DNA of 35,508 bases. Source: a virus. This document shows positions 1-35,508 of the stretch, one piece after another. The stretch lies in IMG/VR virus record IMGVR_UViG_3300034121_000119, positions 1 through 35,508 of that record; one strand, given 5' to 3'. Position numbers and translations under genes: made by a program. The notes beneath the pieces were generated by a model, which saw only the letters and a list, made by a program, of their open reading frames with translations, did not search any database and was not told where the DNA came from. Position 1 is the stretch's first letter. Every line of letters begins with the position of its first letter.

Positions 1-724
1 GCACAATCTTGCGGAACATCTCCATGTCCAGCACTTCTATCTCAGCCGCCTTGCTGTTGCCCCATCCTTGGTCGGTTACGCGCCTAGTACCAAGCGCAAT
101 CTTCAGCGCCTCCATGTCCAGCACAACAACCTTCTTCGTTACGAACGGCTCGTCTGGGTCTACCTCCCCGTAGTGGTTGTCAACCTTGTCGGCTTCCTGA
201 GACAGCAGAGCAATCATGTTCTTGTGGTACGCAAGCATCTCTTTGTACGCAGACCTAACATTGTTAGCCTTGGCTCGGCTGGGACTCCATGCCTTGACCC
301 CCTCGGCCTCAACCACGTCCCACCGGACAATGCTGGTGTCTGCTCTCTTGAGGTCTAGCTTCATGCCTTGCTTCAGCGGGTACTTCTTCACGCCCAAGCG
401 CACGATCAGAATGTCCCGTGTTCGGTTGACCCGCACTGAGGGCAGGACGTTTTCGATGAACGAACTTGTGTATGCGCTCGGCCATTTGCCAGGAGTGACA
501 GTGACTACCCCATCTTGCCTAAACGTAACAACAGGGGTCTCGTACAGGACACACTCGATGTGTCCCTCTGGGTTCTCGCGTATGGACATCTGTTTGTCTC
601 GGCGGGCAGCAAGTGGGCGCAGTTCGGGTGTGTGCCCTCGGATGGGTTTAACCCTGTCGTGCAGGTGCTTGGCTTCCGTATAGCCGGGCAGGTACGGTAT
701 TCTGTTTGTTGAATTGAATGACAT
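1..724 (-). CDS. Early phage protein of unknown function (3' end outside window)
   Basis: A leftward reading frame opens at an ATG at 724-722 behind a good ribosome site (AAGGA about 8 nt upstream) and is still open at base 1, so at least 241 codons are visible and the C-terminus is missing. It begins MSFNSTNRIPYLPGYTEA and has a middle segment around ECVLYETPVVTF followed by a Gly/Trp/Ser stretch. That arrangement resembles a class of phage early proteins of unknown function; this is recollection of style, not a confirmed match. No catalytic motif is visible. It is the last visible gene of the leftward operon, 17 nt after the 57-codon gene. One 13-bp palindrome copy (255-267) lies inside it and encodes Asn-Asn-Val, showing that the motif is tolerated within coding sequence. 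Confidence 0.75.
   Translation of the reverse strand, partial: MSFNSTNRIPYLPGYTEAKHLHDRVKPIRGHTPELRPLAARRDKQMSIRENPEGHIECVLYETPVVTFRQDGVVTVTPGKWPSAYTSSFIENVLPSVRVNRTRDILIVRLGVKKYPLKQGMKLDLKRADTSIVRWDVVEAEGVKAWSPSRAKANNVRSAYKEMLAYHKNMIALLSQEADKVDNHYGEVDPDEPFVTKKVVVLDMEALKIALGTRRVTDQGWGNSKAAEIEVLDMEMFRKIV
255..267. repeat. 13-bp palindrome copy 1 (perfect, intragenic)
   Basis: CTAACATTGTTAG, a 6+1+6 perfect inverted repeat inside the partial leftward gene. Confidence 0.75.
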
Positions 725-741
725 TTCGGTTCCTTGGTTAG

Positions 742-915
742 TTATTCCATCATCTCGGCGGGTGCGCGTAGGCGCAGGGCTCTTGTGTTCTTCAGCGTTG
801 GGTACTTGGTTGTGAAGCGTTCACGGGCAAGGGTTGCGTCCTTGGCCTCGATCACCTCGGTTACCCAATAGCCGAATCGGTTGCTCCATCCGGTGAGCAA
901 GAATTTAGATAACAT
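742..915 (-). CDS. Small early protein, 57 aa, unknown function
   Basis: An ATG at 915-913 starts 57 codons beginning MLSKFLLTGWSNRFGYWVTE and ending PAEMME. A GGAG ribosome site lies 7 nt upstream, inside the end of the preceding gene. The gene overlaps that preceding gene by 11 bp, and its ATG is the central ATG of a 13-bp palindrome copy (909-921). The protein is basic and soluble, with an EVIEAKDATLARERF segment likely to be helical, and resembles small DNA- or protein-binding phage accessory proteins only in general character. The tight overlap, ribosome site and codon phase support a real gene; the function is unknown. Confidence 0.7.
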   Translation of the reverse strand: MLSKFLLTGWSNRFGYWVTEVIEAKDATLARERFTTKYPTLKNTRALRLRAPAEMME

Positions 916-1255
916 TGTTAGGCTCCATTTGCCAATCCTTGCACTCGCATAGGTCTTCGTTACCTGTGCGGTAGGTTGGACAGCTTTTCATATGCATGAG
1001 TTTGTGCCCGTGATAAATGAACGTGTCAATAATCTGGGCATGGTCGTGCAGTTGTTGCGTTACGCTTGTGTATAGCTTGCTAGCTAAAACCAATTGCTCG
1101 GGCGTAGTCTCTGGGTTGTTCATCAGCAGGAGTAGTGACTCCTCCATGTGTCGCACGTTCTTGCGTATGCCATCCCACTTGCGCATGAACATACGTGTCT
1201 TAGGTTTGTTCAACCCAAAAAACCAGCTTGTCGGTTCAATAGTGCTTGCTAACAT
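905..1255 (-). CDS. Early protein, 116 aa, unknown function
   Basis: The start is placed at the ATG at 1255-1253 because a strong GGAGG lies 8 nt upstream; the frame is open further back to 1303 but without a comparable site and across the preceding gene. The protein begins MLASTIEPTSWFFGLNKPKT, has a long probably all-helical middle (residues about 20-85, containing EESLLLLMNN and EQLVLASKLYTSVTQQLHDHAQIIDTF in two pieces), then a short Cys/His-bearing tail (SCPTYRTGNEDLCECKDWQ) with three Cys residues that could bind metal. The start codon sits in palindrome copy 1249-1261, and the stop overlaps the start of the next gene by 11 bp. No known function is recognised. Confidence 0.75.
   Translation of the reverse strand: MLASTIEPTSWFFGLNKPKTRMFMRKWDGIRKNVRHMEESLLLLMNNPETTPEQLVLASKLYTSVTQQLHDHAQIIDTFIYHGHKLMHMKSCPTYRTGNEDLCECKDWQMEPNNVI
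909..921. repeat. 13-bp palindrome copy 2 (one mismatch) over a start codon
   Basis: ATAACATTGTTAG. Read leftward its centre is the ATG of the 57-aa gene, and the same bases encode the last residues and stop of the 116-aa gene. Confidence 0.75.
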
Positions 1256-1261
1256 TGTTAG
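1249..1261. repeat. 13-bp palindrome copy 3 (perfect) over a stop/start junction
   Basis: CTAACATTGTTAG. Read leftward it contains the TAA stop of the 28-aa gene and the ATG of the 116-aa gene. Confidence 0.8.
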
Positions 1262-1344
1262 GGCCTCCAGTAATAAACGTCCAGTGCCACCACGATGAGG
1301 CAAGCAAGGAACACAATCCGCTCGAACTTTTCCCAGCGTGTCAT
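1258..1344 (-). CDS. 28-aa membrane microprotein
   Basis: ATG at 1344-1342 behind AGAAGGAG, an almost ideal ribosome site, and overlapping the stop of the zinc-ribbon gene as ATGA. The product starts MTRWEKFERI and continues into about 15 hydrophobic residues (VFLACLIVVALDVYY) before ending WRP, so it looks like a single-pass membrane peptide with a short positively charged N-terminus. Its TAA stop lies within palindrome copy 1249-1261, 2 nt before the next ATG. Phage early membrane peptides of this size are known to be host-takeover or superinfection-exclusion factors in some phages; assigning that role here is speculation. Ribosome site and coupling on both sides make it convincing despite its size. 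Confidence 0.65.
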   Translation of the reverse strand: MTRWEKFERIVFLACLIVVALDVYYWRP

Positions 1345-1565
1345 GTGCGTAACTCCTTCTGATTAGTCTGCTTGAGGGTTGTGGGTGCGCTAGCAGTGGT
1401 TACGAATTGGTAGTTACCCTTGCCGTATTCTTGGACTACGCACCAAGACATGCGCTCAACACGGGCGGCTTCTTCACCGCAGAATAAGCAGTGTCGGTAG
1501 CCTAGGTTCCAGCGTTCAATGTGAACGTCATCGCCGCAATCACGGCACTCTCTCCAGTCTGACAT
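1341..1565 (-). CDS. Small zinc-ribbon early protein, 74 aa
   Basis: The protein starts MSDWRECRDCGDDVHIERW and carries two CxxC pairs, CRDC (residues 7-10) and CLFC (26-29), separated by 15 residues: a classical zinc-ribbon or treble-clef spacing. The C-terminal half is a basic, Thr/Ser-rich tail. I place the start at 1565 because AAAGG lies 7 nt upstream; a longer version from 1640 lacks a ribosome site and would start only about 12 nt after the predicted transcript start. It is the first gene behind the strong leftward promoter (1659-1687). Such proteins often bind nucleic acid or RNA polymerase, for example DksA/TraR-type factors, but no DksA coiled coil is present, so the role is open. 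Confidence 0.75.
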   Translation of the reverse strand: MSDWRECRDCGDDVHIERWNLGYRHCLFCGEEAARVERMSWCVVQEYGKGNYQFVTTASAPTTLKQTNQKELRT

Positions 1566-1593
1566 ATCTAACCTTTCTGATTTGCTGATGTAC

Positions 1594-1606
1594 CTAACAT
1601 TGTTAG
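1594..1606. repeat. 13-bp palindrome copy 4 (perfect) in the operon leader
   Basis: CTAACATTGTTAG, flanked by one more complementary pair (15-bp palindrome 1593-1607). It lies about 53 nt downstream of the -10 box of the leftward promoter and 29 nt upstream of the zinc-ribbon start. Confidence 0.8.
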
Positions 1607-1658
1607 GCGGTTTGGGATTGAACGTAGTGCGCCCTCGCATTATCTGCGTTCAACCTTT

Positions 1659-1687
1659 ATTATACCACAAAGTTACGCTTCTGTCAA
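1659..1687 (-). promoter_or_regulatory. Strong leftward sigma70 promoter for the early operon
   Basis: On the minus strand TTGACA (1687-1682) and TATAAT (1664-1659) are separated by exactly 17 bp: a full consensus promoter, with TGG just before the -10. Transcription would begin near 1652 and read the five-gene leftward operon. An 8-bp-arm inverted repeat sits 4 bp upstream of the -35 box and a 13-bp palindrome copy lies in the leader. Confidence 0.85.
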
Positions 1688-1691
1688 GTGA

Positions 1692-1713
1692 TTTAGTCTG
1701 GGGTGAGACTAAA
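1692..1713. promoter_or_regulatory. Inverted repeat beside the early promoter -35
   Basis: Arms TTTAGTCT (1692-1699) and AGACTAAA (1706-1713) are perfectly complementary across a 6-bp GGGGTG spacer. The position, immediately upstream of the consensus -35 box, suits a dimeric activator or repressor site. It is unrelated in sequence to the 13-bp family. Confidence 0.5.
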
Positions 1714-2139
1714 GATATGGGGCAATGTTATAAAGTTATGTTATATTTTAAGTGGGGTCAGCAGTAGGGTTATTATGGTAGGTGGTTTGGTGGGGGTTGG
1801 GCGGGTGTTATGAAAGCAATGTGTGGTGCGTTATGAAAAAAGGGGAAATGTAACGGAAATGGGGGTAAACGTAACGTGAAACGTAACGCGGTGTTCTCCT
1901 CTGTGGAGGGGTGTTTTTTTATGTATTGTTATAATGTTATGTGATTTTTAAGAATGAATGAATGGCGTCCAAAAATGTTTGCGTGGTATGAAATGCGCTT
2001 GCTGTCTTGCTTTGCTTCTCAAAACTTTCTGGCAACCTGCACCCCTTTCCGAAAAACGCGTAACATTGTAACAATCTAGGTTTCATGCGGGTTGCGGGGC
2101 GTTACGCACGTAACATTAGCCCGTAACATTGAAAAAAAC
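1714..2139. other. Non-coding control region with TAAC half-sites
   Basis: No convincing gene on either strand. The segment contains a G-rich stretch (about 1750-1805), several GTAAC/GTTAC elements (1851-1890), an inverted pair GTTACG-CA-CGTAAC (2101-2114), and incomplete relatives of the 13-bp palindrome: CAATGTTA at 1723-1730, TAACATTG at 2061-2068 and at 2124-2131. A replication origin or a multi-site regulatory region would both fit; no clear DnaA box was found. Confidence 0.5.
1896..1920 (+). terminator. Rho-independent terminator, rightward
   Basis: A six-base-pair stem CTCCTC/GAGGGG (one G-U pair) with a UGUG loop (1896-1911) is followed by TGTTTTTTT on the plus strand. No rightward gene is visible before it, so it may end a short non-coding RNA or shield the early region from rightward transcription. 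Confidence 0.5.
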
Positions 2140-2152
2140 ATAACATTGTTAG
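2140..2152. repeat. 13-bp palindrome copy 5 (one mismatch)
   Basis: ATAACATTGTTAG; forms the left end of the first duplicated 47-bp regulatory unit. Confidence 0.75.
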
Positions 2153-2187
2153 CTTGCTGGCTACCGCCGACCTGAGAACTGGTATAG
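2141..2187 (+). repeat. Duplicated regulatory unit, copy A (47 bp)
   Basis: Matches 2261-2307 at 42 of 47 positions, exactly 120 bp away. It consists of the 13-bp palindrome followed by an identical 27-bp core (2156-2182, starting GCTGGCTACCGCC and ending GAGAACTGG). Ten bases after it comes TTAACC (2198-2203), at the same offset as the -35 box behind copy B, but no good -10 follows at 17 bp, so this looks like a decayed or weak promoter copy. Confidence 0.75.
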
Positions 2188-2259
2188 CAAAGTAGTCTTA
2201 ACCAAACCTAATGTGTACTGAGGATAATACGTAGGCCAAGCCAAACCGATACGCAGGTA

Positions 2260-2272
2260 CTAACATTGTGAG
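2260..2272. repeat. 13-bp palindrome copy 6 (one mismatch)
   Basis: CTAACATTGTGAG; left end of the second duplicated unit, 120 bp from copy 5. Confidence 0.7.
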
Positions 2273-2307
2273 GCCGCTGGCTACCGCCGACCTGAGAACT
2301 GGCATAG
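2261..2307 (+). repeat. Duplicated regulatory unit, copy B (47 bp)
   Basis: Second copy of the 47-bp unit, with the identical 27-bp core at 2276-2302. It ends 10 bp upstream of the TTGACA of the rightward promoter (2318-2346), so its core lies about 16 to 42 bp upstream of the -35 box, the usual place for an activator site. Confidence 0.75.
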
Positions 2308-2317
2308 AAAAAAACCC

Positions 2318-2346
2318 TTGACAAACCCAAAATCTAGTGATATGCT
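2318..2346 (+). promoter_or_regulatory. Rightward promoter over an operator palindrome
   Basis: TTGACA (2318-2323), a 17-bp spacer and TATGCT (2341-2346; 4 of 6 matches). The -10 box lies in the left arm of the palindrome 2339-2360. Transcription would start near 2353 and run toward the antisense strand of the 2455-2949 gene. The only ATG nearby (2375, in palindrome copy 7) opens 12 codons, so the product may be a short or antisense RNA. Confidence 0.55.
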
Positions 2347-2366
2347 GTTCACAGCATATCAGTCAA
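2337..2366 (-). promoter_or_regulatory. Candidate leftward promoter, divergent and overlapping
   Basis: On the minus strand TTGACT (2366-2361), 18 bp, then TATCAC (2342-2337). It shares the palindrome 2339-2360 with the rightward promoter, so one bound dimer could block both. The -10 is weak (4 of 6). Confidence 0.35.
2339..2360. promoter_or_regulatory. 22-bp operator-like palindrome
   Basis: GATATGCTGT (2339-2348) and ACAGCATATC (2351-2360) are perfect 10-bp complements around a TC centre. It lies between the -35 and -10 elements of two opposed promoters. Size and position are those of a helix-turn-helix repressor operator; no repressor gene is recognised in the window. Confidence 0.65.
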
Positions 2367-2368
2367 GC

Positions 2369-2381
2369 CTAACAATGTTAG
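2369..2381. repeat. 13-bp palindrome copy 7 (perfect, within a 17-bp palindrome)
   Basis: CTAACAATGTTAG; complementarity extends to 17 bp (2367-2383). It lies about 23 bp downstream of the rightward -10 box, at the predicted transcript start region. Confidence 0.8.
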
Positions 2382-2396
2382 GCCAGAGGCGGACGC

Positions 2397-2421
2397 AAAA
2401 AAGCCCCGACTAGCGGGGCTT
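2397..2421 (-). terminator. Rho-independent terminator for the leftward 164-aa gene
   Basis: Read leftward, AAGCCCCG and CGGGGCTT form a perfect 8-bp stem (2401-2408 with 2414-2421) with a 5-nt loop, followed by six U. It lies 33 bp beyond the stop codon of the gene at 2455-2949. A second GC hairpin, GAGGGC/GCCCTC (2431-2446), sits between the two. Confidence 0.8.
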
Positions 2422-2454
2422 GGGATGGTGGAGGGCTTGCGCCCTCCCGGTAGT

Positions 2455-2949
2455 TTAGATGGTGTTGACGTCCACGCCCATCGCTGACAATGCGCTGACA
2501 ATGTAGGTGTGCGCGTCGCGTTCCTTGTCTGTCAGACTTTCGGCTTTGGTGCAAGCCTTGTGCAAGGTGCTCAATTCCTCAATCAAGCGCAGGGTCAACG
2601 TGCGGGGTGTGCGGCTTGCCACGTCATCTGTAGTGGCTTCGCTAGTAGGTGCGCCCTCGATGTGCTCTTGTGCATACTTACGAACACGCGCCCAGACCGT
2701 TGACGGGTTACTATGCTTGGCGGCATTGAGCACCGCGAACAATGCTTTTTTCTCAGCGTGCACAGGCTTGGCGGCTTCGCCCTTGTCATTGTGTTCGACA
2801 AGATACCATTCGGCTGGCAAGGTGTTGCACAATGCATGGGCATACTCACGTTCAGCGCCATAAGCCCGAACAACAGCGTCAGCGACTGATTGACGCAACA
2901 CAGCGATATCGTTGACTGTGGACACTTGAGTAACTGTAACTTGATTCAT
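2455..2949 (-). CDS. Early protein, 164 aa, unknown function
   Basis: Single-gene leftward unit with its own promoter (3029-3057), a palindrome copy in the leader (2968-2980), an AGAGG ribosome site about 8 nt before the ATG, and a terminator immediately after. The protein begins MNQVTVTQVSTVNDIAVLRQ. A central HAEKKALFAVLNAAKHSN then STVWARVRKYAQ segment is basic and aromatic; a flexible Thr/Ser/Ala stretch (about 100-112) leads to a helical, acidic C-terminus ending MGVDVNTI. There is no signal peptide or membrane segment. The WARVRKYAQ block could contact nucleic acid, which is inference. Being alone under tight control it could be a regulator, and it is a candidate ligand of the 13-bp sites, but no helix-turn-helix is evident. 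Confidence 0.75.
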   Translation of the reverse strand: MNQVTVTQVSTVNDIAVLRQSVADAVVRAYGAEREYAHALCNTLPAEWYLVEHNDKGEAAKPVHAEKKALFAVLNAAKHSNPSTVWARVRKYAQEHIEGAPTSEATTDDVASRTPRTLTLRLIEELSTLHKACTKAESLTDKERDAHTYIVSALSAMGVDVNTI

Positions 2950-2967
2950 GATGTAACCTCTGATAAT

Positions 2968-2980
2968 CTAACAATGTTAG
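2968..2980. repeat. 13-bp palindrome copy 8 (perfect) in leader
   Basis: CTAACAATGTTAG, 18 nt upstream of the 164-aa gene start and about 49 nt downstream of the -10 box of its promoter, almost the same spacing as copy 4 has to its promoter. Confidence 0.8.
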
Positions 2981-3028
2981 GTAAACCCGCCTAACCGAGA
3001 TGCAATCATTATCTGTTTGCATGAGTAT

Positions 3029-3057
3029 ATTATACCATAAAATAATGGGAAAATCAA
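3029..3057 (-). promoter_or_regulatory. Strong leftward sigma70 promoter for the 164-aa gene
   Basis: Minus strand TTGATT (3057-3052), 17-bp spacer, TATAAT (3034-3029), again preceded by TGG. Palindrome copies lie on both sides (2968-2980 downstream, 3080-3092 upstream, centres 112 bp apart), an arrangement that would allow looping by a bound repressor. Confidence 0.8.
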
Positions 3058-3079
3058 GGATAGCGTGAACAATAATTAC

Positions 3080-3092
3080 ATAACATTGTTAG
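3080..3092. repeat. 13-bp palindrome copy 9 (one mismatch), upstream of promoter
   Basis: ATAACATTGTTAG, 22 bp upstream of the -35 box of the 164-aa gene promoter; the last copy before the structural genes. Confidence 0.75.
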
Positions 3093-3287
3093 GTGCTAGG
3101 GGATAAAAAAAGCTCAAAACCCGTGACCCACCGGAGTGCCACCCCAACAAGAGGGGAGAAGGAATCCTAGAAATACCCTACACACTAATCTGCTCAAACG
3201 ATCTTGCAATTTAAAAATTGGGCGGACTCGGCTAAAAATCGCCATACAGGGAACACCCCCCGGCCTAAGTAAAAACCCTTACCCCAA
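3093..3287. other. Non-coding segment before the terminase genes
   Basis: No gene on either strand. It contains an inverted repeat CAATTT-AA-AAATTG (3207-3220) and a C-rich/G-rich pair around 3142-3157. Lying just before the small terminase gene it is a natural place for a packaging site, but nothing diagnostic of cos or pac can be seen. Confidence 0.4.
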
Positions 3288-3307
3288 AAAATTTTTGCAA
3301 AAATTTT
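3288..3307. repeat. 20-bp perfect AT-rich palindrome
   Basis: AAAATTTTT-GC-AAAAATTTT is exactly self-complementary over 20 bp. It overlaps the -35 region of the candidate late promoter and sits 49 bp before the terminase small subunit start. Confidence 0.7.
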
Positions 3308-3323
3308 GAAACGCTGTTACATT
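3295..3323 (+). promoter_or_regulatory. Candidate late promoter before the terminase genes
   Basis: TTGCAA (3295-3300), 17 bp, TACATT (3318-3323): four of six matches in each box, correct spacing, and the only reasonable rightward promoter just before the structural operon. The -35 box is part of the AT palindrome, so regulation by a palindrome-binding protein is possible. Confidence 0.4.
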
Positions 3324-3355
3324 TCAGGCATTCCTTTCATTGGTGCGCTTACCCG

Positions 3356-3970
3356 GTGATTAAATTGAACCCTACCCCGGATCATCCGATCCCATTTGAT
3401 TTGTCCGAAGAGTCTCCCGCGACTCAGAAGGATGGCATTGCGATTGCGGCCAACACAATCAACTTCATCGAGCAACTCGGCGGGGGCGTAGACTTCAACG
3501 AGAAAGATGGCGCTAAGGCTGTCGAGCTTGTTACAAAAGCTGCCAAGACACCCCAACACATTAAGTCCTCCGGCCAAGCCGCTGCCGCTTCGGCCATCCT
3601 CAAACGGTACGACTTCCAAGCTGTTGCAGATGCGCAACAAGCACGCAACCTGATTACCAACAAACTGATTGAGCTGTCCGACTGCGGCGACCCAAAGATT
3701 GAGATCAAGGCGCTTGAGCTACTCGGCAAGCATTCAGATATCGGTATTTTTACCGAGCGCAGCGAGATTACTGTGCACCACACCACTTCCAAGTCTCTTG
3801 AGAACTCAATTAAGGAGCGGATCAAGCGGTTGCTTAATACGGACGTAGCGGACATCACGCCGCTAGACGATCTGGATGCTCAGCTAGGCACACCGGGCTA
3901 CGAAATGATCGAGTCGGCGGAAGTTGAAGAAGTTATGGAAGATTCCGAAGAAGAACCTACCAATGACTGA
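3356..3970 (+). CDS. terS: Terminase small subunit
   Basis: 204 aa. DNA-recognition component of the packaging motor. Starts at a GTG (3356); no in-frame ATG or GTG lies upstream before a stop at 3266, and no strong ribosome site is visible, so the start is the weakest part. The N-terminal half is Ala-rich and helical. The central block DPKIEIKALELLGKHSDIG then IFTERSEITVHH is the stretch by which I recognise phage small terminases of this type, and the C-terminus is very acidic (EVEEVMEDSEEE), typical of a segment that contacts TerL. The stop overlaps the TerL start by 8 bp (ATGACTGA). Size and position directly before TerL fit. Confidence 0.85.
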   Translation: MIKLNPTPDHPIPFDLSEESPATQKDGIAIAANTINFIEQLGGGVDFNEKDGAKAVELVTKAAKTPQHIKSSGQAAAASAILKRYDFQAVADAQQARNLITNKLIELSDCGDPKIEIKALELLGKHSDIGIFTERSEITVHHTTSKSLENSIKERIKRLLNTDVADITPLDDLDAQLGTPGYEMIESAEVEEVMEDSEEEPTND

Positions 3971-5486
3971 CGAACAAGTCTCTCTTAACGATATCGAAAC
4001 TCTGGTAGCTGCTGGAAAGTTATCGGACACGGACCTGCGGGTACTAGAGAAGCAGCTTATACATTTGGAGAAGCTCAAAGAACGTGAGCTATCTCAGGAA
4101 AAGTTCATCCATTTCACCAAACGGGTGTGGCCTACGTTCATTGCGGGCAAGCACCACAAGCGAATGGCAGAAGCTTTTGAAAGGGTAGCCCGTGGAGAAT
4201 GCAAGCGCCTCATTATTAATATGCCTCCTCGCCACACTAAGTCAGAGTTTGCCTCTTACTTACTACCTGCTTGGTTTTTGGGCAAGTTTCCGGGCAAAAA
4301 AGTAATCCAGTCGTCCAACACGGGCGAATTGGCGGTCGGTTTTGGTCGAAAAGTGCGAAATTTGGTCGATTCCGAGGTCTATTCCAACATTTTCCCCGAG
4401 TTGCAGCTCCAAGCTGACTCAAAAGCTGCCGGAAGATGGAACACCAGCAAGGGTGGTGACTATTTTGCGATTGGTGTGGGGGGTACAGTGACCGGTAAAG
4501 GTGCTGACCTGCTGATTATTGACGACCCGCACTCAGAACAAGAGGCTGCGATGGCCGCAGTCAACCCAGAAGTCTATGACAAGGTGTACGAGTGGTACAC
4601 GTCAGGTCCACGTCAGCGTTTGCAGCCCGGTGGGGCCATTGTTATTGTGATGACACGCTGGGCACAGCGCGATTTAACGGGCCAAGTGCTCAAAAACGCA
4701 GCTTTGCGGGGTGAAAACGACTGGGAAGTTATCGAATTTCCGGCCATCCTCCCAAGCGGGAACCCACTTTGGCCAGAGTTTTGGTCCAAGGAAGAGCTTG
4801 AAGCGCTGCACGAAGAACTGCCCAATTCCAAGTGGCAGGCCCAGTATCAGCAAAATCCTGTCGGTAACGAGTCGGCGATTATTAAACGCGATTGGTGGAA
4901 GATATGGGAGCCTGAAACGCCACCACGGTGTGACTATATTCTTCAGACATGGGACACGGCGTTTGAGAAAAACCAGCGGGCTGACTATTCTGCGGGTACG
5001 ACTTGGGGCATTTTTAACTGCGAACAAGACGACTTGCGCCCAAACATCATTTTGCTCAACACGTACAAGAAGCGGGTTGAGTGGGTTGAGCTGAAGAAGG
5101 ACGTGCTCAACGAGTACAAAGAGTGGGAGCCTGATGGGTTGCTTATCGAGAAGAAGGCTACCGGGGCTCCGCTAATCTACGAACTTAGGGCTATGGGTAT
5201 TCCTGTGATGGAATACACGCCAAGCAAAGGGCAAGACAAAATTGCCCGGCTAAACTCAGTATCAGACATAATTGCGTCTGGGAAAGTGTGGGTTCCCCAA
5301 ACTCGTTGGGCTGAAGAATTAGTCGATGAAATTGGGGCGTTTCCGTCAGGCGAGCATGATGACTTGGTTGACGCAACAACACTTGCTTTGATGCGTTTTA
5401 GGCAGGGTGGATTCCTTCGACTTCCCAGCGATGAGCCGGACGAAGTCAAGTTGTTCAAATCCAGTCGACGCAATGCGTACTACTAA
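3963..5486 (+). CDS. terL: Terminase large subunit (packaging ATPase and nuclease)
   Basis: 507 aa from the ATG at 3963; a longer frame opens at 3924 but the 8-bp ATGACTGA overlap with terS is the more natural coupled start. N-terminal ATPase: Walker A-like MPPRHTKS (87-94), Walker B LLIIDD (183-188) with the catalytic acidic residue following, and a coupling segment IVIVMTRW. C-terminal RNase H-type nuclease: Asp331 in LQTWDTAF, Glu396 in LLIEKK, and HDDLVDATTLALMRF with Asp470. All expected motor and nuclease residues are present, so it should be active. It cuts concatemers and pumps DNA through the portal. Length is normal for the family. Confidence 0.95.
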   Translation: MTDEQVSLNDIETLVAAGKLSDTDLRVLEKQLIHLEKLKERELSQEKFIHFTKRVWPTFIAGKHHKRMAEAFERVARGECKRLIINMPPRHTKSEFASYLLPAWFLGKFPGKKVIQSSNTGELAVGFGRKVRNLVDSEVYSNIFPELQLQADSKAAGRWNTSKGGDYFAIGVGGTVTGKGADLLIIDDPHSEQEAAMAAVNPEVYDKVYEWYTSGPRQRLQPGGAIVIVMTRWAQRDLTGQVLKNAALRGENDWEVIEFPAILPSGNPLWPEFWSKEELEALHEELPNSKWQAQYQQNPVGNESAIIKRDWWKIWEPETPPRCDYILQTWDTAFEKNQRADYSAGTTWGIFNCEQDDLRPNIILLNTYKKRVEWVELKKDVLNEYKEWEPDGLLIEKKATGAPLIYELRAMGIPVMEYTPSKGQDKIARLNSVSDIIASGKVWVPQTRWAEELVDEIGAFPSGEHDDLVDATTLALMRFRQGGFLRLPSDEPDEVKLFKSSRRNAYY

Positions 5487-5495
5487 GGATAAATG

Positions 5496-8012
5496 ATGGC
5501 CACGAATATGTTCCCCTCTCTGGCGCAAGCCCCGCTTGGTTTGAGCGAAGAAGACGACATCTCAGACGATATGTCTGAAATTGAGATTCAGATAGAAAAC
5601 CCTGACGGCGTGCTTGTCAATATGGACGGTATTGAGATTGACTTGATGCCTGACGAGGGCAAAGAAGGGGAAGAGTTTGACTCCAACCTTGCTGAGTTTA
5701 TAGACGAGGGCGAGCTAGAGAAGATTGCAGGCGACATCATGGGCGATGTTGACGGAGACATTGCCAGCCGTAAAGACTGGGTTGAGATGTTCGTCAAGGG
5801 CTTGGATGTTCTGGGTATGAAGTACGAAGAACGCACTGAGCCGTGGCTCGGAGCTTGCGGGGTGTACTCCACAGTGCTGACAGAAGCTGCTGTTCGTTTC
5901 CAGTCCGAGACAATCATTGAGACGTTCCCAGCTCAAGGCCCAGTCAAGACCGAGATCATCGGTGCGATTGACAAGCTTAAAGAGCAAGCCGCTGAGCGTG
6001 TACGGGAAGACATGAACTACCAGCTTACTGAGGTGATGTCTGAGTACCGCCCAGAACACGAGCGCATGCTGTTCAACTTGGGTCTGGCTGGCTCGGCGTT
6101 TAAGAAGGTGTATTTTGATCCCAGCTTGGGACGCCAGACTTCGGTGTTTATTCCTGCTGAGGACATCATAATTCCCTACGGCTCCTCGGGTGCACGTACG
6201 GCAGAGCGCGTTACGCACGTCATGCGCAAGACCAAGAACGACCTGAAGAAGCTACAAGTCGCAGGGTTCTACAAAGACGTTGAACTGGGCGAGCCAGCGC
6301 AGGTGCACACAGACGTGGAGAAAAAGAAAGCGGACGAGCAAGGGTATTCCCTTACGGACGACGACCGCTACCAAATCTACGAGATTCAGATTGACTACAA
6401 CTTGCCGGGTTACGAGGACGAGGATGATATTGCACTGCCGTATATCATCTCTATTGACAAGGGCACAAGCAAGATTCTGTCTATCTACCGCAACTGGGAA
6501 GAGGAAGACACACTCAAGATCAAGCGCCAGCACTTTGTTCAGTACGACTACATTCCGGGCTTTGGCGCTTATGGGTTTGGTTTCATCCACCTGATTGGTG
6601 GATACGCTCGCGCTGGCACTTCGCTGATTCGTCAGTTGATCGACGCCGGTACGCTGTCTAACTTGCCCGGCGGCTTGAAGACCCGTGGCTTGCGTATTAA
6701 AGACGACGACACCCCAATCTCTCCGGGCGAGTTCCGCGACATGGACGTGCCGTCTGGCTCTATCCGCGACAACATCATGGCTCTGCCGTACAAAGAACCG
6801 TCAATGGTTCTGGCCGGGTTGCTAGATAAGATCACGGAGGAAGGTCGCCGACTGGGTTCGGTTGCTGATATGAAAGTCAGTGACATGAGCGCCAATGCAC
6901 CTGTCGGGACGACACTTGCCATCCTTGAGCGACAGTTAAAAACCATGAGCGCGGTGCAGGCGCGGGTGCACTACAGCATGAAGCAAGAGTTTAAGCTCTT
7001 GAAGAATATCATCCGCGACTACGCCCCCACAGAGTATGAGTACGACCCGGCCAGTGGCGACCGCATGGCCAAGCAGGGCGACTACGACATGGTGGACGTG
7101 ATCCCCGTGAGTGATCCGAACAGTGCGACGATGGCGCAGCGGATCATGCAGTATCAGGCTGTGATCCAGTTGGCCCAAGGCGCTCCGCAGATTTATGACT
7201 TGCCTCAGTTGCACCGCCAGATGATTGAAGTCTTGGGCATCAAGAACGCTGACAAGCTTGTACCTACTAAGGATGACGAGAAGCCGAAAGACCCGATCAG
7301 CGAGAACATGGGCTTCTTGCGTGGCGAGCCTACACGGGCGTTCATCTATCAGGACCAAGACGCACACATCGCTGTGCACACTACGTTCTTGAAAGACCCG
7401 ATGATTGCAGCGCAGATGGGCCAGAACCCTATGGCGCAGCAGATGATGGCCGCTGTTCAAGCTCACATTTCCGAGCACTTGGCGTTTGCGTACCGTCGCA
7501 AGATCGAAGAGCAGATGGGCGTGCCACTGCCGCCACCCGGAGAGCAGTTGCCAGAGCAGGTCGAGGTTCAGTTGTCTCAGTTGGTTGCACAAGCGTCAGC
7601 TCAGTTGCTCAATGCAAACATGGCTCAAGCTCAACAGCAGCAAAACCAGCAGATGCAGCAAGACCCGCTGGTGCAGATGCAGCAAGCCGAGCTTCAAATC
7701 AGTGCCAAGGAAGCCGAGACTAAGTTGCTCAAGGTCAAGGGCGACTTGCAGATAAAAGCGGAAGAGCTGGCGCTCAAAGCACGAGATAGCGCGGCCAAAA
7801 CAGGTGAAGACCCGAACATGGCGGCTATGCGCACGCAGCAAGAGATCATGCAGGCACAGGAACTCCACGCCTTGGAAGTGGCTAGCCAGCAACAAGCTCA
7901 ACAGCAGCAGCAACAAACGCACCAGCAGGGCATGGGGCAGAGCGATGAGCAGCACAAGATGGCCATGATGCAGAAGATGATGCAGGCCCAGCAACCCCCG
8001 AATAAAGGCTAA
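5496..8012 (+). CDS. Portal protein, P22-like
   Basis: 838 aa. Two adjacent ATGs exist (5493, 5496); the second is preferred because AGGA is 6 nt from it and only 3 nt from the first. The dodecameric portal forms the DNA channel at one capsid vertex and docks TerL and later the tail adaptors. After an acidic N-terminal arm (EEDDISDDMSEIEI) come portal-like segments (VYFDPSLGRQTSVFIPAEDI, then VTHVMRKTKNDLKKLQVAGF) and SIDKGTSKILSIYRNWEEED, the pattern of large P22-type portals. The last about 150 residues are Gln/Met-rich with long helix (MAQAQQQQNQQMQQ), like the barrel of P22 gp1. Its length and place directly after TerL support the call. Confidence 0.88.
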   Translation: MATNMFPSLAQAPLGLSEEDDISDDMSEIEIQIENPDGVLVNMDGIEIDLMPDEGKEGEEFDSNLAEFIDEGELEKIAGDIMGDVDGDIASRKDWVEMFVKGLDVLGMKYEERTEPWLGACGVYSTVLTEAAVRFQSETIIETFPAQGPVKTEIIGAIDKLKEQAAERVREDMNYQLTEVMSEYRPEHERMLFNLGLAGSAFKKVYFDPSLGRQTSVFIPAEDIIIPYGSSGARTAERVTHVMRKTKNDLKKLQVAGFYKDVELGEPAQVHTDVEKKKADEQGYSLTDDDRYQIYEIQIDYNLPGYEDEDDIALPYIISIDKGTSKILSIYRNWEEEDTLKIKRQHFVQYDYIPGFGAYGFGFIHLIGGYARAGTSLIRQLIDAGTLSNLPGGLKTRGLRIKDDDTPISPGEFRDMDVPSGSIRDNIMALPYKEPSMVLAGLLDKITEEGRRLGSVADMKVSDMSANAPVGTTLAILERQLKTMSAVQARVHYSMKQEFKLLKNIIRDYAPTEYEYDPASGDRMAKQGDYDMVDVIPVSDPNSATMAQRIMQYQAVIQLAQGAPQIYDLPQLHRQMIEVLGIKNADKLVPTKDDEKPKDPISENMGFLRGEPTRAFIYQDQDAHIAVHTTFLKDPMIAAQMGQNPMAQQMMAAVQAHISEHLAFAYRRKIEEQMGVPLPPPGEQLPEQVEVQLSQLVAQASAQLLNANMAQAQQQQNQQMQQDPLVQMQQAELQISAKEAETKLLKVKGDLQIKAEELALKARDSAAKTGEDPNMAAMRTQQEIMQAQELHALEVASQQQAQQQQQQTHQQGMGQSDEQHKMAMMQKMMQAQQPPNKG

Positions 8013-8014
8013 AC

Positions 8015-8212
8015 ATGGACAAAAAAATTCTGGAATTGCTCTCTTCCAAAATCGAAGAGCATCGTAAGAGTCAGGTACAAGTTTTGTGTGATGGTAGCGC
8101 GAAATCCTACGATCACTACAAAGAACTGAGCGGTTTTATCCGAGGTCTCCAGACCGTTCAGTACGAAATAGGTGACCTCGTGCGTAAACTTAAGGACTCT
8201 GACGATGACTGA
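8015..8212 (+). CDS. Small helical protein, 65 aa, unknown function
   Basis: Begins MDKKILELLSSKIEEHRKSQ, behind AAAGG, 2 nt after the portal stop. Charged, helical, with no Cys and no membrane segment; ends in acidic KLKDSDDD. Its stop overlaps the GroES-like gene by 8 bp in the same ATGACTGA arrangement seen at terS/terL. Small proteins of this kind between portal and scaffold are common in short-tailed phages of this gene order; no function can be assigned. Confidence 0.75.
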   Translation: MDKKILELLSSKIEEHRKSQVQVLCDGSAKSYDHYKELSGFIRGLQTVQYEIGDLVRKLKDSDDD

Positions 8213-8609
8213 ATTTGATGTTAATGCGGTTGATCTAAGCGGTGTGCTAAACACCACCGCCGAAGAGAAAGCCAAACAAGTGCCCGATCCAGCTACATAC
8301 CACTTGCTGTGTATGCTGCCCAAGGCCGAGGAAGAGTTTAGCGAGACTGGAATTTTGAAGTCTGCTACTGCCATGTACCACGAGGAGCTTTTGTCCCCCG
8401 TGTTATTTGTGGCCAAGATTGGCCCCGATGCGTTTAAAGACGCTAGCCGTTTTCCAAGTGGCCCGAGCTGCAAAGTTGGTGATTTTGTGTTGGTTCGCCC
8501 TAATACAGGGACCCGCATGAAAATCCACGGCACTGAGTGGAGGCTCATTAACGATGATTCCATCCAAGCAGTTGTGCAAGACCCTCGCGGTATTCAGCGC
8601 CCCAACTAA
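8205..8609 (+). CDS. GroES-like co-chaperonin
   Basis: 134 aa from the ATG at 8205, with AAGGA about 8 nt upstream. The order of motifs follows GroES: an N-terminal strand (YHLLCMLPKAEE), then SETGILKS, where GIL corresponds to the hydrophobic tripeptide of the GroES mobile loop that binds GroEL, then VLFVAKIGPDAFKD (the strand GEVLAVG in GroES), CKVGDFVLVRPNTGTRMKI (VGDIVIFNDGYG), and a final EWRLINDDSIQAVV, which matches the conserved end (EVLIMSESDILAIV). Known phage examples (T4 gp31) replace host GroES so that the capsid protein fits into GroEL. The location among head genes fits. The N-terminus is about 30 residues longer than bacterial GroES. Confidence 0.82.
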   Translation: MTEFDVNAVDLSGVLNTTAEEKAKQVPDPATYHLLCMLPKAEEEFSETGILKSATAMYHEELLSPVLFVAKIGPDAFKDASRFPSGPSCKVGDFVLVRPNTGTRMKIHGTEWRLINDDSIQAVVQDPRGIQRPN

Positions 8610-8618
8610 GGAGCAATC

Positions 8619-9566
8619 ATGGCCACAGAAGAATTTAAATTCCCTGACGAGCGCGAAAGTAAAACCAACCAAGAAGAAAAGGTTGAGTTTGAAATTGAGG
8701 GCGAAGAAACGGAAGTCGAAGTAGTCGATGACACTCCGGCTGAGGATCGTGGTCGCCGACCAATGGAAGACCCGCCAAAGGACTTCGCTGAGGACGAGCT
8801 GAATAAATACGATGAGGGCGTGCGCAAGCGCATTCAGCATTTTACAAAGGGTTACCACGAGGAGCGCCGGGCTAAAGAGTTAGCAGAGCGCGAGCGCGAG
8901 GAAGCACTACGTATTGCCCAAACTGTTGTAGAAGAGAACAAGAAACTCAAGGGTTCTCTGAATACAAACCAGCAGGCGTTGCTTGAGCAGGCTAAACGAG
9001 TGGTTGGTAATGAGGTTGAAAAAGCCAAAGCCAAGTACAAAGAAGCCTACGAATCAGGCGATTCAGACGCTGTTGTTGAGGCGCAGGACGCGTTAATTAC
9101 CGCTAAATCCAAAATGGATCGCGTGAACAATTTTAGACCCGCCCCTTTACAGGGGGAAAAAACTGAGGTACAAACTCAACAACAAGTAGTAAATCAGCCT
9201 CCAGTCGACCAAAAAGCGCTGGCTTGGCAATCAGAGAATAAGTGGTTTGGTTCTGATGATGAGATGACTAGCTTTGCACTTGGACTCCACACCAAGCTAG
9301 TTAAATCTGGAGTTGATCCTCAGTCCAGCGAGTATTACGAGAAGTTAAATTCTCGAGTTAGACAAGTTTTCCCAGATCAGTTTGAGTCTGAGAGACCGAC
9401 GAATGCGCCAACTTCGTTGAGAAAATCAAACGTTGCACCTGCAACCCGTAGCACAGCGCCTAAAAAGATCGTGCTTACGCAGACACAGGTGAACATCGCC
9501 AAGCGGCTTGGAGTTCCTTTGGACCTTTATGCTCGTAAGGTTGCGGAAGAACAGTTAAGGAAATGA
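8619..9566 (+). CDS. Scaffolding protein
   Basis: 315 aa behind AAGGAG. Very acidic N-terminus (residues 1-55, EEKVEFEIEGEETEVEVVDD), then a long coiled coil (about 75-170: YHEERRAKELAERERE, EEALRIAQTVVEENKKLKGS and on), a Gln/Pro-rich linker, and a short basic C-terminal helix-turn-helix-like end (LTQTQVNIAKRLGVPLDLYARKVAEEQ). Acidic, elongated, coiled-coil proteins immediately before the capsid gene are the rule for internal scaffolds; the basic C-terminal helix is the capsid-binding part in P22 gp8. Function from position and architecture, not sequence identity. Confidence 0.82.
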   Translation: MATEEFKFPDERESKTNQEEKVEFEIEGEETEVEVVDDTPAEDRGRRPMEDPPKDFAEDELNKYDEGVRKRIQHFTKGYHEERRAKELAEREREEALRIAQTVVEENKKLKGSLNTNQQALLEQAKRVVGNEVEKAKAKYKEAYESGDSDAVVEAQDALITAKSKMDRVNNFRPAPLQGEKTEVQTQQQVVNQPPVDQKALAWQSENKWFGSDDEMTSFALGLHTKLVKSGVDPQSSEYYEKLNSRVRQVFPDQFESERPTNAPTSLRKSNVAPATRSTAPKKIVLTQTQVNIAKRLGVPLDLYARKVAEEQLRK

Positions 9567-10021
9567 ACATGGAAAAGTCAACACGTTTAGCACGGGAACT
9601 TGATACACGCGATGCAGCGGAGCGTCCAAAGCAATGGATGCCCCCTCAACTTCTACCCGACCCCAATCCGGAGCCGGGTTATGCGTTTCGCTGGATTCGT
9701 ATCAGCTCTCTTGGCAAAGATGACGCCACTAACATTTCTGGAAAGTTACGCGAAGGCTGGGAACCCGTTAGAGCTATTGACCACCCCGAAATCCGCTTGT
9801 TTGGTTCTTCAAACCCGAAGTTCCCAGACTGTGTGGAAGTAGGCGGTCTATTGCTCTGCAAAACACCTGTGGAATTCACACAGCAGCGAGATGAGTATTA
9901 CCGCAAACAAGCGGAGGCTCAAATGGCTTCGGTGGATAACACTTACATGCGCGAGAATGACCCACGGATGCCTATGTTTAAAGAACGTAGCTCCAAAGTC
10001 ACTTTCGGTAAAGGTACTTAA
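9563..10021 (+). CDS. Conserved head-region protein, 152 aa
   Basis: ATG at 9563 overlaps the scaffold stop as ATGA; a second ATG at 9569 is better spaced (8 nt) from the AAGG and may be the true start. The protein has RWIRISSLGKDDATNISGKL and REGWEPVRAIDHPEIRL blocks, and a long C-terminal helix (FTQQRDEYYRKQAEAQM). I recognise this kind of protein between scaffold and capsid genes in environmental short-tailed phages, but no biochemical role is known to me. No metal or membrane motif. Confidence 0.75.
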   Translation: MNMEKSTRLARELDTRDAAERPKQWMPPQLLPDPNPEPGYAFRWIRISSLGKDDATNISGKLREGWEPVRAIDHPEIRLFGSSNPKFPDCVEVGGLLLCKTPVEFTQQRDEYYRKQAEAQMASVDNTYMRENDPRMPMFKERSSKVTFGKGT

Positions 10022-10039
10022 TCTTTTTTGGAGTTCACA

Positions 10040-10618
10040 ATGGCTTATCCTACAGTCAGCGCTCCGTACGGCCTCAAACCCATCAATCGTATTGATGGCA
10101 TGGCCTACGCTGGGGCAATCCGCCAGATTCCTATGGCTTCTGGCTACACCGCAACGTTCTTTGGCGATACCGTTTTGATCGTTGATGGTTATGTCAACAA
10201 AGATACAGGCACTACTGCCGCTACTCCATGTGGCGTGTTTGTTGGTTGCTCGTACACTAACTCTGCTGGTCAACCAGTCCAGTCGCAATATGCGCCTGCT
10301 GGCCAAACTAACATGGTTGCGTATGTTGTTGATGATCCAATGGCTGCTTTCCAAGTGGCAGTTGTGTCTGGTACTACCGTCATTGCAAGCGTAAGCCGCA
10401 GTGTGGTTGGTTCCAACATGGCTTTGGTGCAAAACGCAGGTAACACCAATACTGGTGATTCCGGCGTCGCAGTGTTGTCTTCCAGCACCGCCACCACCAA
10501 CACATTGCCAATCCGCGTGATTGACGTTGTGCCCGCAACAGCTACTGGTGCCGACGCTTACGTCGAGCTGATCGTTAAGATCAACACCCACCAGTACAAC
10601 AACACCACTGGTGTTTAA
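10040..10618 (+). CDS. Head structural protein, probably decoration
   Basis: 192 aa from the ATG at 10040, with TGGAG 5-6 nt upstream. It begins MAYPTVSAPYGLKPINRIDG and is rich in Val/Thr/Ala/Gly with alternating beta-strand-like segments and no charged helices, ending LIVKINTHQYNNTTGV. Between scaffold and capsid genes, such beta-rich 15-20 kDa proteins are usually capsid-surface decoration or cementing proteins. A capsid-protease role is unlikely because no catalytic Ser/His motif is visible. Confidence 0.65.
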   Translation: MAYPTVSAPYGLKPINRIDGMAYAGAIRQIPMASGYTATFFGDTVLIVDGYVNKDTGTTAATPCGVFVGCSYTNSAGQPVQSQYAPAGQTNMVAYVVDDPMAAFQVAVVSGTTVIASVSRSVVGSNMALVQNAGNTNTGDSGVAVLSSSTATTNTLPIRVIDVVPATATGADAYVELIVKINTHQYNNTTGV

Positions 10619-10630
10619 GGAGTCTAAATC

Positions 10631-11542
10631 ATGGCTATTTCACGCGCACAACTGCTGAAAGAACTGCTCCCCGGCCTGAACGCTTTGTTCGGTCTTGAGT
10701 ACGCTAAGTACGGCGAAGAGCACAAGGAAATCTACGAGACCGAATCCTCGGAGCGTAGCTTTGAAGAGGAAACAAAACTGTCTGGTTTCTCTGCTGCACC
10801 TGTTAAGAACGAAGGCTCCGCCATCGCTTATGACAATGCACAGGAAGCATGGACTGCACGTTACACACACGAAACAATCGCGATGGGTTTCTCCATCACC
10901 GAAGAAGCCGTGGAAGATAACTTGTACGACAGCCTCTCCAGCCGCTACACCAAGGCTTTGGCCCGTGGTATGGCTTACACCAAGCAAGTTAAAGCTGCTT
11001 TTGTGTTGAACAACGCCTTTACTGGTGGCCCAACATACGGCGACGGCGTGGTCCTGTGCTCTACAGCTCACCCTCTGGTGTCTGGTGGCGTTAACAGCAA
11101 CCGTCCTTCTACCGGCGCTGATTTGAACGAAACATCGTTGGAAAACGCTGTTATTCAGATCGCTGCTTGGACAGATGAGCGTGGTTTGCTGATCGCTGCT
11201 AAGCCTAAGAAGTTGGTCGTTCCTCCTTCGTTGATGTTCGTTGCTACTCGTCTGCTTGAGACTGAGTTGCGCGTCGGCACTGCTGACAACGATATCAACG
11301 CCTTGAAGAACAACGGCTCGATTCCTGAAGGCTACTGCGTTAACCACTTCTTGACAGACACCAACGCTTGGTTCCTGTTGACTGACGTGCCTAACGGTCT
11401 GAAGCACTTTGTCCGTACGCCTATGGCTACTGGCATGGACGGCGACTTTGATACCGGCAACGTCCGTTACAAGGCCCGTGAGCGTTATTCGTTCGGCGTG
11501 TCTGACCCACTGGGCATTTTCGGTTCGCCCGGTTCGTCCTGA
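10631..11542 (+). CDS. Major capsid protein, HK97-fold (Mu gpT-like)
   Basis: 303 aa, behind AAGGAG. Begins MAISRAQLLKELLPGLNALF, a helical N-arm; then YETESSERSFEEETKLSGF, matching the E-loop region of gpT-type capsids, and AYDNAQEAWTARYTHETIA, followed by the spine helix LYDSLSSRYTKALARGMAY and P-domain strands. C-terminal GNVRYKARERYSFGVSDPLG is the last core strand. Ending at a strong terminator is usual for the most abundant virion protein. Position after scaffold, size and pattern all agree. Confidence 0.9.
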   Translation: MAISRAQLLKELLPGLNALFGLEYAKYGEEHKEIYETESSERSFEEETKLSGFSAAPVKNEGSAIAYDNAQEAWTARYTHETIAMGFSITEEAVEDNLYDSLSSRYTKALARGMAYTKQVKAAFVLNNAFTGGPTYGDGVVLCSTAHPLVSGGVNSNRPSTGADLNETSLENAVIQIAAWTDERGLLIAAKPKKLVVPPSLMFVATRLLETELRVGTADNDINALKNNGSIPEGYCVNHFLTDTNAWFLLTDVPNGLKHFVRTPMATGMDGDFDTGNVRYKARERYSFGVSDPLGIFGSPGSS

Positions 11543-11551
11543 TAGAAGCGG

Positions 11552-11580
11552 AAAAAGGGGCCTTGTGCCCCTTTTTCTTT
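11552..11580 (+). terminator. Rho-independent terminator after the capsid gene
   Basis: A 10-bp stem (11552-11561 with 11567-11576), GC-rich in its upper half with a CTTGT loop, followed by a T-rich tract CTTT. It would end or attenuate head-gene transcription, giving the capsid gene a higher dose than genes beyond. Confidence 0.85.
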
Positions 11581-11613
11581 TGGTGTATATTGCAGCCACT
11601 CCCGGACTTTTCC

Positions 11614-11659
11614 GGTGTATCTGACGGCTCCGGGCCGACGTCATGCAGACAGATACACC
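11614..11659 (+). promoter_or_regulatory. Structured leader ahead of the 102-aa gene
   Basis: GGTGTATCTG (11614-11623) and CAGATACACC (11650-11659) are perfect 10-bp complements closing a loop with its own short GC hairpin (GGC-TCCG-GCC-like). It starts 34 nt after the capsid terminator and ends 22 nt before the next ATG. A weak promoter-like pair (TTGTGC, 16 bp, TATATT at 11586-11591) precedes it. It may be an mRNA-stabilising or translation-control element; as no cofactor-binding riboswitch pattern is recognised, I make no such claim. Confidence 0.45.
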
Positions 11660-11681
11660 TTAACCGCATGAGGAAAAAATC

Positions 11682-11990
11682 ATGGCAAATACCACATTCA
11701 ACGGCCCAGTTCGCTCCGAGAACGGCTTTCAAGACATCACCATTAACGCCACCACTGGCGCTGTTACCGTGGACGCTACCTTCGGTGCAGCAACCAGCGT
11801 GGACAGCGTTACAGTTTCTTCCTTCGTGGACCTGCCTGCCATCCTGACTGCCGCTTTGCCTGCCGCTGCCGCTGGCAATGCTGGCCAAGTTCGTTTGATC
11901 TCTGACAACGGCGCTGGCAACAACGAGTATTGCTTGGTCATCAGCACTGGTGCCGCTTGGGTTACTGCCGTTGGCGCAGCCCTGAGCTAA
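11682..11990 (+). CDS. Small beta-rich virion protein, 102 aa
   Basis: ATG at 11682 behind GAGGA. Begins MANTTFNGPVRSENGFQDIT, a start shared by many phage head-adjacent proteins, then a Thr/Ala/Val-rich beta region, an Ala-rich helical link (LTAALPAAAAGNAGQ) and VRLISDNGAGNNEYCLVIS, a terminal motif also seen in tail-fiber tips. Small head-fiber or decoration subunit is my preferred reading, with the C-terminal domain resembling the end of the protein at 32632-32940. The transcript leader before it is structured. Confidence 0.65.
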   Translation: MANTTFNGPVRSENGFQDITINATTGAVTVDATFGAATSVDSVTVSSFVDLPAILTAALPAAAAGNAGQVRLISDNGAGNNEYCLVISTGAAWVTAVGAALS

Positions 11991-11999
11991 TTGATCTCG

Positions 12000-12019
12000 G
12001 GGGCTTCGGCCCCTGTTTT
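12000..12019 (+). terminator. Short hairpin with a UUCG loop
   Basis: GGGGC-TTCG-GCCCC (12000-12013) followed by TGTTTT. The UUCG tetraloop makes it very stable. It lies between the 102-aa gene and the next ribosome site, so it is either a weak terminator or an mRNA 3'-end protector. Confidence 0.5.
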
Positions 12020-12033
12020 AAAGGAGATTGATT

Positions 12034-12315
12034 ATGTCGATGCAAACCGATGTCCTAGCGGTACACACCGAAGCTACGGCTACCGTGGTGACTTACCGCA
12101 CGCGTGTCAGAGCCTACCATTGCATTTCTGGCGGAACCGCTGGCGATGTAATCTTCCGTGACGGCGGTGCAAGCGGCACCGTACTGTTGCAATTTAACAT
12201 TGCGACGGGTACGCAGCCAATTACGATGCCGCTTCCCGGCCAAGGGATTTTGTTCAGAACGAACGTCCATGTAACGCTCCCTGCTACCGCAAAAATCACG
12301 GTGTTTTATGGCTAA
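12034..12315 (+). CDS. Small beta-rich virion protein, 93 aa
   Basis: ATG at 12034 with AAGGAG 7 nt upstream. The protein has a run of short strands (VVTYRTRVRAYHCISGG, GDVIFRDGG, GTVLLQFNIATG, GILFRTNVHVTLP, KITVFYG) and no charged helices. Phage proteins of this compact kind are usually virion components, such as decoration or stopper-like proteins; which one cannot be told. It overlaps the following gene by 8 bp. Confidence 0.65.
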   Translation: MSMQTDVLAVHTEATATVVTYRTRVRAYHCISGGTAGDVIFRDGGASGTVLLQFNIATGTQPITMPLPGQGILFRTNVHVTLPATAKITVFYG

Positions 12316-12562
12316 GAAGACCCCATCCCTTGCAATCGGTCGTGGTGAGAAGTTACCTGCCTCCAAGGGAGCTGGGTTAACAGCCAAAGGCCGTGCCAAG
12401 TACAACGCTGCAACCGGTAGCAACCTCAAAGCCCCGCAGCCGCAGGGTGGCAAGCGCAAGGACTCGTTCTGCGCACGCATGTCAGGTATGCCCGGTCCAA
12501 TGAAAGACGAGAAGGGCAAGCCCACTCGTAAAGCCGCGTCATTGGCGCGATGGAAGTGCTGA
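12308..12562 (+). CDS. Small basic protein of a conserved phage family (DUF6321-like)
   Basis: 84 aa, rich in Lys, Gly and Pro, with two conserved-looking blocks: KLPASKGAGLTAKGRAKYN and PQPQGGKRKDSFCARMSG, ending in ASLARWKC. I associate this pattern with the phage family DUF6321 (by memory, not by search). The invariant Cys-Ala-Arg-Met and the terminal Trp-Lys-Cys could pair in a disulfide or metal site. The high charge suggests DNA or capsid-lumen binding. ATG overlaps the previous stop by 8 bp. Confidence 0.7.
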   Translation: MAKKTPSLAIGRGEKLPASKGAGLTAKGRAKYNAATGSNLKAPQPQGGKRKDSFCARMSGMPGPMKDEKGKPTRKAASLARWKC

Positions 12563-12563
12563 C

Positions 12564-12812
12564 ATGGACTTGATGGTCTGGAACGTTCTGTTGTCGTTTG
12601 CTTCTGCAGCGTTGTTGCTGTGGGTGCGCGTGTCGCACGATGAAGTGAAGCGCCTGAGCATCTTGTTGAGCAAGACCCGTGAAGAGAACGCTGAGAAGTA
12701 CGTGACCAAGGCGGATGTGCACAGCGACATCAATCGTGTTCTGGCCCGGTTGGACCGTCTTGAGAGCAAGATTGATGACTTCATGAAGGAGCATCGCAGT
12801 GCCCTCAGTTAG
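12564..12812 (+). CDS. Small membrane-anchored coiled-coil protein, 82 aa
   Basis: N-terminal hydrophobic segment (MDLMVWNVLLSFASAALLLWV, two pieces) forming one likely transmembrane helix, then a charged coiled coil (LLSKTREENAEKYVTKADV, ARLDRLESKIDDFMKEH). This is the shape of phage proteins that tether a component to the membrane or a helper of lysis; in this head-gene region it is unusual. One ATG, two bases after the previous stop. Function unknown. Confidence 0.7.
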   Translation: MDLMVWNVLLSFASAALLLWVRVSHDEVKRLSILLSKTREENAEKYVTKADVHSDINRVLARLDRLESKIDDFMKEHRSALS

Positions 12813-13137
12813 CAAGAAACAACATAATTTTATGGCGGCGGTGGCTAACAACCCAGCGTTTGCTAAGAAGGCAGGCGTCCCACAATCTGTGGGCAAAGAA
12901 TTCTCCAACGCGGACAAGAGCCGCAAGTTTTCTAAAGGTGGCGATATGAAAGACGAAATGAAAAAAGGCAAAATGCCAGCAGCTTTGGCTAAGCATGCGG
13001 GCATGCCAGCTTCCAAGGCCCACAAAGGTTTGAAGGCTGGTGGTTTGGCTTCTGGTCATAAGTCTGCTAACGGCATTGCTAAACAGGGCCTTACCAGAGG
13101 TACGCAAGTAACTATGAAAAATGGTGGGAAGTGCTAA
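12799..13137 (+). CDS. Basic small protein, 112 aa, GTG start
   Basis: The start is a GTG (12799) with AAGGAG 7 nt upstream, within the end of the coiled-coil gene. The N-terminus SKKQHNFMAAVANNPAFAKK and PQSVGKEFSNADKS is a conserved arrangement I have seen in phage proteins. The rest is Lys/Gly/Ala/Met-rich, with a SKGGDMKDE motif and a C-terminal GIAKQGLTRGTQV motif shared with two neighbours (see findings). Probably a small virion or head-interior protein; the function is unknown. Confidence 0.7.
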   Translation: MPSVSKKQHNFMAAVANNPAFAKKAGVPQSVGKEFSNADKSRKFSKGGDMKDEMKKGKMPAALAKHAGMPASKAHKGLKAGGLASGHKSANGIAKQGLTRGTQVTMKNGGKC

Positions 13138-13140
13138 GCC

Positions 13141-13410
13141 ATGAAAAAATATAAAGACGGCGGTATCTACACCGCTGAAATGGGCGAACCACCTACTGAT
13201 CCAGAAGGTGCGCCGCCTTCAAAAAAGCCCGCGCCTAAGCCAGCGCCTAAGAAGCCTGCGCCTAAAGACTCAGTGTTCCGCGAAGGTATGCCAGTTCCGC
13301 AAGATATTGACGGTGGGTCTGCGCGTAAGCCCAAGAGGATGGCTTCTGGTGGTGTTACCCGTGCAGACGGTATCGCTAAGCGGGGTAAAACTCGCGGAAA
13401 GATGTGTTGA
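13141..13410 (+). CDS. Basic Pro/Lys-rich small protein, 89 aa
   Basis: Begins MKKYKDGGIYTAEMGEPP, then a Pro/Ala/Lys-rich low-complexity linker (KKPAPKPAPKKPAPKD), then SVFREGMPVPQDIDGGS and the C-terminal ASGGVTRADGIAKRGKTRGK motif. Disordered and very basic. The linker plus short terminal motifs look like a tethering protein, as do several small proteins in phage heads. Unknown function. Starts 3 nt after the previous stop. Confidence 0.65.
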   Translation: MKKYKDGGIYTAEMGEPPTDPEGAPPSKKPAPKPAPKKPAPKDSVFREGMPVPQDIDGGSARKPKRMASGGVTRADGIAKRGKTRGKMC

Positions 13411-13413
13411 GCT

Positions 13414-13662
13414 ATGAGAGCCAGTCGCGGTATGGGGGCAATGCTCCCCTCTAAGATGCCCAGTGGGAAAAAGAAAGCCCGCCGGGATAACACTGACTTC
13501 ACGCAGTTCGCCGAGGGTGGCGCTGTTGGCCTTTATGCCAACATTAACGCCAAGAAGAAGCGTATTGCCGCTGGTTCTGGTGAGAAAATGCGCAAGCCCG
13601 GTACTGCTGGTGCCCCTACCAAACAGGCATTTGTAGACTCATTGAAGACAGCAAAGAAGTAA
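13414..13662 (+). CDS. Basic small protein, 82 aa
   Basis: Begins MRASRGMGAMLPSKMPSG. A FAEGGAVGLYANINAKKKRI block and RKPGTAGAPTKQAFVDS form a conserved-looking core I recognise from other phages of this type, without known function. The Phe/Tyr-x-x-Gly-Gly motif is shared with the two preceding proteins. Lysine-rich end. Starts 4 nt after the preceding stop. Confidence 0.65.
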   Translation: MRASRGMGAMLPSKMPSGKKKARRDNTDFTQFAEGGAVGLYANINAKKKRIAAGSGEKMRKPGTAGAPTKQAFVDSLKTAKK

Positions 13663-13665
13663 AAC

Positions 13666-14601
13666 ATGACCACTACCGGCTCCACCCTCTTCAATATGGA
13701 CTTTACGGAGATCGCTGAAGAGGCGTGGGAGAGGGCTGGCCGTGAGATGCGTTCTGGCTACGACCTGCGTACAGCTCGTCGGTCGATGAACCTGATGACC
13801 ATTGAGTGGCAAAACAAGGGTATCAACATGTGGACGATGGAGCAGGGGATTATTAACCTGACTCCGGGCTTGGCAACATACGCCTTGCCTACAGACACTA
13901 TCGACCTTCTAGAGCACGTTGTCCGTACTGGGTCAAACACTGCTTCTACGCAAGCTGACCTAACTATTTCACGCATTAGCGTTTCTACCTATGCAACTAT
14001 TCCAAACAAGCTTAGCCAAGCTCGCCCAATTCAAGTCTGGATTCAGCGGCTTTCTGGCGAAACTAACCCTACGTCGTCAGTCCTCGTCGGGGCCATCAAC
14101 TCCACAGACACTACGCTCACGCTTAACACGGTGGTTGGACTAGCCGGATCGGGCTTCATGCGCCTTGACTCGGAAGATATCTATTACACCTACGTATCAG
14201 GGAATACCCTTGGGGGTGTGTTCCGTGGACAAAACAACACAACCGCAGCCTCGCATACAAATGGCACTGCGGTGTTTGTTCCCCAGCTCCCCGCTGTAAC
14301 TCTCTGGCCAACTCCCGACAACACTACCCCGTATCAGTTTGTGTATTGGAGACTGCGCCGAGTGCAGGATGCTGGCGCTGGCGTTCAAACGGCTGACATG
14401 AACTTTCGCTTTCTGCCATGTCTTGTGGCTGGTCTGGCGTACCATATTGCGGTCAAGGTTCCTGAGTTGATGCCACGCATTCAGATGCTCAAGCAGATTT
14501 ACGACGAGACCTTTGAAATTGCTGCTGGGGAAGACCGCGAGAAAGCTCCACTACGACTTGTTCCAAGGCCATCGTTTATTGGAAGTGGCGGGGGTTACTA
14601 A
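13666..14601 (+). CDS. Connector-ring adaptor protein (P22 gp4-like)
   Basis: 311 aa. The N-terminal segment MDFTEIAEEAWERAGREM plus SGYDLRTARRSMNLMTIEWQ is the helical start of ring adaptors that sit below the portal. A middle part (residues about 145-210), between IQVWIQRLSG and PAVTLWPTPDNT, appears to be an extra beta domain: SSVLVGAINSTDTTLTLNTV and FRGQNNTTAASHTNGTAVFV. The helical pairing then resumes (LPCLVAGLAYHIAVKVPELM) up to the C-terminal tail. The position after the head genes supports a portal-tail connector; P22 gp4 is about half this size. Confidence 0.7.
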   Translation: MTTTGSTLFNMDFTEIAEEAWERAGREMRSGYDLRTARRSMNLMTIEWQNKGINMWTMEQGIINLTPGLATYALPTDTIDLLEHVVRTGSNTASTQADLTISRISVSTYATIPNKLSQARPIQVWIQRLSGETNPTSSVLVGAINSTDTTLTLNTVVGLAGSGFMRLDSEDIYYTYVSGNTLGGVFRGQNNTTAASHTNGTAVFVPQLPAVTLWPTPDNTTPYQFVYWRLRRVQDAGAGVQTADMNFRFLPCLVAGLAYHIAVKVPELMPRIQMLKQIYDETFEIAAGEDREKAPLRLVPRPSFIGSGGGY

Positions 14602-14984
14602 TGGGTAATCGTTTCGCGTCGGGCAAAATAGCGATTGCTATGTGTGATCGCTGTGGGCAGCAGTACAAACTCAAGAAGTTGCGTACCGAGATCATTAAGC
14701 AGCGTAAGTACGAGTTGCTGGTGTGCCCTGCATGCTGGGACCCGGATCAGCCGCAGTTGATGCTAGGCACATTTCCTGTAGATGATCCGCAAGCTTTACG
14801 CAACCCGCGTAAGGACACAACGTATGTCACTTCTGGCGTAAACGAAGACGGCAACCCGTCGGGCGGATCACGAGATATTCAGTGGGGCTGGAACCCGGTA
14901 GGCGGGGCTAGTAATTTTGATGTCGGTTTAACGCCAAACTACTTGGTGGCAACGGCATTTGTTGGTACAGTTACCATATCTTGA
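14601..14984 (+). CDS. Zinc-ribbon virion-region protein, 127 aa
   Basis: N-terminal zinc ribbon: CDRC (residues 15-18) and CPAC (42-45) with a basic linker (KLKKLRTEIIKQRKYELLV) between. After it a Pro/Asp-rich segment (DDPQALRNPRKDTTYVTSG), then a beta-type C-terminus (GLTPNYLVATAFVGTVTIS). The ATG overlaps the preceding TAA by one base (TAATG). A zinc ribbon in the connector gene cluster recurs in related phages; the function is unknown. Confidence 0.75.
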   Translation: MGNRFASGKIAIAMCDRCGQQYKLKKLRTEIIKQRKYELLVCPACWDPDQPQLMLGTFPVDDPQALRNPRKDTTYVTSGVNEDGNPSGGSRDIQWGWNPVGGASNFDVGLTPNYLVATAFVGTVTIS

Positions 14985-14995
14985 AGGAGATTGAA

Positions 14996-15184
14996 ATGGC
15001 ATACACACGATCAGCCGACGGCATTGCTAAAAAGGGTAAGACTAATGTTCAAATCTTCCCCAACAGTGGCCCGACAGCTAAAGAAACAATGGGCGGCAAG
15101 GGTGCTGGCAAGGGTAAAACCAACGCCAACATGAAATCTATGGGCCGTGGCTTGGCTAAAATTGCAGCGCAGAAACGAGGATAA
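14996..15184 (+). CDS. Basic small protein, 62 aa
   Basis: ATG at 14996 behind AAGGAGAT. Starts MAYTRSADGIAKKGKTNVQ, putting the shared GIAKxGKT motif at the N-terminus, whereas the two upstream proteins have it at the C-terminus. The rest (GGKGAGKGKTNANMKSMGRG) is Gly/Lys-rich. Likely disordered. No function known. Confidence 0.65.
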   Translation: MAYTRSADGIAKKGKTNVQIFPNSGPTAKETMGGKGAGKGKTNANMKSMGRGLAKIAAQKRG

Positions 15185-15186
15185 TC

Positions 15187-15453
15187 ATGGCTACATATAG
15201 CAAGAAAATGATGGGCAAAGAAGTTGGCGATGCCAGCGTCTACGCCAAGCCGCACACAATGGATGGTAAGGCCGTAAAAGCCTCTACCAACCCCGGCAAA
15301 GAGCCTAACCATAGCAAACTCGACACGTACGATGTAAGCATTGGTGCTATTAGCAAATCCGCTGGTGACGAGCCCACAAAGACCAGCGGCATTAAGATGC
15401 GCGGTACTGGCGCGGCCACTAAGGGCTTGATGTCTCGGGGTCCAATGGCATGA
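15187..15453 (+). CDS. Basic small protein, 88 aa
   Basis: Begins MATYSKKMMGKEVGDASVYA, then Lys/Ser/Thr-rich sequence with PNHSKLDTYDVSIGAISKS and ends SGIKMRGTGAATKGLMSRGP. The C-terminal block resembles one often found in phage head-region proteins (no function known). Overlaps the next gene as ATGA. Confidence 0.65.
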   Translation: MATYSKKMMGKEVGDASVYAKPHTMDGKAVKASTNPGKEPNHSKLDTYDVSIGAISKSAGDEPTKTSGIKMRGTGAATKGLMSRGPMA

Positions 15454-16361
15454 CGTACGACGAGCTGGTCACCGCTGTCCAAGACTATTGCGAGAACACT
15501 TTCGCAACGGTCGATATGAACACGTTCATTCGGCAGGCTGAGCAGCGTATCTTCAACGTTGCTCAGCCAGCGAACCAGCGTAAAAACGTGACCGGATCGT
15601 TGTCCGCCAACAACAAGTATTTGAACTGTCCGGGAGATTTTTTCTCCGTTTACAGTTTGGCAATTTTTCCCGCTGCTGGTGGCGCGTATGAGTATTTGCT
15701 GGACAAGGACGTGAACTTCATACGTGATGCTTACCCCAACCCCGCCATCACAGGCAAGCCCAAGCACTACGCCATCTTTGGCCCTCTATCAACCAATCAG
15801 GATGAGCTGACTTTTATTGTTGGGCCAACGCCAGACGCTGCGTACAGCGCAGAGCTGCACTACTACGCGTACCCCGAGTCAATCATTCAGACGCCTGTTA
15901 TCACTCTTGGAACAGTTACTGGTGGAAGTCTGTACACCAACGGCACTTATTTGAATGTGCCTTTAACGGGTGGCGCTGGCTCTGGTGCAGTTGCTAATGT
16001 TGTGATTTCCGGCAATGCGGTTACTTCTGTTACGTTGGTCCAAGGCGGCACTGGGTTTGTAATTGGCGATACATTAAGTGCAACATCATCAACTATTGGC
16101 AACACAGGGTCAGGTTTTTCTATCCCTGTTTCTACTGTTGGCAACGCACTTGGCACATCATGGTTGGGCGACAACTTTGATTCCGTGCTGTTGTACGGAA
16201 CCATGTGCGAAGCGTTGACCTACATGAAGGGTGATGCCGACATGGTCAAGCTGTATCAAGATCGGTACGTTCAGGCGGTTGCCTTGTACAAGAATTTGGC
16301 AGACGGCAAGCAGCGCGGCGATGCGTATCGTAACGGGCAAGTTCGCACACAGGTTAACTGA
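15450..16361 (+). CDS. Head-tail adaptor with an inserted beta domain
   Basis: 303 aa. N-terminus MTYDELVTAVQDYCENTF and QAEQRIFNVAQPANQRKNVT resemble short-tailed-phage adaptor (gatekeeper) proteins. Then strands LPCPGDFFSVYSL-like and YEYLLDKDVNFIRDAYPNPA. The segment of about residues 150-230 (TPVITLGTVTGGSLYTNGTY, then NVPLTGGAGSGAVANVVISG, SVTLVQGGTGFVIGDTLSAT) is a Gly/Thr-rich beta repeat of the sort found on tail fibers, inserted just before LGTSWLGDNFDSVLLYGTMC, where the helical end (EALTYMKGDADMVKLYQDRY) resumes. Starts within the preceding stop (ATGA). Confidence 0.72.
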   Translation: MTYDELVTAVQDYCENTFATVDMNTFIRQAEQRIFNVAQPANQRKNVTGSLSANNKYLNCPGDFFSVYSLAIFPAAGGAYEYLLDKDVNFIRDAYPNPAITGKPKHYAIFGPLSTNQDELTFIVGPTPDAAYSAELHYYAYPESIIQTPVITLGTVTGGSLYTNGTYLNVPLTGGAGSGAVANVVISGNAVTSVTLVQGGTGFVIGDTLSATSSTIGNTGSGFSIPVSTVGNALGTSWLGDNFDSVLLYGTMCEALTYMKGDADMVKLYQDRYVQAVALYKNLADGKQRGDAYRNGQVRTQVN

Positions 16362-16768
16362 TGGCATTCCAACAAACTCTTACCACGCAGGCGAAGTTCA
16401 TTGCACTTCAGTATCTGGCTACTGGCACGCTCAAAATGGCGTTGTACACAGCCGAGGCAGACCTTGGCGCAGGCACACTGGTGTACAGCACAACCAACGA
16501 AATCACTGGCACAGGATACGTTGCTGGTGGAAACACTTTGACCGGCGTGACAGTGCAGCAATCAGGCACAACAGCCTATTTGGATTTTGCGGACACAACG
16601 TGGAATCCAGCTAACTTTACAGCGCGTGGAGCGCTCATATACAATACAAACCTCGGCAATCTTGCTGTGGCGGTATTGGATTTTGGTGCTGATAAAACGG
16701 CAACCACTTCGTTCACCGTGCAGATGCCCGCAAACACGGCAACTTCGGCACTTATTCGCATTTCATAA
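16361..16768 (+). CDS. Beta-rich virion protein, 135 aa
   Basis: Begins MAFQQTLTTQAKFIALQYLA. The pattern YTAEADLGAGTLVYSTTNEI, then GTGYVAGGNTLTGVTV, YLDFADTTWNPANFTARGAL and AVAVLDFGADKTATTSFTV is one I recognise from many phage tail or head-completion proteins. Strand-rich with almost no helices; probably a virion structural component of the tail or adhesion apparatus. ATG overlaps the preceding TGA (TGATG). Exact role unknown. Confidence 0.7.
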   Translation: MAFQQTLTTQAKFIALQYLATGTLKMALYTAEADLGAGTLVYSTTNEITGTGYVAGGNTLTGVTVQQSGTTAYLDFADTTWNPANFTARGALIYNTNLGNLAVAVLDFGADKTATTSFTVQMPANTATSALIRIS

Positions 16769-16778
16769 GGAGCACCTC

Positions 16779-17360
16779 ATGTTAGATAACAAGGCAAATT
16801 CAAGTGATTTTATCGGTGCCGCCCTTGCGCTGGCTAAGCCGGTAGAAGAAGGCGTCGGAGCAGGCGGTGTCTATGGCATCCAGTGCTTTGACAAAGACGG
16901 TAACCTGAAGTGGGAGGCAAAGTCCCACAATCTGGTCGTCAACGTCGGCCTGCAAGACATGAACACCAAGTATTTCACGGGCAGTTCGTACACTGCTACG
17001 TGGTTCATTGGTTTGTACGGTGCGGGCGCGTCCAACACCCCTGCCGCTGGCGACACTGCCGCTTCGCACGCAGGCTGGACTGAAGTGGTTCCATACAGCA
17101 ACGCCACGCGCCCCGCAGCGACGTTTGGCACCGCTACCACGGCTGATCCTTCGGTGATCGACAACAGCGCTTCTCCAGCGTCGTTTACCATCAACGCCAC
17201 GTCTACCGTGGGCGGTGCGTTCTTGATTAGCAACAGCACAAAAAGCGGCACTACAGGTATTCTGTTCTCGGCCTCCGACTTTCAAGCGCCCGGCGACCGT
17301 AGCGTTGTTTCTGGTGACACTTTGAACGTCACTTACACTTTCAGCCTCGACGCTGTTTGA
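16779..17360 (+). CDS. Virion structural protein, 193 aa
   Basis: Start at 16779 behind AAGGAG; a longer frame from 16587 has no ribosome site and overlaps the previous gene. Residues about 25-50 read VGAGGVYGIQCFDKDGNLKW, then NLVVNVGLQDMNTKYFTGSS, WFIGLYGAGASNTPAAGDT, and a last VSGDTLNVTYTFSLDAV. This is a beta-type fold, like phage tail proteins that follow the adaptors. No enzymatic motif. Together with 16361-16768 it probably forms part of the tail surface. Confidence 0.7.
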   Translation: MLDNKANSSDFIGAALALAKPVEEGVGAGGVYGIQCFDKDGNLKWEAKSHNLVVNVGLQDMNTKYFTGSSYTATWFIGLYGAGASNTPAAGDTAASHAGWTEVVPYSNATRPAATFGTATTADPSVIDNSASPASFTINATSTVGGAFLISNSTKSGTTGILFSASDFQAPGDRSVVSGDTLNVTYTFSLDAV

Positions 17361-17372
17361 TAGGAGATCATC

Positions 17373-17552
17373 ATGGCAACTAAATTTGCAAAAGCCCAAT
17401 CGGTCCGCGTCAAGGCCGTAATCCCTGAAGGTCCGGTGCAGTCTCTGCGCATGGATGAAGACGGCAATTTCTTCTACATGATCGAGTGGACTGATGCCGA
17501 AGGCAATGTCCAGCATCGCTGGTTTGCGGAAGACGAACTCGAAGCTGCTTGA
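17373..17552 (+). CDS. Small acidic protein, 59 aa
   Basis: ATG at 17373 behind AGGAG. Begins MATKFAKAQSVRVKAVIPEG and ends HRWFAEDELEAA. The middle (SLRMDEDGNFFYMIEWTDAE) is strand-rich and has three aromatic residues. Compact, no Cys, no membrane segment. Tight spacing on both sides (12 nt and 8 nt) supports it as a real gene. No function known. Confidence 0.7.
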   Translation: MATKFAKAQSVRVKAVIPEGPVQSLRMDEDGNFFYMIEWTDAEGNVQHRWFAEDELEAA

Positions 17553-17560
17553 TTTGAACC

Positions 17561-17752
17561 ATGGTCAAGATCGACTTTGAATTTGCAACTCCGCACGGCG
17601 TCTTCCGGGACGCCTTGCACCTGCCTGACGACCACGGCATGACTGATGAGCAGATTGATGCCATGAAACAGCAGCGCGTGGACAACTGGATTGCCATCGT
17701 AACCGCCCCACCAGCAGAAGTTGTTGAAGAAACTCCTCCAACTGAGGAGTAA
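17561..17752 (+). CDS. Small acidic protein, 63 aa
   Basis: Begins MVKIDFEFATPHGVFRDALH, then LPDDHGMTDEQIDAMKQQRV, a helix, and a Pro/Glu/Val-rich acidic tail ending in TPPTEE. No strong ribosome site is visible; the ATG lies 8 nt after the preceding stop, so translation is probably coupled. It is the last gene before the giant fiber gene. The function is unknown; a fiber-assembly or chaperone role would be guesswork. Confidence 0.65.
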   Translation: MVKIDFEFATPHGVFRDALHLPDDHGMTDEQIDAMKQQRVDNWIAIVTAPPAEVVEETPPTEE

Positions 17753-17754
17753 AA

Positions 17755-20700
17755 ATGAGTGATCGCTTCTGGGTTGGTGGTACTGGCACTTGGGACACCA
17801 CCAGCACTACAAACTGGTCTGCTACCTCCGGCGGGGGTAGTGGTGCGTCTGTCCCGACCGTAGCGGATAGCGTCTTCTTTGACCAAGCGGGAACCTACAC
17901 CGTCACCATGACGGGCGCATTGGCCTGTCTAGACATTACAGTGTCAGCAGGTACGGTTACGTTTGCTACGGGTACATCACCTACGCTGAACATTCGCGGC
18001 TCCATGACATTGTTAGCGGGGACTGTGTGGAGCGCAACAGGCGGGATTACATTTAGCGCAACAACCACAGGCAAGACGATTACCCCCAACGGCGCTTCCT
18101 TTGGTGGCAACTTCATACTTAATGGAGTAGGAGGGGAGTGGACTCTTGGAAGCGCCTTAACTACATCAAATTTAATTTTGACGGCGGGTACTTTTAATAC
18201 CTCGACAAGTGGCTACACGGTTACGTTATCGGGTCAACTTAGTTCAAGCAACTCTAATTTACGTGCTCTTATTTTAAATAACTCAACAGTCACCGTTGGA
18301 GTAAATAGTTCTTCGTCAATTAATTTTTCCACTAATACAAACCTTACATTTAATGCAGGAACTTCACAAATAAACTTTGCATCATCTGGTGCAGCGGTAG
18401 GAATAAACCTTCCACTCGGTGCTGGCCTGACGTTTTATAACGTAGCGTGCTCATTTACCAACTCAACTGGGACATCCGTAACCATTCTTGGCGCAAACAC
18501 ATTTAATAACTTTTCTGTTGCCGGACCCGCGTCGGCCAGTGTAACTACAGTCACCTTCAACGCCCAGCAAACCATCAACGGCACACTGTCCACCACAGGC
18601 ACAGCAGGTAACAGGCGCGTATTCTTTGCATCGGCCACTTACGGCATCTCACAAGACCTTGTGGTCAATTCTGCCCCAAGCCTGACAGACGCAGACTTCC
18701 GTGGCCTGTATGTCCGTGGCACAGCAGCCCCCATCAGCGGAACACGCATCGGCAATCGCGGTGAGTGCAGGGGCATCACGTTTGATGCGCCTAAGACGGT
18801 GTTTCTTGTTGGCTCTGGGTCACAAAACTTTGCCAATAACGTCTGGGCGCAAACTTCGGGCGGGTCTTCATCGCTCGTATATTACCCATTAGCACAAGAT
18901 ACCGCAGTTATTGATAATTTTGTATCTGCGGGGTCGTCGATAACTTCTAGCAATGTAGTTGGATATTTGCCGGGTGTTGACGCTTCATTAAGAACGTCCT
19001 CCGTAACAATCAATTTTAATAGTGGAACAACAATCTATGGTAGTTGGACAAACGGCTCCGGCGTTACTTTTAGCAATTCAGCAACATTAACTTTCTCCGG
19101 CGGCACAACCCAAACCATCACCAGCGCAGGTAAAACATTTACTTGCCCCATCACCATCGACACCTACGGCGGCACAGTACAGCTTGCTGATGCGTTAAAC
19201 ATTGGGTTAAACTTGCTGACAGTAACAAACGGTACGTTTAATACAGCGGGGTATGCGGTAACCGCTAACACCTTGTCTTCCACCAATAGTAACGTCCGAA
19301 CAATTAACCTCGGCGCTAGTACGTTAACGCTTGCTACCGCTAATTTTATAAACTTTGGAACTTCAACAAATTTAACTTTTAACGCTGGCACATCGCAAAT
19401 AAATGGCACAGGAAGCGGGAGTATTTCATTCGCAGGTGGCAGTCAGACGTTTTACAATGTGGCCTACACATCAACAGGGTCATCAAACACATTTATTATA
19501 AATGGCGCAAATACGTTCAACAATTTAACAATTACAGCGCCAGCATTGGCGGCAATAGCGGCATTATCGTTTTCTGCCAACCAAACCATCAACGGCACAC
19601 TTACCTGCGCTGGGGCATCCGCAGTACGGCGCATTTTCTTGCGTTCAAACACCATCGGCACTCCGCGCACCCTGACGGTCAACGCCATCTCTGCCACTGA
19701 CTGCGACTTCCGCGACATCAACCTTGCTGGCGCAGCATCAGGCGCATCGCCTACACGCGCAGGTGACTGTGGAGGCAATACAGGCATTACGTTCCCAGCA
19801 CCCAAGACGGTGTACTGGAACCTTGCTGGAGCTCAAAACTGGAGTGCTACGGCTTGGGCTTCGGGGTCTGGTGGATCGCCTGACATCAACAACTTCCCAC
19901 TGGCACAAGATACGGCTGTGTTTGATGACACGGGCAGCGTGACGGGCACGATCACAATCAACGCAGCATGGAACATTGGCACGTTTGACGCTTCACTGCG
20001 TACCAGCGCGATGACGCTGAATGCCGCATCAAACTCTCCCTCAATTTATGGCAATTGGACATTTGGCACAGGCGTTACTCAGTCGAGTAATCCGGGAGCA
20101 ATTACGTTTTCCAGAAACGGTACACAAACTATCACCAGCAATGGCGTTCAGTTTGGCTGCCCCGTAACCATCAACCACCCGCTTGCAAACGTCCAGCTTG
20201 CTGATGCGCTGTCTTTAAACTCCGCAAGAACTTTGTCGGTTAATACGGGAACATTTGATGCCGCTACCTACAACGTGACAACGGGGTTGTTTTTGCAGTC
20301 AGCGTCTGTGAATACCGTAAAAATGGGGTCTGGCACTTGGACTTTATCCGGTACGGGTAGTGTATGGCTTGCAAGTTCGGGTGCAGGAATTAACTTAATC
20401 GCTGGAACTTCCACTATTGTTTTGTCCGATACATCAACAAGTGCAAGAACTTTTTCTGGCAGCGGTCTTTATTACAACAAACTTACCATTGGCGGCGCAA
20501 CAGGCACATCAACGCTGACGATTACTGGCAACAACACTTTTGGAGAACTTGCTTCTACCAAGACGGTTGCACACACCATCTTGTTTCAGGCGGCAGCCAC
20601 AACCACAATCGGAAAATGGGCTGTTGCCGGAACGGTAGGCAACGTAGTCACCGTCCAATCAGACATCGCAGCCGCAGTCTTTAACCTCTCCATTGCAGGA

Positions 20701-23700
20701 CCCGCCAACAGCGGCATTGATTACCTGTCTGTCCGAGATTGTCTTGTTTCCGCCACAAGCCCCGGCGAGTTTTACGTTGGCGCAAACAGCACGAACGTAT
20801 CCAACAACACTCGCGTTGTTTTCACAGCTACCCCTGCACCTCGCACACTATATTGGGTCGGCGGCACAGGTAGCTGGTCATCCACAACCAAGTGGTCTAC
20901 GTCATCTGGGGGTAGCTCTGGCGCAGCTATCCCAACATCACTTGATGCGGTTAACTTTGATGCGCTGTCTAACGCCACAGCCTACACAGCCACCATTGAC
21001 GCTGGTGTAACGCTTGCCCGGTGTGCCTCGTTCACAATGGCTGGCCCTGCTGCTGGCAACGTGACTTTTGCTGGCTCGGTGGGTATTGCCTTTCACGGCA
21101 ACGTAAGTTTTGCTGCTACGAGGATTACTCGGACGTACTCGGGCGCAATGAATTTAGCGGGTAATTCAAGTTATACGTTTACACCAAACGGTGTTGGGTT
21201 TACTGCGTCAACAGTTATGACTGTTATTGGGGTTGGCGCTACGTGGACGCTTGGCGGGGCAGTATCACAAGTACAGTTTGCAATATCGGCGGGATCATTT
21301 TCTAGCAATGGTTACAGTCTTAATGTTGTGGGGTTTACAGGTAATAACACTAACGTATATTCTGTATCGCTTGGATCAAGCACTATTACTCTAGGTGGAA
21401 GCAGTGTTGGTTTATCAGGAGTAAACGTAACTTTAGACTCTGGAACTTCTACTTTTCTTTTTAATGGCGGCAACTCTTTTTCAGGTGGTGGAAAAACTTA
21501 TCATAATATTACTTGGAACGCATTCGGCAACACTAGTTATTTTATTTTTGGGAGTAATACTTTTAATAATATGACAATAAATGGTAGTAGCAATATAGGT
21601 ATTAATTCATTTTCATTCTATGCCAACCAAACAATTGGTACGCTAACGCTTAATGGTGGTGCTACGGCTGCTTACAGGAATTTCTTAACCTCAGACACCA
21701 TTGGTACACCCCGAACATTGACGGTTGGCACTCTGACCGCTGGCGCTGCTGACATTGACTTCCGCGACATCACCATTGCTGGCGCTGCTGCTCCGATCTC
21801 CGGCACTCGGTTTGGCGATGCCAAGGGCAACAGCGGGATTACGTTTGATGCGGCCAAGACGGTGTTTTATCGTCAAACAGGATCAGCCAACTGGGGTGCA
21901 ACAGGATCGGGTTCATGGTCCGACACATCTGGCTCGGCTTTAGATGCAACCAAGTTTCCGCTTGCCCAAGACACAGCCGTTTTTCCTGCGGCCACATATC
22001 CATCGTCCGGATCAACGACAACTATCGACGCCAACTACAACATCGGCACGATTGATATGTCGTTGCGTACCACCAACACGATGACGTTGGCAACGGGTAC
22101 GACTACGCCAGCAATCTACGGCAACTGGATTAACGGCACAGGCACTACGCTGTCGGGTACGGGAGCAATGACGTTTGCAGGGCGCGGCAGTCAGACAATT
22201 ACAAGTGTAGGCAAGACGTTTACTCAGCTTTTCACAATCAACACCCCAGAGGGTTCTGTAACCCTGCAAGACGCGTTTGCGGCAAGCCAAAGCAACGGCA
22301 GTGTTTTGGTAATTACACAGGGCACGTTTGACGCAGTAACCTACAACGTCACACTGTCTGGCGCGGTATCAGGGGTGAGTTTGACAGGCTCAGGAACACG
22401 AACTGTTGCTGTCGGCTCGGGAACTTGGTCAATCGCCGGAACGACTGGGTCATGGAATGCTGCCAGTCCCACAAACCTCACAGTCACAGGTACGGGAACA
22501 ATCAGCCTAACCAACGCATCAGCCAAGACCTTTGCAGGCGGCGGAGCAAACTACTCTGACATCACGGTTAATCAAGGCGGTGCAGGGGCGTTATCCATTA
22601 CGGGCAACAACACCCTTAAAACCATAACCAACACCTACAGCGCTACAGGGGCAACGACCATCAACCTTGGCGCTACAACTCAGACCCTGACAAGCCCTTG
22701 GACAGCAACAGGCGAAGCAGGACGCGTTCTAACCATCAGCGGCACGTCAGCCACATCTCCCGCCACTTTGATCTTCAGCGGCTCTGGCACTGCTGCTGAC
22801 GTGGACTACCTAACAATCAACAACGTCGAGGCATACGACCTCGTAAGCGAGTGGTACGCGGGGACAAACTCCACCAACGGCGGTTCGTTGGGCTGGTACT
22901 TTATTGCCAAACCAACTGCAAACATCTACTTCGTGTTTGTTACGGAGTCAGCTAGTGGGGTGGATGCTGTACTGGCTACGGCAACCTCAATCTACAACAG
23001 CAGCGTTGCCGAAACCGCCAGTGGCATTGACGCCGTCTCAGCGCTTGGGACGCTTGGAAACCTAGTCCTTGAGTCTGCCAGCGGAGTAGACGCAGTTTCG
23101 GCGTTGGCCGCGTTGAGTAGTGCGGTAGCGGAATCGGCCAGTGGGGCTGACGTAACCTCGGCTCTTGCGTCGCTTGGCAGTGCAATTTCTGAAGCGGCCA
23201 GCGGAGTGGACAATCAAACCGCAACCGCAACACTGTTGAGTAGTATTGCTGAAGCTGCCAGTGCAATTGACGCTACCGCCGGGGGCGCGGTCTTTACTCC
23301 TATTGTTTTGGAATCTGCCAGCGGGATTGATGCCGCCAGCTCCTCCTTAATTGCAGGTGGTTTGGTACAGGAAAGCGCAACGGCGGTAGACGCCACCAAC
23401 TCGGCTTTGACAGCTGTAGCGTCCGTAAGCGAATCAAGCACTGCATTGGATTCTGTGAGCACCATAATGGTTTCCGAATCCTCTGTCATCGAAAGCGCAG
23501 TTGCAGCAGATGCCGCCGCTTCGTTAACCATTGTGGTGTCCGCTATAGACGAGGCTACTGAGGGCTTGGATGCGTCGGCTGCGCAGCTGACGGCCTCTTC
23601 TTCTGTGTCGGAAGACGGCCAAGCCTCCGAGATCGTCGCTACTCAATTTACTGCCTCAGCTTTGGCGAACGAATCAGGCACTGCAGCGGACTCCGTCAGC

Positions 23701-26556
23701 TCGGCAATGACTGCCGAATCTTCCATCAGCGAAAGTGCAAACGTAGCAGATGCGGCGTCCTCTTCCTTCCTCGTCGGCTCTACCGTAAACGAGGCCGCGC
23801 AGGTTGCTGATGCCTCTGTGGCTCAAATGACGGCTCAGTCTTCTGTTGCGGAAGCCGCACAGGCCGCCGATCAGGCCGCCGCTCAACAGGTTGCTTTAGC
23901 CCAAATTTCAGACACCGTGCAAGCGCTTGACGCACAGTCTGCGCAGCTCAATGCAGCCGCCTCGGTCGCCGAGTCAGCACAAGTCGCCGATCAGGCCGAA
24001 TCCGGGTACGTGGCCCAGTCTCAGGTGACCGAAGCCGCCCTAACCCTTGATCAAGCATCATCAAGTTACGTAGCCCTTTCCGTCGTGTCGGAAACAGCAA
24101 GTATTCAGGACACGGCAAATGCTGTGTTTGTAGCGGAGTCCACTGTTTCCGAAACTGCAAGTATTCAGGACACCACAGCGGCGGTTCCAACGTACTTGAG
24201 TAGTACCGCTGAAACCGCTAGACCTTCAGATGCCGTGGCAACCAACGCAGTCTTTTTTGCGCAGGTTTTGGCTGGAGAAGGAGGCACGGGCACTATCACG
24301 GAAAACACCAGCACCTACCCGGTGGGGACGTCGTTCACTGGATCGCAGTTCTTCAACAGCTCCTCCGCAGGAAACGGGGTCAGGGTGGTGGCCAACGGCA
24401 CGGGCACGGGCTCCACGGGCGGGTTCAATGCAGGTGGAAACCATATCCGTTTTGGTGGCGCAGGCACAGCGGGCCTTCGTTCATTGACCACGGTGCCACT
24501 TAATTTGACAAGCGCCACTTCTGTAACTTTTTCGGCCATCTCTGGAAACAACGCCAATGGAGGCGAGGTTCCTGACGGCGGGGAGAGTCTGGGCCTGTAC
24601 TACAGCCTTAATGGTGTGGCGTACACCTTGGTCGACTTCCTGATGGTTCCCGGCAACCCAAGCTACCCGCTGTCGCCCACGTTCTCCAATTTTGTGGAAG
24701 TTTTGCCCCCGGCTGCCAAAACAGCCTCCACGTACCTGCAGGTTCGCCAGCTAAACAGCTCGTCCGCGACACTGGATAACTACGGTATCCGCACGATCAC
24801 GATTACGCAATCGGGCGGAGGATCGTCGGTGGGCGTGTCGGACTTCGCCCAAGCTGGCGGCACGTATAACGCCCCAATCGCTGACACCGTGCAAGCTCAA
24901 GACACTGCAGCCGCGCGCATGACGGCGGGCAGTGTCGTTGCTGAATTAGCCGGAGCACAAGACGCAGTAACACCCGACCTGCAAATCTTTCGTTCCGTGC
25001 AGGAGCTCGCCGAAGGTTCGGATCAGATTCAAGCAGGTGCCGTATTTCGTGGAACAGCCCAAGAATTCGCCACTGCCCAAGATGCGACGGCCACTCAACT
25101 GGTGTTTTTGTCAAACGCCAACGAATCCGCCCGTGGACAAGCCCAAGAGTCCGCCCAAGTTTCCTTTGGGTCGCAAGTGCAGGAAGACGCCACCGCACAA
25201 GATTCGGTTGCCCGTCAACTGATCGTCCCGCGTACGGTCAGCGAGTCTGCTCAGGCCTCTGAACAAGCTCAAACCCAAGCCACGTTCCTTGGATCGGCCC
25301 AAGAGTCTTCTCAGGCCCAAGACACCGTAGTCCGTCAACTGATTGTTCCTCGTAGCGTCAGCGAGACGGCCAGTGCTCAGGATCAGCAAGCAGCGACCCC
25401 CTCTATTGGGGTGCAGGTGCAAGAAGACGCCACCGCACAAGATTCGGTTGCCCGTCAACTGATCGTTCCACGTACAGTCAGCGAGTCTGTTCAAGCCCAA
25501 GACTCGGTTGCTCGTCAGCTAATCGTCCCAAGAAGCGTCAGCGAGACAGCAAGCGCCCAAGACCAAGAAGCGGCGTCTCTCTTTTTTGCGTCGCAAGTGC
25601 AGGAAGATGCTGCTACCCAAGACTCGATTGCCGGCCAACTTATCATCCCGCGCACAGCCAGTGAGTTTGCTCAAGCTGCTGGGCAAGTTCAAACCAAGGC
25701 CGTGTTCCGTGGGGCGACCCAAGAGACCGCTCGGGTGGCGGACGAGTTAATAGCCGGTGGCGACTTTACCGCTGCCACCACGGAGAGCGCCCAAATTTCC
25801 GATCAAGACTCTGCGGGGCTGACGGCTGAAAGCTCAGTATCTGAGCAGGCATCCATGGCCGATGCGGTGGTGGGCATTCGCGTGGTGTTTGGAGTTGTGG
25901 TTGAAAGCGCCCAAGCATCCGACCAAAGTAGCACTACCTTAATTGCTGGTGCGCGAATCGAGGAACAGGCCAACGCCCGTGACAGCGTGGCATCTACTGC
26001 CGTCTTCATCTCGTCAATCGCCGAACTGGGTCGGGCACTGGACACTTCCGCCGGGTTCATCGTGATGCCCGCGTCTGTGGCCGAACTGGCTGAAGCCCAA
26101 GATTCGGATGTTGGCTTCATCACCTTCCCAGCGGTAATTTCTGAGGGAGCCACCGGAACAGAGCTTGCTGCCGTGCAGGCCACGTTCCGCGCATTGATTT
26201 CCGAGCAAGTCGCTGGGCAAGAAGTAGTTGACGCCCCAAACAGTACGTACAACGTCCAAGTTGTCCAGTCCATCCAAGTCCAAGACTTCCTGTTTCTCAA
26301 CGGCATTTACAACGCCGCCGTTGAGGAAGTCCTCGTGGTGTTGGATCAAGCTTCAGGTACGTACCTGTGGAACCTCATCAACGACGACCAGACGCCGGAC
26401 TGGGGAAATATCGTTAGCGCCCAGACTCCGCTGTGGAGCAATATAGATGACGCACAGTCCACAAACTGGCAAAATGTCGGGAATGCTCAAGGTACTTCGT
26501 GGACGCAAATTAACACCGACGACGATCCAAGCTGGCAACCACTACCCCCACCGTAA
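17755..26556 (+). CDS. Giant modular tail fiber or adhesin, 2,933 aa
   Basis: ATG behind GGAG. Four regions. (1) Five modules of 337-362 residues starting near residues 1, 347, 684, 1030 and 1368; modules 1 and 4 open with WVGGTGTW- or WVGGTGSW-type blocks, and modules 2, 3 and 5 follow a GITFxAxKTV joint. They are Thr/Ser/Asn/Gly-rich and strand-like, as in extracellular beta-helix proteins. (2) Residues 1731-2172: 22 tandem repeats of 20 residues (consensus E-S-A-S-x-x-D). (3) Residues about 2173-2360: a beta domain with Gly/Asn-rich loops (FGGAGTAGLRSLTTVPLNL, NNANGGEVPDGGESLGLYYS), lectin- or reelin-like in look. (4) About 24-25 more 20-residue repeats from 2377, then a Trp-rich end (2868-2933). 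Probable host-binding appendage; receptor unknown. No protease or chaperone cleavage site is evident. Confidence 0.82.
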   Translation: MSDRFWVGGTGTWDTTSTTNWSATSGGGSGASVPTVADSVFFDQAGTYTVTMTGALACLDITVSAGTVTFATGTSPTLNIRGSMTLLAGTVWSATGGITFSATTTGKTITPNGASFGGNFILNGVGGEWTLGSALTTSNLILTAGTFNTSTSGYTVTLSGQLSSSNSNLRALILNNSTVTVGVNSSSSINFSTNTNLTFNAGTSQINFASSGAAVGINLPLGAGLTFYNVACSFTNSTGTSVTILGANTFNNFSVAGPASASVTTVTFNAQQTINGTLSTTGTAGNRRVFFASATYGISQDLVVNSAPSLTDADFRGLYVRGTAAPISGTRIGNRGECRGITFDAPKTVFLVGSGSQNFANNVWAQTSGGSSSLVYYPLAQDTAVIDNFVSAGSSITSSNVVGYLPGVDASLRTSSVTINFNSGTTIYGSWTNGSGVTFSNSATLTFSGGTTQTITSAGKTFTCPITIDTYGGTVQLADALNIGLNLLTVTNGTFNTAGYAVTANTLSSTNSNVRTINLGASTLTLATANFINFGTSTNLTFNAGTSQINGTGSGSISFAGGSQTFYNVAYTSTGSSNTFIINGANTFNNLTITAPALAAIAALSFSANQTINGTLTCAGASAVRRIFLRSNTIGTPRTLTVNAISATDCDFRDINLAGAASGASPTRAGDCGGNTGITFPAPKTVYWNLAGAQNWSATAWASGSGGSPDINNFPLAQDTAVFDDTGSVTGTITINAAWNIGTFDASLRTSAMTLNAASNSPSIYGNWTFGTGVTQSSNPGAITFSRNGTQTITSNGVQFGCPVTINHPLANVQLADALSLNSARTLSVNTGTFDAATYNVTTGLFLQSASVNTVKMGSGTWTLSGTGSVWLASSGAGINLIAGTSTIVLSDTSTSARTFSGSGLYYNKLTIGGATGTSTLTITGNNTFGELASTKTVAHTILFQAAATTTIGKWAVAGTVGNVVTVQSDIAAAVFNLSIAGPANSGIDYLSVRDCLVSATSPGEFYVGANSTNVSNNTRVVFTATPAPRTLYWVGGTGSWSSTTKWSTSSGGSSGAAIPTSLDAVNFDALSNATAYTATIDAGVTLARCASFTMAGPAAGNVTFAGSVGIAFHGNVSFAATRITRTYSGAMNLAGNSSYTFTPNGVGFTASTVMTVIGVGATWTLGGAVSQVQFAISAGSFSSNGYSLNVVGFTGNNTNVYSVSLGSSTITLGGSSVGLSGVNVTLDSGTSTFLFNGGNSFSGGGKTYHNITWNAFGNTSYFIFGSNTFNNMTINGSSNIGINSFSFYANQTIGTLTLNGGATAAYRNFLTSDTIGTPRTLTVGTLTAGAADIDFRDITIAGAAAPISGTRFGDAKGNSGITFDAAKTVFYRQTGSANWGATGSGSWSDTSGSALDATKFPLAQDTAVFPAATYPSSGSTTTIDANYNIGTIDMSLRTTNTMTLATGTTTPAIYGNWINGTGTTLSGTGAMTFAGRGSQTITSVGKTFTQLFTINTPEGSVTLQDAFAASQSNGSVLVITQGTFDAVTYNVTLSGAVSGVSLTGSGTRTVAVGSGTWSIAGTTGSWNAASPTNLTVTGTGTISLTNASAKTFAGGGANYSDITVNQGGAGALSITGNNTLKTITNTYSATGATTINLGATTQTLTSPWTATGEAGRVLTISGTSATSPATLIFSGSGTAADVDYLTINNVEAYDLVSEWYAGTNSTNGGSLGWYFIAKPTANIYFVFVTESASGVDAVLATATSIYNSSVAETASGIDAVSALGTLGNLVLESASGVDAVSALAALSSAVAESASGADVTSALASLGSAISEAASGVDNQTATATLLSSIAEAASAIDATAGGAVFTPIVLESASGIDAASSSLIAGGLVQESATAVDATNSALTAVASVSESSTALDSVSTIMVSESSVIESAVAADAAASLTIVVSAIDEATEGLDASAAQLTASSSVSEDGQASEIVATQFTASALANESGTAADSVSSAMTAESSISESANVADAASSSFLVGSTVNEAAQVADASVAQMTAQSSVAEAAQAADQAAAQQVALAQISDTVQALDAQSAQLNAAASVAESAQVADQAESGYVAQSQVTEAALTLDQASSSYVALSVVSETASIQDTANAVFVAESTVSETASIQDTTAAVPTYLSSTAETARPSDAVATNAVFFAQVLAGEGGTGTITENTSTYPVGTSFTGSQFFNSSSAGNGVRVVANGTGTGSTGGFNAGGNHIRFGGAGTAGLRSLTTVPLNLTSATSVTFSAISGNNANGGEVPDGGESLGLYYSLNGVAYTLVDFLMVPGNPSYPLSPTFSNFVEVLPPAAKTASTYLQVRQLNSSSATLDNYGIRTITITQSGGGSSVGVSDFAQAGGTYNAPIADTVQAQDTAAARMTAGSVVAELAGAQDAVTPDLQIFRSVQELAEGSDQIQAGAVFRGTAQEFATAQDATATQLVFLSNANESARGQAQESAQVSFGSQVQEDATAQDSVARQLIVPRTVSESAQASEQAQTQATFLGSAQESSQAQDTVVRQLIVPRSVSETASAQDQQAATPSIGVQVQEDATAQDSVARQLIVPRTVSESVQAQDSVARQLIVPRSVSETASAQDQEAASLFFASQVQEDAATQDSIAGQLIIPRTASEFAQAAGQVQTKAVFRGATQETARVADELIAGGDFTAATTESAQISDQDSAGLTAESSVSEQASMADAVVGIRVVFGVVVESAQASDQSSTTLIAGARIEEQANARDSVASTAVFISSIAELGRALDTSAGFIVMPASVAELAEAQDSDVGFITFPAVISEGATGTELAAVQATFRALISEQVAGQEVVDAPNSTYNVQVVQSIQVQDFLFLNGIYNAAVEEVLVVLDQASGTYLWNLINDDQTPDWGNIVSAQTPLWSNIDDAQSTNWQNVGNAQGTSWTQINTDDDPSWQPLPPP
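22945..24270 (+). repeat. 60-bp tandem repeats, block 1 (22 copies)
   Basis: Each unit encodes 20 residues (first unit 22), with Glu at position 1, Asp at 7 and a Val/Ile near 19. DNA-level identity has drifted, while the protein period is exact through 21 consecutive units. Confidence 0.8.
24883..26355 (+). repeat. 60-bp tandem repeats, block 2 (about 24-25 copies)
   Basis: Same 20-residue period after the interposed beta domain. Parts are nearly identical at DNA level: a stretch from 25177 recurs at 25417 (240 bp on) and, less exactly, at 25597; another from about 25351 recurs 180 bp on. Confidence 0.8.
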
Positions 26557-26565
26557 GGAAAACGT

Positions 26566-27669
26566 ATGACAGGAAATACTCAATTACTCGGACTGGCTCT
26601 GCCGGTTGACGGCGGACTTGACGGCGAATGGGGTGATGTTGTTAACGACTCGATTACCTCGCTGGTGGACTCTGCTGTAGCGGGAACTACCACTCTGAGC
26701 GCAGACGCAGACGTTATATTAAGTTCTGACAACCTTATAGCCAACCAAGCCCGGCAGGCGATTATTCGATGGACGGCAAGTAATGGGGCCACGACTCGAA
26801 ACATTACCGCGCCAGCCCAAAGTAAGCCCTACATTGTCATCAACGCAGGTACGGGCTCGATTGTTTTGCGGGGTAACGGCAGTCCGCCAACCACAGGCAT
26901 TACGATTGTGTCTGGCGAAAAGTGCTTAGCCGCGTGGAATGGCTCAGACTTTGTGAAGGTGGCTACCAGCAACGTTACTTCGGGGACGGTTACCAGTGTT
27001 GGCGGAACGGGAACGGTTAACGGAATCTCCCTGTCCGGCACAGTTACATCTTCGGGCAACTTAACCCTTGGCGGCGCACTTTCTGGCGTTAGTCTTGCCA
27101 CGCAAGTTACGGGCATACTGCCCGCCGGAAGCGGCGGCACCGGGTTGAGCAGTGCTGGCACGGCAGGGAACGTGCTTACATCAAACGGGACAACTTGGAC
27201 TTCAGCAACACCAACTACTCCACCCGCTCAGGTCTATCCCGGTGCAGGCGTTGCAGTCTCTACCGGCACAGCGTGGGCAACATCACTGACGGCCCCGTCT
27301 GGAGCTATTGTTGGAACCACAGATACGCAGACGCTGACAAGCAAGCGGATCACTTCCCGTATTGGAACTACCGCATCGACGTCCACCCTCACCATTGACG
27401 CAGACGTTACCGATCAGTACAACGTAACGGCCTTGGCTACGGGCATGACCATTGCAGCGCCAACCGGTACGCCAACAGACGGGCAGAAACTGATTATCCG
27501 GATATTGGACAACGGGACAGCTCGTGCTTTAACTTGGAATGCCATTTTCCGAGTGGTCGGAACAATCTTGCCCACGACCACTGTAGTATCAAAAACCACT
27601 TACGTTGGAGCCATCTATAACGTGGCAGCAGTAAGATGGGATGTTATCGGCGTCTTAACCCAAGCCTAA
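26566..27669 (+). CDS. Tail fiber protein, 367 aa
   Basis: Start behind AAGGAAAAC. The N-terminus GLALPVDGGLDGEWGDVVND is a common opening of phage fibers that attach to a baseplate or hub. Next ITAPAQSKPYIVINAGTGS and TSGTVTSVGGTGTVNGISLS, then GNLTLGGALSGVSLATQVTG and ILPAGSGGTGLSSAGTAGN: the low-complexity Gly/Thr/Ser shaft typical of trimeric fibers. C-terminal part (GTPTDGQKLIIRILDNGTA, ALTWNAIFRVVGTILP) is a beta tip. A second, conventional fiber beside the giant one. Confidence 0.8.
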   Translation: MTGNTQLLGLALPVDGGLDGEWGDVVNDSITSLVDSAVAGTTTLSADADVILSSDNLIANQARQAIIRWTASNGATTRNITAPAQSKPYIVINAGTGSIVLRGNGSPPTTGITIVSGEKCLAAWNGSDFVKVATSNVTSGTVTSVGGTGTVNGISLSGTVTSSGNLTLGGALSGVSLATQVTGILPAGSGGTGLSSAGTAGNVLTSNGTTWTSATPTTPPAQVYPGAGVAVSTGTAWATSLTAPSGAIVGTTDTQTLTSKRITSRIGTTASTSTLTIDADVTDQYNVTALATGMTIAAPTGTPTDGQKLIIRILDNGTARALTWNAIFRVVGTILPTTTVVSKTTYVGAIYNVAAVRWDVIGVLTQA

Positions 27670-27679
27670 GGAGTAGTAC

Positions 27680-28705
27680 ATGGCTGACAGATATTGGGTA
27701 GGGGGCAATGGCGTATGGAACTCTACCAACACAACAAACTGGTCTGCCACGTCTGGTGGGGCTGGCGGAGCGTCTGTCCCGACCTCTTTAGACAATGTTT
27801 ATATTAACACCAGCTCAGGTCCAGTAAACCTCGAGATTACTACGGCTACCGGATACACGCCGGTGTGTTACACGTTTACCATGAGCAGGGGAACTTTAGC
27901 ACCCGGAATTGTTTTTAACGCTCCATTTGTAATAGGGGATGTATCCGGGGGGGCAAATTCAGGAAACTTCTCGATTACTGCGGGGACTGTGGTTTACTTC
28001 GAACCCATCCGAATACAGGGAAGTACGACCGGAACGCCTTCGACGGTTTTTTTGCCTAATGCCAATTCAATTATTGGTAATTTTGAGATTGCGTCAGGCA
28101 GCGTCCAGCTAAATTCTAATTTCAGTGTTAATAGTGGTGGCATCTTCGTAAAAAGCGGAGCAACACTTGATGTTTCAGGGAGGACGGTTACGGCAACTGA
28201 TGTGGAGGTGGAGTCTTCAGGCACCTTGACCACTTCTTCTTCGACATTTACCACGAGCTTTTGGACACTCCATAGCGGGGCGGTCGTCAATTCCAGTGGA
28301 ATCTCCATTTTAACGGTTAACAGTGTTTTTAGTGACCTTGGTCCAACTAGCAGAACGTATCCAAGCGTGGCTTTTCCTTCGTCTCCGACGGTAGATGTTC
28401 CTGCATCTGTGACCTTCACAGCTTTTGCGTTAAGCGGCATGCGTGTAAAAGCAGGCCAAACCATTTATGTGGGCACTTTAACTAACCCTTCTACTTCGGT
28501 TCGGACGCTGTCTACGTCTAATTCTCCGGGGCAGTTCACCTTGTCCTCTCCTAGCGGGACGAAAACGCTAAGCTTTTTGAATATTTCTAATTGCAATGCG
28601 ACAGGGGGGGCGACATGGGTTGCGCCTACATCATCGGTGGACAGCGGCAACAACACCGGTATCCAGTTTGCAAACAGTCAGGGGTTTTTGGCTTTTTTTG
28701 GATGA
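27680..28705 (+). CDS. Fiber protein, single-module paralog of the giant fiber, 341 aa
   Basis: ATG behind AAGGAG. Opens MADRYWVGGNGVWNSTNTTN then WSATSGGAGGASVPTSLDNV, nearly the same as the start of the giant fiber (SDRFWVGGTGTWDTTSTTN), and ends SSVDSGNNTGIQFANS, like the GITF-type joint between the giant fiber modules. Its length equals one module. In between: strand-rich, Ser/Thr/Val-rich sequence. It is therefore a free-standing copy of one module and probably a fiber or fiber-tip component. No enzymatic motif. Confidence 0.78.
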   Translation: MADRYWVGGNGVWNSTNTTNWSATSGGAGGASVPTSLDNVYINTSSGPVNLEITTATGYTPVCYTFTMSRGTLAPGIVFNAPFVIGDVSGGANSGNFSITAGTVVYFEPIRIQGSTTGTPSTVFLPNANSIIGNFEIASGSVQLNSNFSVNSGGIFVKSGATLDVSGRTVTATDVEVESSGTLTTSSSTFTTSFWTLHSGAVVNSSGISILTVNSVFSDLGPTSRTYPSVAFPSSPTVDVPASVTFTAFALSGMRVKAGQTIYVGTLTNPSTSVRTLSTSNSPGQFTLSSPSGTKTLSFLNISNCNATGGATWVAPTSSVDSGNNTGIQFANSQGFLAFFG

Positions 28706-28712
28706 TAGAAAA

Positions 28713-29159
28713 ATGCTCGCAGAAATTGCCGCAGCGAACGCAGCCTTCGCAGTAATAAAGGGTGCGTTGGCAAATGGCAAGGAGCTGTCTGCGCTCGGCT
28801 CACGGGTGTTTGATTACTTTGACAACAAGGCGGTGATCCAAGAAAGAGCCACCAAGAAGGGCGGCGGCTCCGACATGGAAGAATTCATGGCGCTGGAGCA
28901 ACTCAACGCGCAAGAAGTTGAACTGCGTGAACGGATGGTCTACGCTGGCAGACCCGGCATGTGGGAGGATTGGCAGAAGTTCCAAGCCGCTGCTGCCCGT
29001 AGGCGCAGGGAAGCCAAGGAAGAAGCCGCTAGAGAAGCAAAGAGGCGGCAGCGGCAGCTTGAAGACATGGTTGAGTACATCGCCATCGGATTGGGAGTAA
29101 TCGTGCTTGCTGGCCTTCTAGTGGGCGGCATCGTTCTTTACATGAAGCATTTGCGATGA
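28713..29159 (+). CDS. Coiled-coil, tail-anchored membrane protein, 148 aa
   Basis: ATG at 28713 (a longer frame from 28596 overlaps the fiber end and has no ribosome site). Begins MLAEIAAANAAFAVIKGALA, followed by FMALEQLNAQEVELRERMVY and AGRPGMWEDWQKFQAAAARR, then an Arg/Lys/Glu-rich helix (residues 95-118) and one C-terminal membrane helix (YIAIGLGVIVLAGLLVGGIV). I recognise this layout from environmental short-tailed phages, located beside the lysis genes; the role is unestablished. A lysis helper or inner-membrane virion component are alternatives. ATGA overlap with the next gene. Confidence 0.72.
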   Translation: MLAEIAAANAAFAVIKGALANGKELSALGSRVFDYFDNKAVIQERATKKGGGSDMEEFMALEQLNAQEVELRERMVYAGRPGMWEDWQKFQAAAARRRREAKEEAAREAKRRQRQLEDMVEYIAIGLGVIVLAGLLVGGIVLYMKHLR

Positions 29160-29764
29160 GCGAAAAACCTGAGTCCATCATTGACAAAGTGCTTGGGTAT
29201 GTGGACAGCCCGTTCAAGTTGTTTGCCATCCTTGTGATGGGCGTGGTGGCCTTTGCCGGGTACTTCCTTTGGCAGAACCAGACCTTCATGTTTGACGCTT
29301 ACAAGGAATCAAAGAAGCTGCCAGAGATCAACACGAACCGAGCCGATGACGCCAGTTCGATGCTGCTGAAGAAGACGGGGGCCACAGTGGTAGCGGTGTT
29401 TAAGGTCAACCCGCTGTTCAACAGCAGAGTGTTGTATAAAGCCTACACCAAGGACGGCAGGGACAAAACGATTGAAGACATTGATGTCGGCCTGTTCTCT
29501 CAGAACACCGCCAATAATGCCGATGTGGTCAAGCTGATGACCAACGAGATTCCTTGCGGGGAATACCGCTACGCACAATCAGAGGTTGGGTTGTGGTACT
29601 TGGAAAAAGGTGTGACGTTTACCTGCCGGGTCAGCGTACCACCTGACTCACATAGGTTTGTGGGCCAGATCACGGTGGGTTGGGCAGAGCAGCCACAAAA
29701 CTTAGAACAAGTTCGTTTTATGCTGGAGATTGCTTCAGCCATGCTAACCAAGAGAGGTAATTGA
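29156..29764 (+). CDS. Membrane-anchored protein of the lysis region, 202 aa
   Basis: N-terminus MSEKPESIIDKVLGYVDSPF then a membrane helix (LFAILVMGVVAFAGYFLW) and a soluble domain of about 160 residues (ATVVAVFKVNPLFNSRVLYK, ...DIDVGLFSQNTANNADVVKL, ...VGQITVGWAEQPQNLEQVRF). One short N-terminal helix plus a large extracytoplasmic domain is also the topology of spanins or holin partners, but no lipobox or coiled coil points to a spanin. Start overlaps the previous stop (ATGA), and it overlaps the endolysin by one base, so it belongs to the lysis cassette. Confidence 0.7.
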   Translation: MSEKPESIIDKVLGYVDSPFKLFAILVMGVVAFAGYFLWQNQTFMFDAYKESKKLPEINTNRADDASSMLLKKTGATVVAVFKVNPLFNSRVLYKAYTKDGRDKTIEDIDVGLFSQNTANNADVVKLMTNEIPCGEYRYAQSEVGLWYLEKGVTFTCRVSVPPDSHRFVGQITVGWAEQPQNLEQVRFMLEIASAMLTKRGN

Positions 29765-30279
29765 TGGCACAGTTTGAACCAGCTTTTGAACTCATGATGG
29801 CTGACGAGGGCGGCTACGTCCTCCATGAAATACCCGGCGACACCGGAGGCATGACCTACGCTGGCATCGCCCGAAACAAGAACCCGCAGTGGCCCGGTTG
29901 GGCGCTGGTGGACAAGAAGGAGCTTGGTGGCTCTTTGACCCCCATGGTGCGGGAGTTCTACCGTACTGAGTTTTGGGACAAGATGCGCGGCAATGAGATC
30001 AGCAACCAAGATGTAGCCAACACCATTTTTAACTTTGGTGTAAACGCTGGCATGGGCATGGCCGTCAAGCTGGCGCAGCTTGTGGTGGGTGCTACCCCTG
30101 ATGGCGGCGTTGGGGCCAAGACTGTCGAGAAGCTGAACCAGATACCTGACGGCCAACGGTTTAAAGAGCAGTACGCTTTAGCCAAGATCGCCCGGTACGT
30201 TGAGATTTGCAACAAGAACCCCGTGCAGGTCAAGTTTCTCAAGGGCTGGTTAAACCGCACACTGAAAGGTCTGAAATGA
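29764..30279 (+). CDS. Endolysin, GH108 N-acetylmuramidase
   Basis: 171 aa. Cuts the glycan chains of peptidoglycan at the end of infection. The start MAQFEPAFELMMADEGGYVL has the GH108 signature with catalytic Glu15 in EGGY; GDTGGMTYAGIARNKNPQWP and then a helical C-terminal part containing FNFGVNAGMGMAVKLAQLVV (the peptidoglycan-binding segment of this family) follow. No signal peptide, so it needs the holin next door. ATG at 29764 shares one base with the preceding stop (TGATG), with GAGAGG just upstream. Family-normal length. Confidence 0.9.
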   Translation: MAQFEPAFELMMADEGGYVLHEIPGDTGGMTYAGIARNKNPQWPGWALVDKKELGGSLTPMVREFYRTEFWDKMRGNEISNQDVANTIFNFGVNAGMGMAVKLAQLVVGATPDGGVGAKTVEKLNQIPDGQRFKEQYALAKIARYVEICNKNPVQVKFLKGWLNRTLKGLK

Positions 30280-30713
30280 GCTTACTCGGCGTTGGATCAA
30301 TCATTGAAGCGGTCGGCAAGGTTGCTGGCGATCTCATCACAACTGACAAAGAACGGTTGGAGATGGAGGTCGAGCAGCGCAAGCTGGACCTTGAGGAAAA
30401 GAAGATCGACCAAGCCACTGACCTTGCCCAGATTGAGGTCAACAAGATCGAGGCGGCAAGCTCCAGCGTGTTTGTTTCCGGTTGGCGGCCTGCCATCGGT
30501 TGGATCGGCGTTGCGGCCATGGGTTACCAGTTCTTGGCCTATCCGCTGTTCCAGTGGGGTTGGAAGTGGGCGCAGGCTACCGGGTGGATTCCTGTGGGTC
30601 TGGAGCCCCCTCCCGTACTGGACGCCGACCAACTTTGGGTGATACTATCGGGCATATTGGGCATCGCTGGTATGAGGTCTTTTGAGAAAACCAAAGGCGT
30701 TGCCAGCAAGTAA
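30276..30713 (+). CDS. Holin, three-helix family
   Basis: 145 aa from the ATG at 30276 (ATGA overlap with the endolysin stop); the frame extends upstream to 30207 but without a ribosome site. N-terminus LLGVGSIIEAVGKVAGDLI, a charged coiled-coil link (residues 25-60), then GWRPAIGWIGVAAMGYQFLA, the signature of the three-membrane-helix holins, a helix at about 88-103, and LWVILSGILGIAGM (120-133) as the last helix. Opens the inner membrane to release the endolysin. Confidence 0.85.
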   Translation: MSLLGVGSIIEAVGKVAGDLITTDKERLEMEVEQRKLDLEEKKIDQATDLAQIEVNKIEAASSSVFVSGWRPAIGWIGVAAMGYQFLAYPLFQWGWKWAQATGWIPVGLEPPPVLDADQLWVILSGILGIAGMRSFEKTKGVASK

Positions 30714-30722
30714 AGGTTGCCC

Positions 30723-32630
30723 ATGCCCCTAAAGTCCATAATCTTTCGTCCCGGTGTAAACCGAGAGCAGACCCGCTACGCCGCAGAGGTGATTGGCGCT
30801 TCCGCACCTGCAACTCAGGTGGTCGGCGGTTGGTATGAGTCTGAGAAGGTTAGGTTCCGCTCAGGCATGCCCGAGAAGATTGGCGGATGGCAGCGTATTT
30901 CTGCCGACACGTTCCTTGGTGCCTGCCGCTCCCTGTGGAACTGGGTAACGCTTAGCGGGCTCAACCTTGTTGGTGTTGGCACAAACTTAAAGTTTTACAT
31001 TGAAAAAGGTGGCGCGTACAACGACATCACACCCATTCGGGATACCGTCACCCTAACCAACCCCTTTACCGCCACTAACGGGTCACCCATCATTACGATC
31101 ACAGACGCGGCCCACGGCTGCGTGACGGGAGACTTTGTAACGTTTAGCGGGGCTACGGGTCTGGGTGGAGACATTACCGCAACGGTGCTTAACCAAGAGC
31201 GCCAGATTACATTGATAAATGGCAACTCATACACAATCAATGTTGGTGTAAACGCTAACGCCACTGATGCGTCAGGCTCTCCCGGTGGTGGTACGGTGAC
31301 AACCGCTTACCAAATCAATGTCGGTCCTGAGTTTCAAATTCCCACCACGGGCTGGGGCTCTGGCACTTGGAGCGCTGGGCTTTGGGGTACTGGCGGGACT
31401 TCTCAGGCCTCCTTGCGTATTTGGAACCAGATCAACTTTGGCGAGGATTTAATCTTTGCGCCGCGAGATGGGCCAATTTATTACTGGGATGCTACCTCGG
31501 GGGTTGGGGCTAGAGGGGTTATTTTGTCGTCTTTGGGTGGTGCGTCAGATGTTCCAACCGTACAGAAGTTTATTTTTGTCTCGGACGTTAGCCGGTTTGT
31601 GTTTGCTTTTGGCTGCAATGACTATGGTTCGGCTACCCAGAATCCCATGCTAATTCGCTGGTCAGACCAAGAGTCGGCTGTAGATTGGACGGTTTCGGCT
31701 ACGGGGCAAGCTGGAAGCATCCAGTTATCTGATGGCTCTGAGTTAATTACTTGCCTGCAAACTCGACAAGAAATTGTGGTTTGGACCGACTCGGCCATTT
31801 ATTCACTTCAGTATGTTGGTGTGCCTGCCGTGTGGAGCACTCAACTTTTGGCAAGTAACATTTCCATCTACGGGCAGAACGCAAAGGCTGTGGCCTCCGG
31901 TGTGATTTACTGGATGGGCGTGGACAAGTTCTACAAGTACGACGGTCGCACTCAGACCCTGCGCTGCGATCTGCGCCAGTACATCTTTAGCGACATTAAC
32001 CAGCTACAGAACCAGCAGGTGTTTGCTGGCACTAACGAGGGCTTCAACGAGGTCTGGTGGTTCTACTGCTCCGCCGGGAGCAACGTGGTGAACAAGTACG
32101 TGGTCTACAACTATGCAGAGGACATTTGGTACTACGGCGCTTTGGGGCGCACGGCATGGCTGGACTCTGGACTGCGCGACTACCCGCTGGCTGCAACGTA
32201 CACACGCAATCTAGTAAACCATGAGGATGGTGTCGATGACAATGAAACAGGAACTGCTTTGCCTATTGCGGCATCAATTGGCTCGTCTGAGTTTGATATT
32301 GATGACGGGCACAACTTTGGCTTTATTTGGCGCGTACTTCCGGACATAACCTTCCGAGGCTCCACAGGCGCTTTGACGCCCCAGTGCAACATGACGCTGA
32401 TCCCAATGAGGAACTCCGGCTCTGGGTTCACAACACCTGCCTCTACAAACGGGACCAGCTCGGCTGAGATTCAACGTATCGCCACCGCTCCAATCGAAGA
32501 ATTCACGGGGCAGGTGTATATACGCGTGCGCGGCAGGCAGCTTATCTTTAAGGTGGACTCCAACCGACTGGGTACGACGTGGCAGCTTGGCGTGCCGCGA
32601 ATTGACATCAAACCTGACGGTAGGCGTTGA
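30723..32630 (+). CDS. Tail hub/nozzle protein (P22 gp10-like)
   Basis: 635 aa from the ATG at 30723, behind AAAGG; a TTG at 30717 is less likely. Starts MPLKSIIFRPGVNREQTRYA then GGWYESEKVRFRSGMPEKIG, the classic opening of the phage stabilisation or tail hub family to which P22 gp10 belongs. Body: repeated blade-like strands (LRIWNQINFGEDLIFAPRDG, PIYYWDATSGVGARGVIL, RQEIVVWTDSAIYSLQYVGV) fit a beta-propeller, as in podovirus nozzles. A Thr/Asn/Gly-rich insert lies at about residues 105-205. Closes the tail tip and retains packaged DNA. Confidence 0.82.
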   Translation: MPLKSIIFRPGVNREQTRYAAEVIGASAPATQVVGGWYESEKVRFRSGMPEKIGGWQRISADTFLGACRSLWNWVTLSGLNLVGVGTNLKFYIEKGGAYNDITPIRDTVTLTNPFTATNGSPIITITDAAHGCVTGDFVTFSGATGLGGDITATVLNQERQITLINGNSYTINVGVNANATDASGSPGGGTVTTAYQINVGPEFQIPTTGWGSGTWSAGLWGTGGTSQASLRIWNQINFGEDLIFAPRDGPIYYWDATSGVGARGVILSSLGGASDVPTVQKFIFVSDVSRFVFAFGCNDYGSATQNPMLIRWSDQESAVDWTVSATGQAGSIQLSDGSELITCLQTRQEIVVWTDSAIYSLQYVGVPAVWSTQLLASNISIYGQNAKAVASGVIYWMGVDKFYKYDGRTQTLRCDLRQYIFSDINQLQNQQVFAGTNEGFNEVWWFYCSAGSNVVNKYVVYNYAEDIWYYGALGRTAWLDSGLRDYPLAATYTRNLVNHEDGVDDNETGTALPIAASIGSSEFDIDDGHNFGFIWRVLPDITFRGSTGALTPQCNMTLIPMRNSGSGFTTPASTNGTSSAEIQRIATAPIEEFTGQVYIRVRGRQLIFKVDSNRLGTTWQLGVPRIDIKPDGRR

Positions 32631-32631
32631 T

Positions 32632-32940
32632 ATGGCCGCAATACAAATCTTCGCTTCGCCTGCGCTACCCCTGTCTCCCGAGGAATTTAATCGGCAGTAT
32701 CAGGATCAACTGAACAACATTTTGCGTCTGTACTTCAACCAGATACAGGCCACACTGGGGCAGCTTGCCGCAACAACCAACTTTCTCGTAGCAGACCTGC
32801 CAAGCGCCTCGGAGTCTGGCTCTGGGACAAGGGCGTTTGTGTCTGATGCAACGGCTCCAACATTTGGCGCTACTGTGGTTGGTGGTGGCGCTGTGGCTGT
32901 TCCGGTATATTCAGACGGCACCAACTGGAAAGTTGGATAA
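32632..32940 (+). CDS. Small virion protein, 102 aa
   Basis: ATG at 32632, just after the nozzle stop. The N-terminal half MAAIQIFASPALPLSPEEFN plus RQYQDQLNNILRLYFNQIQA is a helix, and the C-terminal half SGTRAFVSDATAPTFGATVV then PVYSDGTNWKVG is the compact beta tip found at the ends of many phage fibers and proteins. Helix plus tip suggests a small trimeric appendage or needle-like component. Role inferred. Confidence 0.65.
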   Translation: MAAIQIFASPALPLSPEEFNRQYQDQLNNILRLYFNQIQATLGQLAATTNFLVADLPSASESGSGTRAFVSDATAPTFGATVVGGGAVAVPVYSDGTNWKVG

Positions 32941-32956
32941 CTCTCCAAGGAAAAAC

Positions 32957-33058
32957 ATGAGCCCCCAAGAAATTGTAATTGCAGACGCGAAGCGCAAGTC
33001 TTCCTGCGCGGCCATGTGCGGTATTGCTTTAGTCAACGTAGTAAATCAACGGGTTTGA
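32957..33058 (+). CDS. 33-aa microprotein
   Basis: ATG at 32957 behind AAGGAAAAAC. Encodes MSPQEIVIADAKRKSSCAAM then CGIALVNVVNQRV, 33 residues with a CAAMC pair and a hydrophobic tail. It ends one base before the next ATG (33060). Placement between virion genes and a good ribosome site support expression, though at this size it is not certain. Confidence 0.5.
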   Translation: MSPQEIVIADAKRKSSCAAMCGIALVNVVNQRV

Positions 33059-33059
33059 T

Positions 33060-33476
33060 ATGGACGATAAATACGCAGTTGATCAAGAGGCGGTAGTCAA
33101 GATTGCAACTGACTATTTTCGCAAGGCAGCAAAAAGCGAAGAAGAAGCCCAAAAAATGCTGGGGGGGCTTGCTCGCATTTTGGAAGATGACGGCGCAAAA
33201 CTTGTCCACCTTGGCAATGTGCTTTTTTTGGTCATGGTTCGCGGTGAAGGTGTGGTTGAAGTCCACACAATCGGCGAAGAATCCAAGCCAAGAGATTTAG
33301 CAAAAGACTTTCTTGATCTTTCCAAGTATCTGAAAAATATCGGTGTCAAGACCGCATACACATATTCAGAAGACGAAAAATTCAAAAAGCTGGCAAAGAT
33401 GGTTGACCTTCCTGTCAAGCAGTACAAGGCTGATGTGGAAGGCAAAAAACTCAACGTATTTGTGGTGGAGTTGTAA
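33060..33476 (+). CDS. Virion-region protein, 138 aa, possibly GNAT-like fold
   Basis: Begins MDDKYAVDQEAVVKIATDYF. A helical N-terminal half (KAAKSEEEAQKMLGGLARIL) is followed by alternating strands (VLFLVMVRGEGVVEVHTIG), then a helix (DLAKDFLDLSKYLKNIGVKT), and ends with strands YKADVEGKKLNVFVVEL. The strand-helix-strand order is reminiscent of GNAT acetyltransferase folds, but no acetyl-CoA motif (Q/RxxGxG/A) is visible, so this is only a shape hint. It comes just before the ejection-type protein, where internal virion proteins usually lie. Confidence 0.6.
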   Translation: MDDKYAVDQEAVVKIATDYFRKAAKSEEEAQKMLGGLARILEDDGAKLVHLGNVLFLVMVRGEGVVEVHTIGEESKPRDLAKDFLDLSKYLKNIGVKTAYTYSEDEKFKKLAKMVDLPVKQYKADVEGKKLNVFVVEL

Positions 33477-35508
33477 ATGCCAGCAATACCATTTATTGCG
33501 ATAGGACTTGGAGCTTCCGGCGCTTTTGCTACTGCGGGCGCTGCACTCGCTTCGGTAATCGGCCTAGGCACTGTCAGCGCCGCCGCTGCAACTGCAATTG
33601 GTGCTGGAGCGTTTTCTGCTGCCGCAACCGCTGTTCAAGGCGGCAAGGCAAGCGATGTCCTGAAGTCCGCCGTCTTGGGCGGGGTTACATCTTACGCCGG
33701 ATCAGCCATCGCCGGGTCTGTTGCAAACTCTGTTTCATCTGCCGCAAGCGGGCTTGATCCCGGCATTGCAAGCGCGATGGGTAGGGTTGCAGGGTCGGCT
33801 GTTGCCGGAGCCATATCTTCTGGAACATCAGCTTTGATTTCTGGCAGAGACCCCATAGACGCTCTCCTTAAGGGTGGCTTGACCGCCGCGATGTCCGCTG
33901 GTGTTGGTGCTGGCGTAGATGCTTTGCTCAAAGATGTCCCAGCGTTTTCAAATCCTTTGAACAACCAAGAAGCGGCCATACAGCGGGCCACAAGAGCGGC
34001 GATTGGAACGGCCATCGCATCTGGCGGGAATGCGGACGCAATTGGGATGTCCATCCTGAATTCTTTTGCGGCCACTGCTAGTCAGTATGTTGGCACTCAA
34101 ATCAAGGACTCAAGCGCAAATTTGTCTGCTGCAAACTCTCAGTTTAGAGCTTCCGAGAGCGAATACAGGAGTAACCTTGAGCAGCAAGAAAAACTGGCTG
34201 CTGACTACAACAGGCAACTTGCTCCGCTGCAAGAAAGCGCAACAAGGGTCAACAACACCATCGGCGAATACGACAAGATTGCGGCTAACTACAACAACTA
34301 TGACTCTTGGATGAGGAGTCAGGGTTATGAATATCAGCCTCCCACATATGATGATTGGGGTTCTGGCGGCGATTATTGGGCAAAACAGGTATACAGGCCA
34401 GAAAGGCAAGCGAGCGGCTGGGGTGAATATGTGTATGAAACATGGACTATTCCAGCAGGATACGACTTGCAGCAAGCTCCAAACGAGCTTTCAAAAACTG
34501 CTTTGTACAATCAAGCGAAGGCTCTCGACGCACAAGCCGTTGCCGAGTCCAAAGCATTCAATGATCTGAAAGTGCAACTTTTGGGCGGTGAGGTAACAAA
34601 GTACCGCACTGAAATGCAATATCAGGCATACAGCGACTATGACGTGCAACTTGTTGAAGTCCAAGTTCCATACAAAGAAACTGTAACTGGATCGCTTACC
34701 CCGGTCAAAAATCAACTTGATTCTTTAAAGTCGAGTATTGAACCCCTTGGCAAAAATCTTGCCGAACAGAAAACAAAACTTGAAAATGCAGTAACTGACT
34801 TCAGCAACGCAGAGACTCAAAATGCTGCTGTTGTCAAATCCCAACTTGATAATTTTGTAACCGCAAGCAAGCAGTACAAAGATGAGTTTGGAGTTGATCC
34901 GACTGAAAATCAGCTAAAGAGTTTCGCATCCTCTGGTGACATTCTTGGAACTGTCAGTAAGCTCGTTGCTGACAACAACAACGAACAAGCTGCGCAGCAG
35001 GCTGGGTTCAGCAATTACGCCGACTACGCCGCCGCCGGGAACATTTCTTCTAATGATTACTACGCCAAGCAGCAAGGCTGGCAGGACTACGCACAAAAGC
35101 TCAATGCTCAGGCCAACGGCTACAACGCCCCAAGTGCGTGGAGCACATTTGTCAGCAACAATCAAACTGCTGTTAACAACGGCTTTGTAAATTTTGATGA
35201 CTATCAAGCCGCTGCTGGTGCGCCATCAAACGACTTCTACGCCAAGCAAAATGGCTGGGAAAGCTACGCTCAAAAGCAACAGGCGGAAGACTCTGGGTTC
35301 AGAAACCCAACCACATGGAACACCCATGTTGTCGATGTCAGGAATCAAGAATCCGCAAGGGCTGCTCAAGCAGAAGCGGAGCGCGTTCGGGTAGCTGAGG
35401 AAGCTCGTGTAGCTGAGGAAGCGCGTGTAGCTGAGGAGGCTCGTGTAGCTGAGGAAGCGCGTGTAGCTGCTCAAGCAGAAGCTGATCGGCAAGAGCAATT
35501 AGCTAGGG
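33477..35508 (+). CDS. Large internal virion/ejection-type protein (3' end outside window)
   Basis: ATG at 33477, open through the right edge (677 codons visible). Residues 1 to about 215 are extremely Ala/Gly/Ser/Ile-rich (LGASGAFATAGAALASVIGL, GAGAFSAAATAVQGGKASDV), like membrane-inserting helices. The middle is charged and coiled-coil (residues about 220-500). Then two imperfect 59-residue repeats start at 513 (NYADYAAAGNISSNDYYAKQ) and 572 (NFDDYQAAAGAPSNDFYAKQ), followed by an 18-bp tandem repeat coding RVAEEA. A huge, helical, partly hydrophobic protein after the tail nozzle is what T7-like inner-core ejection proteins look like. A fiber or adhesin is a less likely alternative. Confidence 0.72.
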   Translation, partial: MPAIPFIAIGLGASGAFATAGAALASVIGLGTVSAAAATAIGAGAFSAAATAVQGGKASDVLKSAVLGGVTSYAGSAIAGSVANSVSSAASGLDPGIASAMGRVAGSAVAGAISSGTSALISGRDPIDALLKGGLTAAMSAGVGAGVDALLKDVPAFSNPLNNQEAAIQRATRAAIGTAIASGGNADAIGMSILNSFAATASQYVGTQIKDSSANLSAANSQFRASESEYRSNLEQQEKLAADYNRQLAPLQESATRVNNTIGEYDKIAANYNNYDSWMRSQGYEYQPPTYDDWGSGGDYWAKQVYRPERQASGWGEYVYETWTIPAGYDLQQAPNELSKTALYNQAKALDAQAVAESKAFNDLKVQLLGGEVTKYRTEMQYQAYSDYDVQLVEVQVPYKETVTGSLTPVKNQLDSLKSSIEPLGKNLAEQKTKLENAVTDFSNAETQNAAVVKSQLDNFVTASKQYKDEFGVDPTENQLKSFASSGDILGTVSKLVADNNNEQAAQQAGFSNYADYAAAGNISSNDYYAKQQGWQDYAQKLNAQANGYNAPSAWSTFVSNNQTAVNNGFVNFDDYQAAAGAPSNDFYAKQNGWESYAQKQQAEDSGFRNPTTWNTHVVDVRNQESARAAQAEAERVRVAEEARVAEEARVAEEARVAEEARVAAQAEADRQEQLAR
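35388..35477 (+). repeat. 18-bp tandem repeat (5 units)
   Basis: Units of the form CGTGTAGCTGAGGAAGCT encode RVAEEA; four near-identical units, and a fifth diverging to RVAAQA, inside the ejection-type gene at the right edge. Confidence 0.85.

Follow-up and report, generated by a model that had tools for sequence, protein, structure and literature searches.

The locus examined here raises the question of what kind of protein a phage builds from a short unit repeated dozens of times, and what a single unrelated domain may be doing within that array. The window, as we call the whole stretch of DNA analysed (35,508 nucleotides, or 35.5 kb, a virus record from an uncultured phage), encodes a 2933-residue tail protein (17755..26556, plus strand, as are all parts of this gene and both of its neighbours). 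It is surrounded by genes for a terminase, a portal, a major head protein, head-tail proteins, an endolysin and a P22 gp10-like stabilization protein, a gene set similar to that of a short-tailed phage with a gp10-like protein. Near the window end, an 18-base tandem repeat (35387-35469, 4.6 copies) encodes 'RVAEEA' inside a 3'-open ORF (33477-35507).

Within the 2933-residue ORF we counted 47 complete 20-residue units, 22 in array A (22939..24264, residues 1729-2170) and 25 in array B (24877..26364, residues 2375-2870), flanking a 189-residue non-repeat domain at residues 2174-2362; a preliminary description made from the letters alone had proposed about 47 units split by one domain, and that count holds. 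The Glu slots of array A fall at residue 1731 and then at every twentieth residue exactly from 1753 to 2153, and those of array B at every twentieth residue exactly from 2377 to 2817 and then at 2838 and 2858, such that the sole spacing exceptions are the first one of array A, of 22 (1731 to 1753), and one of 21 in array B (2817 to 2838), matching the two exceptions described earlier. Autocorrelation at period 20 was 0.39 in array A and 0.29 in array B, about twice the highest values obtained at any period from 8 to 40 in 300 residue shuffles (0.20 and 0.14, respectively). Between adjacent units, identity averages no more than ~41-48% for DNA and 29-40% for protein, which is why Tandem Repeats Finder detected at the DNA level no more than a short piece (25434-25563). 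Judged by this divergence, the units are old and their length has nevertheless been kept, implying that the fixed length belongs to the protein and is not a mark of recent duplication. The one recent-looking duplication lies in residues 2475-2634 (VARQLIVPR units), where the units at 2475 and 2555 share 93% DNA identity. The repeats are thus exact in length, as had been stated, and diverged in sequence.

The inserted domain (24274..24840) enters a unit after position 3, and the unit resumes at position 9. On direct reading, Val2171-Ala2173 occupy unit positions 1-3 and Asp2363 occupies position 9, and the latter half of this unit, Asp2363-Pro2374 (24841..24876), is in phase with array B. When searched in isolation, the domain matched Pfam Reelin_subrepeat-B (PF21471) at 28.2 bits, above the cut-off of 27, with a core at residues 2226-2350; within the whole 2933-aa protein the same match scored 22.8 bits and stayed below it. 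A template-free AlphaFold model built from 9 sequences reached a pLDDT of mostly 60-83 in the core and below 50 in the flanks, and a Foldseek search of the PDB with this model returned reelin structures at all of ranks 1-8 (E 8e-9 to 3e-6; TM by query 0.40-0.46, disordered flanks included), followed by Eph ligand-binding domains, MAM, cleaved adhesin, CBM35 and CBM4. The jelly-roll fold of reelin subrepeats is similar to that of carbohydrate-binding modules and has a Ca2+ site on its convex side (PMC4882317). By profile and model, then, the inserted domain is a Reelin-subrepeat-B-like, or CBM-like, jelly roll, and the folds closest to its model comprise proteins that bind other proteins (reelin, Eph receptors) and CBMs alike. 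Its conserved motifs, N..NGGE.PD..GE.L and D.YG, could form a Ca2+ or ligand site. The earlier proposal of a lectin-like domain in the stalk is therefore borne out for the fold class by Pfam, AlphaFold and Foldseek, with sugar binding itself putative.

To find relatives, we first used the stabilization protein encoded nearby as a query, which led into the family. Scans with one short and one longer repeat protein then gave 326 and 383 relatives, respectively, and a profile of the unit identified 196 proteins with 1639 distinct units, some near-identical contigs being counted, so that the search for the repeat in other phages that had been suggested was productive. Across these 196 proteins, 2444 of 2628 detected spacings were exactly 20, and most of the others were 40, 41, 60 or 62, which look like one or two units missed by detection. 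The unit consensus is V/I-x-E-T/S-A-T-G-T/S-D-x-V/I-S-A-x-x-x-F/Y-x-A-x, with Glu3 conserved at 97% and Asp9 at 93%, in line with the recurring Glu and Asp seen earlier in the window. Most of the proteins occupy one tail-gene slot and typically have 260-360 aa, the usual layout being a GWGSGTWGQAGWGD head, 10-14 units and a Trp-repeat tail. All 69 proteins of this layout whose head and tail could be read keep one register: counted from the first Glu, the tail follows after whole units and 13 further residues. The window's final unit keeps the same phase (Glu2858 to Leu2871).

The repeat belongs to a widespread phage family that Pfam, PHROGs and NCBIfam all lack, and we found no description of it in the papers searched. 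The earlier remark that the unit matches no nameable fold thus agrees with its absence from curated libraries, but the domain within the stalk is recognisable as Reelin subrepeat B. Exact peptide words from the window's own domain or arrays retrieved no relatives, and tblastn with the repeat was mostly unsuccessful, probably owing to low-complexity masking. A peptide-word search of 84,980 bacterial and archaeal genomes likewise returned no relative, by a method too insensitive to exclude one. PDB sequence searches with the repeat or the inserted domain gave no relative; weak matches to ribosomal, designed-helix and deformylase entries were judged to be chance. A weak match to phrog_12240 (24.8 bits) and scattered Pfam matches of single members (NAD_binding_2 and others) were judged to be effects of composition.

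Unit counts of uninterrupted stalks, in a sample whose relatedness was not controlled for, appeared to favour steps of four: the giant forms had 14, 18, 22, 26, 30 or 34 units (one had 25) in a set of eight (L183, L184, L185, L187, L191, L198, L199, L204), and short forms in L081-L160 mostly had 10 and 14, with others at about 15 and 19. We sought a four-unit sequence period to account for these steps and did not clearly find one. The window, with 48 units when the split one is counted, falls outside the series. In L059, an ORF (3183-4190) has a second GWG head motif, 'AWGQNSWGSNSWGG', amid its repeat array, as though it had arisen by fusion of two such proteins.

The window protein is a giant form of this family, distinguished by an extra N-terminal module of ~1720 residues, many more units and the inserted domain. 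The module (17755..22917, residues 1-1721) is rich in Gly, Thr and Ser, contains internally repeated 'W.GG.G.W...WS..SGG' blocks and is probably beta-helical; it matched nothing in Pfam, PHROGs or NCBIfam. Scanning viral contigs with it yielded 145 relatives, and, apart from the window, 29 retrieved ORFs have the module running on into the 20-residue array. Among the 145, L182 does not differ from the window at any of its 473 residues, but its contig ends inside the gene, making it uninformative on the inserted domain. Copies also occur apart from the repeat: two genes downstream of the giant gene, a 341-aa ORF (27680-28705) holds a single-module second copy, 'DRYWVGGNGVWNSTNTTNWSATSGG', and a separate 646-aa relative lies near the short repeat gene of L157. 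At the other end, the Trp tail (26365..26553, residues 2871-2933) consists of 11-residue repeats, W..I.D.QT..., and is common to the relatives, with lengths that differ mostly by 22 residues (41, 63). Since it is also found on proteins with unrelated stalk repeats (L063, L075, L161:1150-2277), it probably represents a separate module for attachment or capping.

Giant and short forms share their gene neighbourhood. In most loci the repeat gene is flanked by a gene for a ~190-aa protein directly upstream (an in-frame relative of the window ORF at 16587..17360) and by one for a 'LLGLALPV..GEL.G.WGD.VN' protein downstream (phrog_3030; 26566..27669), which has long fibre-like versions in relatives, and the slot of the giant is occupied in relatives by a 260-363-aa repeat protein in the same gene order. 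Where the contig extends far enough, the expected neighbours were present upstream in 125 of 146 and downstream in 116 of 150 short-form loci, and upstream in 23 of 29 and downstream in 17 of 25 giant loci (window counted). Two repeat ORFs occurred together in just 1 of 195 loci, which, combined with the same flanking genes, indicates that the giant is an alternative form at one shared locus. Two small ORFs (59 and 63 aa, 17373-17752) separate the ~190-aa gene from the giant gene; in the short-form relatives examined, the corresponding gap is ~2-10 bases.

The reading that we favour, and consider probable, is that the 20-residue units form the stalk of a tail fibre on which exchangeable binding modules are displayed; the repeat, its family and conserved length, the tail-cluster locus, the identity of the inserted domain and an exchange of domains near one site are observed, and from them we infer the fibre role, the binding of a receptor or sugar and the attachment of one end to the virion. 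Structure prediction, proposed beforehand as a check, is compatible with such a stalk. An AlphaFold model of the last units and tail (residues 2695-2933, 51 relatives) shows, at low confidence (mean pLDDT 55, pTM 0.35), two 7-residue strands per unit and no helix, the predicted strands spanning unit positions 19-5 and 9-15 and the turns lying at 6-8 and 16-18. Conserved and variable positions alternate along the unit, with an entropy power of 4.5 at 180 degrees versus 0.3-0.7 at 100-110, a period of 2 as in beta strands and a pattern independent of the model. Together, the low-confidence model and the conservation pattern suggest that the stalk is probably all-beta. This contradicts an ordinary coiled coil, which along with a low-complexity linker would suit the richness in Ala, Ser and Thr; given the absence of heptads and helix, the Gly and Thr at turns, the beta-type conservation and an exact length over 1639 distinct units, we find either scarcely credible. 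A tape-measure-like ruler inside the particle would likewise combine constant unit length with variable copy number, yet tape measures are mostly helical whereas both the predicted structure and the conservation here are beta, the gene set resembles that of a short-tailed phage with a gp10-like protein, and the inserted domains are of surface type, all of which make a ruler very improbable.

No structure matched the stalk model significantly (best E 0.71), the insignificant matches being largely beta-solenoids, among them RTX and a Ca2+-dependent antifreeze beta-helix. If the stalk were a solenoid in which each unit added a rise of 0.48 nm, as is general for beta-solenoids, it would be ~23 nm long. 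Such matches bear on a further possibility, that the stalk is an RTX-like beta-roll or solenoid whose Glu3 and Asp9 form acidic ladders that bind Ca2+ and let it fold only outside the cell. The two residues share a face with hydrophobic residues and have no conserved basic partner, which speaks for such ladders; on reading, however, the GGxGxD nonapeptides of RTX proteins are absent, Pfam gave no RTX match and no fold match is significant. We regard Ca2+ binding as unlikely, and it would in any case add detail to a tail-fibre stalk instead of competing with it.

Most giants have no insert at all, and of the members found none but the window has the Reelin-like domain. Two others, L203 and L235, carry in the stalk a Gly_rich_2 domain (38.1 bits, cut-off 24.3; residues 2152-2375 in L203) that matches tail-fibre and minor-tail PHROGs and splits one unit at about positions 13-16, immediately ahead of the unit 'LQEAATAQDAVNAPGSAYN', much as the window's domain lies immediately ahead of a similar 'SDFAQAGGTYNAP' stretch. 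By these landmarks the two insertion sites are at most about one unit apart, that is, at nearly the same place; their identity is unproven, because several 'APGS.YN' units exist. In L198, which is close to L203 in this region, the corresponding unit is uninterrupted. Both insertion points (3-9 and 13-16) fall at or beside predicted turns of the unit. As the Reelin-like domain occurs in the window alone, exchange rests on two domain types. Gly_rich_2 is also present close to the stalk start in the short forms L319 and L333, and additional C-terminal domains occur in L203 and L285, the latter's being a beta-propeller (SBBP, 44.5 bits).

The same observations weigh on the idea that stalk and jelly roll are scaffold only, a part of the tail or a decoration without contact to the host, with the jelly roll joining fibre to fibre or fibre to virion in the manner of many beta-sandwich domains of phage tails. 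Reelin's related domains pack on each other and the close folds include protein binders (PMC4882317), and the cyanophage proteins with this domain are baseplate proteins and may be purely structural. Nevertheless, other giants lack the domain and L203/L235 have an unrelated one near the site, absence and replacement that are unusual for a required structural contact and usual for host-interaction modules, and we consider a pure scaffold improbable.

Returning to the displaying fibre, we chart the following model. The window gene would encode a virion tail appendage with a rigid beta stalk, each unit forming strand-turn-strand-turn (7+3+7+3 residues), in which unit copy number would set stalk length and the unit turns would tolerate entire inserted domains. 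The Reelin-subrepeat-B/CBM-like jelly roll, in turn 1 about half-way along the stalk, would be a putative surface-binding (adhesin) module; relatives have either nothing at the site or, in turn 2, a tail-fibre domain of the Gly_rich_2 family. The fibre would end in the N-terminal module on one side and in the Trp-rich tail on the other, and one of these would anchor it to the virion. A bolder version, possible but doubtful, holds that the unit is an undescribed beta-repeat fold with internal Glu3 and Asp9 acidic ladders, a length-adjustable rail of abundant aquatic phages into either turn of which unrelated binding domains plug with the phase undisturbed; if true, it would be a general mechanism for changing host recognition mid-fibre instead of at the tip. 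If stalk-unit turns do accept whole domains, phages would have a second route besides tip exchange to alter adhesion, and the stalk would offer a natural scaffold for displaying binding modules. Independently of this, a repeat in hundreds of viral contigs that Pfam, PHROGs and NCBIfam lack leaves tail genes unannotated.

Set beside known systems, the 'novel appendage design' of the preliminary description proves too strong, as phages are already known to have long fibres on which adhesin domains are mounted and the repeat recurs in hundreds of related viral contigs. Reelin (PF21471; PDB 2ddu, 2e26, 5b4x) is both the sequence-family and the best fold match of the inserted domain, at ~25% identity in the fold alignment; its repeat, however, has the order A subrepeat-EGF-B subrepeat, whereas the window has one copy, set in a phage repeat stalk, with no EGF match in Pfam. 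Homologous domains, 29-35% identical, occur in annotated virion proteins of the cyanophages S-SCSM1, S-RIM8, S-H9-2, S-WAM2 and ACG-2014b, including baseplate-wedge and structural proteins; cyanophage baseplate-wedge, short-tail-fibre and tail-collar proteins are also among the best viral-library fold matches. These homologues are multidomain, that of S-SCSM1 having a subtilisin-like N-terminus and LamG-like parts (identified by eye), and we detected no 20-residue stalk in the retrieved stretches. The Gly_rich_2 tail-fibre domains (PF21722; PHROGs 863, 356) hold nearly the same stalk place in L203/L235, though they are unrelated to the window's domain family and use a different turn. Halovirus phiCh1 ORF34, an annotated 'repeat-containing tail fiber protein' that varies by inversion, has repeats ('AVSDSQTAMD') that look like the 20-residue unit in its first half; their period is 10 residues and the similarity is marginal (E 0.04), a lead only. 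The short 260-363-aa proteins of the same gene slot (such as L002, L022 and L157) have the unit, the Trp tail and the gene neighbours in common with the window and differ in having a GWG head in place of the ~1720-residue module and 10-14 units. A second family of stalk repeats, the ~22-residue 'TGVxATGxVG' (L161 (OR003939), L063, L075, L050, L021), substitutes for the 20-residue repeat in related phages. The named and annotated genome of phage DSL-LC04 encodes a tail-cluster protein (WJZ48131) with a GWG-type head, a Trp tail and a stalk of these 22-residue units in place of the 20-residue unit, a comparison that, at the level of sequence, is one of ends retained and stalk repeat swapped.
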